A DNA stretch of 64,000 nucleotides from the NCBI RefSeq assembly GCF_018274385.1, contig NZ_JAAFYZ010000010.1, forward strand, positions 1 to 64,000, read 5' to 3'. The DNA is from Catenulispora pinistramenti. GTDB lineage: Bacteria > Actinomycetota > Actinomycetes > Streptomycetales > Catenulisporaceae. The number at the start of each line of letters is the position of its first letter. Within the stretch, counting starts at the first letter, position 1. Below the pieces are notes generated by a model. That model made no database searches, was not told the origin of the DNA, and saw only the letters and a program-made list of their open reading frames with translations. This document shows, piece by piece, positions 1 to 64,000 of this stretch. A program made the translations under genes and the position numbers.

Positions 1-658
1 GCAAACATCAGCAAACCCGACCGAAGGGGTCCGCTCGATCAACGGGTCGAAACAGGAACTCCCACGACCACCCCACGAGGGTCAGTGGCCACCCACCAAG
101 ACTTCTGGTGTCCGCAGAACCAGACTCTGCTGTCCGCCCAACAAGACTTTGACACGTCCGCCGTCACTCGCGATGCTGATTGCCCCACCCCAGGACACTA
201 CGACAGGACTCTGACACTGTTTGCGCCGTGTCGGGTAGTGGTCGCCTGCTTGACGGGTTTCGTAGGCGCAGGTTGGTGACGCGGCCTTCCGCCAGATGAC
301 GTAGCGGCGAGCCACGCTGGCCGAGGCTCTAGCATGAAGGAACGACCGCCGCCTTCCTCCCCGCCTCGGAGAACCAGGCGTTCGGGCGCAGGACGGGTGA
401 TCGTCCGGCGTCTTATCGCGGCGATCGTAGCTCTGAGCCGCGACCGGGGAGGCAAGCCAAGCGCTAGGCCTTGTCGATACTGCCGTTGGTGGCGTCACTG
501 GGAGTAGGTAGGAAAACCAACTGGCTTGGGGCGGGCCACGCGGTCCCCGCACCGGCTTTCGCTCTTCCGCCATGTACCCCGTAACGGTGATTTGTGGGGT
601 ACCTCAGCAGAGATCGAAAGGTTCGCCGAGCAATGGGCCGCCTTCCCTGCCTGGCTGA
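1..658. other. Non-coding stretch with degenerate short repeats
   Basis: I see no convincing gene here. Between about 99 and 230 there are four imperfect copies of a unit resembling CAAGACT...GTCCGC (near 99, 120, 141 and 200), the kind of degenerate direct repeat seen at ends of decayed mobile elements. A GTACCCC/GGGGTAC inverted repeat brackets about 575-603. The short open frame at 526-726 lacks a ribosome-binding site and recognisable similarity, so I do not call it. Confidence 0.3.
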
Positions 659-1465
659 TCAGCGGCCACGGCCTAGGCAGAACACGCACGGACTGCCGCT
701 GCGACGTTGGACGTTGGTATAGGTGACAGCGAGCACGGAACCGCAGCGTTGGCAGCTGCATTTCCATAGGACGTTTGCTCCGGGATAGGGCTCGAGCGGC
801 TGGACTCCCTGAAGGAGCATCGCGGCCATCGCCTTCTCGGGGGATGGCAGCCGATAGCCCTCAGCAGCCGACCGCTGGGTCTTATTTGCCAGCGGAGCCA
901 TGCCGGTAGGGGCCGCTCGAAACACGGCGACCCCGAGTCGTCGGGCAGCACGAACGGCGTCAATCAGGTCGACCGAGAGCTGTTGGGGACGTCCGTCGTC
1001 TCGGATAAAGCGCGTGCAAAGGACGGGCCTAGCTACACCGTCCTCTACGCCCATGGTGAAGTCCAGCTGGAACTGCCGGGCGAGCTCAGCATCCGGCTGA
1101 GGTCGCCCCGGATATCTGCTTGGCTGTTGCAGACGGCCCAGACCGCGGCGGTAATCATCGAGGTGTTCCACGACGTTGCGAAGAAGCCGAGCGTCTGGCA
1201 CGGCGGAGACGAAGTCTCGAATCGCGGCAAACACCCGCTTCCGGCTGTCCTCGTCAACACCCGCCGTCATGGCGATGCTGCGGACGGGCTCGGGCACCTT
1301 GCGCAACTCGATGACCAAGTGCTGCGCGTCAAGCTGCGGGTCTGTTGACGACAGGACGCGCCGTACTTGCTGGTCGAGCCATGCCTGGCAACGAAGCAAC
1401 TCGCTAAGCCCGATACGCCAGGCTTCCGCGACAACCTGCTTCCGCTTGTCCTCCCGCTCGGACAC
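659..1465 (-). CDS. Hypothetical protein with C-terminal zinc ribbon
   Basis: I do not recognise the full-length family. The 268-residue product starts at a GTG with a purine-rich AAGGGGG stretch about 9 bases upstream. The N-terminal two thirds look helical and charged. The last ~40 residues hold two Cys pairs (CSCQRC and CVFC) flanking a TYTNVQRR segment. This resembles the small treble-clef/zinc-ribbon modules (WxCxxCG...NV..G.GCPxC) common in actinomycete hypothetical proteins, some fused to nucleases or helicases. DNA or RNA binding is therefore an inference from the ribbon only. No operon partner is evident. Confidence 0.55.
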   Translation of the reverse strand: MSEREDKRKQVVAEAWRIGLSELLRCQAWLDQQVRRVLSSTDPQLDAQHLVIELRKVPEPVRSIAMTAGVDEDSRKRVFAAIRDFVSAVPDARLLRNVVEHLDDYRRGLGRLQQPSRYPGRPQPDAELARQFQLDFTMGVEDGVARPVLCTRFIRDDGRPQQLSVDLIDAVRAARRLGVAVFRAAPTGMAPLANKTQRSAAEGYRLPSPEKAMAAMLLQGVQPLEPYPGANVLWKCSCQRCGSVLAVTYTNVQRRSGSPCVFCLGRGR

Positions 1466-1645
1466 TATCGTCGCCCCCTTCCGTCCCGCCCTGTTACGGA
1501 CCTCTCAGGCTACGGGCCTGGAAGCATGCAGGTGTCAACACCTCGTGAAATGTGAACACGTCGCGCCTCGGGAAAATGACCCCCTGGTGTGGTTCGGGCT
1601 GTGTCTCTCCGATCTGTGGTCGAGGGGTTGTGGCATGCTGGCTTG

Positions 1646-1915
1646 ATGATCGATCAGGCGCCGCCGCGCGACGAGGAGGTCCTTGGGGTCCTTCAGGGGC
1701 GTGACGGTGTGGCTTCGCGGGTCGTGCTGAGCAACGGCCAGAAGCTGGTTGTCTTCAACATCGCCTGGGGCTACGACCTGGGCGAGCGATACGCTCACGT
1801 AACTACGAACATCAGCCCAGGCGTTGACGGGGCGGCTGTCGATGTCTTCTCCACCATGCTGGTAGAGACGATCGTCGACCCCGGCGACGGTACTGTTCTG
1901 TATCAAGCGCCGTAG
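1646..1915 (+). CDS. Small hypothetical protein
   Basis: This encodes an 89-residue acidic protein (MIDQAPPRDEEVL... to VLYQAP). An in-frame start 57 bases upstream (1589) would give 108 residues. I prefer 1646 because the extra N-terminus is composition-poor. Strand pattern (LSNGQKLVVFNIAWGYDLG) suggests a small beta-rich fold, and the family is unknown to me. Its stop lies two bases from the end of the IS21 istB gene on the opposite strand, so the IS remnant abuts the gene without visibly truncating it. Confidence 0.45.
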   Translation: MIDQAPPRDEEVLGVLQGRDGVASRVVLSNGQKLVVFNIAWGYDLGERYAHVTTNISPGVDGAAVDVFSTMLVETIVDPGDGTVLYQAP

Positions 1916-1917
1916 TG

Positions 1918-2727
1918 CTAGTCGCGTCCGGCACGATCCTTGGCGAGGAGTTCGCGGCGGGCCCGCGTGCGGTAGGAATCTCCGGTGAGGTTCAGGACCT
2001 CGGCGCGGTGGACCAGGCGGTCGATCATGGCGGCTGCGACGACGTCGTCGGAGAAGGTCTCTCCCCAGCGCCCGAAGGGCAAATTTGAGGTGACCATGAC
2101 CGAGCCCTGCTCATATCGTGAGGCTATGAGCTGGAAGAACAGGTTCGCAGTGTCCGGATCGAACGGGATGTAGCCTACTTCGTCGATGATGATCAAGCGG
2201 TAGCGGCGGATCTTCTTCAGCTCCGCCTCCAACCGCCCCGCCTGGTGGGCGATCTGGAGCCGGGTGATCCAGTTGCTGGCGGTGTCGAACAGCACCGAGT
2301 AGCCGGCGTGCGCGGCCTTCACGCCCAGGCCGATGGCCAGGTGCGTCTTGCCCGAGCCCGGCGGACCGAGCAAGATCACGTTGTCTGCCTTGGCGACGAA
2401 GGTGCCGGTAGCCAGGTGCGCCAGCACGTCCCGGCGCAGCGAGGGCAGGTGGTCGAGGTTGAAGTCCTCGAGGGTCTTGATCGCCGGGAAGTGGGCCGTG
2501 CGGATCCGCATCACCGTGCCCTTTGACTCCCGGTCGGCGACCTGGCGCTGCAACAGCGCGGCGAGGTACTCCTCGTGGGACCAGTTCTGCTCCCGGGCCT
2601 GCTCGGCCAGCTCTTCCCAGAACGCGCCGATCGTCGGGGTCTTCAACACCCGCGTCAGATAGGCGATCATCGACGGCATGCCGTCCTTCGTCCCGGACGC
2701 CGTGCTGCCTGTCTTGGCCGTGGTCAT
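1918..2727 (-). CDS. istB: IS21-family helper ATPase IstB
   Basis: The 269-residue AAA+ helper of IS21 transposition acts with the IstA transposase as ATP-dependent target-selection and assembly factor. Visible motifs: Walker A GPPGSGKTHLA near residue 125, Walker B LIIIDEVGYIPF near residue 180, sensor region VMVTSNLPFGRWGETF, and the C-terminal arginine-rich tail. Length is normal for IstB. The start overlaps the end of istA by four bases (ATGA), the usual translational coupling. The reading frame is intact although its partner istA is broken, so it may be expressed without function. Confidence 0.93.
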   Translation of the reverse strand: MTTAKTGSTASGTKDGMPSMIAYLTRVLKTPTIGAFWEELAEQAREQNWSHEEYLAALLQRQVADRESKGTVMRIRTAHFPAIKTLEDFNLDHLPSLRRDVLAHLATGTFVAKADNVILLGPPGSGKTHLAIGLGVKAAHAGYSVLFDTASNWITRLQIAHQAGRLEAELKKIRRYRLIIIDEVGYIPFDPDTANLFFQLIASRYEQGSVMVTSNLPFGRWGETFSDDVVAAAMIDRLVHRAEVLNLTGDSYRTRARRELLAKDRAGRD

Positions 2728-3979
2728 TGGTTGCTCGCTTTCGTTGATGGGTTGAAGTCGACGCCGAACAGCGCGTCGTAGTCCGGCAGCGCCCGCAGCT
2801 GCACCGCGTGGCCGTCGGCGTGGTACCGGGTGGTTGCCGCCCGTCTGGCCCTGTCCTCGGCCAGCGCCGCGCGCATCGCCTTGGCGGTGGCGGCATGCGC
2901 CGGGTCGGTGACCACCGCGGCCTTGGCCCAGGACCGGTCGTGCCGGGCCACCGTCTGCCCGTCGCAGACCGCGGTGACGACGGTCGCCGACGCAGTGACG
3001 TCGACGAGCTTGCCGATGACCCGCGGGTCGATCGAGTAGTCGCAGGTATCGATGCGGACGTAGCAGTCCCGGCCCAGCCGGATCCTCTGGGTCAGCCCGA
3101 CCTGCGGGTCGGCCGGCGGCAGCGGCACCATCGACAGCAGGTCGGTGGCCAGCAGATCCACCGGACGGCCGGCGATCGACCGGACGGTGCGGGCGTTAGC
3201 CTTCACCAGCCACCCGGCCAGCTGGTCGTTGAAGTCCGCCGGGGAGGCGAACCTGCGGCCGGGCAGGAAGCTGGTTTCCAGAAAGCCGTTGTTCCTCTCC
3301 ACGAGGCCCTTGAACTCCGGGTCCCGCGGCGGAGCCAGCACGATCTTCGTGGCCAGGGTCCCGGCGAACGCCGCCGCCGGCACCGACACCTTCCCGGTCC
3401 CGCCGATCGCCGACTCCCGGTCCCAGACCAGGGACTTCGTCACCTTCCCGACCTCGGCGATCCCAGCCAAATCCCGGCCAGGATGTCCCCGGCCTGCCGC
3501 GAGGGGATCATCGTCGCGGTCATGAACCGGGAGAACCCGAGCGTCATCACCAGCACCGGCAGCACCCGCTCCTGGCCCGGCGCCACCGTCACCGGCGTCT
3601 CGGGGAACCACAGATCGCACTGCGTGACCTGGCCCGGTTCATAGGACACCCGGTCCACGGGGTCGATCCCGACATACTCCGGCCGGATCACGGCCAGCCG
3701 CTCGCGCAGCGGGTTCATCGAGTACGGCCAGCCGATCCGCTCGGCGATCACCGGTCCCGGCATCCGCGGCCACTCCTTGAGCAGCAGCCTGATCTGTGCC
3801 TCGTAATCGTCCACCACGCACCCGCGCGCCGCCCGCTCGTACTTCGGCGACCGATCGGAGTTCTACGCCGCCCGCACCGTGTTCCGCGCGACCCCCAGCC
3901 GCCTGGCTATCTCCTTGATGGGCACTCCCTCGGCTCGATACAGCCGGCGTATCTCTGCCCAGTCCTCCACGTTCAGCAC
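2724..3979 (-). pseudogene. istA: IS21-family transposase IstA, frameshifted with internal stop
   Basis: This is a DDE transposase of the IS21 family, broken twice. Translation from the GTG at 3979 gives a helix-turn-helix (VPIKEIARRLGVARNTV), then an in-frame TAG at 3863-3865. The frame continues to about 3470 through the catalytic-core segment QCDLWFPET, and then a one-base shift near 3468-3475 moves the rest into another frame. The remainder carries LVWDRESAIGG and DPEFKGLVERNNGFLETSF, supplying the second Asp and the Glu. All catalytic residues survive but no single protein can contain them. It is followed by istB with a four-base overlap. Confidence 0.88.
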
Positions 3980-4045
3980 CCTCCTAGCATTCAAGGGGTT
4001 AACTTTCAGAAGTTGCTAGGGGGTCAGTTTTACGGAGTTGGCGAC

Positions 4046-4492
4046 AGCAGGTGGGCTATTCGGCATGGAAAGCAGGGGTTCCCGCGAAGTAAGAACCCGT
4101 GCTTGTCGGGGGCCGCTGATCAAGCCGCCTCGGGCGTCACGATTGGAAACCAGTTCACCCAGCTGTTGCTCCGCCCCTAACGTGCTCATGTGTCCGAAAA
4201 CGCGGCAGGGCGAGCCTGGTTCTCCAGGCCCGCCCTCGTGCCAGCGGGGTGCGGCAACACGCCGCGAGGCAGTGTGCAGACGCGCCTGGGCCTCACCCGG
4301 TTGCGTCCGCGATCCACGCCCTCGAGAGGGTGGACCTGCACGGCAGCCAAGACTCATGAATCAGCGCCCTGAGCCGTCGTGCCAACTTAGTGTGCACCGT
4401 AGGGCCCGCTGGGGTCGAGGAGCGCCGGACAGCGACGGACAGTTTTCACGCCTCAAGCCCGGATTTTGACCCGACCGGTTTGGAGTGGATCT
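4046..4492. other. Non-coding spacer between two insertion sequences
   Basis: No supported gene. A GC-rich imperfect hairpin (GGCGAGCCTGG ... CCAGGCCCGCC) sits at about 4209-4240 and could terminate transcription. The stretch ends at the left inverted repeat of the IS701-like element. Confidence 0.4.
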
Positions 4493-4526
4493 CTCGACTT
4501 TCGGCGTTTTCGCAGGCCTGATGGGG

Positions 4527-5852
4527 TCAGGCTGACAGGTCCAGTCCTGCTTGGGCCCATGCCTGCTGGACGGTCCGGATTTCGGCATCGGTGGGTCGAG
4601 CTGCGCGGATGGGTGAAAATCGGGCGGCGATGATCACGCGGCGGAGCTTGGCGGCCATGTCGGTGAACGCGGGCTCGGCCTTGGTGGTGTACCAGGGCTG
4701 GCGCTCGCGGCGGTCGGCGATGTCGGCGGGCTGGTGGCCGTGCAGCGTGTACCAGACCACGACGATCGTGTAGCAGTACAAGGCGAACGGGGTGGTGCGC
4801 TCGACGGCCTTGCGGGCGCGGTTGCGGGCTTGTCCTGCGCCGAGGTACTCCCGTGTCTCGGCGAAGGTCACTTCGATGGACCACCTCCACGCATATCTGG
4901 ACACCAGTGCCGGGGCCTCGCCGACGAGGTCGGTGGTGACCAGGGCCAGATCGTAGGCGGTGTTGGTGGCATCGTCGCGGATCAGCACGACGCGGACGAT
5001 CTGGGTGTGGAACGAGCCGTACCACAGGCACCGGATCTCGGCGATGTGCACGGTGTCGACGCGGCCGTATCGTCGGACCTGCACGGTTCGGAACTTCGCG
5101 GTCGCCGCGAGGTCGGCGGGCTTGCCCAGGCGGCTGCCTTTGAGCGCCGGCCTGCCGCGTTTGCCGGTCGGCGGCGGGGCCAGGTCGTAGAGCACGGCGG
5201 ACGCCGGGAGCCGGGTGGTGACGGTGATCGGGCTTGGGAGGTGCCGCAGCGCCGGGCCGTGGTAGGCGGCGTCGGCCACGACGTGGATCCGCGCGTCGCG
5301 GTGCCACAAGGCGATCAGCTTGACCAGGGCGGCGGCGATGTCGACCTTGGACGTGTCGGTCTTCGGCCGCCAGCGCCTGGCGGCCACCGGCAGGCAGAAC
5401 GGCCGGGAGCAGAACGGCAGCTCCACGATGATCCCCATCACCACGAAACAGACCCCGTACCCGACCGGCTTCTCGCTGCGCGAGGCCCCGTCGTGCTGCC
5501 AGCCCGCGCCGAACACCTTCTTGCCGCGCTTCTTGAACAGCGTGTCGTCGATTGCGACAGTCAGCGCCGCGCCGTCGGGCAGCAGCGTCCTGACGATCAG
5601 CCGCGACAGGCACATGCCCAGGGTGTCGCTGCTCCAGGAAGCGCGGGAGAAGAACGCATGCGCCCGGTCGTGCGACCAGCTCTGGGCCAGCCCGGCCGAG
5701 GTCAGCATCCCGGTCACCGTCCCCGCCCCGGTGTTCGCCACCAGACCGGTCACCAACGCGGTGAAGGTGGCGAAGCTTGGCGCGGTGAACACCCACCGCA
5801 GGTTCTGCAACACCGCTGCCCACGAGGCGGGTAGCGTCGGAGACGGAAGCAT
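4527..5852 (-). CDS. DDE transposase, IS701-like (DDE_5 fold)
   Basis: This 441-residue transposase has the DDE_5/IS701 pattern: AIDDTLFKKRGKKVFG (first Asp, near residue 145), VVADAAYHGPALRHL (second Asp) and WSIEVTFAETREYLG (Glu). Between them lies the conserved segment WYGSFHTQIVRVVLIRDD. Length is normal and the frame is intact, so it could be active. It is close over its whole length to the protein at 15249-16571. The start codon lies inside a 13-bp inverted repeat, which suggests translational control of transposase synthesis. Confidence 0.9.
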   Translation of the reverse strand: MLPSPTLPASWAAVLQNLRWVFTAPSFATFTALVTGLVANTGAGTVTGMLTSAGLAQSWSHDRAHAFFSRASWSSDTLGMCLSRLIVRTLLPDGAALTVAIDDTLFKKRGKKVFGAGWQHDGASRSEKPVGYGVCFVVMGIIVELPFCSRPFCLPVAARRWRPKTDTSKVDIAAALVKLIALWHRDARIHVVADAAYHGPALRHLPSPITVTTRLPASAVLYDLAPPPTGKRGRPALKGSRLGKPADLAATAKFRTVQVRRYGRVDTVHIAEIRCLWYGSFHTQIVRVVLIRDDATNTAYDLALVTTDLVGEAPALVSRYAWRWSIEVTFAETREYLGAGQARNRARKAVERTTPFALYCYTIVVVWYTLHGHQPADIADRRERQPWYTTKAEPAFTDMAAKLRRVIIAARFSPIRAARPTDAEIRTVQQAWAQAGLDLSA

Positions 5853-5897
5853 CGGCGGGCCCCTCTACGAGGTGAGCATCAACACCGCCGATGCTTC
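5846..5897 (-). promoter_or_regulatory. Start-codon-sequestering hairpin of the transposase gene
   Basis: Perfect 13-bp arms at 5846-5858 and 5885-5897 (GAAGCATCGGCGG / its complement) flank a 26-base loop. On the minus strand the downstream arm contains the transposase ATG at 5852. Identical arms occur at the same place in copy 2. In several known IS elements such a structure blocks translation of transcripts entering from outside. Applying that here is inference. Confidence 0.6.
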
Positions 5898-5988
5898 TCT
5901 CACGTCGGGAAACGCCAGTCGCCAACCACTGCAAACCGCCCGATCAGGCGCAACCGGTCACGACTGCGAAAACGTCGAAAGTCGAGGG

Positions 5989-6432
5989 GTCAAACGGCTG
6001 AACCCGAAGGCGGTTCCCGAAGGCCAAGGCGAGCTGTTCTCCGTCTGGCGCCACCATGCCTTCCTCACCGACGACACCCTGGTCATCGAACAGGCCGAGC
6101 CGCGCCACCGTCACCACGCCGTCGTGGAGCAGGTGTTCTCCGACCTGGAGAACGGGCCGTTGGCCCATCTGCCGTCCGGGCGCTTCAACGCCAACGCCGC
6201 ATGGCTGGTCCTCGCAGCGGCCGCGTTCAACCTGATGCGCGCCGCCGGACGCATCGCCTCGCCGTTCCACGCCAAGGCCACCGGTGCCACGCTCCGCCGG
6301 ACCCTGGTCAACGTCCCGGCCCGCATCGCCACCAGCGCCCGACGAATCCGCCTGCACCTACCCGAACACTGGCCCTGGGCCTGGGAGTTCGAACGCCTCA
6401 TGACCCGCACCGGCCACCGACTAACCAGCTGA
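5989..6432 (+). pseudogene. IS1380-family transposase, C-terminal remnant
   Basis: About 148 codons match the C-terminal end of IS1380 transposases: EQVFSDLENGPLAHLPSGRF, NAAWLVLAAAAFNLMRAAG and LHLPEHWPWAWEFERL are characteristic. The N-terminal two thirds, including the first catalytic residues, are absent, and no remnant is seen on the far side of the IS701-like copy 1 that abuts it. The open frame runs on into copy 1 by chance. The downstream IS1380 terminus probably lies between 6433 and about 6600. Confidence 0.8.
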
Positions 6433-6928
6433 CTAGAGCAAAACCCCACGTCAAACCACGAATCAGGACCCTCGGAACCCCCGCCACGGCCGGACAGCCG
6501 GACCTTCGGCATGCCCGGACCCCCCGAGATCGACCGAACCAGCAAGACCATCAGAACCCTGCACTCAAAGGAGTCTCATCCGTGGATCCAGGCTCAATCT
6601 GCCTTCATCCGGTGACGAACCACTAACACGGCATCGACCTCGACGAAGCTGTCTTGGCCGTCCCTCAATGGCCTCCAGCACGACCAATCAGTGCACTCAA
6701 GCGTGCTGCTTGGAATGATTGAAGCAGTCTTCTGAAAGACATCGACTACTGATGAGGAGAGACCAACTCCAAAACGATGCTTCCCACAGTAGAGTCGCTG
6801 TTCAGGAAGAGTCGGCCCCGCGCGAGCGGGGTAAACACCGGCCACGGGCAAATCCCCACTTGACCGGATAAGGTGCCGCTCGTGGAGGAGCCAGTATCCA
6901 AGGGAGGGAGTCGAGCGGGCCGCTGTCT
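6433..6928. other. Intergenic region downstream of the immunity gene
   Basis: This contains the presumed end of the IS1380 remnant (GGATCCAGGCTCAA near 6582-6595) and spacer DNA. No supported coding sequence is present. The longer open frame on the minus strand across 6594-7037 overlaps the immunity gene and has no recognisable features. Confidence 0.35.
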
Positions 6929-7354
6929 TCAGTCCGCCTCCGCTACCATTCCGGAGGCCACCAGATCCTCGGTTGACCAGGGGCCGCCGCTGAAGAAGAG
7001 CGAGGGCTCGTAGTAAGCGACCGCCGCCTCCCGCCAATGCGGTTGGCCGGACTGCACGAAGCCTTGGCGACCGCCGCTCTCCAGGAGGTACACATCGATC
7101 GTATCGTCGGGCAGCCCGTGCTTGGCGATCACCTCGCGGAGCTCGTTGCCGCAGGCGGGCCGGATCACCAGCCCTTCCATCTCTGGGTAGACGAGCATCA
7201 GGCCGACATTACCGAAGTAGATCTCGACCCGAGTCGCCAGCCCGCCGTCCTGTTCGCTCGTGAACCGCATCGACCGATGGGTGAGCCCCTCGACGCTCTT
7301 CAGCCGGAAGTGGCGCTCCGACCGGAAAGCCTCCACAGGTTCCGCGCCCGTCAT
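6929..7354 (-). CDS. Putative immunity protein for the adjacent polymorphic toxin
   Basis: A 141-residue acidic protein whose ATG overlaps the toxin stop codon by four bases (ATGA), so the two are translated as a coupled pair. Position directly after a HINT-containing toxin is the standard place for the cognate immunity gene. I do not recognise the fold. Visible features are a strand-rich N-terminus (FRLKSVEGLTHRSMRFTS), a central VEIYFGNVGLMLVYPEMEG and an acidic C-terminal tail. The role is inferred entirely from context. It would neutralise the C-terminal domain of the toxin in the cytoplasm. Confidence 0.65.
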   Translation of the reverse strand: MTGAEPVEAFRSERHFRLKSVEGLTHRSMRFTSEQDGGLATRVEIYFGNVGLMLVYPEMEGLVIRPACGNELREVIAKHGLPDDTIDVYLLESGGRQGFVQSGQPHWREAAVAYYEPSLFFSGGPWSTEDLVASGMVAEAD

Positions 7355-10300
7355 TTCTGGCCCGCAATCGTCATCAGGCTGTCCCAGTCCGGCGGAGGGA
7401 TGAACTGGGGGCTATCGCCGCCGCCGAGGCCGCCGATCTCCAGACCGTTGGCGTACCAATGGATTTCGTTCCATTCGCGTTCTTCCCTGCGGGTGTTGAA
7501 ACCCAACACGCTAATCTCCCAGTTCGTGCCTTCGCCCGAATTGGCGATCCCCTGAAAATCGGTCCCATATTGCTTGGTAACCGCCACGCCTCGCACGTAC
7601 GCATTGTAGTACGCGAGCGAGAAGTTGGTGAGGCCGTCGATATGGGCCTTCAATGCGGTCTTCCGGTCGGCGGTCAAATCCCTTCGCGCGTCGACAAGGC
7701 CCTTGAGGTAGTCGCGGGTGGGGCCTTCTGTCGTCGAGTCGAGGCCTTTGAGTCCTCCCAGTTCGACGGCGAGCGGCACGTTGGGATCCTTGGTCACCTT
7801 GAGAACCGCGTCCATCCATTTCGGCATGCTCCCCAGGTTGTTGGGATCCACCGGGTCTCCCCAGGGCTTCCTGTTGTTGTAGGTCATCGCCGGCTCGCCC
7901 ATGGCGTTCTTCTGCGCGGCCAGGGCATCGCCCTGCGCCCCCATCCCGAGCACGACCATGCAGCTGGTGGTGTCGGTGTTGTGGACCAGGACCGGCGAAC
8001 CGCCGTGGCTCACGTAGTAGGTGTGCAAGCCGTCGATGGTCAGGTCGTACGTGACCATCGATCCGGTGTAGTCGGAAACGGACTGCACGGTCGCTGTAGA
8101 GCCGTCGGCGGACTGAAGCCGATCTCCGGCCCTGAGCTTTCCAGCGGGAACGAAACCGCCGGCGGTGTAGTCGTAGTAGGGATGGTTCTGGGTACCGGTG
8201 ATGACCTGTGTGCCGGCCGACGTGTTAATCGTGAGATCGGTGTAGTCGGTGTCCGCCGTGGTCCTGTGGACCAGGCCGACCCGGTGTTGCTGGCGATCCG
8301 CGACACCGGCGGCGGAGTTTGCGACCAGGTCGTCGACCCGCACGTCCTGGATCGGCTCGTTCGAGCCGTCGGCCATGAGCACGTCCGTGCCCGCGGCGAA
8401 GCTGTGGCCGCACGCCGCGAACTGCTGCTGGACCTCCTCGGCGACCTTCGCCTCGATCTTGGCCGCGAGCTGGTCATCGGTCTCCGCCAAGGCGGCGTCG
8501 CCACCGAGGACGTCCCCCGCGGCCTCGCCAGCGATCGGCCCCGCCATGATCGCGGCGGACTCCGCAGCCATCATCGCGAAGAGGGTGTCGGTGGTGCCGC
8601 TCAGCATGTAGTCCGCCGCCGCGGCACACAACCCGCCAACCGCTGGGACCTCGCACAAGACCACGCCACCATAGACGGTGCCAGCCGTGGCCACCACCAT
8701 GCCGAACAGGGTCCACTTGGCGTGGTTCACGGCCTTGTTGAAGGCCTTGCAGTCCGGGGTGCCCGAGTTCGCCTGGCAGAACGTCTCGGGGTCGTTGGCC
8801 ATCTGGATGATCTGCGGGTCGTCGAGGTACATACCCTGCGCGCCGGGCCAGGACAGCACCAGGCGACGAGCCTTGAGCTGCTCAAGGATCGCCTCGTGCA
8901 GGGTCGCGTTCGACTGTGCGTAGGTGTCGTCCTGCGTCGCCGTGTTCTTAGCCGCTTGGTCGGCGGCCGCCTTGGCCGCCGCATCGGCGTCCGCGCGTGC
9001 CTTCGCGTCCGCGTCGGCTGCGGCTTGCTGTGCGGCGGCGGCGTCCGAATTGGCGGTGGTCGCGGCTGCCGCGGCGGTGTCGGCTGATTTCTGGGCGGCG
9101 GCCGCCGAGTCCTTGGCCCCGGCGGCTTCGGTGGCGGCGTCGTTCGCCGCGGTGTGAGCGGCGGCGGCGTCTTTTTCGGCGGCGGTCGCGGAGCCGCTGG
9201 CGGCGGAGGCGTCTGCCGAGGCCGTGTCCGCGGCCGTGTGGGCGCTGGCGGCGTCGGCCGCCGCCTGGCTGGCCGCCTGGGTCGCGGCGGCGTCCGCGGA
9301 CTGCGTCGCCGCTGAGTCTGTGGCGGCGGCCAGGGCGGACTGCCGTGCACTGTTGGCGGACTGTTGCGCGGTCACCGCGTCCTGGGCGGCTTGCGAGGCG
9401 GCGGTGGCCGCGGCCTTGGCGTCGCCGTTCGCTTGGTCCGCCAGTGCCTTCGCGGCGGCGGCGGCCTTGGCAGCCTCGTCGGACGCTGCCTGCGCGGCAG
9501 TGTCCTGTTGCTGGCTCAGGGTCTTGGAGTCTTGTCCGATCAGTACCGCGAGTCCGGCAGCGGCATCGGTTTCCTGATAGGGGGCGCCGAACTGGACCGC
9601 CTTGTTGCGCGCATCCACTGTCTTGGACGCGGAGTCGCGTGCGGCGAGAGCCGCAGCAGCTGCTGCCTGCGCGAAACCGGCGGTCTTGATCGCGCCGGCA
9701 GCGGCCTGGTTCGCCTCGGAGCGCGCGGTGTCCGCGTCGGCCTGGGACTTGGCGGCCGCAGATGAGGCGTTGTTCGCGTCGTTCTGCGCGTTGGTGGCGT
9801 TCTGCGCCGCCTGGCTCGCGGCATTGATGGCGTCCGCGGCGGCGGCGTGCGCGGTAAGCGCGGCGGCCGCGGCGGCATCTCGTGCCGCATCGGCGCCTGC
9901 GGCGTCGGAGTTGGCCTTGGCCGCCGCCGACGAGGCACGAGTGGCATCGGCACGCGCGGTCACCGCGGCCTGTGCGGCGTTGTCCGACGCGGTCTGAGCC
10001 GCCGCGGCGGCTTTGGCGGCCTGGGTGGCCGCCGCGTTCGCCTTGTTCGCCTGATCCTGCGCCAAACCCGCGGCCTTGGTGCCGACCGCCGCGGCGGCGG
10101 TTGCGTTCGCAGCTTGAGCGTGCGCGTCCGCCGCGTCCTTCGCATTGGCGGCGTTGACCGCGGCGTCGCGGGCGGTGGCTGCCTGGGACTCGGCGGCGAC
10201 GGCGGCGTCAGCCTTCGACTTCGCCTGGGCGGCGGCCTGGTCGGCGACACCGTGTGCGTTCGCCGCATTGGTCTTTTGAGTCTCCGCCTCGCCTTCGTTC

Positions 10301-13300
10301 TGAGCAGCGATGCCCTGCTGCTTGGTGGCGTCGGCCTTAGCCTGGTCGGCAACGGCCTGTTGAGCCTGAGCGTCCTTCCGCTTCCCCGCTGCGATCGCGC
10401 CTTGAGACGCGGCAACAGCCTGCGCCTTCTCAGCAGTCGACCGATCGTTGTGCGCGCGGGTCGCCTGCGCAGCGGCTTGCGTCGCCTGGTCGGCCGCGGC
10501 CAATGCCGCCTTGTGCGCCTGGTCGGCGGCGTCTTGGGCGGCGGTCCGGGCGAACTGCGCCTGGAGCGCGTGGGCCTGGGTGTCGGCCAGCGACCACAGC
10601 GCGGCGGCATCGGAGACGCCGGCCTGGGTGGCGTGCAGCGCGGTCTCGGTGGCCAAAGCAGCAGCCTGGGAAGCAGCGGCGGAGGCCTTGGTGACCTGGC
10701 CGGACTGCTGGGCGTAGGACAGGCCGCGGCCGTAGGGGGTGCCGTTGGTCTTGGCGATATCGCCTGCGGCGGCCTCGTCGGTGGTGACCTTGCCGGCTTG
10801 TGTCTGGGCGTCGGTCGAGGCGGCGTTGGCGATGTCCAGCTGGGCCTTGATCCGGTTTTGTAGATCGACCAGGTTGGCGGCGGCCTTGTCCTTCAAGGCC
10901 GGGTCCAGGCCGTAGAACTGGTAGTCGGCCGGACGCGCGGACCAGTAACGCTGCCAGTCCAGGAACTGCTGGCCGGCCCACGCCAAGGTCATCGCCTGGT
11001 CCATCGCGTCGGCGGCCTTGTGCAGGTCCGCCGAGGCGGCGATCGAGGCGGTGGTGATGTCGTTGCGCTGCGGGGCGACGGCGTCGAGTTCGGTCTGCCA
11101 CTCGGCGGTGGCCTGGGCCTCGACGCCGGTCAAGACGTGGTGTGGATCCCAGGGATTGGTGGCCACACAGCCGGACCAGCGGGCTTTGAGGTCCTCGACC
11201 TCGGTGCGGAACTCCATGGTGCCGGAAGCCGGGGCGGTCTGGATGTAGCCGCCGTGGGTCAGATAGGACGCCACGTCATAGCTGATGTCCCGCTTGCCCA
11301 ACTGGTCACGGGAGATCACGCCGCCGACGCTCGTCACCGGGGACTTGTCGGCCGGGTCGCTGCTCGCGGTCCCGATGGCGACGGCCCGGTCGATCTCGGC
11401 CTGCGTGGGTTGGCCGGCCGCGGTCAGGGCCTGGAAGTGGGCGGCGGAGTCGGCTTCGTTGGCGCGCAGGGGCCGTTGGTCGTCGCTGTAGTTCGGGACG
11501 TTGTAGTAGTCGCTGGGCATCCCGAAGAAGAACGGGTCCATCATGTCGCGCAGCGGCTGGACCACCGCGGCGTCGGTGTGCGCCGTGGCCCAGGTGTCGA
11601 ACGCCGCCCGGTCGGTCTGCTCGGCGTTGGTGAAATTGCTGTTGTCGTGGTCGTACCAGCCGACGTTGGACACCGCCCGCCGGTCGGCTTCGGTGCCGGC
11701 GAACGCCGTCGCGATGGCGTTCTGCACGTTGGTGCCGCCAGCGTGCAGGTTCCCGGCCAGGTCGCACCAGTCCTCGCGGACCTGGACCCCGACCGGCGAG
11801 GAGACGGTCCAGTTGTTCGCGTCCGTAGATGCCGCCGCGTTCGCGGCTGCCGTCTCCCGGTCCTTCTCGTCCTTGATCGCCTGGGTGAGCGCGGCGTCGG
11901 AGGCATCGGCCGCCTTCTGCGCATCGGCGACGGCGGTGGCCGCCGAGTTCGCCGCGGCGTCCGCAGCAGCTCGGGCCTGATCGGCAGCCTTCTTCAACGC
12001 GTCGGCGTCGTTGTGGGCGCTGACGGCGTTGGTGTGTGCGAGGGTTGCGTCCTTCTCCGCATCCGTGGCGGCCTGGTTGGCGCTGTTCGAGCTGGCCGTC
12101 GCGGCGGCCGACGCGGCATCGGCGGCCTGGGCGTCGGTCAGGGCCTGAGCCGCCGAGACGGCCGCGGCGTCATCGGCGGTCTTCGCCGCTGCGGCCTCGG
12201 TGGCCACATCGGCGGCAGACTTGCGGGCCGCGACCGACGACGCCGTCGCGGACGCGGAATCGGCAGCGGCTGCGGACGCGGAGTTGGCCGAGTCCTTCGC
12301 ATCCCCGCTGGCCTGGTCGGCCAGCGCCTTGGCATCGGCTGCCGCCTTGGCTGCCGCGTCCGAGGCGGCCTGGGCGGTCGCCGACTGCGCCTGGCTCAGG
12401 GTTTGTGAGTTGTCGGCGACGACGCCGGCGAGGCCAGCGGTGGTGTCGGTCTGCCGATAGGGCGCGCCCAGGGCCAGTGATTGTGCGGCGGCGGTGTTGG
12501 CACCGGAGGCGGCATCGCGTGCGGCCAGGGCCGACGACGCGGCGGCCTGGGCCTGGCCGGCGGCTGTGGTGGCTGCTGCGACAGCGGTGTCGGCGTCCTT
12601 TTTCGCGGCGTCCGCGGAGCCCTTGGCCTGGGCGGCTGCGACCGCGGCCGCGTCGGCGTCGGTCTGGGCCTGGACGGCGTCGCGGGCCGCGGCGACGGCG
12701 GTGGCGTCGGCGTCAGCGGCGGCGGCGTGCGCGTCCCAGGCAGCGGCCTGCGACTTCGCTGCGGCCGTGTGTGCGTCAGCGGTGGCCGCCTGCGCCTTCG
12801 TCGCGTCCGCGGCGGCGGTCGTGGCGGCGGCCCGGGCCGTGACGGCCGCGGCACTGGCTTGGTCCGCTGCCTTGCTGGCGGTGTCGGCCGCTGTGGCAGC
12901 GCTCGCCGCGGCGGCGTCGGCCGCATCAGCGGCCTTCTTCGCATCGGCGGCTGCCGCTGTGCCCACGGCGGCAGCCGCAGCCGCATCGGCGGACTTGGCG
13001 CGCGCCGCCGTGACGTCCTTCAACGACTGGGCGGTCACCGAATCGGCTCGTGCCCGGGCTGCTTGTGTCTCCGCGTCGGCTGCGGTGGTCGCCTTCGTCT
13101 TCAGTGTTGCGACAGCGGCAGCAGAGGTCTTGTCCGCCGCGGCGGTCGCCTGCTGCTGAGTACTCGCATCGCTCTGTGCCTTCGCCGCAGTGGCGCGCTG
13201 GGTCTGGGCGGTGGCCGCGGCGGCATCGGCCCGGGATCGGGCATCCTCAGCCGCGGCCCGCTTCGTCTTGGCCAGCGTGGCCTGCGCAGCGGCGTCGGCC

Positions 13301-14916
13301 TGGGCCTTCTCGGCGACACCGCGCGCGGCGTGGGCGTCAGCGACCTTGTCCTGGGCCTGCTTCGCCCGATCGGCGGCATCGGCAGCGGCCTTGTGCGCCT
13401 GGTCAGCAGCCTCGGCAGCTTCGGCCTTGCGGAACTGCGCGTCCAGCGCCGCGGACTGAGCCTGCATCTTCGACCACGCGGCGGCAGCATCCGCGGCGGA
13501 GGCCCCGACCGCCGACTGAGCGGTCTGCACGGTCAGCACCGCGGCGTCCACCGCTGCCGAGGATGCCTTGGCGACCTGCGCCGCCTGCTGCGCGTAGAGC
13601 AGGCCACGGCCATAGGGCGCGCCCTCGGCCTTGGCGATGCCGGCTGCCGCGCCCTGATCCGCATTGATCTTCGCGACCTGCGTGTGGGCATCCGCGGCGG
13701 CGGCGTTCGCGATGTCGAGCTGGGCCTGGATGTGGCTCTTCACATCGGCCATGTCCTGCTTGACCCGGGCGATGTCCGCACTCTGGTCCGCCGACAGATC
13801 GGCCTGGTCCCAGCGGGCCTCGGCACGCTGTGCCTCGGCCAGACGCTGCCCGGTCCAGGACTCCCACATCGCCTCGATCATCGCGTCCGAAACCTTGTTC
13901 AGGTCGGCGCCGGCGGCCAGGAAGGCGCCGACGATGTCGTCGCGCTGGCCGGCCTGCGAGGCCAGTTCCGCCTGCCATTCGGCGGAGGCGGCCTCGACCT
14001 CCGGCCGCAGGACGTCGTAGGCGTCGATCGGGTTGGAGGCATCGCACGCGCCCCAGCGCGTCTTGAGGTTCTCCACGTCGGTGCGGAACTCGATCGTGCC
14101 GGGTGCCGGGACGTTCGCGGCCGTCACCGGGCCCTCGCGGGTGATGAAGTCCGCGACGTCGAAGGCATCGGTCCCCGGTGACACCTGGATCGTGGGATCG
14201 GCAGCCGCAATGGCCTTGGCCCGGTCCAGTGCGGCCTGATCCGCCTGGGGCGGCGTGCTGTCGTCGGGGTAGCCCGACTGGCTGTGGAACTTCCACGCGT
14301 CGCTGGAGAAGTCCGGTATCAGCAACCAGCCGAGCGCGCCGACCGCTGGATCGATGTCCTGGTCGGTCGGCTGGTAGTCGACGCTTGTGAGGACGGACCG
14401 GTGCGCATTCCAGCTGTCCTGCGTCTTCGCGACCCAGGCCTTGAAGGCATCCGAGTCCTGCTGGGACGCGGTACCCAGCTCCGGACCGTCGAAGTGAGGG
14501 CGCTCCACACCGATGTTGGCCGCACGATCGGCGTCGGACCCGGCAAGCAGCGGCTTGAGCGCGGCCTGCTGGACCGGTTGCAGAACGAACAGGTAGTTGC
14601 CGAAGTGACACAGGTCGTGCCGACCCTGCACGCCCCAATCGGAGGAGTAGATCCATCCCGAATTGGTGGCCGTGCTCCAGTGATTGGCGTCGTATCCATC
14701 CGCCACCGGCGACGGTGACTGATCCGCCACCATCGTCGCCGACGACAGCCCGGCCGCCATGGCCGCCACCAACGCACCGGTCACGACGACCGGCACCCCA
14801 CCCCGAAGACGCTTCGTCGCAGCACGACGAAGCCCCGCCCATGAAGGCACGCTTCCACCGCTCCCCATCGATGTGAAGGGACGAGCAGCGCCCGACGCCA
14901 CCCGCCAACGCGACAC
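7351..14916 (-). CDS. Giant HINT-type polymorphic toxin with duplicated Ala-rich module
   Basis: The 2521-residue product starts at a GTG with GAGGAG upstream. Residues ~35-62 form a hydrophobic export segment (VVVTGALVAAMAAGLSSAT). A Trp-rich domain beginning near residue 88 is followed by several hundred residues dominated by Ala, Asp, Lys, Gln and Thr, predicted coiled coil. The whole module recurs from about residue 1036, with landmarks such as GAPYGRGL and GAPY(R/Q)xTD...GLA in both copies. After hydrophobic helices comes a HINT domain from Cys2169 (CGHSFAAGTDVLMADG) to VLVHN2313. The last 208 residues (DPVDPNNLGSMPKWMDAVL..., WNEIHWYANGLEIGG) are the variable toxin, unassigned. The HINT domain would release the toxin by self-cleavage. 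The stop overlaps the immunity gene. Confidence 0.85.
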   Translation of the reverse strand: MSRWRVASGAARPFTSMGSGGSVPSWAGLRRAATKRLRGGVPVVVTGALVAAMAAGLSSATMVADQSPSPVADGYDANHWSTATNSGWIYSSDWGVQGRHDLCHFGNYLFVLQPVQQAALKPLLAGSDADRAANIGVERPHFDGPELGTASQQDSDAFKAWVAKTQDSWNAHRSVLTSVDYQPTDQDIDPAVGALGWLLIPDFSSDAWKFHSQSGYPDDSTPPQADQAALDRAKAIAAADPTIQVSPGTDAFDVADFITREGPVTAANVPAPGTIEFRTDVENLKTRWGACDASNPIDAYDVLRPEVEAASAEWQAELASQAGQRDDIVGAFLAAGADLNKVSDAMIEAMWESWTGQRLAEAQRAEARWDQADLSADQSADIARVKQDMADVKSHIQAQLDIANAAAADAHTQVAKINADQGAAAGIAKAEGAPYGRGLLYAQQAAQVAKASSAAVDAAVLTVQTAQSAVGASAADAAAAWSKMQAQSAALDAQFRKAEAAEAADQAHKAAADAADRAKQAQDKVADAHAARGVAEKAQADAAAQATLAKTKRAAAEDARSRADAAAATAQTQRATAAKAQSDASTQQQATAAADKTSAAAVATLKTKATTAADAETQAARARADSVTAQSLKDVTAARAKSADAAAAAAVGTAAAADAKKAADAADAAAASAATAADTASKAADQASAAAVTARAAATTAAADATKAQAATADAHTAAAKSQAAAWDAHAAAADADATAVAAARDAVQAQTDADAAAVAAAQAKGSADAAKKDADTAVAAATTAAGQAQAAASSALAARDAASGANTAAAQSLALGAPYRQTDTTAGLAGVVADNSQTLSQAQSATAQAASDAAAKAAADAKALADQASGDAKDSANSASAAAADSASATASSVAARKSAADVATEAAAAKTADDAAAVSAAQALTDAQAADAASAAATASSNSANQAATDAEKDATLAHTNAVSAHNDADALKKAADQARAAADAAANSAATAVADAQKAADASDAALTQAIKDEKDRETAAANAAASTDANNWTVSSPVGVQVREDWCDLAGNLHAGGTNVQNAIATAFAGTEADRRAVSNVGWYDHDNSNFTNAEQTDRAAFDTWATAHTDAAVVQPLRDMMDPFFFGMPSDYYNVPNYSDDQRPLRANEADSAAHFQALTAAGQPTQAEIDRAVAIGTASSDPADKSPVTSVGGVISRDQLGKRDISYDVASYLTHGGYIQTAPASGTMEFRTEVEDLKARWSGCVATNPWDPHHVLTGVEAQATAEWQTELDAVAPQRNDITTASIAASADLHKAADAMDQAMTLAWAGQQFLDWQRYWSARPADYQFYGLDPALKDKAAANLVDLQNRIKAQLDIANAASTDAQTQAGKVTTDEAAAGDIAKTNGTPYGRGLSYAQQSGQVTKASAAASQAAALATETALHATQAGVSDAAALWSLADTQAHALQAQFARTAAQDAADQAHKAALAAADQATQAAAQATRAHNDRSTAEKAQAVAASQGAIAAGKRKDAQAQQAVADQAKADATKQQGIAAQNEGEAETQKTNAANAHGVADQAAAQAKSKADAAVAAESQAATARDAAVNAANAKDAADAHAQAANATAAAAVGTKAAGLAQDQANKANAAATQAAKAAAAAQTASDNAAQAAVTARADATRASSAAAKANSDAAGADAARDAAAAAALTAHAAAADAINAASQAAQNATNAQNDANNASSAAAKSQADADTARSEANQAAAGAIKTAGFAQAAAAAALAARDSASKTVDARNKAVQFGAPYQETDAAAGLAVLIGQDSKTLSQQQDTAAQAASDEAAKAAAAAKALADQANGDAKAAATAASQAAQDAVTAQQSANSARQSALAAATDSAATQSADAAATQAASQAAADAASAHTAADTASADASAASGSATAAEKDAAAAHTAANDAATEAAGAKDSAAAAQKSADTAAAAATTANSDAAAAQQAAADADAKARADADAAAKAAADQAAKNTATQDDTYAQSNATLHEAILEQLKARRLVLSWPGAQGMYLDDPQIIQMANDPETFCQANSGTPDCKAFNKAVNHAKWTLFGMVVATAGTVYGGVVLCEVPAVGGLCAAAADYMLSGTTDTLFAMMAAESAAIMAGPIAGEAAGDVLGGDAALAETDDQLAAKIEAKVAEEVQQQFAACGHSFAAGTDVLMADGSNEPIQDVRVDDLVANSAAGVADRQQHRVGLVHRTTADTDYTDLTINTSAGTQVITGTQNHPYYDYTAGGFVPAGKLRAGDRLQSADGSTATVQSVSDYTGSMVTYDLTIDGLHTYYVSHGGSPVLVHNTDTTSCMVVLGMGAQGDALAAQKNAMGEPAMTYNNRKPWGDPVDPNNLGSMPKWMDAVLKVTKDPNVPLAVELGGLKGLDSTTEGPTRDYLKGLVDARRDLTADRKTALKAHIDGLTNFSLAYYNAYVRGVAVTKQYGTDFQGIANSGEGTNWEISVLGFNTRREEREWNEIHWYANGLEIGGLGGGDSPQFIPPPDWDSLMTIAGQK

Positions 14917-15213
14917 GAGGGCTCCTCATGACCGCGCTGCGCAAGGCTGTCAGAATGTTGATCAACTTCGCTAGACCGTTCGAATATGACCTAGGGCACA
15001 CCTTGCTACAGAGTTGTACCCCGAGCATGCCGAGACATCGGTCTATGCAGGCCAGACGATCAGCTGCGTTCCCGTCGCGGTCGGATGGTGCAGGAGCGTT
15101 CGAGGACTACGGCGATGCCCGAGAGCTCCTTAAGTCCGGCACTGATCTTGTACCGTGCCAGAGCTGGCGAATACGTGCTCTGCCCAGCTGATTCACTAAT
15201 CCGGTCAGGCGGC
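14917..15213. other. Intergenic region upstream of the toxin gene
   Basis: About 300 bases between the toxin start and the IS701-like copy 2. It should hold the toxin promoter on the minus strand, but I cannot point to convincing -35/-10 boxes. No supported gene is present. Confidence 0.35.
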
Positions 15214-15248
15214 TCTCGAGTTTCGCCGTTCTGGCAGGCCTGACGTAG

Positions 15249-16571
15249 TCAGGCTGCTGTGTCGAGTCCTGCTTGGGCCCAGGCGTGCTGGACCGCGCGG
15301 ATTTCGGCATCGGTGGGTCGGACCTGGTCGTTGGCCATAAATCGGGCGGCGATGATGACGCGGCGGAGCTTGGCGAGCATGCCGGAGAAGGCCGGGTCGG
15401 TCTTGGCGGTGTACCAGGGCCGGGCGGCGCGGTGGTCGGCGGCGTCGTTCCGGTGGTGGCCGTGCAGCGCGTACCAGACGACGGTGATCGAGTAGCAGTA
15501 GAGGCCGAACGGGACGGTGCGGCGCACGGCGTTCTCGGCGCGGTTGCGGGCCTGGCCGACGCCCAGCAGGTCGCGGGCCTCCGCGAACGTGACCTCGATG
15601 GACCAGCGCCGGGCGTATCTCCTGATCAGGTCCGCCGCGGTGGCGGCAAGGTCGGTGGTGACCAGGGCCAGGTCATAGCCGGTATCGGTGGCGTCGTCCC
15701 GGAGCAGGATCACGTGCACGGTCTGGGTGTGGAAGGAGCCGTACCACAGGCAGGTGCGCTCGGCGAGATGCACGGTGTCGGTGCGGCCGTAGCGTTTGAC
15801 CTGCGCGGTGTTGAACGTCGCGGTGGCGGCCAGCTCGGCCGGGGCGCCGAGGCGGTCACCTTTGAGCCGCGGCCGGCCGCGTCTGCCGGTGGGTGCCGGT
15901 GCGAGGTCGTAGAGCACGGCGTTGGCCGGCAGCCTGGTGGTGACGGTGATCCGCTCGGGGAGGTGCCGCAGGGCTTTGCCGTGGTAGGCGGCATCGGCGA
16001 CCACGTGTAGCGGCCGGTTCAGGCACACCGCCAGCAGACGGACCATGGAGGCGGCCAGCTCGACCTTGGACGCGCCGGTCTTGGGCCGCCACAGCCGGGC
16101 CATCACCGGCAGGCACACCGGCCGGGTGAGAAACGGCAGCTCGACGATGATCCCGACCACCACGAAGCAGGTCCCGCGGCCGACCGGCTTGTCGCCGACC
16201 GCCGCGCCGTCGTGCTGCCACGCGCCCCCGAAGACCTTCTTGCCGCGCCGTTTGAACAGCGTGTCGTCCACCGCCACCGTGACCGCCGTGCCGTCGGCGG
16301 GCAGCAGGGTTCTGACGATCAGGTGGGCCAGCACGATCCCCAGGATCTCGGCGTTCCACGCCGAGCGGGAGAAGAAGCTGTGCGCCCGGTCGTGCGACCA
16401 GCTCCGGGCCAGCCCGGCCCCGGTAAGCATCCCGGTCACCGTGCCCTTGCCGGTCTGCGCGACCAGCCCCGTGACCAGCGCGGTGAACGTCGCGAAACTG
16501 GGCGCGGTGAACACCCGCAGGTTCTCCAGCACCGCCAACAGCGATGCGGGTACGGTCAATTCTGGAAGCAT
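15249..16571 (-). CDS. DDE transposase, IS701-like (DDE_5 fold)
   Basis: A 440-residue homologue of the 4527-5852 transposase, alignable end to end but with many substitutions. Catalytic segments are AVDDTLFKRRGKKVFGG, VVADAAYHGKALRHLPE and WSIEVTFAEARDLLG. The reading frame is intact and length is normal. It reads leftwards, with the passenger gene 108 bases upstream on the same strand. As in copy 1, the ATG falls within a perfect 13-bp inverted repeat. Sequence divergence from copy 1 argues for separate acquisition. Confidence 0.9.
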   Translation of the reverse strand: MLPELTVPASLLAVLENLRVFTAPSFATFTALVTGLVAQTGKGTVTGMLTGAGLARSWSHDRAHSFFSRSAWNAEILGIVLAHLIVRTLLPADGTAVTVAVDDTLFKRRGKKVFGGAWQHDGAAVGDKPVGRGTCFVVVGIIVELPFLTRPVCLPVMARLWRPKTGASKVELAASMVRLLAVCLNRPLHVVADAAYHGKALRHLPERITVTTRLPANAVLYDLAPAPTGRRGRPRLKGDRLGAPAELAATATFNTAQVKRYGRTDTVHLAERTCLWYGSFHTQTVHVILLRDDATDTGYDLALVTTDLAATAADLIRRYARRWSIEVTFAEARDLLGVGQARNRAENAVRRTVPFGLYCYSITVVWYALHGHHRNDAADHRAARPWYTAKTDPAFSGMLAKLRRVIIAARFMANDQVRPTDAEIRAVQHAWAQAGLDTAA

Positions 16572-16614
16572 CGGCGGATCCCCTCCCGCAGGCGACAGAC
16601 ACCGCCGATGCTTC
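16565..16614 (-). promoter_or_regulatory. Start-codon-sequestering hairpin of transposase copy 2
   Basis: Arms at 16565-16577 and 16602-16614 are 13-bp perfect complements, identical in sequence to those of copy 1, with a different 24-base loop. The transposase ATG (complement of 16569-16571) is inside the arm. Conservation of arms but not loop between diverged elements suggests selection on the structure. Confidence 0.6.
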
Positions 16615-16678
16615 TCCGCCGCGCCGGGCGATCAGCCTGCGGATCCGGCAAACCGCCGGATCGGGCGACTTGGCGCGG

Positions 16679-17401
16679 CTACCGGCGGGCCCGGAACAGA
16701 CGCCGCCGCGGCTGCTCGGGGAAGGCGACGGCATAGTGGAAGCCGTCGTCGCCGACCGCACGTCGCAGCGTCCGCACGATCGCCTCGGGATCGTCGTAGG
16801 GCCCGTTGACATAGAAGGGCTTGCCGTCCTTGCCGAAGCCGATCGGGCACGGCCCGACCGGCTCACCGAGCACCGCGGCGGCCGCATCGAAATCCGCCTC
16901 GGCCTCGAACCCGAGCCCGCGGGCGTAGTCGGCGGCGCCGAACACCAGGGCCCGGGCAACCTCGGCGGGCACCGGCACATATCCCTCGAAGGCGCTGAAG
17001 TAGGCGTGCCGGTGCTCGGCCAGCTGCGACGCGGTCATCGGCTCCGGTGGCAGCGCGTTCTTCACCCCCAAGCACCATACATCCAGCAGGAACCCGGCGA
17101 CCTGCGCCTTGGCCGAGCGAAGGCTGTCCGCCGCGACGAGCACGGCAATCAAGCCACGCACCTCCTCGGCATCGGAAGCCCCGGGGTCCAAGCCCGCCCA
17201 CCGCGGCGCACCTTCCAGATCCACGCTGCGGCTCCAGCCAGCATTCACCCAGCAACGCGGCTCACCGCTGGATACCGGCACGGCGGCATTGAGCACACCG
17301 ACTACCTCCGCGACGCCCACCCCGAGCGTCCTGGCGATCGCCTTCGCCGCCTGACCCCGCTGATGCAGGTTCCGCACCTGCTCTACAAGCCGCTCATCCA
17401 C
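16679..17401 (-). CDS. Conserved hypothetical protein, putative IS passenger
   Basis: A 240-residue protein with an N-terminal helix-turn-helix-like segment (residues ~5-35, RNLHQRGQAAKAIARTLGV). The rest is a conserved actinobacterial hypothetical domain: CWVNAGWSRSVDLEG, KNALPPEPMTA, YARGLGFEAEADF, and a C-terminal GFGKDGKPFYVNGPYDDP. I do not know a function. It reads in the same direction as the transposase and lies inside the inferred inverted repeats of copy 2, so it may travel with the element. An alternative is a host gene next to an IS whose nearer end has decayed. No toxin, resistance or methyltransferase motif is visible. Confidence 0.65.
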   Translation of the reverse strand: MDERLVEQVRNLHQRGQAAKAIARTLGVGVAEVVGVLNAAVPVSSGEPRCWVNAGWSRSVDLEGAPRWAGLDPGASDAEEVRGLIAVLVAADSLRSAKAQVAGFLLDVWCLGVKNALPPEPMTASQLAEHRHAYFSAFEGYVPVPAEVARALVFGAADYARGLGFEAEADFDAAAAVLGEPVGPCPIGFGKDGKPFYVNGPYDDPEAIVRTLRRAVGDDGFHYAVAFPEQPRRRLFRARR

Positions 17402-17574
17402 AGTCTCACCCTATGGCCGCAGCCAGGGCCGCCGGACCCAAACGCCAGCAGTCACACCCGCCAGAGCGATCCTGCGAAATCAGCGAAACTCGAGATACAC
17501 CAGAAGCACCGCTAAACCGTGGTCTTGGGCTGGTCCGGATGGGACTCGACATTCGAACGCCCCGCCAATGAAAA

Positions 17575-17601
17575 CGGCCCTGACCTGCGAGGTCAGGGCC
17601 G
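17575..17601. terminator. Stem-loop, probable terminator
   Basis: A perfect 12-bp stem (CGGCCCTGACCT / AGGTCAGGGCCG) with a three-base loop, preceded by an AAAA run on the plus strand that gives a U-tract for minus-strand transcripts. It lies just downstream of the tRNA-Ala fragment, consistent with terminating the original tRNA transcript. Confidence 0.6.
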
Positions 17602-17615
17602 CTACCATATGTTCG

Positions 17616-17634
17616 AGGAGTTTGTCAAACTCCT
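17616..17634. terminator. Short stem-loop next to the tRNA fragment
   Basis: AGGAGTTT GTC AAACTCCT forms an 8-bp stem with a three-base loop, six bases from the 3' end of the tRNA-Ala fragment. It could aid 3'-end formation of the tRNA transcript or be an accessory recombination sequence. I cannot decide between these. Confidence 0.4.
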
Positions 17635-17639
17635 GATTG

Positions 17640-17683
17640 TGGAGCCAAGGGGACTCGAACCCCTAACCCCCTGCTTGCAAAGC
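17640..17683 (-). other. Attachment site: 3' half of tRNA-Ala(TGC)
   Basis: On the minus strand this reads as anticodon loop CTTTGCAAG, a variable region, the T-arm GGGG TTCGAGT CCCC, and acceptor strand TGGCTCC plus discriminator A. The 5' strand of the anticodon stem no longer pairs, and no D-arm or 5' acceptor lies to the right. Tyrosine-recombinase elements that integrate into tRNA 3' ends leave exactly such a fragment at one junction. Since the fragment's 5' side faces right, the element should lie to the right, with the intact tRNA-Ala at its far end. TTTTCCGT occurs twice at about 17731-17749 and may be integrase arm sites. Confidence 0.7.
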
Positions 17684-17819
17684 TAGTGCGTTGATCGCCT
17701 GACCTGCTGCCGGGCTTCGGACTGCCGAAGTTTTCCGTCCATTTTCCGTGGAGGGGTCTTCCGCCGCGAGAGCGCGGACCGTGACCGCCCTGATCCACAT
17801 CTCCCAAACAGCAGTGTCC

Positions 17820-17856
17820 CACGGCCCCGCCCGGTATCCATCCGGGCGGGGCCGTG
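17820..17856. terminator. Strong GC-rich stem-loop
   Basis: A perfect 15-bp stem (CACGGCCCCGCCCGG and its complement) with a seven-base loop, ahead of the gene starting at 17921. It lacks a T-tract on either side. It may insulate the downstream gene from transcription entering across the attachment site. Confidence 0.5.
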
Positions 17857-17920
17857 GCGTATCCGCACGCACTCCGCCGGCTCGCTCGGGCCCTGCGGTC
17901 ATCCATAAGGGGACTTCTCC

Positions 17921-18805
17921 ATGCAGCACCACCCGATAGGCAGCTTCGACTGGAAGCGCATCGTCAAGCGCGCCGAGCTGCCGCGCACCACCAAGCTCTT
18001 CGCAGGGTTCATGGGCGACTTCGCCAACGCCGACGGCACCGGCATCCGGCCCGGCGTCGAGCTGCTGGCGAAGATGGGCGGGGTGTCCACCAGGACGGTG
18101 AAGACCCACCTGAAGGTGCTGCGGGAGCTGGGGCTGATCGAGAAGACCAAGCACTCCCGCGCCCTCGGCATGGCCGACGAGTACCGGCTTACCGTGCCCG
18201 GCCCGGACCGCGCCCCCGTTCCGATGCGTCTGGATCCTGACTACGTCCGCATCGAGATGCCCGCGCCCGTCGCCCAGGGACTCTCCGATGTTGTGGATAA
18301 CACGTTCGATTCTGTGGACGCAGCTGTGGATGAGGCTGTGGACAACCGTTCGAGTGGGCCGCTCCGGGGAGACGTCTACGTGAAGCTGGACGCAGCTCTA
18401 AGTGAAGCTGGACGTCGTTCTAGGGGAAGCGGGCTTCACCCCTCTATCCAGACCAACCACTACCAACCATCTACTGGGTCACCTCAGGTGGGTACCTCAC
18501 TTGACGCTGTGCACACCACCGATCAAGGCGAGCCGGTGGCGAGGGTTGGGTTCGAACCGAGCGCCGAGGAGTACACCGCGGCCTACGAGATCCTGATCCT
18601 GCTGCCGGACACCGAGCCGCTCAACACCGTGGCGATCGCCGAGCTGCACGCCGTCGGGATCGCCGACCCCACGGCCCGGCAGATCGCGGTGCGCGCCGCC
18701 GACATCGCCACCCGGCCGACGGTCCCGGACGAGCAGCGGGCCCCGGTGCCGCGGAGCACGGCCGCCGAGCGGGAGGAGACTGATGCCCCGGACCGCTGCC
18801 GTTGA
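17921..18805 (+). CDS. Winged-helix phage/element protein, replication-initiator-like
   Basis: The 294-residue product starts at an ATG preceded by AAGGGGAC. Residues ~45-85 (GTGIRPGVELLAKMGGVSTR...TVKTHLKVLRELGLIEK) form a winged helix-turn-helix typical of actinophage and plasmid replication or regulatory proteins. The middle is acidic (DNTFDSVDAAVDEAVD) and the C-terminal ~90 residues are helical (ELHAVGIADPTARQIAVRAA). It is the first gene inside the attachment site, a common place for element replication or control genes. The exact role (initiator or repressor) is not determined. Confidence 0.6.
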   Translation: MQHHPIGSFDWKRIVKRAELPRTTKLFAGFMGDFANADGTGIRPGVELLAKMGGVSTRTVKTHLKVLRELGLIEKTKHSRALGMADEYRLTVPGPDRAPVPMRLDPDYVRIEMPAPVAQGLSDVVDNTFDSVDAAVDEAVDNRSSGPLRGDVYVKLDAALSEAGRRSRGSGLHPSIQTNHYQPSTGSPQVGTSLDAVHTTDQGEPVARVGFEPSAEEYTAAYEILILLPDTEPLNTVAIAELHAVGIADPTARQIAVRAADIATRPTVPDEQRAPVPRSTAAEREETDAPDRCR

Positions 18806-18933
18806 CCGGCCCGACTTCCCCACCTGGCGCGCCTCTGTCTCCGAGGCCCCGGGGTTCCGCGGCAGGTTGGAACCCCGGGGTTCTAGTAGACGGAGGCGGT
18901 GGACCGTACCACGGCGTCGCAGGGCAATGATTT

Positions 18934-19584
18934 GTGTCAGTAGCCTGCGGGATGCTGGCCTGCGTGGGGTACACACTCGATCCGGCGGAGGTGCCGCCGC
19001 ACACATCCGCGAAGGCATGGGCACGGTTCTGCGCCAAGACTGTAGTCACCACCAGCCACGTCATATGGACCGGCGCGCTGTCCAAGGGGTACGGCACGTT
19101 CCACGATCCTGAGTTTCAGGACCTGGATCTGGAGCTGCCCAGCCACGGCGCGACGGTGACCGCGACACGCTGGCTCTGGTCCGCCTACCACGGCCCGATC
19201 GACCTGGACATGCGGATGATGCACGCCTGCAACCTGCCGATCTGCGTAAGACTGGCGTCCTTGGAGCCGGGGCACCAGCAGTGGAACATACAGGACGCCG
19301 CCAACCAGGACCGGCTCGCCCGGCGCCATGGTCACGTCCGTGTCGACAAGGCAGATATCCGCGGCGCTGAGGAGCAGTCCCGGGCGATCCGCTTCGCCGT
19401 GAAGCAGGCCGTACGGGCCGGGGTCACCGACCCGGGCCTGCTCGATCGGATAGTCCAAGATGTGATGGCCGAGGGTGACCCGGACCGGCTGTCTGCGCAG
19501 GCACCGCTGTTCCGGCTCGCCGACCTGCCCGCCCCGGCTCGCCAGGCGCAACGACGCCGCTTCCCCCAGGCTGATGCCGCCTAG
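18934..19584 (+). CDS. HNH-endonuclease-like protein
   Basis: A 216-residue protein. Residues ~45-130 follow the pattern of phage HNH proteins: WTGALSKGYGTF, then TATRWLWSAYHGPI, MMHACNLPICVRLASLEPG and WNIQDAANQDR. The His of MMHAC, a Cys pair (C, IC) and the terminal Asn fit a degenerate HNH site, but spacing is imperfect, so catalysis is uncertain. The C-terminal half is helical. The GTG at 18934 has AGGG upstream, and ATG 18952 is the alternative. It follows the winged-helix gene on the same strand after 128 bases. Confidence 0.55.
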   Translation: MSVACGMLACVGYTLDPAEVPPHTSAKAWARFCAKTVVTTSHVIWTGALSKGYGTFHDPEFQDLDLELPSHGATVTATRWLWSAYHGPIDLDMRMMHACNLPICVRLASLEPGHQQWNIQDAANQDRLARRHGHVRVDKADIRGAEEQSRAIRFAVKQAVRAGVTDPGLLDRIVQDVMAEGDPDRLSAQAPLFRLADLPAPARQAQRRRFPQADAA

Positions 19585-19599
19585 GGCGGGCCGTGGCTG

Positions 19600-20193
19600 C
19601 TATGAACTTGCTTGCTGAATCAGGCTTCTGGCCTGGTCGCCGTATACGGACGCCTGCGCGTAGGTGTCGAACATGCCCAGGTACATGGCCACCTCCGGTG
19701 CGTCGGTGATCTGGTACGTGACGGCCATGGTCTCGATCGACACGGTCGAGTCGTCGACGATATCGATGTGGCTCATCGGTGACGCCATCACTCGGGCCCG
19801 TATCGGCAGGATGCCGAGACGGACGTTGGGCTTGTCGGCTAGGACGAGCAAGTGCTCCAGCTGCTCGGTCATCACGTCGGAGTCGGCGGTGGCCCCGTAC
19901 AGGACGTGCTCGGCGATGATGGCGTGGAAGGACCGGTCTGTATCGTCGATAAGTTGTCTGCGGGCCATGCGCAAGTCGACGGTCTGGGCCACGGTGTCGG
20001 GTAGGTCCAGCAGGTCGCGAGCTTCGGTGAGTCGCGTCGTCGCGTAGGCGTGGGTCTGGTACTTGCCGGGGATCACCGCCGGGGCGAAGTTCTTGAAAAT
20101 GTGACCGGCGGTCTCCTCGTCGAGGAGCTTCTGTTGCGTAGGGGCCGTGCCGTCGGTCATGGTCGCCATGTGCCGGTTGTACTCGATGCCCAT
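19600..20193 (-). CDS. Stand-alone DUF5753 protein
   Basis: This 197-residue protein aligns with the C-terminal DUF5753 ligand-sensing domain that in actinomycetes normally follows an XRE helix-turn-helix (WhiJ-like regulators). Diagnostic segments are FAPAVIPGKYQTHAYA, VDLRMARRQ, IIAEHVLYGA, LGILPIRA and YLGMFDTYAQASV. The N-terminal DNA-binding domain is missing: only ~25 residues precede the DUF, with no helix-turn-helix. It is the last gene of a minus-strand operon whose first gene encodes an XRE-TPR regulator, so it may act as a partner rather than a repressor. Confidence 0.75.
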   Translation of the reverse strand: MGIEYNRHMATMTDGTAPTQQKLLDEETAGHIFKNFAPAVIPGKYQTHAYATTRLTEARDLLDLPDTVAQTVDLRMARRQLIDDTDRSFHAIIAEHVLYGATADSDVMTEQLEHLLVLADKPNVRLGILPIRARVMASPMSHIDIVDDSTVSIETMAVTYQITDAPEVAMYLGMFDTYAQASVYGDQARSLIQQASS

Positions 20194-20213
20194 GGTGTTC
20201 GAGCCCTTCGTGA

Positions 20214-21035
20214 TCAGTAGGTCGTCGGGGGACGGAGGTCAAACAGACCGCGGTTAAACGCCGCGACTGCGGACAGCAGCTGGGTCAACCGTTGTGGGCC
20301 GACAGTCGCCAACGCCCACAGGGCGCTGATCCTGCGGGCAGAGGCCCAGATTTCACCGGTCGATTCCGCCGGTGTGCGGAACGGGATGACTCCGATGTTC
20401 CGGCTGGTGAAGTACTCGGGTTCGAGGTAGCTCATCCCGCCGGTGCCACACAGGTAGGTGGTGGCGCCGACCAATCCGGCGAGGTCCCCGAGCCGTTCGG
20501 ATCTGCCGTTCCCGGAGGGCAGGTCGCTGCTCAGCATGGTCTGTCCGGACCAACACAACTCGTCCAGGAGCGCCGTGGTGGAAGCTTCGGCAACGGCGCC
20601 GATCCGGCCGGTAGCGTCGAAGGCGGTTAGGGTCGCATCGACGACGCGGGCGACGGCAGGCCAATAGCGGCTGTGCCGGTAGTACTGCTCGATGAGTAGC
20701 GCGAGCCGACGGCGGCTCCGCTCGGGCTCGGCTACCAGGGCCTCCCCGATCACGGTCGCCCGACCGGCGGGCAGGTGGGCAGCGAGCGAGAGCCACTGAG
20801 TGCAGGCGGGGTCGCCGAGTTGCCCGAGGCGCGCACGGTGTTGGTAGTCACGGCGGGTGAACTGGACGTCGTCCAGCACGATCCGAACGTCCGCGGCGTA
20901 CAGCTTGGCCAAGGTGGACAACCGCGGGAACAGATTCGGCTGATGGATCGCGACCGCCGCGGACGACGGGCGAGGGTCAGGACTTGGGCAGGACGCTGTC
21001 GTAGCCGGCGACGATGAGACGTTTGAGTGCGGCAT
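20214..21035 (-). CDS. WbqC family protein
   Basis: A 273-residue member of the WbqC family. The signature near residue 30 (VAIHQPNLFPRLSTLAKL) and VRIVLDDVQFTRRDYQHR is followed by the C-terminal GGMSYLEPEYFTSRNIGVIPF. WbqC-type proteins occur in sugar-modification and natural-product clusters, and some attach amino acids or modify nucleotide sugars. The biochemical role of this one is unknown. The ATG at 21035 overlaps the preceding gene by 59 bases and no in-frame start lies closer to the domain. It is third in a four-gene operon. Confidence 0.75.
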   Translation of the reverse strand: MPHSNVSSSPATTASCPSPDPRPSSAAVAIHQPNLFPRLSTLAKLYAADVRIVLDDVQFTRRDYQHRARLGQLGDPACTQWLSLAAHLPAGRATVIGEALVAEPERSRRRLALLIEQYYRHSRYWPAVARVVDATLTAFDATGRIGAVAEASTTALLDELCWSGQTMLSSDLPSGNGRSERLGDLAGLVGATTYLCGTGGMSYLEPEYFTSRNIGVIPFRTPAESTGEIWASARRISALWALATVGPQRLTQLLSAVAAFNRGLFDLRPPTTY

Positions 21036-21639
21036 GGACTTCCTCCGGGACGACTTGCTCGATCATGTAGCCGTACTTGGGGTACTCGATGATCCGCTGG
21101 AGGTCGCCGACCATGTCGCAGATGACGTGGCGCGGGTCGGCGGAAGATGAGAGGTAGTCGGCGAAGGTGATCGGCTGGGATGCGCATACGACCTCGACCT
21201 CGGGCCACTGGGCCCGGCACGTGGCGAACGCGCGCCGTTCCATGAATGGCATCGCGATGAGCGTCACCGAGGTCGGCACGATGCCAGCCTGGATGAGGAG
21301 TTGCCGGGACAGAGTGATGTTTGCGCCACTGTTGGTGGCCTTGTCCTCGATCATCATCGCCGACTGCGGTACGCCGGCCTGCATCGCGGCGGTGTGGAAG
21401 GCGACGGCCTCGCCCTGCGGGAAGACGTCGATGGTGTAGTCGTTGGTGGCGCCGGTGAACACGATCAGCGGGAACCAGCCTTGGTGGTACAGCGTGGCCG
21501 CGTGACGGGCGGCGCCAAGGTCGTAGCTGCCCAGGACGATCGCTGCCTCGGTGTTCCGTGGTTCGTGACCGAGCCGGTGGTAGTCCCACAGGGTCTGGGC
21601 GTCCCGGCGGTGTTCGTCGGTGATGTCCTGCGCGGTCAC
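20977..21639 (-). CDS. YdcF/DUF218 family protein
   Basis: A 220-residue protein that starts at a GTG overlapping the stop of the upstream XRE-TPR gene (GTGA) and preceded by AAGGAG. Domain motifs of the DUF218/YdcF fold: AAIVLGSYDLGAARHAA, PLIVFTGATNDYTID, GEAVAFHTAAMQAGVP, IEDKATNSGANITLSRQLL and a C-terminal FADYLSS. Unlike most DUF218 proteins it lacks a membrane anchor, as does E. coli YdcF, which binds S-adenosylmethionine. An enzymatic role on a small substrate is likely but unspecified. Confidence 0.8.
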   Translation of the reverse strand: MTAQDITDEHRRDAQTLWDYHRLGHEPRNTEAAIVLGSYDLGAARHAATLYHQGWFPLIVFTGATNDYTIDVFPQGEAVAFHTAAMQAGVPQSAMMIEDKATNSGANITLSRQLLIQAGIVPTSVTLIAMPFMERRAFATCRAQWPEVEVVCASQPITFADYLSSSADPRHVICDMVGDLQRIIEYPKYGYMIEQVVPEEVHAALKRLIVAGYDSVLPKS

Positions 21640-22748
21640 GCACGCTCCTTGCTTGACGAGGCGGTGCCCGCGGCCGGTGCCGCGAGCAGGTTGCGGATCT
21701 TGCCGATGCTGCGGATCTGGTGTCCGAGGTTGGCCCCGGCAGCCACCTTCTCGGCGTGTTCCAGCCGAACCACGCCCTCGTCCTGGGTGGCGGGGTCGGT
21801 CAGGAGGATGTGGCCGGTGGCTGTGGTCAGCTGTACCCGCTGAAGCGGGGAGTGGGCGCGGCCGGTTGAGTGGGCGAGCTCGATATGCCGCAACGCGCCC
21901 GTCAAGTTTCCAGTTCCGCGATGCGCAAGGGCGATCTTCTGCTGAGCGCTGGACCAGTCGTCGGGTTCGCCGAGGGTTTCGAACATCCGGGCCGCGGCGA
22001 CCATGACGCTGATCGCCTCCTCGTGCTGGTCCTGCTTGCTCAGTGCGGTGCCCACCCAAAGCGCAGCGCGGGCCCGGTCGCGGGCACTGAGCCGACTGTC
22101 CACAGCGAGTTGGTCATACTGGCGGCCGGCTGAGACAGCATCGCCGGACATCTCCGCGACCACTGCCAGCGACAGCTCGATCTGTGCAACGCGGCGCGGA
22201 ATCCCCAGCTGGGTGAACACGTCGCGGGCAGTGCGGTAGGTGGACTCTGCCGACTGTGGGCCCAACAGCGCACCCTGGTCGCAGTGGAAGTCACCGAGCA
22301 GTGTCAGCGACCTGCCGTACAGATAAAGCCCGCGGTCGTCGAGTTCAGCAGGGTCCAGCGGCGCCAGCCACCGGTCCAGCAGCTCGCCGGCGGAGGTGAA
22401 GTTCTGCCAGCTCAAGGCGATGATCGCACGGTCCAGGTCTTCGGCCCACGCCTCATAGTCCAGGTCGGCCGCCCGCCGCGCAGGTTGGTCCGTCTCAGCC
22501 TCTGCACGGCGCAGCTCGGACACGATGGTGTCGAATAGCAGCCGCACATCTGGCGGCGCCTTGGCCAGGACCGCATCCAGAATCGCTTGGGTATCGGGAT
22601 AAGGCGTCGTGGCGGCCAGAAGCTTGTCCCACTTGCTGACCGTACGGGGCGCGACCGCGCAGCGGGTGGCGAACCGGCGGACGCTGTCTCGGTGTGCTTT
22701 GCGCAGCGCGTGGGCCTCAAGGCCCGTCCATACCCGTACGTAGATCAC
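21636..22748 (-). CDS. Helix-turn-helix/TPR transcriptional regulator
   Basis: A 370-residue protein with an N-terminal XRE-like helix-turn-helix (residues ~15-45, KAHRDSVRRFATRCAVAPRTVSKW) and a long C-terminal helical array typical of the actinomycete XRE-TPR regulators. Repeats include WAEDLDRAIIALSWQNF, ARDVFTQLGIPRRVAQIELS, ARAALWVGTALSKQDQHEEA and AQQKIALAHRGTGNLTGALR. Such proteins bind small ligands or peptides through the TPR part. It is the first gene of the operon with ydcF-like, wbqC-like and DUF5753 genes, and is divergent from the gene at 22934. Confidence 0.8.
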   Translation of the reverse strand: MIYVRVWTGLEAHALRKAHRDSVRRFATRCAVAPRTVSKWDKLLAATTPYPDTQAILDAVLAKAPPDVRLLFDTIVSELRRAEAETDQPARRAADLDYEAWAEDLDRAIIALSWQNFTSAGELLDRWLAPLDPAELDDRGLYLYGRSLTLLGDFHCDQGALLGPQSAESTYRTARDVFTQLGIPRRVAQIELSLAVVAEMSGDAVSAGRQYDQLAVDSRLSARDRARAALWVGTALSKQDQHEEAISVMVAAARMFETLGEPDDWSSAQQKIALAHRGTGNLTGALRHIELAHSTGRAHSPLQRVQLTTATGHILLTDPATQDEGVVRLEHAEKVAAGANLGHQIRSIGKIRNLLAAPAAGTASSSKERA

Positions 22749-22933
22749 GGCGCGCCCCTCCCTTCGACAGCCATCGAATCATGATCCCTACCCAGCATGA
22801 ACCGAAAGTGCGACGGAAGTGCTACAGCCAGTCATTCCCGGAGCGTACCCACCCGGTCCACGCTGGAAGACATGGCGCTCAACGCACCGACCGCTGGTCG
22901 CCTCTCTTTCCACACGTAAGCGAGGAGGTACAA

Positions 22934-23272
22934 ATGGCGAGGATTACCGAGCGCCAGCCCGTGGGCAGCCCCGTCGTCTTCGGCTACCTGCGCGGGCCAG
23001 CCACCGGGGATCGCCGGGACCTGGCTCTATCAGCGGCGATCAAGGCCTACTGCGACCAGCATGAGCTATTCCTCGGCGGAGTCTTCACCGAACGGGTGGG
23101 CGTCGGGGACTTGAACGACTCGGTGTTCGCCAACCTGATCGCCGAGCTGCGGGTCATGCAGCCGTACGGAGTTGTCCTGCCGTCACGCAGCCACCTCGGC
23201 CCGCCAAACGTTGCGGTCAGCCGTGAGGAACAGATCTCGACCTGCGGAGCACTGCTGATAGCGGTCCGCTGA
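22934..23272 (+). CDS. Small resolvase-fold-like protein
   Basis: A 112-residue protein with a strong ribosome-binding site (GAGGAGG) nine bases before the ATG. The pattern VVFGYLRGPATGDRRD...LALSAAIKAYCDQHELFLGGVFTERVG...VVLPSRSHLG resembles the N-terminal fold of serine resolvases (Y-x-R near the start, then an alternating alpha/beta layout). The DNA-binding domain is absent and I see no proper catalytic Ser context. Many actinomycetes carry such short proteins near XRE regulators. Recombination activity is unlikely. Confidence 0.6.
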   Translation: MARITERQPVGSPVVFGYLRGPATGDRRDLALSAAIKAYCDQHELFLGGVFTERVGVGDLNDSVFANLIAELRVMQPYGVVLPSRSHLGPPNVAVSREEQISTCGALLIAVR

Positions 23273-23275
23273 GTT

Positions 23276-23497
23276 CTAACACGGGCCAGACCACAGGGGA
23301 TTGTCTAACCCCGCGCACACCGAAGCCGACGCAATGATCCCCGCTGCGTAAAAGCAGGCCGCGCCCAGCCGTTCCACACACGCCCGCAGCTTGATGGCTA
23401 ACGCCGATCCCAGGAGGTTACCGGAGATGAAGGCCATCACCTCCTCCGGCGCAGCCCCCGTGACCTGTTCGACTTCGCTCGTGCCGATGTTGGTCAC
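23276..23497 (-). CDS. Possible small hydrophobic protein
   Basis: This 73-codon frame starts at a GTG 53 bases after the HD-hydrolase gene on the same strand. The product has an amphipathic N-terminus (EEVMAFISGNLLGSALAIKL) and a hydrophobic Cys-containing C-terminus. The ribosome-binding site is weak and no homology is recognisable, so this may be a chance frame. If real it would be the third gene of the XRE/HD operon. Confidence 0.3.
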   Translation of the reverse strand: MTNIGTSEVEQVTGAAPEEVMAFISGNLLGSALAIKLRACVERLGAACFYAAGIIASASVCAGLDNPLWSGPC

Positions 23498-23549
23498 CTT
23501 AGGCGGTCACCAGCGGCCACTGCGGGGCGATAGGCGTGGGCTCGCGCGC

Positions 23550-24164
23550 TCAGGGCGCTGTCACATCCGGCCCCGGGCCAGTGGCCCGTACGGCGTCCAT
23601 GATCGTGTCGTGCCACTGCTGCGACGACATGGCGACCGCAGCATCGGCAAGGCGCTCGGCAGCCTTCGTGCGCAGCTTTTGGCGGCTGGATTCGATCCAG
23701 CGGGTGACGTTGCTGTACCCGGTGTCGCGGTATTCGATCGCCTGGAACAGGCAGTCGAGCTTGTCTGCGTCGTGGGCACAGTCGACTTCCAGACTGTCAC
23801 TGTTCTCGTAGTCGTGGATCAGGTTGCGGACCTGGTCGACGAGTACAGCAGGCAGGCCGGCGGTCTGGTCCTCGGCGATCTTCTCGTTGCTGGCGGCGTC
23901 GAGGTAGCGGCGGCCCATGTGTGGGATGTCGCCGACCCGGGTCTCGCCAGTGTCGTGCCAGACCGCCAGGAAGGTAGAGCGCGCCGGATCGGCGCCTTCC
24001 ATGCCGGCGAGCAGTCCGGCGATGATCGCGGTACGGAACGAGTGTTCGGCGACGCTCTCGGGGTCTTTGACGCCGCACAGCCACCAGCCGGTGCGCTTGG
24101 ACAGTTTGAGCAGCCCAGTCTCGTAGATCAGTTGGGCGGTGGCTTCGATCTCGTTGTCGTCCAC
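23550..24164 (-). CDS. HD-domain phosphohydrolase
   Basis: A 204-residue HD-superfamily protein of the HDDC2/YfbR (5'-deoxynucleotidase-like) type. Metal ligands are visible: His in SVAEHSFRTAII (near residue 41), the HD pair in FLAVWHDTGETRVGDIPH (near residue 70), and the distant Asp in DCAHDADKLDCLFQAIEY. Conservation of the RVGDIPH segment supports nucleotide or small phosphate-ester hydrolysis. It follows the XRE gene by 12 bases and is surely co-transcribed with it. Confidence 0.82.
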   Translation of the reverse strand: MDDNEIEATAQLIYETGLLKLSKRTGWWLCGVKDPESVAEHSFRTAIIAGLLAGMEGADPARSTFLAVWHDTGETRVGDIPHMGRRYLDAASNEKIAEDQTAGLPAVLVDQVRNLIHDYENSDSLEVDCAHDADKLDCLFQAIEYRDTGYSNVTRWIESSRQKLRTKAAERLADAAVAMSSQQWHDTIMDAVRATGPGPDVTAP

Positions 24165-24176
24165 GGACAGCCTTTC

Positions 24177-25301
24177 TTACCTGGTGTGCAGCCGGAGCGC
24201 GTAGCGGATCTCGTCCAGGGCTCGGCGTGCGGTTGGGGACATACTGCCACTGTCAGCGAGCTGTTCGACGGCGGCTGTGAGTGCGGCGGTCAGTGTCCGG
24301 TCTTCATCCAGCAGGCGGGGCCTGGCAGCCAGCAGTGTTCTCAAGGTGGTTATGCCGAGGTCGGCGACGCCGGCTTCGGCATGGAGGCGGCCAGCGAGGT
24401 GTCGCAGTATCTTGTCTCCCCGCCACGGGCCGAGCCTGATGGGCATGAAGTCGTCGTCGCGCTCGATGGTGCCGGTCTCGCCCACCCAGTAGGCCCAGTA
24501 GTTCAGGTCGGCAATCTGGCCGGGTTCATCGGCGAGGCCGTGCTGGACGAAGTCGATGAGGGTGCTGGGGTCGCCGTACCGGACCAGGGAGGCCGCCAGT
24601 GTGCGGGCCACCGGCCAGGCGGAGGTCCAGCCGGATCTGGTGCGTGGAAGCCGGCGGAACTGATCCGTCATCCATGCTTGAGCGTCACTGCGGCGGTCGT
24701 AGCTTTGCAGGTAGAGCGCTTGCCGGTGCAGGAGACGGTCTCCGCTGTTGGCGTTCGCCTCGGCGACACGTCGAAGGTGGTCGAACACCTGGTCTCGCTC
24801 GACGGCACCCAAGTCGGGGCGCCCGGCGACCGGGCCACGCCGTGCAGGAACGACCGCGGGAAGCCCGGCTGGTGTGCGACCACTGAGCGGCCAGGCGACC
24901 AATTCTACGACGTCGCGGCGATGGACGTAGGCACCCAGTGGATGCGCATCGCCGGGTTCATAGGCCGCTGCGGCAGAGCGAGCATGGTCGAGCAGTTGGT
25001 CGGCCTCGATCGCGACGTCGAGCATCCGCACAAGCTGCGACGAGGCCCCGACACGGATCAGCATCGCCTTGATGGTGACGAACTGGCCGGCCTTGACCGC
25101 CGACAACGGCCGACGTCCGGTCTCCCATCCGGCGACGGCGTCAGACGAGACCGCCAGGAGTTCGGCAAGTCGCTCCTGGCTGCACCCACCCGCCACGGAC
25201 TCGCGTGCGAGCCGGAGCATGTAGCCGACGATCAAGGCCTGACGTGGGAGGCGCCCGGAACCCCGACCACCGGTCAGGGTTGTCGGTGCCTGCTCGTCCA
25301 A
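24177..25301 (-). CDS. XRE-family regulator with long helical C-terminal domain
   Basis: From the TTG at 25301, which has GGGGAG upstream, the product is 374 residues. In-frame starts at 25340 (GTG) or 25394 (TTG) would lengthen it. An XRE helix-turn-helix (LARESVAGGCSQERLAELLA, then VSSDAVAGWETGRR) lies within the first 75 residues. The remainder resembles the helical sensor region of actinomycete regulators often paired with HD hydrolases (WASYVHRRDVV-like, LNYWAYWVGE, LLAARPRLLDEDRTLT). A palindrome CGTATATACG at 25370-25379 lies just upstream and is a candidate autoregulatory operator. Confidence 0.7.
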   Translation of the reverse strand: MDEQAPTTLTGGRGSGRLPRQALIVGYMLRLARESVAGGCSQERLAELLAVSSDAVAGWETGRRPLSAVKAGQFVTIKAMLIRVGASSQLVRMLDVAIEADQLLDHARSAAAAYEPGDAHPLGAYVHRRDVVELVAWPLSGRTPAGLPAVVPARRGPVAGRPDLGAVERDQVFDHLRRVAEANANSGDRLLHRQALYLQSYDRRSDAQAWMTDQFRRLPRTRSGWTSAWPVARTLAASLVRYGDPSTLIDFVQHGLADEPGQIADLNYWAYWVGETGTIERDDDFMPIRLGPWRGDKILRHLAGRLHAEAGVADLGITTLRTLLAARPRLLDEDRTLTAALTAAVEQLADSGSMSPTARRALDEIRYALRLHTR

Positions 25302-25369
25302 ATCCGCTCCCCAGCTTCGCCAACGCGTACTGCCGGTCACTGTCTGGTCACCGACACGTCTTCTAGCTT

Positions 25370-25379
25370 CGTATATACG
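25370..25379. promoter_or_regulatory. Candidate operator palindrome
   Basis: CGTATATACG is a perfect 10-bp palindrome, unusually AT-rich for this DNA, in the divergent region between the XRE gene and the gene at 25486. It would suit a dimeric XRE repressor controlling both directions. This is inference from position and symmetry. Confidence 0.35.
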
Positions 25380-25485
25380 GCTTTGGCGAGTCAATGTGCT
25401 GAGTCGTTGAGTCTTCAGCTACTACCCCCAACGGAAGCTCTGGCATGTCAGGGATCTCATCGGCGCATGGTTAGGAGGTCGCCAC

Positions 25486-26049
25486 ATGGTCGCTGTGACG
25501 CGAAGTGACTTCCTTCGTTCAGGCCGCGTCGCCGCGTCTGGCGACGCTGCGACGCTATACGTTCGAGGCGTCAACGGGGTCGGGGCCAAGCTGCTGACCC
25601 GGACGGCCGCCGATCACATGCTGGATCGGCTGGAACGGCTGGCCATCGACGTAGCTGGCCGTCTCGATACCGGCTACTCCTGGGCACACTGCGGCTCGAT
25701 CCCGACTAGGCGGTACAGCGTCCGCCCGCTGGCGGCGCCGTACATGCCGTTCGGCGGTGCCGTGACCATCCAGCTGTGGTTCCCGGCGAAGGAGGACGGC
25801 TTGCGGCTTGTCCGCTGCTTCTCGTGCTGGCTCCCGGACAGCTTGCTCCTCTACTTGGCCGGGTGCTGCCTGTGGAGCAGGCGAGATACCGGCAGGGGCG
25901 CGCAGGCCGCCGTGATCTACGGCCCTGACGGTGTCGCCTACCGGATCGAGGAGGCCACCCGTACCTGCGGCCAGATCCCGGCGGTCTACCTCGAACTGCT
26001 GCGGAACTCCGAGTCGACCCTCCGCTCCTCAGATCCCTTACCTGCTTGA
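25486..26049 (+). CDS. Hypothetical protein
   Basis: The 187-residue product starts at an ATG with TTAGGAGG nine bases upstream. I do not recognise the family. It has a GKLL-like turn (VGAKLLTRTAADHMLDRL), five cysteines scattered between residues 68 and 165 (including RCFSCW and GCCLW) without a clear metal-binding spacing, and an acidic C-terminus. It is divergent from the XRE/HD operon and precedes the 26226-27273 operon by ~180 bases. Confidence 0.6.
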   Translation: MVAVTRSDFLRSGRVAASGDAATLYVRGVNGVGAKLLTRTAADHMLDRLERLAIDVAGRLDTGYSWAHCGSIPTRRYSVRPLAAPYMPFGGAVTIQLWFPAKEDGLRLVRCFSCWLPDSLLLYLAGCCLWSRRDTGRGAQAAVIYGPDGVAYRIEEATRTCGQIPAVYLELLRNSESTLRSSDPLPA

Positions 26050-26225
26050 CCACACGCCCCAAAAGCCGGCGTGCCCGTTCGGTGCCGTACAGACCGGGCG
26101 GGCAGGCCGATCCACCGGGCGGCCCGCGCCGCACACCCGGCGGCCCCCGACGCCGCGGCACCGCAGCCGAGCGGAGCGCGGGCCGCCCACCCCAAAAGGC
26201 CAAAGCACCGACGGAGGACCCTACG

Positions 26226-26264
26226 ATGACGGCCGAGCACCGGATGACGGTGATGCCCCAATGA
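26226..26264 (+). CDS. Twelve-codon leader peptide overlapping the next gene
   Basis: ATG at 26226 with GGAGG about 7 bases upstream opens a 12-codon frame, MTAEHRMTVMPQ. Its TGA at 26262-26264 overlaps the ATG (26261) of the following gene. The following gene has no good ribosome-binding site of its own, so translation may be coupled through the leader. Alternatively the real start of the downstream gene has been shifted by a small deletion. Confidence 0.4.
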   Translation: MTAEHRMTVMPQ

Positions 26265-26605
26265 CTGGGCTGGCGGGCGATTCACGGGGCCGCCGGGTTA
26301 TCCCGGAGCCCTTGATTGACTGTACGGCTGCGTCTCAGCGGTACGCGATCGTGATCGGTGGCACCCGCGTCCGGATCATCAGTGACGCCGCCGCGGAGAC
26401 CACCTTCCGGCGCTGGAGCCAGAGTCCCGACGTGGTCATGCGCGGTGACCTGCGGACCGGATTCGTCTGGCTGTGGGCAGACAGGCGCAATCGGATCGCG
26501 ATAGTGCCTGCGCGTGACGGGGCGGCTGGCGAGTACGCAGACGACCCTGTGAAGCCGGCGGATGCTGATGCTGATCACTCCAGACATGGGCTGGTGATGG
26601 CCTGA
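26261..26605 (+). CDS. Hypothetical protein, GPP34 operon
   Basis: A 114-residue protein of unknown family. The central part (YAIVIGGTRVRIISDAAAE, then RGDLRTGFVWLWADRRNRIA) looks like a small beta-rich domain, and the tail is acidic (KPADADADH). Its start overlaps the stop of a 12-codon leader and its TGA overlaps the ATG of the GPP34 gene (TGATG), so it is the middle of a tightly coupled unit. Function unknown. Confidence 0.5.
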   Translation: MTGLAGDSRGRRVIPEPLIDCTAASQRYAIVIGGTRVRIISDAAAETTFRRWSQSPDVVMRGDLRTGFVWLWADRRNRIAIVPARDGAAGEYADDPVKPADADADHSRHGLVMA

Positions 26606-27273
26606 TGGTCGAGTTGCAGCAAATCAAGACCGGCTTCGAGGCCAACGAGTTCTTCCTGATGGCCAACGACGACCCGTCCGGTCGACCCCGGTTATCGGAG
26701 CGGATCCTCGCGCTCGGCCTAGCGGGTGCCTTGCTGTGCGAGCTCGTCCTCGACAACGCCGTGGCCATTGAGAAGGGCAACCTGGTGCGCACCGCTCACC
26801 ACCGTCCGCGGCATCTACTACACGTCCGGTTGTGCGGTGAAGTAGATGAGGAAGCACCTCGGTCCGTGCGTGACTGGCTGGACTATCTGGGCTTGCAGGC
26901 GATCGACCGGGTCGGACAGCGGTTGCGCAACGCGGGCGTGGTGCAGTTTCAGCAGCCTCGACTCAAGATGCCGGGCAGGACCGGCCGGTGGCTACCGGTC
27001 GATGTACAGACCGCCAACTGGCCAGCTGTCGATGTCGCGCGCAAGGTCTACTACGGCAGGGCCACGGCGTCCGACCTCGTGCTGTTCGGCCTCACCCGCG
27101 CTACCGGTCTGGACAACCCGGCGCTGTGGGAGATCCGTCACCTGCTCACTGACCCGACCTTGCTCAAGCAGACGCTCTCGCCGCTGGCGGTCTACAACTC
27201 GGCGCTCGTAGACCTGCTGACCCAAACCGAGGTTGCCGTCGCCAGCGCCGTCGCCAGCCAGCGCAGAGGCTGA
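26605..27273 (+). CDS. GPP34 (GOLPH3-like) family protein
   Basis: A 222-residue member of the GPP34 family (Golgi phosphoprotein 3-like fold). Typical features are RLSERILALGLAGALLCELVLDNAV near the N-terminus, then VRDWLDYLGLQAIDRVGQRL and a C-terminal helical stretch ending ALVDLLTQTEVAVASAVASQRRG. Eukaryotic relatives bind phosphatidylinositol-4-phosphate. The many actinomycete paralogues have no established role, though membrane association is suspected. Start overlaps the preceding stop (TGATG). Confidence 0.8.
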   Translation: MVELQQIKTGFEANEFFLMANDDPSGRPRLSERILALGLAGALLCELVLDNAVAIEKGNLVRTAHHRPRHLLHVRLCGEVDEEAPRSVRDWLDYLGLQAIDRVGQRLRNAGVVQFQQPRLKMPGRTGRWLPVDVQTANWPAVDVARKVYYGRATASDLVLFGLTRATGLDNPALWEIRHLLTDPTLLKQTLSPLAVYNSALVDLLTQTEVAVASAVASQRRG

Positions 27274-27326
27274 CCGTCCAGTTCATCACCCCAATAAAAC
27301 AGTTGATTCTTGAAGAGGAGTCTTCC

Positions 27327-28838
27327 GTGTCCATACCACCAACAGCCCCGAGCAAAATGTCGGCGGCGCTGGCCAAAGACCGTCTCGGCGCGCCCGCCGT
27401 GGGCTTCTTCATCTTGGCTGGCGTCGCACCACTGACCGTGACCGAGGGTGTGGTGCCCTCCGCATTCGCTGCCACCGGCCTGACCAGCGTGCCGGCAGCG
27501 TTCCTGGTGGTCGCGGCAGTGCTGGCGGTGTTCGTCATCGGATACCTGGCTATGGCCCGCCGGATCCCGAACGCCGGGGCCGCTTACGCGCTCATATCGA
27601 AGGGGCTGGGCAAGCCCGCAGGGATGGCCGGTTGGCTGGTGGCCGTGGTCGCCTACAACCTTTTGCAAGTCGGGCTGTACGGAATGATCGGGCCGCAGCT
27701 GGCCTCCTTCGCCGCTGACAACTTCGGTCTGCACGCCTCGTGGGGGGTGTGGGCGTTCGGTGCGTGGGCAGTGGTGGCCGTGCTGGGGCTGCTGCGTGTG
27801 GACTTGAGCGGCTGGGTCTTGGGTGTGCTGTCGGTCCTAGAGCTAGTCGTGATCGTCGCGGTGACGATACGGGGCCTGGCACATCCGGCCGACGGCGGGG
27901 TCAGTTTCGCAGCGCTGTCCCCGGCCAGCCTGCACTTCTCCAGCTTGGGCCCCGTACTTGCGGTGGCGGTGCTGGGCTTCGTCGGCATCGAGCAGGGACC
28001 GGTCTTCAGCGAGGAGGCCCGCAACCCCAAGCGCACAATCCCGATGGCGACCTACATTTCCCTGGGTGTCATCGCGGTCGTCTACGCCGCCGCCTCCTGG
28101 GCTCTGGTGGTGCACTACGGCAGCCAGGTGGTGCCGACGGCGCAGGGCCCGGATGGCACGGGGATGTTGTTCGCGATGGCCCCCGGCCTGGAGGCAAGCA
28201 CCGGCCGCAGCCTGTTCCTGACCAGTCTGTTGGCCGCGGCCCTGGCGTTCCACACTGCGGTCGGGCGGTACATGTGGGCTGTGGGCCGGGAGCGGGTGCT
28301 GCCGGCGGCGATGGGCACGACAGGATCCACTGGTGCGCCCCAGGCGGCGTCCATCGTGCAGAGTCTGCTGGGCGCGGTGGCGATCCTGCTGGCGCTGGGC
28401 ATGCACTGGGATCCCATCGGGCAGCTTTTCTTCTGGGGCGGAACCACCGGCGGCGTCGGCATCCTGCTGCTGCTGACGGCGGCCTCTGCCGCGGTGGTCC
28501 GCTACTTCTGGACTTCGCCCGGTGACGAGCCGGTATGGCGGCGCCTGGTGGCGCCAGCCGCCGCTACCGTGCTGATGGCAGTGATGGCGTGGCTGTGCAT
28601 CACACACTTCGACGTGCTGCTCAACGTCGCACCCGGCTCGCTACCCACCAAAGTCCTGCCGGGTCTGTTCGGCGCAGCCGCGATCATCGGCGCCAGCTGG
28701 GCACTGGTGCTTAGACACCGCAAGCCAGCCGCCTATGCCGCTATCGGCCTGGGCAGCGTCGCGCTGTCTCAGCGCCCCACTACCGCCGTCGGTACCGAGG
28801 CGCCGTCGTCCGCGACAAGGACCGGGAACGCATCATGA
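27327..28838 (+). CDS. APC-superfamily amino-acid permease
   Basis: The 503-residue integral membrane protein starts at a GTG with GAAGAGGAG upstream (a TTG 24 bases earlier is in frame but has no site). Around twelve hydrophobic segments are visible. The first has the APC signature (PAVGFFILAGVAPLTVTEG), and EEARNPKRTIPMATYISLG near the middle is the conserved cytoplasmic loop of amino-acid permeases. It would import or export an amino acid or amine at the cytoplasmic membrane. Its stop overlaps the start of a GNAT gene (ATGA), suggesting joint action on one substrate. Confidence 0.88.
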   Translation: MSIPPTAPSKMSAALAKDRLGAPAVGFFILAGVAPLTVTEGVVPSAFAATGLTSVPAAFLVVAAVLAVFVIGYLAMARRIPNAGAAYALISKGLGKPAGMAGWLVAVVAYNLLQVGLYGMIGPQLASFAADNFGLHASWGVWAFGAWAVVAVLGLLRVDLSGWVLGVLSVLELVVIVAVTIRGLAHPADGGVSFAALSPASLHFSSLGPVLAVAVLGFVGIEQGPVFSEEARNPKRTIPMATYISLGVIAVVYAAASWALVVHYGSQVVPTAQGPDGTGMLFAMAPGLEASTGRSLFLTSLLAAALAFHTAVGRYMWAVGRERVLPAAMGTTGSTGAPQAASIVQSLLGAVAILLALGMHWDPIGQLFFWGGTTGGVGILLLLTAASAAVVRYFWTSPGDEPVWRRLVAPAAATVLMAVMAWLCITHFDVLLNVAPGSLPTKVLPGLFGAAAIIGASWALVLRHRKPAAYAAIGLGSVALSQRPTTAVGTEAPSSATRTGNAS

Positions 28839-29446
28839 ACTCCCGTGACCAGATCGTCCAGGCCCAGCCGCGGGACATCAATACCCTGAGCCACGTGATT
28901 GCGAAGGCCTTCCACAACCTGGCACCTTCGACCTGGCTGATCCCGGACAGCGACGCGCGCGCCCGCCTCTTTCCCGGATACTTCCGCCTGTTCGCCGTCC
29001 ACGAGGCGATCACGCGTGGGCGCGTCTACACGACCACCGGACGCAATGCGGTCGCACTGTGGCTTCCCCCGACCGCGAGTGACGAGCCGGCGCCGGCCGA
29101 CTACGAGGCCAAGCTGGCGGCCACAACTGGGATCTGGGCCGAGCGATTCCGAACCTTCGACGGGCTGCTGGCCAAGCACCACCCCCACGGCATCGACCAT
29201 GACCACCTCGCGATCCTTGCCGTCCATCCCGACTACCAACACCAGGGCATCGGCAGCGCCCTGCTGGCCGCACACCACGACCACCTTGGCGCCGAAGACC
29301 CGCCGCGCGGCGCCTACCTGGAAGCCAGTGACGCCACAACCCGGGAGCTGTACCTGCGGCACGGCTACACCGATATCGGTGAACCGATCGTTTTGCCCTC
29401 CGGGGCGTGCATGTTCCCGATGCTGCGATCCGCCAGCAGCGCTTGA
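28835..29446 (+). CDS. GNAT-family N-acetyltransferase
   Basis: The 203-residue GNAT protein carries the acetyl-CoA-binding motif A DHLAILAVHPDYQHQGIGSA (Q-x-x-G-I-G) near residue 135 and the motif-B tail ATTRELYLRHGYTDIGE. The N-terminal half fits the subgroup related to puromycin-type acetyltransferases (FRLFAVHEAITRGRVYTT, AVALWLPP). Coupled by a four-base overlap to the permease gene, so acetylation of a transported amine or amino acid is plausible but unproven. Confidence 0.85.
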   Translation: MNSRDQIVQAQPRDINTLSHVIAKAFHNLAPSTWLIPDSDARARLFPGYFRLFAVHEAITRGRVYTTTGRNAVALWLPPTASDEPAPADYEAKLAATTGIWAERFRTFDGLLAKHHPHGIDHDHLAILAVHPDYQHQGIGSALLAAHHDHLGAEDPPRGAYLEASDATTRELYLRHGYTDIGEPIVLPSGACMFPMLRSASSA

Positions 29447-29528
29447 GCCCAGTGCGATCGCAAGGCCCACGCGACACGCCGAGTCCGGCGACACAGCCAA
29501 CACCACAGATAGCAGGGGGACCGAACAC

Positions 29529-30854
29529 ATGTCGACCACGCTGACACCAGAACAGGCCGATGCCGCCGCAGAGGTTCTGGTGCACTTGAACTCCGCACGA
29601 AACGGATCCACCACGGCGGTCATGAGCGACAGGGCGCGGCAGGTACTGGAAGCGCAGATCCGCCGGTACGGCCGCGCCGCCAACGCCGCGCGCGGCGTCT
29701 CGCGGATCCTGCTGCCGCTACTGCCCGGCGACGACAACCTCGACGGCGCCCCAGTGTTCACCAGCCTGGCCGACGCCCAGGCGTGGTACCTCGACAACGC
29801 TGACGGGATTCGGAAGTCGATGATCCGCGCCAGCCTGGCCGACGCCGACGAGCACAGCAGCCGAGTGGTGCGGGGCCTGGAGCAGGTGATGACCTCCATC
29901 CACGACATCGATGGCCGACTGGAGCTGGCCGAACTCGCGCTGACCTCGGCGCGCGGCCGGAATGACAATCCCGCCGAGGCGCACGCCCTGATGAACCGCG
30001 GCGGCGGCTACAAGATGGGCGAGCAGCCGGTGAAGGCGGTGGCGGATTACAAGAAGGCGGCGCACCTGTTTGCCAAACTCAACGACAACGCCGGCATGAT
30101 CGCGGCCCTGAGCCGCCTGGCGGTGGCGCAGGCGGCGGCCCGTCAGTTGGACGACGCCGACGACACGCTCGACCAGGTACTCGCGCTGTGCGGCGACGGT
30201 GAGGACACCCTCGCAGCACTGGCGTACGTCAACCGAGCCCGGGTGTCCATCGAGCGCGGCCAGTTCGACAAGGCGATTGACCACGGGCTCGTCGGTCTGG
30301 AACGGCTTCAAGCCTGTGACGCCGCCCAGCCGTGGTTCACCGATGCGCACCTGGAACTGACCGAGGCCTACACGGCGGCGGGCGAGTTCGAGCGGGCCAG
30401 CCACCACCTGAGCGCGGTGGTAGCGCTGTTGGCCAACGGGTCCGAGAACGTTCCGCAGTGCATCGCCGCCGCCTTTGTCGGCGGCGAGTTGCTGCTGGCG
30501 CAGGGGCACCCTCGTGACGCGTTGGCGTCGTTCCAGCGCGCTGTGGCGCTGCAATCTGCTGGCCCTCACCCCTATCGCATCGCCAACGCGCTTGACGGTG
30601 TGGGCAAGGCTTGGTTCGCACTCGGCGACTTCGAACAGGCCGCCCAGCACCACACCTCTGCGCTGTCCGTTCGGATCCGGGCCGGTGAGCCGTTCGCCTC
30701 CGCCCGTACCCGCTACCACCTGGCCATGGCGAATGTCGAAGCCGGGCAGGTAGACGAGGCTGTCCGGCTGCGGGATTTGGCCCTGCTGGAGTTGGCAGGG
30801 ATCGTCGACCCCGCCGCCGACGCTCTGCGTGCCGAGCTGAACCGGGCGGTGTGA
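29529..30854 (+). CDS. TPR-repeat protein without DNA-binding domain
   Basis: A 441-residue protein. After ~110 residues of unique sequence it is a run of tetratricopeptide helices, such as AHALMNRGGGYKMGEQPVKA, YVNRARVSIERGQFDKAIDH, LELTEAYTAAGEFERASHHL and RYHLAMANVEAGQVDEAVRL. No helix-turn-helix is present. The next two frames, a 47-codon peptide and an 83-residue XRE protein, are translationally coupled (TGATG, then ATGA), so receptor and DNA-binder may be split into separate proteins. TPR proteins next to small peptide genes suggest RRNPP-type signalling, which is inference here. Confidence 0.75.
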   Translation: MSTTLTPEQADAAAEVLVHLNSARNGSTTAVMSDRARQVLEAQIRRYGRAANAARGVSRILLPLLPGDDNLDGAPVFTSLADAQAWYLDNADGIRKSMIRASLADADEHSSRVVRGLEQVMTSIHDIDGRLELAELALTSARGRNDNPAEAHALMNRGGGYKMGEQPVKAVADYKKAAHLFAKLNDNAGMIAALSRLAVAQAAARQLDDADDTLDQVLALCGDGEDTLAALAYVNRARVSIERGQFDKAIDHGLVGLERLQACDAAQPWFTDAHLELTEAYTAAGEFERASHHLSAVVALLANGSENVPQCIAAAFVGGELLLAQGHPRDALASFQRAVALQSAGPHPYRIANALDGVGKAWFALGDFEQAAQHHTSALSVRIRAGEPFASARTRYHLAMANVEAGQVDEAVRLRDLALLELAGIVDPAADALRAELNRAV

Positions 30855-30997
30855 TGGCGTCTGGCCCGCCGTGCGGAGCTGGCGTGTCCACCGCGCGACG
30901 GGCCGGACAACTCGGATGTTCCTCGACAGGAACGGTTGATGTGATCGCCATGAGCACCACCGTGGTGGCGAGTGGATATGGCTGGGGACTGGGATGA
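30854..30997 (+). CDS. 47-residue peptide coupled between TPR and XRE genes
   Basis: The ATG overlaps the TPR stop (TGATG at 30852-30856) and the TGA overlaps the XRE start (ATGA at 30994-30997), so the frame exactly fills the gap. The product begins MASGPPCGAGVSTARRAGQL and ends MSTTVVASGYGWGLG, with two cysteines, an Arg pair and a Gly/aromatic C-terminus. It could be a signalling peptide, a RiPP-like precursor or only a coupling frame. No export signal is clear. Confidence 0.4.
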   Translation: MASGPPCGAGVSTARRAGQLGCSSTGTVDVIAMSTTVVASGYGWGLG

Positions 30998-31245
30998 GCG
31001 GGGCGGTGAATCAGACCGGCGCCTTGCCGCCGCTGGGCCAGGTGGTTCGTGAGGCCCGGCTGCGGGCGGGCCTCACCGAGGAGCAACTGGGGCAACGTGT
31101 CGGCTACTCGGGCGCCAGTATCAGCCGCTTTGAGCGGGGCAAGCAGCCACTGCGGGACGTGGTGCTGCTCCGGTCGTTCGCGACCGCGTTGGGGTTGGAA
31201 CCGCGGGAGCTGGGGTTGTCCGATGCTCCGCTACCGCGCAGGTAG
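30994..31245 (+). CDS. Small XRE-family helix-turn-helix regulator
   Basis: An 83-residue protein that is almost wholly an XRE domain: LGQVVREARLRAGLTEEQL, GQRVGYSGASISRFERGKQP and LLRSFATALGLEPRELG. The recognition helix is SGASISRFERG. No sensor domain is present, so an input partner is expected, and the co-translated TPR protein is the natural candidate. Its 3' end overlaps the convergent kinase gene by 15 bases. Likely target: the divergent palindromic region at 34349-34397 or its own promoter (inference). Confidence 0.85.
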   Translation: MSGAVNQTGALPPLGQVVREARLRAGLTEEQLGQRVGYSGASISRFERGKQPLRDVVLLRSFATALGLEPRELGLSDAPLPRR

Positions 31246-32079
31246 CGGCGGCCCGATCAAGGCTTGGACGCGCCTTTCCAGCGCGGGGCGGAGGTCCAGG
31301 TTGTCGCCTCGGGTACAGCTCTGGAGTAGCTCCGTGGCGATCGCCAGCTGGGCGAACCTTCCGGCGCTGGTATCCAAGATGTCGGCGAACGCCTTGTACA
31401 CGCTGGCGGCGGTGCGCGGGGCCAGCAGCGAGTAGGTGTACAAGGTGGCGGCGTCGTAACCGGCCGGCGCGGCGCCGAAGCCCTCCAGGTCCAGCAACCG
31501 AAGGTTCGGGGCAGTCAGGTTGGCGAAATGGATGTCCCCGTGTGCGGTGGTCCAGGCTGGTGCCCGCGTGGCGCGGCCGGCGACGACATTCATGAACCGG
31601 GGCATGGTCCGGTCCAGGTAGTCCTGGCTGATCACAGTGCGGTCGGTGTCGACGGCAGCGATGATCGCCAAGTTGGCGCGCAGGTCGTCGAACCACTCCG
31701 CGGGTAGCTCCAGCTCGGTGCGCAGCACCGAGTCCGGCGAGCACACCGGGTCGGTGACGAACTCGGTGAGCTCGGCGCGGTAGGCAACGCCGTCCACCTC
31801 CCAGTCGTGCAGCGCAAGCAGCGCCGGCTTGGCCAGGTTCGGCATCAGCTGGTCGGCCCGCTCGGTGCCTTCCCAGATCTTTCCGCCGGCCTGCCCGGCG
31901 CGAGCGGACTGGATCCGCAGCCACGCCGGGCCGCTGGCGCCATCGACCCTGGATCCGATGGTGCGGCCTCGCCAGCCCCAGACCGGTGCTCCGTCCGGGG
32001 TGCGCTCGAACGCCGCGGCGGCGTGCTGCTGGGCTGCCAGCATCCTGGTGGCGGTGGCGTCGTCAATCGGCGAGAACAT
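31231..32079 (-). CDS. APH-fold phosphotransferase/kinase
   Basis: A 282-residue aminoglycoside-phosphotransferase-like kinase. The catalytic loop TTAHGDIHFANLTAP (HGDxHxxN) and the metal-binding LRLLDLEGFG (LLDLE in place of the commoner IDW) are clear, around residues 182-206. The N-terminal lobe is short (WLRIQSARAGQAGGKIWEG). It is the last gene of the peptide-JmjC-AKR-kinase operon and overlaps the AKR gene by 17 bases. Substrate could be the operon's product (phosphorylation as modification or self-protection), but this is speculation. Confidence 0.75.
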   Translation of the reverse strand: MFSPIDDATATRMLAAQQHAAAAFERTPDGAPVWGWRGRTIGSRVDGASGPAWLRIQSARAGQAGGKIWEGTERADQLMPNLAKPALLALHDWEVDGVAYRAELTEFVTDPVCSPDSVLRTELELPAEWFDDLRANLAIIAAVDTDRTVISQDYLDRTMPRFMNVVAGRATRAPAWTTAHGDIHFANLTAPNLRLLDLEGFGAAPAGYDAATLYTYSLLAPRTAASVYKAFADILDTSAGRFAQLAIATELLQSCTRGDNLDLRPALERRVQALIGPPLPAR

Positions 32080-32950
32080 CGGTGACCTCTCGGAGGATCG
32101 CGGCGGGAACCGGCTGCGCGGCGACGGTATCAGCGGCCTGCTTCCAATGCTCGGGGGTCGAGGCGGACACCAGGACCCGCGACACGCCGGGGACCGAAGC
32201 CACCACGGCGAGCGCGGCCTCGGCCGGCCCGAGACCGTCCCCGATGAGGGCGGCCAACTCGGGCGTGATGAGGGACGGCAGTTCGCCGCCGTGCAGCGGC
32301 GAGGAAGCAAACACTTCAATGCCCGCGCTGGCAGCGGCGCCGATCGGGCCGACGCCGTCCAAGGCTTGGACGATCGGCCCTATGTTGACCAGGCTAACCG
32401 GCAGCTGGATCGCCCGCAGGTGGTGTGGCTCGCCCCAGGCCGCAGCGTCCGCCATGTCGATCAGGGCGGGAACGGTGAACGCGCCAGAGGAGAAGCCGTC
32501 CCAGGTGGCAATGCCGTAGCCAGCTATATGGCCGGCGGCTGCCAGTTCCTCCAGTTCCACGAACGCGGCGAACACAGCACCGGAGGTGGTGCGCTCGGGG
32601 TTGTGCAGAAACAGGGTGTCAATCTTGTCGCGACCGAGCTCGTCCAGGGAGCGCTGGATCTGCCAGCGCAGGTAGCGCGGGCGGATACAGTGCCCTGCTT
32701 CCAGTTCTCTGCCTGGCATCGCCGCGTCCTCAACTGCGGCCTCGGTATCTGGGCGGTGGAAGAACCCGACCTTGGTGGATACCTGCACGTCGGGGTTGTC
32801 GGCCAGCACTGGCGCTAGGAGCTTCTGGGCTTGGCCGCCGCGGTAGTTGGGTGCGGTATCGATCCATCGCGCACCGCAGGCGACCGCGTGTACGGCCGCC
32901 TGCTCCACGTCTCGCACCAGGTGGGTGCCCAGCCCGATGCGCGCGTTCAT
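32063..32950 (-). CDS. Aldo/keto reductase family protein
   Basis: A 295-residue TIM-barrel AKR. Visible: GLGTHLVRDVEQAAVHAVAC, RWIDTAPNYRGGQAQKLL (catalytic Asp and Tyr), VSTKVGFFHRP (Lys), DTLFLHNPERTTSGAVFAAF (HNPE in the usual H-x-x-x position) and AGYGIATWDGF. The cofactor-binding C-terminal segment (VPGVSRVLVSASTPEHWK) is typical for NADPH. Length is normal. Its ATG overlaps the JmjC stop by four bases. Within the operon it would reduce or oxidise a carbonyl created on the peptide or a small substrate. Confidence 0.85.
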   Translation of the reverse strand: MNARIGLGTHLVRDVEQAAVHAVACGARWIDTAPNYRGGQAQKLLAPVLADNPDVQVSTKVGFFHRPDTEAAVEDAAMPGRELEAGHCIRPRYLRWQIQRSLDELGRDKIDTLFLHNPERTTSGAVFAAFVELEELAAAGHIAGYGIATWDGFSSGAFTVPALIDMADAAAWGEPHHLRAIQLPVSLVNIGPIVQALDGVGPIGAAASAGIEVFASSPLHGGELPSLITPELAALIGDGLGPAEAALAVVASVPGVSRVLVSASTPEHWKQAADTVAAQPVPAAILREVTDVLAD

Positions 32951-34125
32951 CCTGGTAACACCTGTGCCACTCCCTGCCCAACCAACTCGCTGGCCAGGTC
33001 GGCCACGACATCGACCTTCAGCCCGGAGAGGTGCGCCAGCTCCCCCAGGGACCAGGCTTCGCCATCGGACAGCGCCTCCAGGACGCCCCAGGCCGCGGCA
33101 GCGAACGTCCAGGACTGCCCGCCGGCCTCGAACTGCACGCGGTCCTCCTCACTCTCGTGTAGAAGGGCGCGCGGAGTGAGCAGCCGCATGGTCAGCGCGG
33201 CGTCGGCCGGGACACCGTCGACGAACGGCAGGCTGAGGCCGGTCCGAGCGGGCTCGGTGCCGTCGGCGTGGGCGGCGAAGCGCAGCAGCAGGTCCGGGCG
33301 CTCCAACTCGGCGATCAGCTGCTTGCGGAACAGGTCGAGGTAGGCCTCCTGCTCCTGTGGTCCAGACAGGATCGGCAAGTCCTCGCGGAATAGCGCCATC
33401 CCCCGCAGATCATCGGCAAGGAACGTCACCAGGTCCACGCCGGTAGCCACGCCCAGACCGAAGGTCAGGTGCAACGAGTGCTGGCCCGGCACTGCGGCCA
33501 CGTCGTGCCAGTGCCCTCGCGGCACGTACAGCACGTCCCCAGCGGACAGCACGAACTTATCGATCGGCTCGCCGGTCGGCTCCTCTGGCAGTTCGGTGTC
33601 GCGGTGCAGTGGCGCTGGACGGGTCGGGCCGAACAAGCGCCAGTGTTTGGCGCCGTCGAGCTGCACGATGATGGTGTCGTGGTCGTCCCAGTACGTGCGG
33701 AACCCGGATTCGGGGCGCCAGGAGGCGTATACGTTGGCCTGCACACTGGTGTGGAACTTCTCCTCCAGCGCCGCGGCCAGCCGCCGGATCGGAGCGTGCA
33801 TCTCATCGATCGCGTCCACAACCAGCGTAGCGCCCTCGACCAGGCGCCGGTTGAGCTCGCCGGTGTTCAGCCGCTGCCACCGCACGCCACGCCGGCTGTT
33901 GACCGTTGTGGTGTAGGCGCCCTGGTCCAGCGCAGTCCCGCCGACGGCCAGGCGTAGCCGGGGGGTCTCCAGGCGCTGGCTGGCCAAGATCTCGTTCAGC
34001 GCATCCCAACTCAACAGGCCGCTGACGTCCTGGGCTTCGCCGGGAAAGACATGGTGGCGGCGTCGGAACGCCTGGGCGAGGAAGTCCCCGCCCAGGCGGC
34101 CGACGACCGGTTCGGTCGTCGTCAC
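32947..34125 (-). CDS. JmjC/cupin-4 family oxygenase
   Basis: This is a 392-residue cupin of the RoxA/MINA53-like JmjC group (2-oxoglutarate/Fe(II) hydroxylases). The double-stranded beta-helix is seen from ~140 on: YWDDHDTIIVQLDGAKHWRL holds the H-x-D pair, and VLYVPRGHWHDVAAVPG with HSLHLTFGL supplies the second His region. A C-terminal winged-helix-like domain (ALSDGEAWSLGELAHLSGL) follows, as in RoxA-type enzymes, which hydroxylate protein side chains. The GTG start lies five bases after the stop of the 46-residue peptide gene, making that peptide the obvious candidate substrate. Confidence 0.83.
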   Translation of the reverse strand: MTTTEPVVGRLGGDFLAQAFRRRHHVFPGEAQDVSGLLSWDALNEILASQRLETPRLRLAVGGTALDQGAYTTTVNSRRGVRWQRLNTGELNRRLVEGATLVVDAIDEMHAPIRRLAAALEEKFHTSVQANVYASWRPESGFRTYWDDHDTIIVQLDGAKHWRLFGPTRPAPLHRDTELPEEPTGEPIDKFVLSAGDVLYVPRGHWHDVAAVPGQHSLHLTFGLGVATGVDLVTFLADDLRGMALFREDLPILSGPQEQEAYLDLFRKQLIAELERPDLLLRFAAHADGTEPARTGLSLPFVDGVPADAALTMRLLTPRALLHESEEDRVQFEAGGQSWTFAAAAWGVLEALSDGEAWSLGELAHLSGLKVDVVADLASELVGQGVAQVLPG

Positions 34126-34130
34126 AGGTG

Positions 34131-34271
34131 TTAGCCGATCCGGTTGTCGTTGAGGTCCGAACGGCCCGTGCCGCCGCCATCCGAGGGCTGGGCGGAGCGC
34201 ACGCGGGCCTGCTTGATGGCGGTACGTGCGATCACGAGACCGGCGTCGTTGCTCGGCTTCGAGGCATCCAT
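34131..34271 (-). CDS. 46-residue candidate RiPP precursor for the JmjC operon
   Basis: The ATG at 34271 is preceded by AAGGGGAA. The peptide begins MDASKPSNDAGLVIARTAIK, continues with an Arg-rich QARVRSAQPS, and ends DGGGTGRSDLNDNRIG. A helical leader-like first half followed by a Gly/Ser/Asp/Asn-rich tail fits a precursor whose C-terminal Asp, Asn or Arg residues are oxidised. It is immediately followed, five bases on, by the JmjC/cupin gene. It has no signal peptide and no cysteine, so it is not a lanthipeptide or thiopeptide precursor. Confidence 0.6.
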   Translation of the reverse strand: MDASKPSNDAGLVIARTAIKQARVRSAQPSDGGGTGRSDLNDNRIG

Positions 34272-34348
34272 GAGGTTCCCCTTCACAGGTTGGCACCACC
34301 CGGATCGGACGGCGTCTGTCGCAGAACCCTGCTGGCGATCCAGGCGCG

Positions 34349-34397
34349 GCGTAAAGCCTTTTTACGAACCTTGCAAGCCGTTTGCGCACTGCGTAAA
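34349..34397. promoter_or_regulatory. Two palindromic operator candidates between divergent peptide operons
   Basis: CGTAAA-5-TTTACG at 34350-34366 and TTTGCGCA-C-TGCGTAAA at 34381-34397 share the half-site GCGTAAA/TTTACGC, with a TTGCAA palindrome between them. The region is locally AT-richer than its surroundings and lies in the 232-base gap between the two divergent peptide genes. It is a likely binding region for an XRE-type dimer controlling both operons. Confidence 0.45.
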
Positions 34398-34503
34398 TCA
34401 GCTCCCTGAGTCAGGTAGCAGTCGCATAGCGTGTTCGCTGCGCCACCGGGTCCGGCGACCACGCCGGCCTTGGGAACACTCAGCCAGAGCAGAGGAGATC
34501 ACA

Positions 34504-34668
34504 GTGGCCAAGAAGAGCAAGCCGGGTGACGGCACCGAGGGCTGCGGGGTCAAGGGCGGCGGCCTGTACGGCGCCCACTTCGCCGTGGCCGACCCGCAGG
34601 ACGCTGCGAGCCCGATCCGCTCGATCGTCAGCCTGATGCGCTTCCTGCGTACCTCGCGCACCGCCTAG
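34504..34668 (+). CDS. 54-residue candidate RiPP precursor for the Asn-synthetase-like enzyme
   Basis: The GTG at 34504 has AGAGGAG nine bases upstream. The peptide starts MAKKSKPGDGTEGCGVKGGG, passes through LYGAHFAVADPQDAASPIRS and ends IVSLMRFLRTSRTA. A Gly-rich first half with one Cys, one Asp-rich turn and a basic amphipathic C-terminus make it unlike a housekeeping protein. It ends 14 bases before the amidotransferase-like gene, whose ribosome-binding site overlaps its stop region, so co-translation is likely. It lacks the leader and ring pattern of known lasso precursors. Confidence 0.55.
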   Translation: MAKKSKPGDGTEGCGVKGGGLYGAHFAVADPQDAASPIRSIVSLMRFLRTSRTA

Positions 34669-34682
34669 GAAAGGAGATGGCC

Positions 34683-35963
34683 ATGGGTTCGGGTACCGTC
34701 TTGGCGAACCGGCTGGCGCTGTGGCTGTCCTGGCCAGCGATCATCGGCGAGTTCGCGCCGTGCCCGCTGTTGGGAGCGCCTCCCGCGCCTTCCCCGGCAT
34801 CCAGCCGTCCCGACGACACCCGACCCGTGGCCGACATCCGCGGGCCGTTCAGCGAATCGGTCCGGGACTGCATGGGCGACCACGAGCGCATCGGAATATC
34901 GGTCTCCGGCGGGCTCGACTCGCTCGCCGTCCTCATCGAAGCGGCACGGATAGCCGACCAGGACGGCCGCCGCATCGTCGCGGTGATGGCGGAGATGACC
35001 GACGACGCCGGACTTTCCAACGTCCCCGTAGTCCGCCGCCTTCTCGCGGCCTCCGGCCTTGGCAACATCGAACTCCACATCACCGCAGCAAGGGACACCC
35101 CGACCAGCGAACCCGACTGGCATCCCGAAGGCCCCAACCTCGCTGCGCTTCCATCAGTCAAACGAAGCCTGCTGGAGAAAGCCGCCGATCACGGCGCTAC
35201 CGTGGCGATCGGCGGAAGCGGAGCAGATGAGCTGCTGGGCACGGTGCGCTACATGTTCGGGATCTTCACCGCCGCCGGTGACTGGCGGGCCCTTCGTTCC
35301 TACTGGTCGGACACCATCGGGAAAGACCGCCAGGCGATCCCCGGCGAAGGGTTGGCGCTGGCGACCCGGCTGCTCCCTCGTGCCTGGCGTTCGCACCTGT
35401 ACTTCGCAACTGAGTGGCCGGAGCTATCCGTTCAGAAAGTGCCGGAGATCGTCTCAGCGGCACACCACGATCAAGTCGCTTCCTGGTCGGCACAGTGGAT
35501 CACCAGAGTCCTGAAGCACCACGCCACACGCCACCAGACATGGGCGCAGATGGCCGCATGGGACGCCGTGTTCCCCCTTTACCTCCCGCCCGGACCCGGC
35601 CCCATGCCACTGAAGCACCCCTTCCTCACCCCGAACTTCGTGGCCGCCGCCCAGCGGCTCCCGCTCGCGCGCCGCTACGACCCGACCCTGCCTCACGCGT
35701 ACTGGCGACAGAAGGCCGCCGTCATCTCCCTCATCCCAAAGACGATGCGCAGCATCCTCCCGACCGCCAAGCAGACGTTCCGCAACGACCTAGCTTCCCG
35801 CTACATGGCCGGCAAAAGCGACGCAGCAAACCTCATCGCCTGCGGCGTCATTGATGAGAAAGCGTGGATGGCGACCAGCGACCCATCGCTCGTAAATCGG
35901 GTAAACGCGCTCGAATCGTGGATCCGTGAAGCCGACCACCGCGGATACAGCATTCGCAGCTAG
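34683..35963 (+). CDS. Asparagine-synthetase-like PP-loop enzyme
   Basis: A 426-residue protein with the ATP-pyrophosphatase loop ISVSGGLDSLAVL near residue 75 and the downstream GGSGADELLGTVRYM typical of asparagine synthetase C-terminal domains and of lasso-peptide macrocyclases. The N-terminal glutamine-hydrolysing domain of true AsnB is absent: only ~50 residues of unrelated sequence precede the PP-loop region and there is no Cys2. ATP-dependent amide or isopeptide bond formation on the peptide encoded just upstream is the best guess. I chose ATG 34683 because AAGGAG is properly spaced. ATG 34677 would abut the site. Confidence 0.75.
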   Translation: MGSGTVLANRLALWLSWPAIIGEFAPCPLLGAPPAPSPASSRPDDTRPVADIRGPFSESVRDCMGDHERIGISVSGGLDSLAVLIEAARIADQDGRRIVAVMAEMTDDAGLSNVPVVRRLLAASGLGNIELHITAARDTPTSEPDWHPEGPNLAALPSVKRSLLEKAADHGATVAIGGSGADELLGTVRYMFGIFTAAGDWRALRSYWSDTIGKDRQAIPGEGLALATRLLPRAWRSHLYFATEWPELSVQKVPEIVSAAHHDQVASWSAQWITRVLKHHATRHQTWAQMAAWDAVFPLYLPPGPGPMPLKHPFLTPNFVAAAQRLPLARRYDPTLPHAYWRQKAAVISLIPKTMRSILPTAKQTFRNDLASRYMAGKSDAANLIACGVIDEKAWMATSDPSLVNRVNALESWIREADHRGYSIRS

Positions 35964-36424
35964 CGATCCTCGTCGCCCGCAAGTCTCATCAAGACCGGAA
36001 ACATGCCGTCCTCATCGAGATCGAGGAGCAGGAAGCCTGCCTTCTTCAGGGCGGCGATGCTGGCCGCGTTGTCCGGCTCTACACCGCCCTTCAGCTCGCC
36101 AAGACCGAGCTGCAAAGCAAGTTCGATAAGCACTCGCAGAGCTTGTGTGCCGTGTCCAGAACCGCGAGATCCGGGGGCGATGTAGTAGGAGAAGTATCCC
36201 GTCTCTCCTTCGATCTCAAGGTCGATGAACCCGACAGCCTGGCCGGTCGCGATATTGGTGAAGAACCAGCCGCGACGCGATCTGCTAAATAGTTTGCGCC
36301 ACTCTTCGGGATTAGCGTAGGAGGCCAAATGCCGGTTGCCTTCGATGTCGCCAGCGAACCAACCACCGATACAGGAGAGGTCATCATCCGGTTTGATCTC
36401 GTTAAGCTGGGGCGTCTGCGTCAT
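35960..36424 (-). CDS. GNAT-family N-acetyltransferase
   Basis: A 154-residue GNAT of the RimJ/RimL-like type: NRHLASYANPEEWRKLFS, TGYFSYYIAPGSRGSGHGTQ (acetyl-CoA loop R-G-x-G-x-G), LGLGELKGGVEPDNAASIAA and LKKAGF. It converges on the Asn-synthetase-like gene and their stop codons overlap by four bases. It may acetylate the product of the neighbouring peptide pathway, as happens for some lasso peptides, but it could equally be unrelated. Confidence 0.8.
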   Translation of the reverse strand: MTQTPQLNEIKPDDDLSCIGGWFAGDIEGNRHLASYANPEEWRKLFSRSRRGWFFTNIATGQAVGFIDLEIEGETGYFSYYIAPGSRGSGHGTQALRVLIELALQLGLGELKGGVEPDNAASIAALKKAGFLLLDLDEDGMFPVLMRLAGDEDR

Positions 36425-36609
36425 GCGGATAATAGTAATCAGACAGTTGGACCCAGGAGGGCTATCCGGGCTGGCGCGCCGACGAGCCGTTCATCCAGTA
36501 TCAGCATACTTATTTTGTTGACCCACTCCCCCGGCACCTCTACGGTGATGACTTCGCGAGAGCATCCGGTCACGCCTCGCGGTCACGAGCACAGACGGCG
36601 GGGGTTTTG

Positions 36610-38061
36610 ATGGCGCGGCCGACGGATTGGTGGATCCTGTCCCTGGACAAGGACCCGCTCCCGCAAGACCCCGACAACCTGCGCCTCTGGTCAACGCTCT
36701 ACCACGACTTCGCCGACCAGATAGACCTGGTCCGCGGGGGCACCGTCGGGCTGATGGGCGATCCGGCGATCACCGGCTGGCTTGGGAAGTCCGGTCAAGC
36801 CTTCTTCGACGCCCTGACGCCATACCCATCGATGCTCAACACGGCGACGGCGGCCTATCGGGAGATCGGCGACGCCTTCGAGATCTTCAGCAGTCGTACC
36901 AGGAGCCTGCAACCCCAGTTCGACAGCCTGTGCACCCAATGCCTCAGCAAGCTTCAAGCGATCACGACGGACGGCGGACTGCCCGAGACCGACGCCAAAC
37001 AGCTGATCATGAACCCCGAACAGCTCACCGGCAACCTCATGGCGGTCGCCTCCCACAGCTCGCTGGGGTCCGACCAGTTCCTGAACTCCGCCGCCGACAA
37101 GATCCGGGCCCACGTCATCGATGCAGCCAACCTCAGAGACGGCCAGCTGGCAACCCTGAAGTCCCAAACCACCACCGCGCGCAAGGCGCTTCTGGATGCC
37201 ATCCACGATGCGGCGGCCATGGCCTCCCAAGTCACGAAGCTGGCCGGCGGCAAAGGCACCAACGCCGCCGACTTCGGCACCCGCTTCGCGGCCTTCGGTG
37301 GCGCCGCTACCGATCTGAACCTGATCCTTCCCGGATCTGTGGGCACCGACCTCGAAGACGGAATGGTCCTAGACCCGGCTGCCGGGCCTGACGGCGTGCC
37401 GGACTGGTGGACCTCACTGACCGATGAGGAGCGCCAGCACTACTGGCAGAGCAATCCGGAGATCGCTGCACTGCTGGGCAGCGTGCGGTACTACACCGAC
37501 GGCAAGACGCCACCTGCCGTCTCCAGCCCGCAACTGGCGAAGGCACTAAAGGACGCATACATACGGCCGGGCGAGGAGTCCCAGATCGACGGCGACGGCC
37601 AGCTGTCGACAGCGCTCGACTATGAGCTGGACACAGGTCTCCAGGTCGGCGGGAGATGGCATATCAGCAAGGCTGCCGGCACCCTGAGCAGCCTGATGAA
37701 AGTTCTCGACAACCCGAACTCGGACCTCACACCGGAGGACCAGATCGTGGCGGCCTCCATGGCTACCCGCTTGTGGCGCAGCATCCTGGGCCAGGACAAG
37801 ACCGGCAACGTCGGTCAGATGCTCAAGGACAACCCCGGTCGGGCAACCGACCTGGAGAACACCCTGAAATCTGCCATGAGTTCCCCGTCTGGCCGATCGA
37901 TCATGGGCGATCAGGGTGACTACGATTGGGACGCCGCGACCGGTCTGCCCACGCTGCCACCGGCCCCGCCAACCAATCCGGTGAACGACGGCATCGACGG
38001 CGGAGACATCGGCCCCGGCGACGAGCTCCCCGAGCTCCCCGAAATCGACCCCCTAGTGTGA
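36610..38061 (+). CDS. WXG100-like domain protein, putative type VII secretion substrate
   Basis: A 483-residue protein. Its N-terminal ~130 residues are helical with a Trp-x-Gly turn (ITGWLGKSGQAFFDAL, W57-L-G59), as in WXG100/LXG-like proteins exported by type VII secretion. The middle contains WWTSLTDEERQHYWQSNPE, often found in actinomycete T7SS-associated effectors. Further on it is helical with an acidic Pro-rich tail (PPAPPTNPVNDG...PELPEIDPLV). The toxic activity, if any, is not recognisable. The next two genes (a possible immunity protein and a second small WXG-like protein) follow closely. Confidence 0.6.
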   Translation: MARPTDWWILSLDKDPLPQDPDNLRLWSTLYHDFADQIDLVRGGTVGLMGDPAITGWLGKSGQAFFDALTPYPSMLNTATAAYREIGDAFEIFSSRTRSLQPQFDSLCTQCLSKLQAITTDGGLPETDAKQLIMNPEQLTGNLMAVASHSSLGSDQFLNSAADKIRAHVIDAANLRDGQLATLKSQTTTARKALLDAIHDAAAMASQVTKLAGGKGTNAADFGTRFAAFGGAATDLNLILPGSVGTDLEDGMVLDPAAGPDGVPDWWTSLTDEERQHYWQSNPEIAALLGSVRYYTDGKTPPAVSSPQLAKALKDAYIRPGEESQIDGDGQLSTALDYELDTGLQVGGRWHISKAAGTLSSLMKVLDNPNSDLTPEDQIVAASMATRLWRSILGQDKTGNVGQMLKDNPGRATDLENTLKSAMSSPSGRSIMGDQGDYDWDAATGLPTLPPAPPTNPVNDGIDGGDIGPGDELPELPEIDPLV

Positions 38062-38078
38062 CCGGCCCTGGAGTGCAC

Positions 38079-38459
38079 ATGATCACCGATGCCAACGTGG
38101 GCCAGTTCCTCACCGAGCGCCACCCGGACTTCGCACCGCTGTACCAGGCACACCTCAATGATTGGGGTACAGACCCCTCAACTCGCTACGTCCTGCTCCG
38201 GACATTCGCGGAGGAATTCATGACCCCGCGTCTGAGGACAGGATCGCCTGAGGAGCGGGCACGCCTGTTCGACACCGTCGAACAGCTCCTCGCCGATAGC
38301 GACTCACTCATCGACGACGCCGTCGACCACCAGATTATCGGCGAACTCATAGACGCCGGCTACACCCTGAAGGAGAACCCCGTCGACCTCACCGGTGCCG
38401 GCCCTGCCACCACGGAGCGGATCAACCGGACCCGGAACTGGCGGCCCACCAAGCCATAG
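38079..38459 (+). CDS. Hypothetical protein, possible immunity partner
   Basis: A 126-residue acidic, all-helical protein (FLTERHPDFAPLYQAHLNDW, YVLLRTFAEEFMTPRLRTGS, DTVEQLLADSDSLIDDAVDH). ATG 38079 has GGAG at proper spacing. A GTG at 38058 overlapping the previous stop is an alternative start. Its place directly after the WXG-like gene and its size and acidity suit an immunity protein, but no family assignment supports this. Confidence 0.55.
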   Translation: MITDANVGQFLTERHPDFAPLYQAHLNDWGTDPSTRYVLLRTFAEEFMTPRLRTGSPEERARLFDTVEQLLADSDSLIDDAVDHQIIGELIDAGYTLKENPVDLTGAGPATTERINRTRNWRPTKP

Positions 38460-38505
38460 TCGGCACCGACGAGCCCCTGCCAACGAACACAGAGGAACAG
38501 AAGCG

Positions 38506-38823
38506 ATGCGCCCACCACCAGATGCCGACCTGAGCCTCGACCTAGACGGCCTCGACCGCTTCGCCGGCGCACTGGAAAACCTCAACGGCCAGTGGGACGG
38601 GACCAACAACCAGATCGGGGACATCGACTGGGTCGCCGGTGACACCGACTTCCTCGACGCCCTCAACAGCTTCACGCGCTCCTGGGCAAACGCCGCCACA
38701 CTCATCAACACCTACTCCGCACAACTGTCGAGCATGGCCCGCGCCAGCGCGGCCCAGTTCCAACAGACGGACAGCAACCTCGCCGGGCAAACCCCACGCG
38801 GAAGAAGGCCAATCGCCTACTAG
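38506..38823 (+). CDS. Small WXG100-like protein
   Basis: A 105-residue helical protein with the size and heptad pattern of ESAT-6/WXG100 proteins: LSLDLDGLDRFAGALENLNG, a turn around GDIDWVAGDTDFL, then FTRSWANAATLINTYSAQLS. The exact WXG triplet is replaced by W-V-A-G. It ends in a short basic tail. It is the third gene of the 36610-38823 set and a plausible co-secreted partner or chaperone. Confidence 0.55.
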   Translation: MRPPPDADLSLDLDGLDRFAGALENLNGQWDGTNNQIGDIDWVAGDTDFLDALNSFTRSWANAATLINTYSAQLSSMARASAAQFQQTDSNLAGQTPRGRRPIAY

Positions 38824-38947
38824 CAGACGTGGCCTGGCGCGCAGAGCGGCTCGTAACCTGTTGTCGAGTCCAGTCGCAGTCACCCGTTTCGGTGAACACG
38901 CAGACCATGACGTTGCGAGGGAACACATGTTCGAATAGCGTTCCGGG

Positions 38948-39214
38948 GTGACCGCCGAACCGATACGCCCGCTGCTCCATGCTGTCTCCCACGAGATCAT
39001 TCGCTTGATCGGGGAGTACCTCGACTACGGCATGGAGCTGGACATCGCGGTCAAGGTCGACCAGAGCGCCGGAACCGTCATCGTGCGCGGCGAAAGCTTG
39101 CGGAGGGTGTGGGGAGTCAGGCAGATGTTCGAGGCCCGGTTGTCGCGTGCCGGGCTCCGCTTCGAAGTGGAGATGCCCAGCGCCACGTTCGTCGTCTACC
39201 CCTCCACGACCTAG
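38948..39214 (+). CDS. Small hypothetical protein
   Basis: An 88-residue protein from a GTG start. It has an amphipathic N-terminal helix (LLHAVSHEIIRLIGEYLDYG) then beta strands (TVIVRGESLRRVWGVRQMFE, RFEVEMPSATFVVYP). I do not recognise the family. The ribosome-binding site (CCGGGG) is modest. It lies between the WXG-like set and the broken imuA'. Confidence 0.45.
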   Translation: MTAEPIRPLLHAVSHEIIRLIGEYLDYGMELDIAVKVDQSAGTVIVRGESLRRVWGVRQMFEARLSRAGLRFEVEMPSATFVVYPSTT

Positions 39215-39226
39215 CAGGGTCTTGCC

Positions 39227-40205
39227 GTGGCCGCCGACCTACCGCGCCGGCCCGCCTCACTGCCGGTCGGGAACCGCGCTGAGGCGGCGGCCAAACTACG
39301 CCTCCTGCTCGCCGAGAGGGGAACCGCCCCTGCCGCCGGCCGACTCACCGTCCATCCGGGTACCGGCGCTCCTGCCCCAGTTGGTACGCGGCGGCGAGAT
39401 CCAGCGGGGCCACGTGGTCGCGATCCGCGACCCCGGGCCGCGCCGCTTCGACGGCAGCACCACCTATCTCGCGCTGGCCCTCGCAGACGCCGCTACCGCT
39501 GCCTGCGCCTGGTGTTCGGTGGTCGGCATCCCGACGTTCGGTATCGCCGCAGCGTCAGGACTCGGTGCCCGGCTGGACCGGTTCCACATGCTCGACTACC
39601 CCGACGGGCGCACACCCGATGCTGTGGCGATCATGGCCGACGCCTACGACCTCATCGTGTGGAACCCGCCCCGCCGCCTGCTGGCCGCCGCTGACCGGCG
39701 CATCAGGAATCGAATACGCCCGGCCCTGCGGCAACGAGGCGCCGCTCTGGTCGTGAACGCGGCACCACACACCTGGCAAGACGCCGACCTGCACCTGACC
39801 GCCAGCGAACCGCAGTGGGCCGGTTTGGGCCAGGGCAGCGGACACCTCACCGGCCGACAGGTCACCATCACCGCCACCGGCCGCGCCGCCGCTGGCTACG
39901 AACCCAGCGTCCGACTATGGCTTCCCGACGCGACCGGCGCCATCCACGAAGCGACGTCGACCGGCCGCCCCGGTCGACCTCGACCAGGCGCCGGCAAGAC
40001 ATCTACGGCCCGCGTAGCACCCACCTCGGCTCTTCCCGCACAGAGCGGGGAGATCCATGCCTCTTCTCGGGCCGGACGTCTATCGCGGCGGCAGGACGGC
40101 GCGACGTTCGCGGCGGGCGGCCTGGGGCGCGTCGTGCTTGGTCTGCCAACCTCAACGCCGAGATGTGACTTAGTTCACGCTCTCCCGTTGTATCAGCTTC
40201 CATGA
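39227..40205 (+). pseudogene. imuA': ImuA'-like (SOS mutagenesis) gene, frameshifted
   Basis: The N-terminal ~35 codons (LPRRPASLPVGNRAEAAAKL, RLLLAERG) read in one frame. From about 39335 the homology continues in another frame (IRVPALLPQLVRGGEIQRGH, WCSVVGIPTFGIAAASGL, LRQRGAALVVNAAPHTW, PSVRLWLPDATG), so a one-base shift lies near 39320-39345. The pattern is that of the RecA-like accessory protein encoded beside imuB/dnaE2 in actinomycetes. No imuB follows, and similarity fades after about 39930, so the gene is a relic. Confidence 0.65.
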
Positions 40206-40287
40206 TCGGTACTCCGCGCGCGATTCTGGGGCCGGGCGACACGGTTGCCCATAGCAATCACCTGATCTCAGACCGCTTCATATGACG

Positions 40288-40316
40288 TTGACAGCGTCAC
40301 AGAGTACTGACAGATT
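40288..40316 (+). promoter_or_regulatory. Possible sigma-70-type promoter
   Basis: A consensus TTGACA at 40288-40293 is followed after 17 bases by CAGATT, a weak -10 box. The position, ~105 bases before the secreted-protein gene at 40422, is reasonable. The -10 is too poor for confidence. Confidence 0.3.
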
Positions 40317-40421
40317 TACCGCTTGAGATCAGTTGGTCTCGCAAAGTGGGGAGGCGGCCGGGTGATAGCACACCCGACCGCCGAGATCCCCACCAGCCAC
40401 CCACTTCCACATGGAGGTTCC

Positions 40422-41048
40422 GTGAGGACACTGCGCAACACCCTACTGCCACTACTCGCAGTTGGCATCCTAATCACGGCCGGAGTCGGCACCGCCACAC
40501 AAGCGTCCGCAGCGACGTCGACGCCCAGCCCTCCCTCACAGGCCACCCTCGACGCGCTGGAAAAGGCCGTCTTCTCGTCGCCTGACCCTGCTAGCGCCTT
40601 CAAGCACCTCACGCCGACTCAGCAGGACATCGTCCGTCAAGCTGAGACCCCCAGCGGCAAGGGGACCAGCACGGTGTCCGTCGTAGGAGTCGGGGCCAAC
40701 AGGGGGAAGACGTTCGCAGCATCTCCGAACACCGAAGGGTGCTGGGACTGGGATGGCACATGGACAACGACCGCTCTCCTCGGCAACTGGATAACGAAGA
40801 GCTTCGAGACTCTGGAAGTCTGCTATCACGTGTCCGTCGTGCAGTCGGTCACTCTAAAAAACGTCCGTGGAGACGGGGCGTGGGGCTGGGCCCTAACCTC
40901 TCACACTGAGGGTACGAAGAACTGGATCATCAGAGGTGAGGGCGTCTCGTGGCAGACCTGGACAGCAGGGGACGATCATTCGTCGATCTGCCCGTTGATG
41001 TGGGGAGACGCGGGCTCAGCCAATATCCAGAACAACTGCACCCTCTAG
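40422..41048 (+). CDS. Secreted protein of unknown function
   Basis: The 208-residue product starts at a GTG with GGAGG seven bases upstream. A Sec signal peptide is clear: MRTLRNTLLPLLAVGILITA with cleavage expected after TQASA near residue 30. The mature part has a helical segment (LDALEKAVFSSPDPASAFKHL) and then a beta- and Trp-rich domain with four cysteines (EGCWDWDGTW, LEVCYHVSV, SSICPLMWG, NNCTL), probably two disulfides. The fold is not one I can name. Export to the cell surface or medium is likely. Confidence 0.7.
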   Translation: MRTLRNTLLPLLAVGILITAGVGTATQASAATSTPSPPSQATLDALEKAVFSSPDPASAFKHLTPTQQDIVRQAETPSGKGTSTVSVVGVGANRGKTFAASPNTEGCWDWDGTWTTTALLGNWITKSFETLEVCYHVSVVQSVTLKNVRGDGAWGWALTSHTEGTKNWIIRGEGVSWQTWTAGDDHSSICPLMWGDAGSANIQNNCTL

Positions 41049-41081
41049 CACCGCCGCACCGGCTGACGTAAGGAGACGACT

Positions 41082-41315
41082 ATGGCATCACGGGGGATCA
41101 AGTCTTGGGATTCCGCGTATTTCACAGCGGTAGTGATTGCTGTCGCACTCATGGGTGCGGCCGCAGAGCTGAGCCTCGCCCTGATTGCCGTAGCTTCAGC
41201 GTCAGCGACCCTCGAATTCCGTAAAACAAGACGACGCATTCCGGGCACGGTGGCCATAGTCGGGTGGGCATTCACGGCATATCAGCTGTTTGCCGTAGTG
41301 GTCATGAAGCGCTAG
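41082..41315 (+). CDS. Small membrane protein
   Basis: A 77-residue protein with AGGAGA before the ATG and two hydrophobic segments (AYFTAVVIAVALMGAAAEL to ALIAVASASATLEF, and VAIVGWAFTAYQLFAVVVM) separated by a basic turn (RKTRRRIP). It follows the secreted-protein gene by 33 bases, so the two are probably co-transcribed. A strong stem-loop ends the unit 47 bases downstream. Confidence 0.65.
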   Translation: MASRGIKSWDSAYFTAVVIAVALMGAAAELSLALIAVASASATLEFRKTRRRIPGTVAIVGWAFTAYQLFAVVVMKR

Positions 41316-41361
41316 TTCCGGATACCACGCCAGGAAGCTCGTCTTGTTCCAAATGCAAACT

Positions 41362-41398
41362 CGGTCCTGCGCCCCAACACTTTGGGGGCGCAGGACCG
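41362..41398 (+). terminator. Stem-loop terminator
   Basis: A 14-bp GC-rich stem (CGGTCCTGCGCCCC and complement) with a nine-base loop, placed after the small membrane-protein gene. No T-tract follows, which is common for actinomycete terminators. Confidence 0.6.
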
Positions 41399-41844
41399 GT
41401 TGCGTTACATCAGAATACCTGAGGCTCGGTTCCACGTAACAGCTGAACCCCGGGCTGTGGCGGATCACGGCAACCGTAGAGCCGGGCGAAGAGGCTGCTC
41501 TATCCCGCCCGCGAATCTTTACTACCGGTTCTGGGGCACGACTTCCCTCAAGCTCGCGGAGCTTGAGCAGACGGCGGTACGACCGGACCAGACGCGGTCG
41601 ACGGGTTGGCGGCCATGCCGGTACGCGATGCCACCTCAGCAGCCTTTCCGCCACGTCGCCGACTTCCTCGGTACTGGACCGGCAACGTGTATGGGGACAG
41701 GTCTTCCACATCCCGACGCGTCAGCCTGTGGCAGAAGTGCAGGATGCGCGCGGTGCAAAGGCAGGGTGAGAATGGCGTCGCGGTGCTGGTGCGGCCCAAC
41801 CGTGTGGGTCCGCTGCGCCCTCTGCCGCCACCAATTCCGACAAC
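41399..41844. other. Spacer between cargo and prophage late operon
   Basis: About 450 bases without a supported gene. I looked for a tRNA remnant or attachment-site copy here that would mark a separate prophage end and found none by eye. Confidence 0.35.
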
Positions 41845-41893
41845 AAAAAAGGGGGCCCGGGGTCTCACCTCCCGCAGGAGGTGAGACCCCGGG
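41845..41893 (-). terminator. Intrinsic terminator of the prophage late operon
   Basis: A perfect 17-bp stem (41856-41872 with 41877-41893) with a four-base loop is followed, on the minus strand, by five C and then six T residues (A run at 41845-41850). It lies ten bases past the end of the Gp88-like gene. It is the best-formed intrinsic terminator in the window. Confidence 0.85.
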
Positions 41894-41903
41894 CAACGCC
41901 GGG

Positions 41904-42640
41904 TCAGTTGGATGAAGATGCACCAGGCGACCCGGCCCGCCGCTGGCGGCGCTCGGCAGCAGAGGCGTCATGCTCGGCCTGCATTTGCGACATCGAGCGG
42001 TTGCCGAGTCGCTTCTTCAGGTGGGGGATGTTGTTGGCTGGGATCCCGACCTTCGGCGGCCCGAGCAGGTCGGAGTCCTCCTGGCTGGAGAACCCGGCGG
42101 CCTCGATCGCCTCCTCGTCCGGAAACACGTCGGCGACCCGGTCGCGGGTGATGTTGATCAGGGCGTCCTGGGTGCCGCCGTAGGAGAAGATCCACCGGAA
42201 GTTCGGTGGCGGGTCCGGTTCGACGAGGCGGCGGAAGCTTTCGATCGATTTGGTGTAGGCGTAGAAGGTGATGTGCGGGTGTGCCCGGAACAGCTCCAGG
42301 CACATCAGCAGGTAGGCCTCGCTGAAGAAGTCGCCAGCGTCGTGCCAGCGGATCAGGCCGCCGTCGCGGAAGCGGCGGTGGCCCAGCTCGGCGGCCATCT
42401 CCGCCTTGAAGCGGCCCGGCTCGTCCAGGACCAGCATCAGGTTCCGCTCGCGCTTGGCCTTCACCTTCGGCCACGTATGCGTGCCAACCTACTGGCATAA
42501 CAAAGTGATCGACAAGCAGCGCCCGCTTCGGGACAGGTGTTGTAGGTGCGGCCGTCCGGCAACCGCCCGGCGAAGGCCGGTAGCGTCCAGTTCCACACCC
42601 CGATCCGCTTCAGCTCGCGGTTCTGGGTGAGCAGAGCCAT
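41904..42640 (-). pseudogene. Actinophage Gp88-like protein, frameshifted
   Basis: Gp88-family proteins of actinophages start with a Cys-containing motif and continue with a domain of unknown function. Here ATG 42640 opens LLTQNRELKRIGVWNWTLPA and RTYNTCPEAGAACRSLCYA, then the frame ends shortly after. The homology resumes one frame over at about 42500 with VGTHTWPKVKAKRERNLMLV, IRWHDAGDFFSEAYLLMCLE and ITFYAYTKSIESFRRLVE to the end. No canonical slippery heptamer is visible at the joint (CCAGTAGG), so a one-base mutation or sequencing error is likelier than programmed shifting. The start overlaps the upstream holin-like stop. Confidence 0.7.
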
Positions 42641-42978
42641 CAGGCGGTGGGCGCCGGGCCCGACGGCGGCGCCGGCGTGCTCGGCGGGTTCGCCGCCATA
42701 CCGGTACGCGGTGTGACCTCGGCGGCCTGCGCGGCATGCAGGTGGTCAGTGACCAGCTTCCACGGCAGCGTCGGCCACAGCTGCCGGCCGGTGGTGACCG
42801 CGATGCCGAACAGCGCGGCCAACGCCGCCTTCCAGCCGATGTCGCCCGTGCCGGTAGCGAGCTGGATGGCGAAGGTGGAGGCAACGGAGGCGACGAACCG
42901 CAGCGCCTGGGTGCGGACGTGGTAGCGGGCGAAGTCCTCGGCGAGGCGCTTCTCCAGCATGGACAGCAGAGATGCCAC
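42640..42978 (-). CDS. Holin-like membrane protein
   Basis: A 112-residue protein from a GTG start. Two hydrophobic stretches (LRFVASVASTFAIQLATGTG and WKAALAALFGIAVTTGRQLW) and a Pro/Ala-rich tail fit small actinophage holins. Its position beside the endolysin supports this. It would form membrane lesions to time lysis. The recurring late-gene motif (TATTCAGTTGTGG on the plus strand, 42991-43003) lies 12 bases ahead of the start. Confidence 0.55.
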   Translation of the reverse strand: MASLLSMLEKRLAEDFARYHVRTQALRFVASVASTFAIQLATGTGDIGWKAALAALFGIAVTTGRQLWPTLPWKLVTDHLHAAQAAEVTPRTGMAANPPSTPAPPSGPAPTA

Positions 42979-43085
42979 TGGCGGTGTCCTTATTCAGTTG
43001 TGGATGGGCACGAAGAAACCGCCCTGCTTCTGCGAGGCGGCCTGCGGGGTTGTGTGCTGAGCTGCGTTGGTTGAGGACTGTGTCC

Positions 43086-44042
43086 TCAGCGGGCGGCGGC
43101 CTCGATGAGGTATGCCAGGGCCGGGCCGGTGGTGTGCCGGACGATGCTGATCTTCTGCACGCCGTTCGGCAGCGGGCCGCCCCAGGGGTTGATCCGGCCT
43201 CCGGCTGCCGGGACCACGACGTTGTCGCGGATGTCCCAGCCGCGGCCAGGGATGTAGGCGGCGACGCGCACGGTGCAGTCGCCGAAGTCGCAGCCCAGGC
43301 TGAACCACACGTTGCCCCAGTTGCCGCCGGTGTTTGCTGGCGGCGGGGCGACGATGTGGGCGTTGGTGTCGTTGGGGATCTCGCCGGTGGCGAAGGCGGG
43401 CATGTGGTCGTCCTCCGTGGGATTGGTGGCAGGCGGTTCGGGGGTGGCGGGGCTGGAGCTGGTGCCGTTGATGAGGTCGGCCAGCTGCGCGGTGGTGCCG
43501 CGGTAGGCGTTGAAGTCCACGCGCTGCCCGCCATAGGGCTGGGAGTCGGTGTACTGCCAGATGGCGGGGGTGATGCCGCCATAGCCGTTCCAGTCCGGAT
43601 CGGTGTCGGAGTAGCCGCCGGGGTAGCCGGAGGCGACGATGGCCACGCCGAGGGAGGCCAGGTTTCCGCCGACCTGCTCCCAGAACCAGCGGGGGAAGTA
43701 CGCGCCCCACACCCGGCCGCCCAGGGCGCGCATGCGGGTGATGAAGTCCAGGCAGTCCTGCACGGTGGGCTTGGAATCGCCCTCGACCTCCACATCCAGC
43801 ATCACCGGTGTGGAGCCGACCTTCTCGAAGCAGTACTCGGCCTGTGCAGCACCGTTGCCGGCCTTCAGGAAGTGGTAGGCGGAGAAGAGCGCGCCGACCC
43901 GTGCGGCCTGGGCCTTGAACTCCTCGTAGGTCCCGTCGTTGTAGTAGGTGCCCTCAGTCGCCTTGGCGATCACGGCAACGGTGCCGGGCTGGATCGTCAG
44001 CCCGTTCTCGTAGCTGGAGATGTCGGGGAAGAACACGGTCAC
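43086..44042 (-). CDS. Phage endolysin, GH25 lysozyme domain
   Basis: The 318-residue protein has an N-terminal glycoside hydrolase family 25 domain: MTVFFPDISSYENGLTI with the first catalytic-site Asp, AVIAKATEGTYYND, GALFSAYHFLKAG and PVMLDVEVEG (Asp/Glu catalytic pair), then WQYTDSQPYGGQRVDFNAY. A Pro-rich linker near 205 leads to a ~95-residue C-terminal domain (HIVAPPPANTGGNWGNVWFS...) probably for cell-wall binding. It cleaves peptidoglycan for host lysis. Its stop region lies 107 bases from the holin-like gene, and its start overlaps the preceding gene by four bases. Confidence 0.88.
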   Translation of the reverse strand: MTVFFPDISSYENGLTIQPGTVAVIAKATEGTYYNDGTYEEFKAQAARVGALFSAYHFLKAGNGAAQAEYCFEKVGSTPVMLDVEVEGDSKPTVQDCLDFITRMRALGGRVWGAYFPRWFWEQVGGNLASLGVAIVASGYPGGYSDTDPDWNGYGGITPAIWQYTDSQPYGGQRVDFNAYRGTTAQLADLINGTSSSPATPEPPATNPTEDDHMPAFATGEIPNDTNAHIVAPPPANTGGNWGNVWFSLGCDFGDCTVRVAAYIPGRGWDIRDNVVVPAAGGRINPWGGPLPNGVQKISIVRHTTGPALAYLIEAAAR

Positions 44043-44575
44043 GCCGGACCACCTCCTTCAGTGTCGGCGCCCGCCTGTCCGGTGGCGGGCGGTGTGCTGG
44101 GGGTGAGGCCGCCCAGGCGGGTGTGCATGTCGGACAGCAGGCCGGAGTGCTCGGACAGGGCGCCGAGGGTGGAGGTGAGTGCTTCGTCCTGCGCGGCGAG
44201 GTGCTGCTGGATTTCGGTAGCGGTGTGCAGCACGGCTTCGGCGTCCAGGTAGGTGCGCTCGTCACGCTCGTCGGCGGAGGCCGCGGAGATGTTCCCGCCG
44301 AGCAGGATCACCGACAGCAGCACCAGTTGCAGGAAGGTCTGCGCGACCCAGGAGACGATGGTCACTGGGTCGCCGGTGGCGATGGAGGCTGGCAGGGACG
44401 CCAGCGCGATGGCGGTGAACAGGTACGCGCACCACATGGTGCCGACGCCGCGGGTGATGAGGACGGCCAGGCGGTTGTTGAACCGGGCCACGGGGCCGCG
44501 GCGGCGGACCGGATCCCGGGCGGCGCGGGCCCGCGTGGCGATATGGGGGTGTGGGACGTGGTCGAACAGCGGCAC
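44039..44575 (-). CDS. Phage lysis-cassette membrane protein
   Basis: A 178-residue protein from a GTG start. Basic N-terminus (HIATRARAARDPVRRRG), two transmembrane helices (MWCAYLFTAIALASLPASIA and WVAQTFLQLVLLSVILLGGN), then an acidic coiled-coil-like region (TEIQQHLAAQDEALTSTLGA). It resembles the DUF1003-like membrane proteins seen in actinophage lysis cassettes and may be a second holin or antiholin. It overlaps the endolysin start by four bases. Confidence 0.6.
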   Translation of the reverse strand: MPLFDHVPHPHIATRARAARDPVRRRGPVARFNNRLAVLITRGVGTMWCAYLFTAIALASLPASIATGDPVTIVSWVAQTFLQLVLLSVILLGGNISAASADERDERTYLDAEAVLHTATEIQQHLAAQDEALTSTLGALSEHSGLLSDMHTRLGGLTPSTPPATGQAGADTEGGGPA

Positions 44576-44587
44576 AGCGTTCCCTAT

Positions 44588-44836
44588 TCACTTGTGGTGG
44601 ATCAGTAGGTTGGCGAGGTTGGCGACGGTGAGGACCAGGCCGACGATCGAGACGCTGACCGGCAGGGCCCAGCGGCGGGATGCGGCGACGGCCTCGACGG
44701 CGGCGCGCCATCGCTCCAGCTCTGCTACGCGGTCGGCGAGTTCGCCGGCGTAGTGCCAATCGGCTTTGCCTGCCAGGCGCCGCTCTAGTTCGAGCTCTAG
44801 ACCCTCGTCGTCTGGGGCGTCGGCGGCCGGGCTCAT
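44588..44836 (-). CDS. Small coiled-coil/transmembrane protein (XhlA-like layout)
   Basis: An 82-residue protein: an acidic coiled coil (LELELERRLAGKADWHYAGE, ADRVAELERWRAAVEAVAAS) followed by one C-terminal membrane helix (LPVSVSIVGLVLTVANLANL) and LIHHK. The same layout occurs in XhlA-type lysis accessory proteins. Its ATG overlaps the HNH stop by four bases. Similarity is architectural, not a proven homology. Confidence 0.55.
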   Translation of the reverse strand: MSPAADAPDDEGLELELERRLAGKADWHYAGELADRVAELERWRAAVEAVAASRRWALPVSVSIVGLVLTVANLANLLIHHK

Positions 44837-45270
44837 TCGATCAGGTTCCTGATGTACTTCTCGGCGACCCAGTCGGAGGCTGAGGCGTGGTGGATGCCGC
44901 CGTGGCCGCGGTGGTGCTTGGCGCACAGGAAGGCCAGGTTCTTGCCGGATTCGATCCAGGCGCCGAGCTTGGCCGGGTCGGAGATGCCGGGGTAGTCGCG
45001 TTCCAGGAGTTCCAGGTCGATGGAGTTGGCGAGGCTGAATTCGACGATCGCGTGGTGCAGCTCCAGGCCGCCGGCGCACTCGGTGGTGTCGCCGCCGCGG
45101 TCGAGCGCGAACTGGCACGCCGCTGTGTCGACGTGGGTGGCGCGGTAGTGCTCGAAATCCTTGTAGTGCGGATCGGACTCGCGTGGGGCGTGGTCCGGGT
45201 AGTGGATCGTGTAGTGGTTGGTGACGGCCTGGGCGTGGGCAGGGGTGATTCCCCGGTGGAGCTGGTTCAA
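44833..45270 (-). CDS. Phage HNH-like protein
   Basis: A 145-residue protein (TTG start, the only plausible in-frame start). The core is TECAGGLELHHAIVEFSLAN (C, HH), WIESGKNLAFLCAKHHRGHG and GIHHASASDWVAEKYI. The paired His and Asn/His residues with flanking cysteines fit an HNH/GIY-like phage endonuclease of the kind usually near terminase or lysis genes. The start codon is preceded by a degenerate copy of the late-gene motif. Catalytic activity is likely but not certain. Confidence 0.65.
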   Translation of the reverse strand: MNQLHRGITPAHAQAVTNHYTIHYPDHAPRESDPHYKDFEHYRATHVDTAACQFALDRGGDTTECAGGLELHHAIVEFSLANSIDLELLERDYPGISDPAKLGAWIESGKNLAFLCAKHHRGHGGIHHASASDWVAEKYIRNLIE

Positions 45271-45304
45271 GACTGTATCCAGTTGTGTATGCCGAGCCCG
45301 GCGG

Positions 45305-45646
45305 TTACGGGGTGCTCTTCGGCAGCGGGACGGGCGTGGCGGGGTCGGTGTTGTGCTCGGCCAGGACCAGGGCGACTCGGGCGACAGCACGCTGCACCTC
45401 GGCCAGGGTTTCGGTGTGGTCGGCCAGGGCGGTGGTGTGCCGCTGCTGCTCATCGCGGATCCGGTCGACCTGGTCGCGCAGCGAAGAGCCGTGGTTGGGC
45501 AGCAGCTCGGCGGAGTGGGACTCGATCGTCTCCACCGCGTGCATGATCCGGCGGGTGTGCCGGCCGCCCTTGACGATCACCTCATACACGGCGGCGATGA
45601 CCGCGGTGGCCGAGGCACCGGTGACGGCGATGGCCTCGATGCTCAA
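45305..45646 (-). CDS. Small membrane-anchored coiled-coil phage protein (DUF2746-like)
   Basis: A 113-residue protein with an N-terminal membrane helix (IAVTGASATAVIAAVYEVIV) followed by a long coiled coil (SSLRDQVDRIRDEQQRHTTA, LAEVQRAVARVALVLAEH). The layout is that of DUF2746 minor proteins of mycobacteriophages, found between tail and lysis genes. Function is unknown. Start overlaps the preceding stop by four bases. Confidence 0.5.
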   Translation of the reverse strand: MSIEAIAVTGASATAVIAAVYEVIVKGGRHTRRIMHAVETIESHSAELLPNHGSSLRDQVDRIRDEQQRHTTALADHTETLAEVQRAVARVALVLAEHNTDPATPVPLPKSTP

Positions 45647-45843
45647 TCGGGCTGCTCCTTACTAGCGGATTCAGGGTGGGATGGTGCGCGTCCGCCTCCA
45701 GCCCGCGAGACGATCGCGGCCGCGGCAGCGCGTACTGCTCGGGCGATTTGGCGGGCGGCAGGCTCGGCGGTGACGGCGAAGGACCTGACGATGCCGTAGG
45801 TGAGGATGGCGATCAGGCCGGCGCCGATCAGGGTGTCGCCCAT
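45643..45843 (-). CDS. Very small membrane protein
   Basis: A 66-residue protein starting at an ATG that overlaps the upstream stop (TGATG). One membrane helix (LIGAGLIAILTYGIVRSFAV) is followed by an Ala/Arg-rich helix and a polar tail. Probably a phage membrane peptide of the lysis region. No family is recognisable. Confidence 0.55.
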   Translation of the reverse strand: MGDTLIGAGLIAILTYGIVRSFAVTAEPAARQIARAVRAAAAAIVSRAGGGRAPSHPESASKEQPD

Positions 45844-46400
45844 CAGTTGCTGACCCAGTGGATGAACATGCGTGGGCAGCGGTGGTCGGTGCAGGTGGTG
45901 ATCGGGTTGAAGTACGGCGTCGCGACCAGTTCCACGTAGTCCCCCAGGTTCAGCTGGAGGTAGCCGCTGGCCTGGACGGTGCCGCCGGCGTTCGCGGGCC
46001 CTTGATCGAACCGCAGCTGGGTGCCGATGCTGTTGGCGGAGCCGATCACCGAGATGGTGAGGGAGGAGTTGGGTTCGGCGGTGCCGACTTCCGCGGGGGT
46101 TTGCATGCCCAGCTGCCCGGTGACGTGGTAGAGCCCGGCCAGCTGGCAGACATAGCGGGAGTTGTTGACATTCGGGTTGTGGCCGCCGGCGTTGTCGACA
46201 CCGGTGTCGAGAGCGATCGGTATGGTCTCGCTGGTGCTGGTTCCGGGCAGGGTCTGCGCCACCGACTGCCACAGGTAGGCGTAGGGCCGGTTGAGCAGGA
46301 AGTTCGCGACCGGCGGCATGGTGGTGTTCCACAGGGCTGCGGTGCCGGTTTGGGCGACGTTCACGCCTACCGGCGCGGGCAGCGGATACAGCGGCGGCAT
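45843..46400 (-). CDS. Fibre-like structural protein, tandem copy 3
   Basis: The 185-residue protein is related to the two preceding genes: shared landmarks are W.SVAQTLPGTSTSETIPIA, AGGHNPNVNNSRYVCQLAGL and a C-terminal MFIHWVSN that aligns with MGLHWVGL and MSARWIGQ. The all-beta pattern with a central Y-x-x-x-x-G-x-Y strand suggests a jelly-roll/C1q-like fold as in phage head fibres or tail knobs. It would be a virion surface protein that contacts the host or decorates the tail tip. Confidence 0.65.
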   Translation of the reverse strand: MPPLYPLPAPVGVNVAQTGTAALWNTTMPPVANFLLNRPYAYLWQSVAQTLPGTSTSETIPIALDTGVDNAGGHNPNVNNSRYVCQLAGLYHVTGQLGMQTPAEVGTAEPNSSLTISVIGSANSIGTQLRFDQGPANAGGTVQASGYLQLNLGDYVELVATPYFNPITTCTDHRCPRMFIHWVSN

Positions 46401-46922
46401 CTACAGGCCCACCCAGTGCAGGCCCATCCAGGCGCCGGTGCCGTTGCTTTCGGTCTGGCCGGAGTCCTGCCACAGCTGCGTCTCGACGTAGTCGCCGGTT
46501 TGCAGCGGAATCTCGGCGGTGGCGCAGCCGCCCATCCTGGCGAAGGTCATGTCCCGGCCGAACAGGATGATCGCCCAGATCACGGTTTCGTTGACGATGA
46601 TCGCCGCCGACTCCTCACCGCCGGCCGATCCGGCCAGAAACATCCCGGCGCACACCGACACCAGGTAGGTGCCCGGGGTCTTCACCGTGTAGCGGGTGTT
46701 GTTGGTGACCGGGTCGTGGCCGCCTTCGGTGTCCCGCACCGCCGAGTCGAACGCGATCCGGGTCGAGGTCGACGTGGGTACTGATTGGCTGATGGTTTGG
46801 GTGAGCAGCGCCGAGGGCGCGCGCATGTGGAATCCGGCGGCGTAGACGTAGCTGTTCCAGGCTGTCGCCGTGATCGGCGAGTCGGGGAAGGCCTGGGGCA
46901 CGGCTGGGACAAGGCGCGTCAT
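46401..46922 (-). CDS. Fibre-like structural protein, tandem copy 2
   Basis: A 173-residue paralogue of its neighbours, with LLTQTISQSVPTSTSTRIAF, RDTEGGHDPVTNNTRYTVKT, PGTYLVSVCAGMFLAGSAGG and the terminal GAWMGLHWVGL. The conserved GGHxPxxNN(T/S)RY segment ties it to copy 3 and the PGxYLVS segment to copy 1. Predicted jelly-roll structure protein on the tail tip or a fibre. It lies 46 bases after copy 1. Confidence 0.65.
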   Translation of the reverse strand: MTRLVPAVPQAFPDSPITATAWNSYVYAAGFHMRAPSALLTQTISQSVPTSTSTRIAFDSAVRDTEGGHDPVTNNTRYTVKTPGTYLVSVCAGMFLAGSAGGEESAAIIVNETVIWAIILFGRDMTFARMGGCATAEIPLQTGDYVETQLWQDSGQTESNGTGAWMGLHWVGL

Positions 46923-46968
46923 TGGCGGCTCCGGTAGTTTCGGGCGTGGCCGTGGTGCATGGGTGCGG

Positions 46969-47493
46969 CTATTGGCCGATCCAGCGGGCGCTCATACGGC
47001 AGCCGGTGGTGATGAAACCGGTGGGCTGTGCGGCGCCAGAATTTTGATAGATGCGCAGCTGGACGCCGTCGCCGGCGACCATGGGAATTAGGGCGTTGAG
47101 ACACAGCTGGAACCGCACCGGGCTTGGAGTGGACGGGATCTCGTAGGCGGCCCACGTGGCCTTGCCGACAACCGCCACGGTGTTGCCGATGAAGGCACCC
47201 GCGGCCCCGGTCCAGGCCAGGTTGCTGACCGCCGACACCAGGTACACCCCGGCGGCCGGCGCGTACCAGGTGTCCCCGGCGGCGTTGCGGCCTTGATAGT
47301 TGTCGTAGACGACCTGGTCGAAGGCCACTGCGGTGTTGGCGTTGTCCTGGATCGACTGGGCGACGGTCTGCGCGAGCATCACCCGCGGCGGGTCGCTCAT
47401 CCAGGAGTTCAGCGCGGCCGGGCCGGTATCCCACATGGCGGAGGTGAACACCGCGTTGGAGGAGGCCGCCGCAGTTGCCGGGGGCGTGACCAA
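46969..47493 (-). CDS. Fibre-like structural protein, tandem copy 1
   Basis: The 174-residue protein starts at TTG 47493, where GGGGGG is at proper spacing, overlapping nothing but lying just inside the end of the minor tail gene region. Landmarks: WMSDPPRVMLAQTVAQSIQD, GDTWYAPAAGVYLVSAVSNL, GDGVQLRIYQNSGAAQPTGF and the terminal RMSARWIGQ. The three copies have drifted far apart, so the duplications are old. Role: virion appendage, inferred from position after the minor tail protein. Confidence 0.6.
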   Translation of the reverse strand: MVTPPATAAASSNAVFTSAMWDTGPAALNSWMSDPPRVMLAQTVAQSIQDNANTAVAFDQVVYDNYQGRNAAGDTWYAPAAGVYLVSAVSNLAWTGAAGAFIGNTVAVVGKATWAAYEIPSTPSPVRFQLCLNALIPMVAGDGVQLRIYQNSGAAQPTGFITTGCRMSARWIGQ

Positions 47494-47518
47494 GACGACC
47501 CCCCCTTGGGACGCGGTA

Positions 47519-50065
47519 TCAGTAGCCGAAGACGAAGTGGTCGAAGGTGGAGTAGTCGAACTGGCCGTAGGGGTTGGGGTCGGCTGGGGAGATCTGCAAC
47601 GTGAGCTTGGCCTCACCGGTGATGTCCACCGACCAGGCGATGTTCTCCACGAACCCGTCGACCGTCACCGGCGCGGCCGGCGCCGGCGGCCGCCGGATGA
47701 CCTTGGCCCGCGAACCCAGGTCCAGGCCGAGCACCGCCGGCCACATCGCCGGGAGGGCCGAGGGGTTGACCGTCAGCGCCGATACCCGGGTGTGCGACGT
47801 CTTGTAGCGGTTGACCAGGAAGTTGGCCTGGTCCTGACACTCTTGCGGGTTGCTGGACTGGGACGTGACCTGCCGGTCACGGACTCCGTTGGCCATTTGG
47901 GAGGCGAAGTCCTGTCCGGTGAAGATGATGTTGGTGCTGGCCTGCGTAATCTCGGCGAGGTTGGTGACCAGTGTCGGGTCGTAGTCGAAGCCGGGCTGGT
48001 CTTCGTACGGCCACTCCCCCGCCGCGGTGTTCTCCCCGAACACCACTGGCGACGGCGGCGGGTTCCAGCGGTGCGAGCGCGGCTCCAGGACCACGGTCCC
48101 GGCGGCGTCGCAGTACATGATCCCGCCCTCGGTGTCGGTGACGGCTTGCAACGCAGAGGCCGCGTCGGTGTCGACCAGATCGGTGGCCGCCATCAGGGAG
48201 GCGGTGTCGCCGTCGAAGCGGGCCGGCCCCATCCACGCGGCCGCGGACAGGATTTTGCCGAACCGCACGTACGCTGGATCACCCGCCCAGCCGGTTCGCC
48301 ACGCGTCGTAGATGGCTTCAAACTGGCCGGTGTCGATGACCCCGGCCCACTCGATCGCCAGCGCTACGTCACCGGAGAAGTTGTATTCGAGACCGTTGTA
48401 GTTCGCGGCACCGATTAGGTCCTGTCCATACCCTCCGGCCGGGGGGATGAAGGCAGGTGTGACGGCGGTCGCGAATCCGGTGTTGTCGAAGCCGCCGCTG
48501 CACTGCGTACCGTCGGCGGTGAGCGCGATGTAGGCCAGGTGCCAGTTGCCGATCCCGGCCTGGCCGATAGAGCGGATCCCCGCGGAGCCCTGATTATACG
48601 GGCCCTGATACACCGCCGAGACCGACAGGTCCGGGTTCACCCACAACCCGACCGCAGTGGTCTGAGGGCCCTTCCAGCTCGCCAGCCAGATCGCCGACTG
48701 CACCTTCGGAGCCGCCAGCACCCGAAACGCGATCATGCGGGTGAAGCCTTGGCTGCCGGGGCCGTAGACGCCGGCACGGCTCGGCGGCAGCTGGATGTAC
48801 GACATGTTGCGCGGCAGGTCGTAGTCGCCCACCCCGGTCGGGGCGGTGGAGGCGATGTTCACCACCGTGGTCCCCACCGGGCATGCGAAGTTCCCAGCCG
48901 GCACGGCCGCGGACCGGGTGACCCCGGCGGTGACCGCGCCGCCGCCGTCGATGCCGACCGCGACCTGGGCCGGATCCCGCTGCCCGGTCGCGTCCAGAAA
49001 CACCCCGCCGGCCTGGTCGTCCAGCATGTACGCGAACGTCGGCAGCGGAGCGCCTGGCGTGCGGAACGCCGCGGCGGTGAACGGATCGGTGAGCTTCGAC
49101 TGCGACAACAGCGCCAGCGCGTCGACCGCGATCGCCTGAACCTGACCCAGCGTCCCCTGCTGCCGCCACGTCTGCGGATACCGCTCGATTCCGCCGGTGA
49201 ACAAGTCAAACCAGGTCCCTGGGAGCTGGAAGGCGGTGGTGCCGCCGTTCTGCTCGAACTGCGCCCCGTCCATCTGGAACGTCCAGGCGGTCGTCGGCCC
49301 CGCCTCCAGGACCAGCCCGACAAAGGCGCCAGCCGCACCGGACGGAGCCGTGGCCGCCACCCCCGCGAACGTCCACCCAGCCGCAGCCGAACCGGTGAGC
49401 CTCACCGTCGAGCCCGTAACCGTGGAAATCAAGTTCCCGGCGGCGTCCTGCCACCGTATGTACGGGGCAACCACCGGATTGGCCCCGACCGTCACCGAAC
49501 AGGCCCGCACCGAGAACGCATACGGCAGGCCAGCTCCGACAGCGATAGGCAGCGGCCCTATCTTGGCCACCGAGCTTCCTGCGGTTGCGGCAGCTGGGAC
49601 CTGCGCCTGCCATACCTGCGTGCCCTGCCACGCCGATGCCGAAGCGGACACCATCTCCTGGCCGTATATGCCAATGACCCCGAAAGCGGTGCCGGCCGTG
49701 CCCACAGCCAGCGGGGTGCCCTCCCCGCCGGTGGCCTGATCGATCGTGAGCAGGTTCGCACTCGGCGGCCACTGCGCCCCGATCCGGAACGGCTGATACG
49801 GCACCACCTGCCCAGCCACCGCCGAGCCGGTGTTGCCCGGATCGAACAGGCCGTCCCGGTTGTCCAAGACACCCGACCACGTTCCGGCAGTGAATTGGTC
49901 CAGCTCGTACTGCCGGCCGCGAGCGATCGTCCAGGACCCGATCAGTCGCGAGGTCACATCCAGCCACGGCAACAGGTCGTAGGAAGCCGCCGACGGACCG
50001 TAGCCGATGTGGCCGTTCGGCGACCACAACGCTTGCAACCGGGGCCAGTTGGGGTTCGCTGGCAT
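47519..50065 (-). CDS. Minor tail protein (tail tip/baseplate)
   Basis: An 848-residue protein beginning MPANPNWPRLQALWSPNGHI; the ATG at 50065 has GGAG eight bases upstream, whereas the GTG at 50074 abuts it. The N-terminal ~100 residues (ARGRQYELDQFTAGTWSGVL, DNRDGLFDPGN) are the standard start of actinophage minor tail proteins. The middle has lectin-like beta regions (TRMIAFRVLAAPKVQSAIWL, NWHLAYIALTADGTQ), and the C-terminal part (VTVDGFVENIAWSVDITGEA) matches the tail-hub end. It would form the tail tip and help host recognition. Confidence 0.85.
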   Translation of the reverse strand: MPANPNWPRLQALWSPNGHIGYGPSAASYDLLPWLDVTSRLIGSWTIARGRQYELDQFTAGTWSGVLDNRDGLFDPGNTGSAVAGQVVPYQPFRIGAQWPPSANLLTIDQATGGEGTPLAVGTAGTAFGVIGIYGQEMVSASASAWQGTQVWQAQVPAAATAGSSVAKIGPLPIAVGAGLPYAFSVRACSVTVGANPVVAPYIRWQDAAGNLISTVTGSTVRLTGSAAAGWTFAGVAATAPSGAAGAFVGLVLEAGPTTAWTFQMDGAQFEQNGGTTAFQLPGTWFDLFTGGIERYPQTWRQQGTLGQVQAIAVDALALLSQSKLTDPFTAAAFRTPGAPLPTFAYMLDDQAGGVFLDATGQRDPAQVAVGIDGGGAVTAGVTRSAAVPAGNFACPVGTTVVNIASTAPTGVGDYDLPRNMSYIQLPPSRAGVYGPGSQGFTRMIAFRVLAAPKVQSAIWLASWKGPQTTAVGLWVNPDLSVSAVYQGPYNQGSAGIRSIGQAGIGNWHLAYIALTADGTQCSGGFDNTGFATAVTPAFIPPAGGYGQDLIGAANYNGLEYNFSGDVALAIEWAGVIDTGQFEAIYDAWRTGWAGDPAYVRFGKILSAAAWMGPARFDGDTASLMAATDLVDTDAASALQAVTDTEGGIMYCDAAGTVVLEPRSHRWNPPPSPVVFGENTAAGEWPYEDQPGFDYDPTLVTNLAEITQASTNIIFTGQDFASQMANGVRDRQVTSQSSNPQECQDQANFLVNRYKTSHTRVSALTVNPSALPAMWPAVLGLDLGSRAKVIRRPPAPAAPVTVDGFVENIAWSVDITGEAKLTLQISPADPNPYGQFDYSTFDHFVFGY

Positions 50066-50166
50066 CGCCGCCACTCCATGATGTTCAGTTGTTTACAGAG
50101 CCGCACGGAGCAGAGATTCCGTGTCGTTGCCGGCAGGTGCAGATGCCGACGGCTACGGTCCGGCGC

Positions 50167-50691
50167 ATGACTGAACTGCAAGATCGGCTGCCGGTTCCCC
50201 GGTTAGTCAGCGAAGACTTACAGACCGCAGAGCTGATGTGCTTCCGCCGCTCGCCGGATCCGTTTCTGGCCCTGCACGGTTGGACGAGGGCGACAGCGGA
50301 GGACATCGACGCCATCGACTGGGTTGAGTTCGACTACTGGGAGGTGAACCCGATCGACCTGCCTCTGCTGACCCAGGTGCGGGAGTCAAACGACCGCGCG
50401 TATAAGGCGTTGGAGAAGTTGGTGCAGCAGTTCCGAGCGTCCATCAACCGGCGGTGGGGTGATCAGGCACGATGCTTAGTACCGATCGGCGACACCGGGC
50501 AGCTGTGGCTTGCACTGGACAAGGGCTGGATCCTGCTGCTGACCGCAATCGTCGACTTCACTGATCCGCCCTGGCCGGCGATGCACATCGTCCGGTGCTT
50601 TCTGCCAGACGACCGCTGGTATGCCCGATGGAAGATGACGGACAACTCACTGTGGCCGCCGCGACCCGACGAGGACGACGCTGTCGGCTAG
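50167..50691 (+). CDS. Moron 1: plus-strand gene within the tail operon
   Basis: A 174-residue protein on the opposite strand to the late operon, between the minor tail gene and the tape measure, with its stop overlapping the tape-measure stop by four bases. No family is recognised. It is Trp-rich and mixed alpha/beta (LALHGWTRATAEDIDAIDWV, LWLALDKGWILLLTAIVDFT, DDRWYARWKMTDNSLWPP). Genes placed this way in prophages are usually expressed from the lysogen and often give superinfection exclusion or other host benefits. Confidence 0.6.
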   Translation: MTELQDRLPVPRLVSEDLQTAELMCFRRSPDPFLALHGWTRATAEDIDAIDWVEFDYWEVNPIDLPLLTQVRESNDRAYKALEKLVQQFRASINRRWGDQARCLVPIGDTGQLWLALDKGWILLLTAIVDFTDPPWPAMHIVRCFLPDDRWYARWKMTDNSLWPPRPDEDDAVG

Positions 50692-53600
50692 GAGCCGCGT
50701 TTGCGAGCGGCTGAGGCCGGCACATAGGTGTTGGAATTCCGCAGCCCGAACCGGGTCATGGCGGTGATCACCGCCTGCTGCACCGCGACCTCAGTGGACA
50801 GCATCGCCCCCTGCACAGTGACCGGCACCACGATCGTCGTACCAGCGCCGGTACCGCCACCGGAAGCCAAAGCGGGAAGCGCGCCGCCGCGAGGAGCGGT
50901 GAGCATGGCCAGGGCACGGGGGTCGATCGGTGCACGACCGGCGAGCATGTCCTTGGACAGGACGTACTCCCCGGCGTGCACCATCGCCGGGACGGCTTGG
51001 CCGGCGGCGCCGGGAACCCAGCCGCCGTCGTCGTAGGTGAGGATGGCGCCCTTACCGCCGGACTTGATGAACGCCCCGGTCTGGTCCTGGATCTGGTTGA
51101 TCTTGTTGAGGGCGTTGTCCAGGTCGCTGGAGTCCATGTGGAACTTGGTGTCCAACTCCGGCGGGATGAGCTGGTACTGCTTGAGAAGGTCGTCGACCTG
51201 GTCTTTGGACAGCCCGGCCTTGACCGCTACCTGTTCGAGCTGCACGACCTGATCGGCCATGACCTTGTTCGCCGCGGCGATGTCGCCGCCCGCGTCGAGC
51301 TCCTTGGAGTGCATGTCCAGGATGGCGTTGGCCATGTCGGCGATGGCCTGCCGGTTGGCGATCGCCGCATCCGAGTTGGATCGGATGTCGGTGGCCGAGC
51401 CCTTGAAGCTCGACGCGTTGTTCTGGAGAGTCTGGTTCAGGTCGTTGAACTGCTTCTGGAGGGCGTCGACCGAGGTGTTCTTGCTGATGGTGTCCGACAT
51501 GGCCTGGTATTGAGCCTTGGCGCGGTCAGTGGTGTCCGACAGCTTCTTCAGCGAGTCGTCCAGGCCGCTGTTGGCTGTAGCAGCCTGGTTGGTGGTGCCG
51601 ATCCCCAGCGCCTGCTCCGCGTCGATCTTGGCCAGTGCGGCGTAGTACTGGGGGAAGTCCTTCTCGGCGTTGATCAGTGCCTCGTGATTGGTGCCGACCA
51701 CCGAACGGATCTGGTCGATCAGTTCAGCCGCGCGGTCAGCGTGACCGGAGGAAACCAGCCCGGCCATGGCGGCGTCGTAGGACTTCAGGGTGGCGCCGTC
51801 GGTACCGTACTGCTGGTTCAACTTGCCCAGGATCACGCCCATCCGGGCCATCGGGTCCATCGCGGCTGGAATCACGGCCTTGAGCTCGTTGAGCCCGTTG
51901 ACCATGTCGATCATGTTCTCGCCGTCAAACTTGTCCTTGACGTGCGAGGCGGTGTTCTCCCAGGCGTCGAACGCCCGCAGATCCACCGCCGCCTGACCAA
52001 GGTCGGCGGAGACATCGGACATGCCGGCCCGGCTGCGCGCCATCGCCGCAGTGAACTGGTCGACGCTCACCGAAGCGGTCTTCGCATCATCGGAGGTGGA
52101 CAGCAAAGTGGTGCCGAGCAGCGCGATCCCTGCGACCACGCCGCCGATGATGGGCAGGCCCGCGCCGAGCCCGCCCATCAGGCCGGCCCCGGCGGTCTCG
52201 ACGGCCCCGGCGTCGGCGGACATCGCCGCCGTCGAGGCAGTCATCCGGCCCTCAGCCGCGGCAACGTCCACAGCGGCTTGCTCAGCTGCCGCGGCAGCCT
52301 CCGCAGCGTCGGTCTCAGCCACCTTGGCGTAGACGCCGAACTTCTCTGCGGACACCAGCGCGGCCTCGGCATCGGCCTGCATCGACTGGCGGGTAGCCAG
52401 CGACACACCCTCCGATGACTGGAGCGCCCGCATCATGAACGCGGCCTTCTCCGCAGCGGCGTCGGCTTCTACCTGGGAGGTCTCCAGGGTCTGCCGGGCC
52501 AGCTCCTGCTGTGCGTTCGTTGCGACCTGGGCAGCTCGGGCTTGCGCGATCAGCGCCGGGTCGAAGGAGCCGGTGGCGATCGCCGCGTAGCGGACCATCG
52601 CGTCGGCACCTTCGGAGACACCACGGTAGGCGGTGCCGAACGCGCCGGCCACGGTGGATCCGATGGCACCGGCGCTGCGACCGAACGCCGACCACGTGGC
52701 GCCGACACCGGAGATGGCGTCCCCGATCTGGCCAGCCTGCCGCAACGGGAAGCTGATGATCGCAGTGGCCATGTCCCCGATGAAGGTGAGGGTGCGAAGG
52801 CCAGCGAGTATCGCCCACTTCACCGCCAGAGCGCCCAGCACACCCTCGATGAAGAACTGGAATTCGCCCTGGTGGTCGCTGACCAGGTTCGCGAACCACT
52901 CGATGCCGGGCCCGACGATGTCGACCAGGGTGTGTGCCCCGGCCAGCAGATCGCGACCGACGGTGCCGGCCACCGACTGCCCGATGCTCAGCAGGATCGG
53001 CAGCACCACCGCGGCGGCGGCGCGGGTCTCGGTGGCAAAGTCGGCGATGTCCTGGCCGACTTCGCGGACGCCCTCGCCAGCGGTGCGCCAGTTGGAGGTG
53101 TCTTCGGTATCAGCTAGCGGCGCACCGGTGTGCGTGTTCAGGTCGCCGGGGGCGAACGGGTTGGCGGTGTCCTTGCCGGGGCTGCCAGCTGGTGCGCCGG
53201 TGAGGCCGCCCCAGAACTTCTTCCAGGCTGCGGCGCCGTTGGTCTCCAGCCAGGACAGCCCGGCGGAGATCTTCGGCACCATGTAGTCCCCGACTTCGAT
53301 GCCCACGTTGTGGAATCGGGCTCCGATCACGTCCAGCTGCTGGCGCAGCGTGGCTGAGGTGCGGGTCCATGCCTGATTCCACGCGTCACCGTTGGCCTGC
53401 GTGGTGACCTGGTTGTATTTGACCTGGAGCTGGTCGAGCTGGGTGGTGAGCTCCGCGACGCCCCGGAAGGACTTGCCGCCACCGAACAGCTTGGTCAGCA
53501 AGCTGTTTTGCGCGTCTTCGCTCATCCCGTGCTCGGACATCGCCGTACGCAGGTGGCTCAGCGCGACGTAGACACCATCGGGCTTTTGAAGATCGTCGGC

Positions 53601-54491
53601 CAGCTGGTTGACGGTCAGCCCGCTGGTCTTCAAGACATCGTTGAACGCCGCCTGCGTGGACATGGCATCGGAGGTCGACAGGCCCAACTCGCTGGTGAAC
53701 TTGGCGGCCTGCTTGGACTGCCCGACCATCATCGCCAGCATCATCGACAGCCGAGTACCGGCCGTGGACGCCGAGTCGCCCCGGTCGGTAAGGAAGTCCA
53801 ATGCCGCGCCGGCCGACATCAGCGACACATGCAGGGTCGCCGCGGTCGGCTCCCAAGACTTCACCGATGCGTTGAAGTCGCTGAACCGCATCATGCCCTG
53901 ACCGACGATGGCGTTGATCTCGGCCATCGCCTTGGCCGGGTCCCGCAGCTGGTCGCCGTAGCCGCGCATCACCGAGGTCAGCGCGACCGTGGTGTCCGAC
54001 AGGTCGGCGCCGGAAATTTTGGCGGCCTTCTCCGACTCCGCGACGATATCAAGAGCCTGTGACAGTCCCAGGCCCGCCGAGACCGGGTAGTACAAGGCGG
54101 CGGCGACCTGGTCCCCGGCGAACCCGGCCTGATCGCCCAACTCCAGCAGCTTCTGGTTGAGGCCATCGGCCGTCAGGTGCGCGCTGGACAACTGCTTGGC
54201 GTCCAGGCCCGCCTGCGTATACAGACGGGTGACCTGAGTCTGAAAATCGGTGGCCCACTTCACCGACTCCGCAGCCGAGGCGACCACCGCGACCCCGACG
54301 GCCTCCGCAGCGACCTTGACCGCGCCGAACCCGGCGGCGGTCTGGACGTTCGACTCGCGGATCGCATCAGCGTTCGCCTTCTGGAGCGCGGTGAACCGCT
54401 CGCCGTTGACCGCGGCGTCAGCCAGGGCCGCGTTGTACGGCGAGACGATCGCGCCGATGCGGACCGCGAAGTCCGCGATGACATCGGCCAC
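50688..54491 (-). CDS. Tail tape measure protein
   Basis: A 1267-residue protein starting at GTG 54491 (GGGAGG upstream). It has the TP901-type tape-measure core: a coiled N-terminus (AALADAAVNGERFTALQKAN), the region FQTQVTRLYTQAGLDAKQLS, GLSQALDIVAESEKAAKISG, and AMAEINAIVGQGMMRFSDFN. Hydrophobic segments follow (residues ~500-560 and ~770-800, LPIIGGVVAGIALLGTTLLS), and the C-terminus has Gly-rich and coiled stretches. It sets tail length and is injected with the DNA. The length corresponds to a tail of roughly 190 nm by the usual ~0.15 nm per residue. Confidence 0.93.
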   Translation of the reverse strand: MADVIADFAVRIGAIVSPYNAALADAAVNGERFTALQKANADAIRESNVQTAAGFGAVKVAAEAVGVAVVASAAESVKWATDFQTQVTRLYTQAGLDAKQLSSAHLTADGLNQKLLELGDQAGFAGDQVAAALYYPVSAGLGLSQALDIVAESEKAAKISGADLSDTTVALTSVMRGYGDQLRDPAKAMAEINAIVGQGMMRFSDFNASVKSWEPTAATLHVSLMSAGAALDFLTDRGDSASTAGTRLSMMLAMMVGQSKQAAKFTSELGLSTSDAMSTQAAFNDVLKTSGLTVNQLADDLQKPDGVYVALSHLRTAMSEHGMSEDAQNSLLTKLFGGGKSFRGVAELTTQLDQLQVKYNQVTTQANGDAWNQAWTRTSATLRQQLDVIGARFHNVGIEVGDYMVPKISAGLSWLETNGAAAWKKFWGGLTGAPAGSPGKDTANPFAPGDLNTHTGAPLADTEDTSNWRTAGEGVREVGQDIADFATETRAAAAVVLPILLSIGQSVAGTVGRDLLAGAHTLVDIVGPGIEWFANLVSDHQGEFQFFIEGVLGALAVKWAILAGLRTLTFIGDMATAIISFPLRQAGQIGDAISGVGATWSAFGRSAGAIGSTVAGAFGTAYRGVSEGADAMVRYAAIATGSFDPALIAQARAAQVATNAQQELARQTLETSQVEADAAAEKAAFMMRALQSSEGVSLATRQSMQADAEAALVSAEKFGVYAKVAETDAAEAAAAAEQAAVDVAAAEGRMTASTAAMSADAGAVETAGAGLMGGLGAGLPIIGGVVAGIALLGTTLLSTSDDAKTASVSVDQFTAAMARSRAGMSDVSADLGQAAVDLRAFDAWENTASHVKDKFDGENMIDMVNGLNELKAVIPAAMDPMARMGVILGKLNQQYGTDGATLKSYDAAMAGLVSSGHADRAAELIDQIRSVVGTNHEALINAEKDFPQYYAALAKIDAEQALGIGTTNQAATANSGLDDSLKKLSDTTDRAKAQYQAMSDTISKNTSVDALQKQFNDLNQTLQNNASSFKGSATDIRSNSDAAIANRQAIADMANAILDMHSKELDAGGDIAAANKVMADQVVQLEQVAVKAGLSKDQVDDLLKQYQLIPPELDTKFHMDSSDLDNALNKINQIQDQTGAFIKSGGKGAILTYDDGGWVPGAAGQAVPAMVHAGEYVLSKDMLAGRAPIDPRALAMLTAPRGGALPALASGGGTGAGTTIVVPVTVQGAMLSTEVAVQQAVITAMTRFGLRNSNTYVPASAARKRGS

Positions 54492-54534
54492 CGCGGCCTC
54501 CCGGGCTGCTCAATATTCAGTTATGTGTGATCGT

Positions 54535-55008
54535 TCAGCGGAACCCCCACGGGTGGCCGTTGCCCTTGCCCATCCACTGGGTGAAACGGAACCCGCCCAG
54601 ATCCCGGTGCAGCGCCGTCGCATCACGAACCGCCCGCTTCAGGAACGGGTGGTCCTGCTCGTGCTCCAGGTACCCGCCGTACAGCGAGGCCTCGCGGTGG
54701 GTGCCGTAGGAGGTGGTGAACCCCGGGCGCGGACCGATCAGCACCGAGTAGGTGCCGTAGTCCCCCGGCTTGGGCTCCTCGTGACCGATCGAGGACCGCA
54801 GGTTCCCCGACCGCAGCGCCGGCGGCTCCCCGCGCGGCGACGTCGACGCACCGAGCACATCGGCCCGGTAGGTCAGCAGCAACTCCCGGGCCCGCGCCAC
54901 CGAGAGGTCAGCCAGGGTGTTCATCATCGACGCGGTCTCGGCCGCGCCCTCTTCGACCATCGAGGTGAACAGCTGGGTGAACAGACCCGGCTCCAGGATC
55001 TCCGGCAT
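54535..55008 (-). CDS. HK97-gp10-like or tail assembly protein
   Basis: A 157-residue protein with an N-terminal helix (LFTQLFTSMVEEGAAETASM) and then SGNLRSSIGHEEPKPGDYGT, a tyrosine-rich strand pattern (YSVLIGPRPGFTTSYGTHRE) and HPFLKRAVRDATALHRDLGG. The order of these elements is that of gp10-like neck/tail-completion proteins (RSGNLRxS...YxxxxExGT...PFLxxA), which normally lie before the major tail gene. Here it is between chaperones and tape measure. Same strand, late operon. Confidence 0.6.
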   Translation of the reverse strand: MPEILEPGLFTQLFTSMVEEGAAETASMMNTLADLSVARARELLLTYRADVLGASTSPRGEPPALRSGNLRSSIGHEEPKPGDYGTYSVLIGPRPGFTTSYGTHREASLYGGYLEHEQDHPFLKRAVRDATALHRDLGGFRFTQWMGKGNGHPWGFR

Positions 55009-55034
55009 GACGCACGGCTCCTCTCCCGGGTCGG

Positions 55035-55272
55035 TCAGCTGTCGCGCTCGCGGCGCTCGGTCTCCGCGGTGCGGCGGGCACAGATCAGATCCCAGGTGAA
55101 CCGGCGCACATACCAGGGGGTTTCCTGGAGCTGGTGCCAGGTCCAGCCCATCTCACGCATGACCTCGAAGTCGACCAGTTCCTCCGGCGGCGCGCCGGAG
55201 TTCCACGTGCCCTCGTAGATGGATTCGGCGGGCAGCAGGACCTCTTCGAAGTAGGGGTCTAGCCCGCTGGGG
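55035..55272 (-). CDS. Tail assembly chaperone, frameshift (T) extension
   Basis: The minus-strand frame one base back from the upstream chaperone has no start codon of its own and encodes DPYFEEVLLPAESIYEGTWN, then EELVDFEVMREMGWTWHQLQ and ETPWYVRRFTWDLICARRTA. The WTWHQLQETPWYVRRF pattern is typical of the T part of lambda-like G/GT chaperone pairs. It would be expressed by a -1 ribosomal shift before the TAG at 55259-55261. The exact slip site is uncertain. Confidence 0.6.
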
Positions 55273-55603
55273 TAGGGTCCGGCGACAGCGCCTTGGACAG
55301 CGCGGTGCGGATCTCCACCGGCAGCTTGGCCACCAGCTCGGGGGTGGCCGGCAGCGGCAGCGGCGCCTGGTCGGCGGCATCGTCGAACGCGTCGTAGACG
55401 TGCCAGTCGGTGACCATGCGGGCGATCACCTCGCGGGAGAACCGCGCAGGGTCGGCCTGCTCGCCGCCGTCGGCGCCCTCCGGGCCGGTGAGCGTCTCCA
55501 GCGGCACCGTCTTGCGGTTGCGCAGCACGACGTAGACCTGATCGCCGGGCTCGGACAGCTCCGGGAACTCGACGCGGACGGTTCGGTTGGCATAGCCGGG
55601 CAC
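55259..55603 (-). CDS. Tail assembly chaperone (G)
   Basis: A 114-residue protein. GTG 55603 is preceded by AAGGGGG. The upstream TTG in the same frame lacks proper spacing. It shows the chaperone pattern: beta-rich N-terminus (RTVRVEFPELSEPGDQVYVV, LRNRKTVPLETL), then DWHVYDAFDDAADQAPLPLP and a helical end (ELVAKLPVEIRTALSKALSP). It binds the tape measure during tail assembly. The late-gene motif (55619-55631) precedes it. Confidence 0.7.
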   Translation of the reverse strand: MPGYANRTVRVEFPELSEPGDQVYVVLRNRKTVPLETLTGPEGADGGEQADPARFSREVIARMVTDWHVYDAFDDAADQAPLPLPATPELVAKLPVEIRTALSKALSPDPTPAG

Positions 55604-55618
55604 GGCTGCCCCCTTCAA

Positions 55619-55631
55619 TATTCAGTTGTTG
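55619..55631 (-). repeat. Late-gene start-associated motif (one of eight copies)
   Basis: On the minus strand the motif reads about CAACAACTGAATA. Copies (plus-strand coordinates): 42991-43003, 54514-54526, 55619-55631 and 60432-60444 share TATTCAGTT exactly. 50082-50094 has TGTTCAGTT. Weaker copies are at 44585-44597, 45276-45288 and 57689-57701. Each lies 5-22 bases 5' of a late-gene start codon, just ahead of its ribosome-binding site. It recalls the start-associated sequences of cluster K mycobacteriophages but has a different sequence. Confidence 0.6.
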
Positions 55632-55672
55632 AGATCACGCCGACAGCCTGCGGCGGGCGGCATTGGAGGATC

Positions 55673-55718
55673 GACACTCCAGGGGACTCAGTATCTAGAC
55701 TGAGTCCCCTGGAGTGTC
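55673..55718. promoter_or_regulatory. Perfect 20-bp palindrome upstream of moron 2
   Basis: Arms at 55673-55692 and 55699-55718 are exact 20-bp complements around the six-base loop ATCTAG. It lies 72 bases before the plus-strand moron at 55790 and 70 bases upstream of the chaperone start on the minus strand. It could be a bidirectional terminator, an operator or a recombination site. Confidence 0.6.
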
Positions 55719-55789
55719 TGGACAGAAGACAGTACAAAGGAATAGCCTTGCCGCAAGGGGTCGTTGGGGCCCCAGGAAAGGCGGATGTG

Positions 55790-56233
55790 ATGAGCCCTCA
55801 AGACAGCGGGCGGGAGTTCGTCTCTGTGCCGGTACCGGCGGAGCACGTGATGGACGTGTACGCCTTCCTCGCGCGGCTCGGAGCCGACCAGACAAAGGTG
55901 AGCGCCAACGCGGCTCGCCGCTACGACGCCTGGACCGTGGAGGAACTGGCCCGGCTGGCCGCCACTGACCTGCCGTCGATCAAGACGATCGCGGAGGTCA
56001 TGAACCATCTGGCCGCAGCGCCGGGGAAGAAGTACCCGATGGCCGGCCTGGTCTCGATGGTCGCGGTCGAACGGAACCAACTCCAGGGGCGCCTGTCGGC
56101 GCTGAGCCGACACCTCAACGCCCACTACGAGGGCATCGGGTGGCCGTTCGACTGGAGCGAGGACAGCAACGGCGAGTTCCACTACTGGATGGATGACGAG
56201 ATCGCTGCGAAGTGGAAGCAGGCGCGCGCCTGA
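55790..56233 (+). CDS. Moron 2: plus-strand gene between tail chaperone and major tail genes
   Basis: A 147-residue protein (ATG 55790, AGGAAAGG upstream). An N-terminal helical segment (VPVPAEHVMDVYAFLARLGA) is followed by WTVEELARLAATDLPSIKTI and KYPMAGLVSMVAVERNQLQG, and a C-terminal FHYWMDDEIAAKWKQARA. The middle looks like a small helical domain possibly related to DNA-binding folds. Function unknown. The strand, separate leader palindrome and flanking structural genes identify it as a moron. Confidence 0.6.
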   Translation: MSPQDSGREFVSVPVPAEHVMDVYAFLARLGADQTKVSANAARRYDAWTVEELARLAATDLPSIKTIAEVMNHLAAAPGKKYPMAGLVSMVAVERNQLQGRLSALSRHLNAHYEGIGWPFDWSEDSNGEFHYWMDDEIAAKWKQARA

Positions 56234-56278
56234 CCGCAGCCCAGTCTGACGGCCACCGCCACTCGACGGCGGTGGCCG

Positions 56279-57436
56279 TCAGTACGCGGTCTGGACGAAG
56301 TTCTTCACGGTGGCCTGGATGACGCCGCCGCCGTCGGCGGCGTTGGCGATCCCGGACAGCGAGAACGAAGCCGCGGCGTAGGGGCCGGACAGGTCGCGGG
56401 CGCCCTTGTAGAACCCAGACTGGGACATCGTCAGCCCGAAGGTGGCGCCGCCGAACGGCAGCGGCTGGGTAAGGGTGGAGACGGCCGGGCCCTGGATGTA
56501 CTGCTGGTACAGGTTCAGGTCGGCCATGTTCTCGAAGATCGCCTTGTAAGAGCCGTCGGCCTCCATGGGGCCGGCGAAGATCTCCCGCGGGGCCTGCTGC
56601 CCGGTGGACAGGTGCAGTGCCTCGGTGGCGCGCTTCAATGTCAGGTCCAGGCTGATGCCTCGGGTAGAGGCGGCGCCGGCGTTGCTCATCTGCCACTGCC
56701 AACCCAGCATCGGCGGCAGCGACGTGTACGGCTGGGCCATCGGTGTCTGCGGCGCCGAGGGGTAGGACAGCATCTTGATGCTCAGCGTCACCGCGGACTT
56801 CGGGTCGATCTTGATCTGCATGTCGGAGATCGCCGCCGAGGAGAACCCCAGCGTGCCGATGGTGTCGAACACGGTCAGGCTGAAGGTGCTGCGCTGGAAC
56901 GCGGACTGCTTGAACAGGTGGACGGCCTGCGAGACCACCGTGGCGCCGACGGCGTGGGCCTTGGCCAGGCCGGCGCCGGTACCGGTGGAGGTGAGCGGGA
57001 CCGTGTAGGGGCCGGTGCCGGTGGGCACGCCGGTGATGGCGTACTCGATGTTGGCGCCGGTGTCGATGGCGATGGTGGAGCCGACCGGGATGGAGGCGGC
57101 CAGGGGGATCGAGTTCGCCCCGACGGCGGTCCCGGTTCCGGCGACGGTGGTGGCGATGCCGGGGGTGACGGTGTCCGGGCCGATCATGCCGCGCAGGAAC
57201 ATCCCGACGATGTCGGGGTAGCACATGCACTCGATGTCCCAGGTGGCATCGACAGAGCCCTGATACATGCCGTGCAGGATCGAGTCGTCGCCTCGGACCG
57301 ACTCGTCCTTGAGTTGCGCGTACACGTCCTCGAAGGTGGCCTTGGTGAACGGCACGGCCATGGTCGGCGCGAGGTACTGCCCGAGGGCGAGTTCGCGGGC
57401 GATGCCCAAGGTGGAGGCGCGGGAGAGCTGCGTCAT
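56279..57436 (-). CDS. Major tail (tube) protein
   Basis: A 385-residue protein opposite to moron 2 and ending 45 bases after it. The N-terminal half begins TLGIARELALGQYLAPTMAV and includes YQGSVDATWDIECMCYPDIV. A repeat-like beta region (VPTGTGPYTVPLTSTGTGAG) may be an inserted Ig-like domain, and the C-terminal part has SLDLTLKRATEALHLSTGQQ and MADLNLYQQYIQGPAVSTL. This is the pattern of actinophage major tail tube proteins, present in many copies in the tail. Start overlaps the upstream small gene. Confidence 0.75.
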   Translation of the reverse strand: MTQLSRASTLGIARELALGQYLAPTMAVPFTKATFEDVYAQLKDESVRGDDSILHGMYQGSVDATWDIECMCYPDIVGMFLRGMIGPDTVTPGIATTVAGTGTAVGANSIPLAASIPVGSTIAIDTGANIEYAITGVPTGTGPYTVPLTSTGTGAGLAKAHAVGATVVSQAVHLFKQSAFQRSTFSLTVFDTIGTLGFSSAAISDMQIKIDPKSAVTLSIKMLSYPSAPQTPMAQPYTSLPPMLGWQWQMSNAGAASTRGISLDLTLKRATEALHLSTGQQAPREIFAGPMEADGSYKAIFENMADLNLYQQYIQGPAVSTLTQPLPFGGATFGLTMSQSGFYKGARDLSGPYAAASFSLSGIANAADGGGVIQATVKNFVQTAY

Positions 57437-57675
57437 GCCGCAGCCCCCTCAGCCGGCGTGGTCTTCGCCGAAGGCCGAGCCGCCTCGGCCTCAGCCGTAT
57501 TGGCCGGTGGCTTCTTGGCCGGGCGGTCGGGAGCCAGCGGCTCGAACCCGGCGATCGGGATCGGCCACTCCAGTGCCTCTCCGGGCCCGACCGCGACGGC
57601 CGAATACAGTTCGCCGTTCTCGGCGCGGTGCTCGGGCAGCTGCACGGTGTGCGAGTGGGGGTTGCGGTAGCGCAC
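57433..57675 (-). CDS. Small phage structural-region protein
   Basis: An 80-residue protein from GTG 57675 (GGAGG upstream). A short conserved N-terminal region (YRNPHSHTVQLPEHRAENGE, EWPIPIAGFEPL) is followed by an Ala/Pro/Lys-rich disordered tail. Its stop overlaps the major tail start by four bases. Similar small proteins precede major tail genes in actinophages, but their function is unknown. Confidence 0.55.
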   Translation of the reverse strand: MRYRNPHSHTVQLPEHRAENGELYSAVAVGPGEALEWPIPIAGFEPLAPDRPAKKPPANTAEAEAARPSAKTTPAEGAAA

Positions 57676-57759
57676 GCGCCGCCTCCGGTATGAAGTTGTG
57701 GATGTTCAGGTGGTCCTCGAAGCGGGCGCGCGACGAGGCCGATGGTGAGGAGTGATGAG

Positions 57760-58188
57760 GTGGCGAACGACGTCCGTGGGCCGGCGCCGAGTCCGTGCAC
57801 GACGTGCCCGTATCGGCGGGACGTGGCCTCGGGAGTGTGGGACGAGGTGGAGTACGAGAAGCTGCGCGGTTACGACGCACCGACCTGGGGGCAGCCGCAG
57901 AAGGTCTGGATCTGCCACTCCTCGGCGACGCCGACGACCGAGCAGCGGCTGTGTGCCGGGTGGTGCGGCTGCCACGATGGCGAGCATCTGTTGGCTCTGC
58001 GGGTCGCCGCAGCCCATGAGACGCTGGCGCCGGAGGTGATCGAAGCGGCCATCGAATACGTGTCCCCGGTGCCGCTTTTCGACAGCGGGAACGAGGCCGC
58101 GGACCACGGCATGGCCGACTTCCACTGGCCCGGCCGGGCAGCGATCGAGGCGACCGCCAAAATCCGGCGCCTCAGGGAGCGTTCCTGA
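57760..58188 (+). CDS. Moron 3: DUF6283 family protein
   Basis: A 142-residue protein from GTG 57760 (GAGGAG upstream). ATG 57742 is in frame but lacks a site. The DUF6283 signature is clear: CTTCPYRRDVASGVWDEVEY, EKLRGYDAPTWGQPQKVWIC with HSS, and CAGWCGCHDGEHLLALRVAA, with a Cys-x2-Cys-Pro-Tyr-Arg head and later cysteines that probably bind metal. Such proteins are common in actinobacteria and their phages. It converges on the tail-terminator gene, the stops being five bases apart. Confidence 0.8.
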   Translation: MANDVRGPAPSPCTTCPYRRDVASGVWDEVEYEKLRGYDAPTWGQPQKVWICHSSATPTTEQRLCAGWCGCHDGEHLLALRVAAAHETLAPEVIEAAIEYVSPVPLFDSGNEAADHGMADFHWPGRAAIEATAKIRRLRERS

Positions 58189-58192
58189 ACCG

Positions 58193-58678
58193 TCAGGCGA
58201 AGAGTTCGAAATCGTCGACGGTGTACGTGATGGTGGCTTTGAAGATCCCCAGGTTCACGGTCTCGGACGCGGGGGTGAAGGCGACGGTCACCGCGCCGGG
58301 GTGTTCGCCGGCGGACAGGAACCGGCCACCGTGGGAGTGGTCGTGCGGGAACCCGCGGATCCGGCCCAGCACCTGCTCGACCGCATCGTCCAGGTTCTGC
58401 TGGTCGAGCTCGGCACTACCGCCGGTATTGTTCAGCGGCCACAGAGCGTGCAGCACCATCCGGTGCCGGGCCATGATCCGGATGTGCGCGGTGCGCTCCT
58501 CCGCGGTCTGCGTACGGGTCACGTACAGACTGGTCTTCATCGTAGCCGGCGTCCGCGGCCAGTAGCCGGAGACAACGCCGAACGGCCCGCCCGCGCTGGC
58601 ATTCAGCGCGGGCAGCCCGTCGCCGGAGGTGTTCAGCCACTCGGTCTCACGGGACACCACGTCGGCGGTGGAGGGCAT
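58193..58678 (-). CDS. Probable tail terminator protein
   Basis: A 161-residue protein with ADVVSRETEWLNTSGDGLPA near the start, a MKTSLYVTRTQTAEERTAHI segment, LVLHALWPLNNTGGSAELDQ-like helix (MVLHALWPLNNTGGSAELDQ) and a beta-rich end (TVNLGIFKATITYTVDDFEL). Position between the connector region and the major tail gene suits the tail terminator or head-tail joining protein. The assignment is mainly by order and size. Confidence 0.5.
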   Translation of the reverse strand: MPSTADVVSRETEWLNTSGDGLPALNASAGGPFGVVSGYWPRTPATMKTSLYVTRTQTAEERTAHIRIMARHRMVLHALWPLNNTGGSAELDQQNLDDAVEQVLGRIRGFPHDHSHGGRFLSAGEHPGAVTVAFTPASETVNLGIFKATITYTVDDFELFA

Positions 58679-58682
58679 CTGA

Positions 58683-59750
58683 TCATCCCCAACCGCCGGA
58701 GTTGAATGTGGAGTTGTCGCCGTCGCGAGCCACCAGGTACGCGATGATCTTCTGCTTCTTGTCCGGATCCATATGGGCCCAGCGGGCCTTGAGTTTGGCG
58801 CGCTGCTTGGCCTGCCACTGCTTGGACATGTGGGACCACTTCGGGTGGATCCAGCGGCCGGTCTTTTGGTAGTTCTTCCAGATCAGATACAAGATGACCT
58901 TGTCCCGCTTCTGCGGGTCCATCTTGATCCAGCGGGCCCGCAGCTTCGCCCGCTGCGCCGCCTGCCAGGCTGGTGACATCCGCGACCACTTCGGGTGTGT
59001 CCAGATGCCGGTGGCCTGGAAGCGCTTGTACGCCAGGTACTCGATGACCTTGTCCCGCTTGACCGGGTCCATCCGCGTCCAGCGCAGTCTCAGCTGTTCC
59101 CGCAGCCGGGCCTGGTGTGCCGGCGACATGGTCGACCACTTCCGGTGGATCCAGACACCGGTCTTCTGGTACCGCTGCCATGCCAGGAACCCGAGGATCT
59201 TGTCTTTCTGGTCCAGGCTCATCCGGTCCCAGCGCTCGCGGGCGGCCTTGGCCATCGCTGCCTTCTGCGACGCGGTCAGGTGCTCGCCCTTGAAGTGCAT
59301 CCACTGCCCGCTGGACAGGAAATGCTGGTACCGCAGCCAGTTGAGGATCCGCATCTTCTGCTCGGCCGACATCGTCAGCCACCTGGCCTTGCCCCGCGCC
59401 GAAGCAGCGATACGTGCCGAGGCAGACAGGTGCAGGTGCCGACCGCGCTGCCGCGCCGACATCCGCGCCCTGGCTGCGGCCGACATGTGGTGGTGCCTGG
59501 TGGTGGCGCGGTGGATGTGGCGTTGGCGGTGCCCGACCCGGCGCACCGTGTTCCGGTGATGCCGGTGCGCATGCCCGCGGCGCCGGTGTTTGTGTCTGGT
59601 GACGTGCCGGCCGCGGTGATGCAGATGGTTGGAGTAGCCGCGCCGCACCCGCCGTTTGCGGCTGGGGAGTTGGTAGGCCGGGCGGGCCTTGCGGGCATAG
59701 CGGGAGTGCACCGACCGCGGCGGGGTACGCCGGCGGCGACGACCGGCCAT
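58683..59750 (-). CDS. Basic protein of five 50-residue repeats
   Basis: A 355-residue, extremely basic protein. The first ~100 residues are a His/Arg-rich tract (HLHHRGRHVTRHKHRRRGHA). From residue ~122 it has five repeats of exactly 50 residues, with RW at 123, 173, 223, 273 and 323. The unit is RW-x2-MDP-x-KRDKVI-x-YL...QxTGxWxHPKWSxMS...QAxxRAKLRA. Repeats 3 and 4 are nearly alike, while 1 and 2 are degenerate. I do not know the family. A DNA-binding or head-interior role is possible given charge and location after the head-tail connector, with which it overlaps by one base set (ATGA). Confidence 0.75.
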   Translation of the reverse strand: MAGRRRRRTPPRSVHSRYARKARPAYQLPSRKRRVRRGYSNHLHHRGRHVTRHKHRRRGHAHRHHRNTVRRVGHRQRHIHRATTRHHHMSAAARARMSARQRGRHLHLSASARIAASARGKARWLTMSAEQKMRILNWLRYQHFLSSGQWMHFKGEHLTASQKAAMAKAARERWDRMSLDQKDKILGFLAWQRYQKTGVWIHRKWSTMSPAHQARLREQLRLRWTRMDPVKRDKVIEYLAYKRFQATGIWTHPKWSRMSPAWQAAQRAKLRARWIKMDPQKRDKVILYLIWKNYQKTGRWIHPKWSHMSKQWQAKQRAKLKARWAHMDPDKKQKIIAYLVARDGDNSTFNSGGWG

Positions 59751-60418
59751 CAGGCGGGCCTGACGTAGGAGGCCAGGATCTCCGCGGCCTGCGCCTTCAA
59801 CTCGTCCGCGTCGTGCGCGGTCGAACCCGGGCGCAGCTCGGTGACCGCCAAGTGCGCGGCCATGTACCGGCACGCCCGCGACAGGGAAGCCGGCACCGTG
59901 TTGGTGTAGCCGCCGGAGTAGGTGACACGGATCAGCGACCCCGTCGGAAGATAGGTCCCCAGCGGGAACCACAAGTGACCGGTGTCCGGCTCCGGCCCGA
60001 CCAGCCTGGCCGGGTCGATCAGCTGCGACCCGCCGAACGACCGCAGAATCAGAACGCTGATGCTGCTGTAGGACCACATCTCCGGGTACCGCGGCGCGTA
60101 CTGCTCCAGGTATACGTGCCGCACCAGCGACGTCGTGCCGAGGGCGGCGGCGTAGGAGGCGCCGACCACACCCTGCGGGTCGATGGGGATGCCGCCGGCG
60201 TCTCCGTACTCGTCGGGGTCGATCCCGGCCGCCCGGTGCGACTCGATGATTCCGGTGAACGGCGCCAGACGCCGGTCGCACTCGTCCTCGCACATCCGCG
60301 TGGCATCGGCGAGGAACCCGGCGACCACGTCCGGGGGGAAGTTGACGAAAAGGTCCGCGAACGGCCCACTGACGAGTTGGGCGACGGTAGCCAGTGGGGT
60401 GACAGCATCAAGCACCAT
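59750..60418 (-). CDS. Head-tail connector protein
   Basis: A 222-residue protein; ATG 60418 has GGTGGGG upstream and the late-gene motif 14 bases ahead. It is mostly helical at the N-terminus (FPPDVVAGFLADATRMCEDE), then GASYAAALGTTSLVRHVYLE, a beta section (GSQLIDPARLVGPEPDTGHL, RVTYSGGYTNTVPASLSRAC) and a helical end (YMAAHLAVTELRPGS). The order is that of gp6/gp15-like adaptor proteins which follow capsid genes. It would join portal and tail. Confidence 0.65.
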   Translation of the reverse strand: MVLDAVTPLATVAQLVSGPFADLFVNFPPDVVAGFLADATRMCEDECDRRLAPFTGIIESHRAAGIDPDEYGDAGGIPIDPQGVVGASYAAALGTTSLVRHVYLEQYAPRYPEMWSYSSISVLILRSFGGSQLIDPARLVGPEPDTGHLWFPLGTYLPTGSLIRVTYSGGYTNTVPASLSRACRYMAAHLAVTELRPGSTAHDADELKAQAAEILASYVRPA

Positions 60419-60553
60419 TCGCCCCACCCGATATTCAGTTATTTATCGACCGATCGCAGCCGTCTGCCTGCGTGCTGTGCAGTTGGTCCTGTGGCTTGGA
60501 GAGGTGGACCGGCGCCGCCTTTGGCGCCCGTTCCGCCCTCGGCGGGAGGAGGG

Positions 60554-60739
60554 TCAGAGTTCTCTGTGTTGTTCACTCCCGGCCGCTGCGGCCACGGCGG
60601 CGGCTGCCGCTTCCCAGGCACGGCGAAGGTCCGGATGCTGGTCCTCCCACTGCGGCAGTGTTTGACCGTCGTACGCGCTCCAGTCGCGTGCCTGGCAATA
60701 CGCCTCGTAGGCGACGCGGCCCAGGTCATCGAATGTCAC
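60554..60739 (-). CDS. Small phage protein
   Basis: A 61-residue protein from GTG 60739 (AAGGGAAA upstream). The sequence FDDLGRVAYEAYCQARDWSA, YDGQTLPQWEDQHPDLRRAW belongs to a small helical family often found in actinophage genomes. Its function is unknown. It sits between the head genes and the connector. Confidence 0.6.
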   Translation of the reverse strand: MTFDDLGRVAYEAYCQARDWSAYDGQTLPQWEDQHPDLRRAWEAAAAAVAAAAGSEQHREL

Positions 60740-60847
60740 GGCGGTTTCCCTTCGGCTCGTTGTCTGCTGCGGTTCAGACAGCACGCATTTTGACGGCAGA
60801 CCTACCCGGAGGGGGAAGCCGCTGGTATGGCTCGGTGGCGCGAGTTG

Positions 60848-61087
60848 TCAGGAAGTCTTCCGGCGCGTTGATGCCGACTTCGTAGACTCCTTGTCCAGCA
60901 TGTCTGAGCCTGCATCACTGGCGGCATCATCGGCGCCCTCAACGATCACGAAGCCGCCGTCGGGAATGCGGGCCAGCATCAGGGCGTGCTCGACCGGGAC
61001 CTCGATCACTGCGCCGTCGCTCGGCCAGGTATGGCCGGCCGAGTCAGCCCCGGCGTGCGCCTTGCGGACGTTGACCATGTCGGGCAT
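60848..61087 (-). CDS. Small head-region protein
   Basis: A 79-residue protein; ATG 61087 is preceded by GAGGAG. The segment HAGADSAGHTWPSDGAVIEV, PVEHALMLARIPDGGFVIVE resembles small proteins encoded directly after actinophage capsid genes. The C-terminal tail is acidic then basic (LDKESTKSASTRRKTS). It may decorate or stabilise the capsid, but evidence is only positional. Confidence 0.55.
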   Translation of the reverse strand: MPDMVNVRKAHAGADSAGHTWPSDGAVIEVPVEHALMLARIPDGGFVIVEGADDAASDAGSDMLDKESTKSASTRRKTS

Positions 61088-61248
61088 CGGATGTGGTACT
61101 CCTCGAATCGGGGTGCGGGGGAAGTCGGGGCCCGAGTCGCGCGCCCGGGGGCGGATACGTACGGGTGATCCGAGGTGGGTGGCGCGTCTGAATTCCGTGT
61201 CGCGCGGCCGGCAGGCGCACTCACGCATGGGTGAAGAAGAACGGAGTG

Positions 61249-61347
61249 CCCCGTGGCGCGCCTTCTCCAGGCGGGTTTCCAGGCGCGCCGCGCGCCACGG
61301 GACGATCAGGGGTGTGGCCGGGCCCCGGCGCTGTTCGGGGCCCGGCC
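61249..61347 (-). terminator. Two strong stem-loops after the capsid gene
   Basis: The arms at 61316-61327 and 61336-61347 are perfect 12-bp complements with an eight-base loop. A second 12-bp perfect stem pairs 61250-61261 with 61290-61301. Both lie in the gap downstream of the capsid gene in transcription direction. No T-tract follows, so they may attenuate rather than end transcription, leaving the capsid message in excess. Confidence 0.55.
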
Positions 61348-61444
61348 GGTGCGGTGGCGTGGCGGTTGTTGGTTGGCAGCCTCCCGCACGTTCAAGCCGC
61401 GTCGTGGCGGCGCGGACGATCGGGGCCGGGTGAGTGCCCGGGGG

Positions 61445-62806
61445 TCAGATCGAGACTGCGACGCGGGAGGTGCGGCCGACGAACTTCGCGGCGCGCACGC
61501 CGAGCGTGGTGTCGGTGATGAGTGCGTACGGCATGGAGTCCGGGGACGCGGTGGTCGGGTACAGGTCCAGGGGCTTGTACTGCCGCACCCACGGCCGCAC
61601 CAGGTTCTGCGGGTCGCGGGAGATCAGGTAGATGTTCTCCAGTCCCTGCCCGCCGGGCCCGATGCCGGAGTTGGTGCCGTAGTACTGCGCGGGCTGGATC
61701 CCCGGGACCGTGGCGCCGTTGGACGGGACCAGGGCGGTACCGGTGTCGGTGATGGTGGTGGTCGGGATGGCGGTGATGCCGTCGGCGGCCAGGCCCACGG
61801 TGGCGTCGACCCAGCCCAGCAGCGTCTCTCCGCCGGCCGCCGTGCCCCGCCACACCTTGTACAGGGTGGGCTGCGCGCCCTCCAGGCCGGTGGGGATCGC
61901 GAACGCCAGCGCGACCGATCCGGTGGCGCCGGTGGTGGTCGCCGATACCTCCGCCGATGGGGAGATCTCGCCCTGGCGGGCGATGATCGGGGAGATCCGG
62001 TAGAAGTACTGCCCGGCCGCGAGGCTGCCACCGTTGGCGGACGGGGTCGCGGTCACCGTGCCCATGGACAGCGCGCGGGCTTGGAGGAAGCTGGACTTCA
62101 AGATCGGGATGTCCCTGTACGCCATCACGTTCAGGCCGGGGGCGACCTCCACCTTGTCCACGAACCGCTGCTGCGGGGTGAGCAGGTTCGCGATCTTCGA
62201 GTTGGCGGTGGAGGACATCACCAGTGCCCACGGGGAGTTGCCGGTGGGCTCGGCGGCGTTGGTCTCCACCATGTCGATCATCCGGTCCAACGTGGACAGG
62301 TTCAGGCTGGCGCCGTTGGCGTCGATCGCGTTCTGATTCGCCCCGGAGTACTGGGAGATCAACGTGTCCAGGCCGTCGAACTGCGGCCGGGCGCCGTTGG
62401 CGGTGCAGCCGGCGCTCGCCCACAGCAGTGCGGTTTCCACGTCCCAGGTCATGCCGCGGATGCTGCCCTTGATTTCTGTCTCACGCAGGTTGACCAGCTG
62501 CTGGGTGACCTCCTGGGCGTAGCCGGTAACCGCGCCGACAGTCTGGAAGTGGGCCATCTTGTACTGGTTCTGGATGAACACAGAGTTGGAGACGGGCGAG
62601 GCCCCGCCGTCGCTGACCCAGCCACCGCTCGCGGTTTGGGTCCGGGTGTTGAAGTTGTAGACGTCGGTCGGCCACTGGATCGCCGGAATCGCGGTGACCA
62701 GTGGGGAGTAGCGGCGCTGGAGCTCGACCAGAACCGGATCGATGACCTTCGGGAGGAACGGGGATGCGCCGGCGGCGTTCAGGGCCTCGCGCAGTTCGGC
62801 ACTCAA
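61445..62806 (-). CDS. Major capsid protein (HK97 fold)
   Basis: A 453-residue protein from a TTG start with GAGG upstream. It has the N-arm (FLPKVIDPVLVELQRRYSPL), WPTDVYNFNTRTQTASGGWV, a long helix region (KMAHFQTVGAVTGYAQEVTQ) and AYRDIPILKSSFLQARALSM. Residues ~260-390 (GQYFYRISPIIARQGEISPS, TLYKVWRGTAAGGETLLGWV) look like an inserted fibronectin/Ig-like domain, and the final strand region is YALITDTTLGVRAAKFVGRT. It forms the icosahedral shell. Confidence 0.85.
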   Translation of the reverse strand: MSAELREALNAAGASPFLPKVIDPVLVELQRRYSPLVTAIPAIQWPTDVYNFNTRTQTASGGWVSDGGASPVSNSVFIQNQYKMAHFQTVGAVTGYAQEVTQQLVNLRETEIKGSIRGMTWDVETALLWASAGCTANGARPQFDGLDTLISQYSGANQNAIDANGASLNLSTLDRMIDMVETNAAEPTGNSPWALVMSSTANSKIANLLTPQQRFVDKVEVAPGLNVMAYRDIPILKSSFLQARALSMGTVTATPSANGGSLAAGQYFYRISPIIARQGEISPSAEVSATTTGATGSVALAFAIPTGLEGAQPTLYKVWRGTAAGGETLLGWVDATVGLAADGITAIPTTTITDTGTALVPSNGATVPGIQPAQYYGTNSGIGPGGQGLENIYLISRDPQNLVRPWVRQYKPLDLYPTTASPDSMPYALITDTTLGVRAAKFVGRTSRVAVSI

Positions 62807-62952
62807 AACAGAACCTCAATGCTTTGATAGTCACGGGTGTGTGACCATCGCTGCCGTGAGGCACCATCCCCGAGTCCGGGGGCGTGGCGGTCTAGGGTCG
62901 TGCGGCTACCCGCCGCGGGGTCGTGCGCTAGTTCGTGGTGCCAGGCCTGCGT

Positions 62953-64000
62953 TCAGGCGCGCGGGACGCGTCCGTTCAGGACGTAGTTCTCCAACTGCGG
63001 GAACGCGTAGCGGCTGAATTCCTGCTCGCTGTACTCGTGCAGCGGCTTGTTCGGCCAGCCTTCCGGCAGCCCGTTCTCGTTGAGGGCCGCACCGGGAGGA
63101 GCGCCCGGGACAGCGGTCGGCGCGGTCGCGGTCAGGCCCTTGCGCCCGCCGCCGAGCTGCCCGGACTCGACCAGGTCCTGCACGCGGACGGCGACCTGTT
63201 CGGAGACCAGGCGCGCGATGCGCTGGTCTTCGGTCTCGGCGACCGGCGCGGGTGCGGCGGCGGCCTGCGCCTGCATCGCAGCGGTCTGGGCCGCCGCGGC
63301 CTGTGCCACGGCGGCAGCGCCAGCCGGGCTCTGGACAAGTCCCGCCAGCGCGGCCAACTGGGCGGCGGTCGACGCGGCGGCGGCCTCGGCCACCGGCGCG
63401 GCCGGGGCCGTCTCGACCGGTACCGGGGCGGCGGCCGGGGCAGCGGGGGCGATCGCGGCGACCAACTTGCCGATCATGTCGGTCAGCTTGTCGAGCTTGT
63501 CCGGCTCAGCGGCGGCCGGGGCCACGGCGGCGGCAGGTACGGTGTCGGCCGGCGCGGAACCGGCGGTCGGGTTTGTCGGCTCCTCGGCCACAGCATCGTC
63601 CTCTACGTGTACGGGGTCAGGGGTGTCCGACGCCGGGTTCGGCGCGGTGGAAGGGGCGGGCGGCTCGGGCGCCGCAGTCTCGACAGCAGGCGCGGCCGGT
63701 GCAGACTCGGCGCCGGCATCCGGGATGTCGATGTCGGCGTCCAGGTCCGGGTCGATCGCTTTGATCGCCGCGATGGCGCCGGTCATGGCGGCGCGCCCGA
63801 CTGCATCCAGGTCGTGCGGGTCCAGCTGGTAGCAGGACACCGACACCTGGGTCGGGCCGTTGGTCAGGCAGATCCGGTAGGCGCCGCCGAAGCCTGGGGT
63901 TCCGTCGCCCATGTCCTCGACGACGTCGCGGGTCGGTGCCTCGATCAGCCAACCGGCCGCCGGGTCGCTGTAGACGCCGAACTCGGTCAGTGCCTTGGCG
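62953..64000 (-). CDS. Capsid scaffold/maturation protein, 5' end outside window
   Basis: The frame is open to the window edge, so the N-terminus is missing. The visible part starts AKALTEFGVYSDPAAGWLIE, with a conserved DMGDGTPGFGGAYRICLTNG then an Ala/Pro-rich low-complexity stretch and a coiled-coil-like QAAAAQTAAMQAQ, ending EYSEQEFSRYAFPQLENYVL. Acidic, Ala-rich proteins directly before the capsid gene are scaffolds or protease-scaffold fusions. The domain that would tell which lies to the right. Confidence 0.65.
   Translation of the reverse strand, partial: AKALTEFGVYSDPAAGWLIEAPTRDVVEDMGDGTPGFGGAYRICLTNGPTQVSVSCYQLDPHDLDAVGRAAMTGAIAAIKAIDPDLDADIDIPDAGAESAPAAPAVETAAPEPPAPSTAPNPASDTPDPVHVEDDAVAEEPTNPTAGSAPADTVPAAAVAPAAAEPDKLDKLTDMIGKLVAAIAPAAPAAAPVPVETAPAAPVAEAAAASTAAQLAALAGLVQSPAGAAAVAQAAAAQTAAMQAQAAAAPAPVAETEDQRIARLVSEQVAVRVQDLVESGQLGGGRKGLTATAPTAVPGAPPGAALNENGLPEGWPNKPLHEYSEQEFSRYAFPQLENYVLNGRVPRA

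Follow-up and report, generated by a model that had tools for sequence, protein, structure and literature searches.

Layout of the locus

The window (the whole analysed stretch, 64,000 nucleotides from Catenulispora pinistramenti) carries a cassette of about 3 kb with the gene order peptide, JmjC oxygenase, aldo-keto reductase (AKR) and kinase, on the minus strand throughout. The first gene (34131..34271) specifies a 46-aa peptide, MDASKPSNDAGLVIARTAIKQARVRSAQPSDGGGTGRSDLNDNRIG, a putative precursor. It is followed by genes for a 392-aa JmjC 2OG oxygenase of the RoxA/NO66/YcfD type (32947..34125; PF08007, 1.4e-24), an AKR of 295 aa (32063..32950; PF00248, 9e-23) and an APH-fold kinase of 282 aa (31231..32079), the last recognized by alignment, an AlphaFold model and fold matches.

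The peptide frame starts with an ATG at 34271 and its stop codon ends at 34131; the Shine-Dalgarno sequence AAGGGG lies at 34283-34278, with a spacer of 6 nt. An alternative in-frame GTG at 34286 would give a 51-aa peptide, but the ATG is the better fit to the alignment. As the JmjC gene begins with a GTG at 34125, the gap between it and the peptide stop is five bases. The JmjC and AKR genes overlap by 4 nt (ATGA), an overlap that is constant in all intact AKR-bearing class-1 loci measured, and the AKR and kinase genes by 17 nt. In class-1 operons the kinase gene comes at the end; in most class-2 loci it is divergent. An earlier, sequence-only reading had proposed these four frames, their coordinates, the ribosome-binding site of the peptide, the five-base gap and the overlaps between enzyme genes, and a re-reading of the sequence bears all of them out. 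Its family calls hold as well: the Pfam matches given above support the JmjC and AKR assignments, and the model fold, together with PF01636 matches among relatives, supports the APH assignment.

A lariocidin/triculamin-type lasso locus (lasso core match NF050022, 5.5e-9) starts 232 bp from the cassette, on the opposite strand and divergent. It is absent from the sequence-only reading. Lariocidin/triculamin lasso peptides are a different RiPP class, here encoded in a separate operon outside the cassette, and a cassette-adjacent lasso locus is shared only with C. pinisilvae.

The peptide and its linkage to the enzyme genes

Is the small frame a gene? In DNA of 68% GC, the length of a 46-codon open reading frame is by itself not above chance. 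The frame is significant because its position and sequence are conserved, its pN/pS is low and the JmjC/AKR overlap is constant. Across 19 close (sister) pairs the peptide frame has a pN/pS of 0.20, where the differences number 95 synonymous and 53 nonsynonymous (Fisher p about 3e-23). The codons of the invariant Asp and Asn residues are almost all GAC and AAC, so conservation at the nucleotide level and at the coding level are not separable by codons, and the sister-pair pN/pS was used instead. By these comparisons, the peptide is a conserved coding frame under purifying selection.

Two motifs stand out in the peptide alignment. The leader-like motif GLVIARTAIKQARVR (34197..34241, minus strand) has the family consensus GLLVAxRxIxAARxR, and the putative core SDGGGTGRSDLND (34146..34184, minus strand) has the consensus SDGGGTGRSDxND, with conserved D31, G36 (one exception), D39, N41 and D42. 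Both recur in Catenulispora, Streptomyces and Nocardiopsis. There are 19 core variants among 56 loci, and the D...D-x-N-D pattern is kept in all. The leader-like motif extends even to class-2 peptides, which are distant (hhalign prob 87, E 3.8e-6).

The linkage to the oxygenase is close. A survey of 392 genomes of the order gave 45 strong peptide matches, each immediately upstream of a JmjC gene; in the other direction, 42 of the 44 close JmjC relatives (class-1 JmjC genes) have the peptide beside them. A separate class-wide search with the peptide alone added five further genomes, each with the JmjC, AKR and kinase genes. All strong matches of both surveys agree in peptide and in position; weak matches in genomes G383, G625 and G639 were left out of the counts. 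The sequence-only reading had suggested a search of other actinobacterial genomes for conservation of the small frame in position and sequence, and the two counts, together with the pN/pS, give a positive answer. The locus thus has a ribosomally encoded candidate precursor, conserved and under selection, whose gene is linked to candidate peptide-modifying enzyme genes in homologous loci, as is looked for in a RiPP.

The cassette is conserved as a unit in many actinobacteria and their plasmids. Many Streptomyces plasmids carry it, pSV2 included, and chromosomal copies are also common. The pSV2 peptide and its intact JmjC are WP_172682180.1 and WP_011116858.1; WP_011116856.1 is a kinase and WP_238843310.1 an AKR of the cassette. 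Genes for HTH-type regulators are frequent upstream, as the flank survey indicates, and no partner gene besides JmjC and AKR recurs in the surveyed flanks. A leader peptidase or exporter is common with RiPP cassettes, though not strictly defining. Across the flanks of 27 loci there is no conserved leader peptidase or exporter/transporter, and the idea of a cassette complete for a secreted RiPP is not upheld. A phage origin is rejected, with no JmjC match among 50,697 phage records, and so is a role as a defence system, as PADLOC matches none of the four genes. Neither the peptide nor any enzyme of the cassette reaches the cut-off of a curated NCBIfam model.

The three enzymes

The AlphaFold model of the JmjC protein (pLDDT 89) matches NO66 (Z 24.3) and YcfD (Z 22) over residues 1-391 (VIA), and MINA53 is also a full-length match. 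A C-terminal winged-helix domain is modelled at about residues 312-390, with strands at 320-326, 329-334 and 337-342 followed by helices at 343-353, 360-367 and 371-383. The window copy therefore has the ROX-type architecture of JmjC, helical and winged-helix domains, which it shares with NO66, MINA53 and YcfD/RoxA (Z 20-24); the metal and 2OG residues of those enzymes are kept in the cassette family. PF20514 (ROXA-like_wH) is matched by 6 of 23 JmjC relatives. No PqqD/RRE match was found in the C-terminal domain, where sequence models give ROXA-like_wH. According to PMC12710340, the C-terminal folds of PF08007 JmjC proteins are RRE-like, and bacterial homologues lie in RiPP-like contexts. As a domain that comes down from ROX enzymes, however, the winged helix does not speak specifically for leader binding.

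The family and the window copy part at the active site. D147, H207 and K160 are conserved family-wide, and the first metal ligand is His in 60 of 61 JmjC sequences, including two HFDDHD variants. In the window this position, codon 145 (33691..33693, minus strand), is TAC (Tyr); C. pinisilvae has CAC (His) there, and the other relatives examined all have His. The HxD...H triad and 2OG Lys are thus a property of the family, whereas the window copy, unlike ROX enzymes, is without the first His ligand. With Tyr145 in place of a metal-ligand His, and provided that the Tyr codon is not an artefact of assembly, the JmjC protein is probably inactive in the window strain; that is, H145Y has probably left this step dead or altered. 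The expectation of an active cassette copy in the window is not sustained.

The AKR tetrad (D31, Y36, K60, H116) is invariant in 19 sequences, as expected of an AKR, and among solved structures IolS (1pyf, 4.4e-12) is the nearest by profile. The gene is absent from one clade of 8 loci, and the JmjC tree points to a single loss. Judged by this distribution, the AKR is dispensable to the cassette, and its standing as an essential partner falls. Does the AKR leave a trace in the core? The position of core Ser38 is Gly in all AKR-less loci that have a peptide, but Gly also occurs in two AKR-positive loci (L103, L105). Given a single loss and these exceptions, the Ser38 pattern is not evidence for an AKR target, and the notion that AKR presence tracks Ser38 is rejected.

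The window kinase itself has no Pfam match; 14 of 23 kinase relatives match PF01636 (APH). As phmmer and profile searches of the PDB gave nothing useful, fold comparison was needed. The AlphaFold model (pLDDT 92.5) matches APH(3')-IIIa (Foldseek E 4.9e-7), APH(4)-Ia (Z 17.2, VIA), ComG (8agy, Z 14.9) and LxmK (9dk3, Z 14.4). H180-x-D182...N187 and D197 are invariant, with HGD in the window and most relatives and HAD in some, and an invariant Arg55 stands where the beta3 Lys usually is. Fold, HGDxxxxN motif and metal-binding Asp are those of an APH-fold kinase. Fold and catalytic motifs are common to the cassette kinase, ComG and the LxmK of class V lanthipeptides. LxmK acts in a dehydratase complex with LxmY, whereas cassette loci have no such conserved partner: neither a HopA1-like lyase nor a LanY recurs, and the kinase does not qualify as one of the class V lanthipeptide/thioamitide type.

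A candidate family of modified peptides

What might such a cassette do? Its conservation hints that enzymes modify the peptides of a family as yet uncharacterised. We think it probable, with real room for doubt, that peptide, JmjC, kinase and, where present, AKR form a self-contained RiPP-like cassette with the peptide as the modified substrate. The peptide-modification operon of the sequence-only reading stands in part: a conserved, selected peptide tied to JmjC speaks for it, as do catalytic residues kept across the family, while activity of the window copy, necessity of the AKR and a peptidase or transporter do not come with it. For the substrate, modified residue, order of steps and role of the product, we infer the following. 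The 46-aa peptide would be the substrate. Its modified part would be the nearly fixed C-terminal core SDGGGTGRSDLND, and the amphipathic segment at its N-terminus (GLVIARxxIKQARVR) would serve as a leader for recognition, probably by the JmjC winged-helix domain. JmjC would hydroxylate a side chain in the core, with an invariant Asp or Asn residue as the likeliest target. The kinase might next phosphorylate a hydroxyl, either the new one or that of a Ser/Thr, for maturation or producer self-protection. The AKR may reduce or oxidise a core carbonyl or alcohol, an accessory step lost in one clade. Counting against the RiPP-like reading are a core unusually invariant for an antimicrobial RiPP, the lack of a recurring peptidase or exporter, and a window JmjC that is without one metal ligand.

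ROX enzymes normally modify ribosomal proteins, and their known substrates are of this kind; the cassette JmjC gene differs in being fixed to a small peptide gene. The cassette JmjC could keep this ancestral role, acting on a ribosomal or other cellular protein, with the peptide as a regulator, adaptor or translated leader of the operon. The full-length fold match to NO66, MINA53 and YcfD agrees with the first part, and a uORF-like placement with translational coupling with the second. However, kinase and AKR co-travel with the peptide, and the cassette is accessory and plasmid-borne, unlike ribosome maintenance genes. Moreover, it is the amino-acid sequence of the peptide, the core above all, that is strongly selected, while synonymous change is tolerated. 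An ancestral role thus appears improbable. The compact form of the cassette, its frequency on Streptomyces plasmids and the HTH-type regulators common upstream would also fit plasmid maintenance by a toxin-antitoxin-like module, in which the enzymes neutralise a toxic peptide. Yet three redox/kinase enzymes are improbable as an antitoxin, chromosomal copies are common and PADLOC is silent on all four genes, and such a module seems very improbable. There is scarcely any likelihood that the cassette serves the divergent triculamin-type lasso cluster as its arm for tailoring and self-resistance. The two are adjacent and divergent in both Catenulispora species, but all other loci tested carry the cassette without any lasso gene, among 297 genomes of the class only 2 have the lasso cyclase, and the lasso locus comes with a GNAT of its own that matches LrcE, the proposed self-resistance gene. 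Lasso tailoring is rejected because no other cassette locus tested has lasso genes.

A further alternative concerns the kinase, and refines the RiPP-like reading without excluding it: the hydroxylated peptide might be an antibiotic that a ComG-like kinase inactivates in the producer. ComG, an APH-fold kinase, phosphorylates and inactivates the peptide corramycin (PMC10996006), its role being self-resistance, and it is among the structural matches; the placement of the kinase gene, at the operon's end in class 1 and mostly divergent in class 2, is also compatible. But many APH-fold kinases tie near the Z of ComG, so the match is not specific, there is no conserved exporter, and the core is near-invariant, unlike most antimicrobial peptides. 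Self-protection is therefore possible, though doubtful.

One of the closest parallels by description is biphenomycin, a RiPP in which the JmjC/cupin enzymes BipG/PbsQ hydroxylate Orn (PMC12707348, PMC12257519). There, as proposed for the cassette, a JmjC-type 2OG oxygenase acts on a ribosomal precursor peptide. Biphenomycin clusters differ in having an MNIO, a B12-rSAM, an arginase and a TldD, which act on aromatic/Arg motifs, whereas the cassette has an Asp/Gly/Ser-rich core, with an AKR and an APH-fold kinase as partners. No description of the peptide-JmjC-AKR-kinase enzyme set was found in the open-access literature. A bolder proposal, which we put forward as rather unlikely, is a new RiPP family with hydroxylation and then phosphorylation on an Asp/Gly/Ser core and the first AKR to act on a RiPP; the near-invariant core and lack of a transporter would then point to a conserved intracellular or signalling/metal-binding role, carried on plasmids, and not to a diversified antibiotic.

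If the peptide is the substrate, the cassette represents a compact and widespread RiPP family that is experimentally easy. RiPP pathways, where JmjC-type oxygenases are known already, would then be extended by an AKR and an APH-fold kinase, and the PF08007 proteins that others have flagged in RiPP-like contexts would gain a concrete precursor. What role does a near-unvarying peptide play on Streptomyces plasmids? The cassette raises this question.

A peptide gene kept beside the JmjC gene

The cassette is a four-gene run on the minus strand, from 34271 to 31231: peptide (34271-34131), JmjC oxygenase (34125-32947), aldo-keto reductase (AKR; 32950-32063) and kinase (32079-31231). The peptide frame has 46 codons, starts at 34271 behind a good ribosome-binding site and lies five bases from the JmjC gene; JmjC and AKR overlap by four bases, AKR and kinase by 17. 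Is the small frame a gene? In Streptomyces, Nocardiopsis and Catenulispora pinisilvae, the last being the nearest named locus (JmjC 90% identical), JmjC homologues are preceded by the same peptide, whose family consensus is GLLVAxRxIxAARxR...SDGGGTGRSDxND. A peptide profile gave 45 matches (E < 1e-8) across 43 of the 392 genomes of the order. Peptide coordinates were compared with a JmjC survey of the same genomes, plus extra loci: a JmjC gene lies directly downstream of all 45, one of them (genome G388) broken by an insert. In the reverse direction, the peptide accompanies 42 of 44 JmjC matches (E up to 1e-78); it is lost at L052, and L098 has an altered JmjC 5' part. A peptide-only search of 297 genomes of the class added five, all with JmjC, AKR and kinase.

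Peptide pN/pS is 0.20 over 19 sister pairs, and between the window and C. pinisilvae dN/dS is 0.27 for the peptide, 0.21 for JmjC, 0.15 for AKR and 0.10 for the kinase. The frame is thus kept in position and sequence, and this conservation shows that the 46-codon gene is real. Peptide-less operons and frame disruption, named by the sequence-only reading as arguing that the peptide is not a substrate, were looked for; linkage, pN/pS and dN/dS favour the peptide. Two copies are decaying: L115 (G217) has a frameshifted peptide and a JmjC remnant, and L052 (G024) retains JmjC and kinase.

Enzymes of the cassette

The gene names first proposed hold, because Pfam (PF08007 for JmjC, PF00248 for AKR), APH matches of kinase relatives and the kinase model agree. 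The 282-codon kinase gene, searched alone, has no Pfam match; its predicted fold indicates an APH-fold kinase. In alignments the AKR catalytic tetrad is intact, and the kinase retains H180-x-D182...N187 and D197; an invariant Arg stands where the beta3 Lys is usual, a replacement also used by choline-kinase-type enzymes. The JmjC model (pLDDT 89) matches NO66 (Z 24.3) and YcfD (Z about 22) full length, winged-helix domain included, and some relatives match PF20514 (ROXA-like_wH).

The JmjC family keeps the HxD...H triad and a Lys predicted to bind 2-oxoglutarate. Codon 145 of the window gene (33691-33693), at a metal-ligand position, is TAC (Tyr); it is CAC (His) in C. pinisilvae, and His occurs in 60 of 60 other sequences checked. 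Because a single base differs (T for the C of relatives), Tyr145 reflects either an assembly error or a function lost recently. JmjC genes are also interrupted elsewhere: in G308 (L100 1822-4339) a group II intron (RF00029) sits at the HWDDHD catalytic-motif codons, the sequence of G136 (L118) breaks at the same site at a contig end, and the G388 insert (L114, about 5925-7835) lies at a different site.

Mobility, variants and neighbours

Flanking genes are otherwise unrelated from locus to locus. By sequence appearance, HTH-type regulators and RsbW-like ATPases recur and a relaxase-like gene is near the cassette in five loci; no recurring transporter or peptidase was found in the flanks compared. 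A JmjC relative is present in 39 Streptomyces plasmid records. One is pSV2, whose RefSeq annotation lists, in order, the peptide, a cupin protein, AKR and a kinase-position gene. Phage records gave no JmjC match. Because of these unrelated flanks and plasmid records, the cassette is a mobile accessory element. Two Streptomyces plasmids, pSV2 (L120) and one of S. erythrochromogenes (L123), also carry a Ku gene no more than a few kb from the cassette.

Class 1 cassettes (JmjC, outside Catenulispora, about 40-50% identical to the window's) have the order peptide-JmjC-AKR-kinase. AKR is missing from eight loci that form a single well-supported clade in the tree; seven keep the peptide, with cores ending ...GKGDGND. 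Class 2 (JmjC about 30% identical), found in Streptomyces, another Catenulispora (G003), G408 and a Pseudonocardia plasmid, has JmjC then AKR, a usually divergent kinase gene, a leader related to that of class 1 (hhalign E 3.8e-6) and a longer core, e.g. SDNAGSSGDAPWPGGDGN. The JmjC also has matches in about 25 E. coli plasmid records. On pHUSEC41-3 (L122 4339-7540) a distant JmjC gene adjoins an ABC transporter and a protein of 227 aa whose C-terminal tail, VCGCSGKGCGAGCSCNSR, is Cys/Gly-rich; the arrangement resembles a further JmjC-associated peptide system.

A lariocidin/triculamin-type lasso peptide locus diverges from the operon: on the plus strand, a precursor (34504-34668; NF050022, 5.5e-9) with N-terminal core VAKKSKPGDGTEGCGVKGG and an Asn-synthase-like cyclase (34677-35963), and on the minus strand a GNAT gene (35960-36424) that may confer self-resistance. 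The adjoining sequence yielded no B1/B2 protein. The arrangement is the same in C. pinisilvae; the cyclase matches only two of 297 class genomes, the window genome and one other. The window also holds two similar transposase-like genes (4527-5852, a DDE_5 member, and 15249-16571) and a long run of genes (42640-64000) that, judged by sequence appearance, look phage-structural or lytic.

A probable RiPP-like pathway

A RiPP-like pathway is the simplest model and the most likely one. The JmjC winged helix would recognise the leader and the enzyme hydroxylate the core at Asp/Asn; the kinase might then place phosphate on a hydroxyl, and AKR might adjust a carbonyl or alcohol. We infer in this way the substrate, the modified residue, the order of steps and the biological role. 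The winged helix is no proof of leader binding, since it is inherited from ROX enzymes. Precedents are BipG/PbsQ, JmjC/cupin enzymes that hydroxylate a RiPP precursor (PMC12707348, PMC12257519), PF08007 proteins with RRE-like C-termini and bacterial homologues in RiPP-like contexts (PMC12710340), and ComG, an APH-fold kinase that acts on a peptide antibiotic (PMC10996006).

Each enzyme family is already known, as are JmjC enzymes in RiPPs. The open-access literature, the part searched, yielded neither the peptide family nor the JmjC-AKR-APH set; an unnamed listing in subscription papers or genome-mining supplementary tables is possible. NCBIfam has no model at its cut-off for any of the four products. 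Could the product be a diversifying antibiotic? The core is near-invariant across the aligned peptides, which argues against this and instead favours a conserved target or function.
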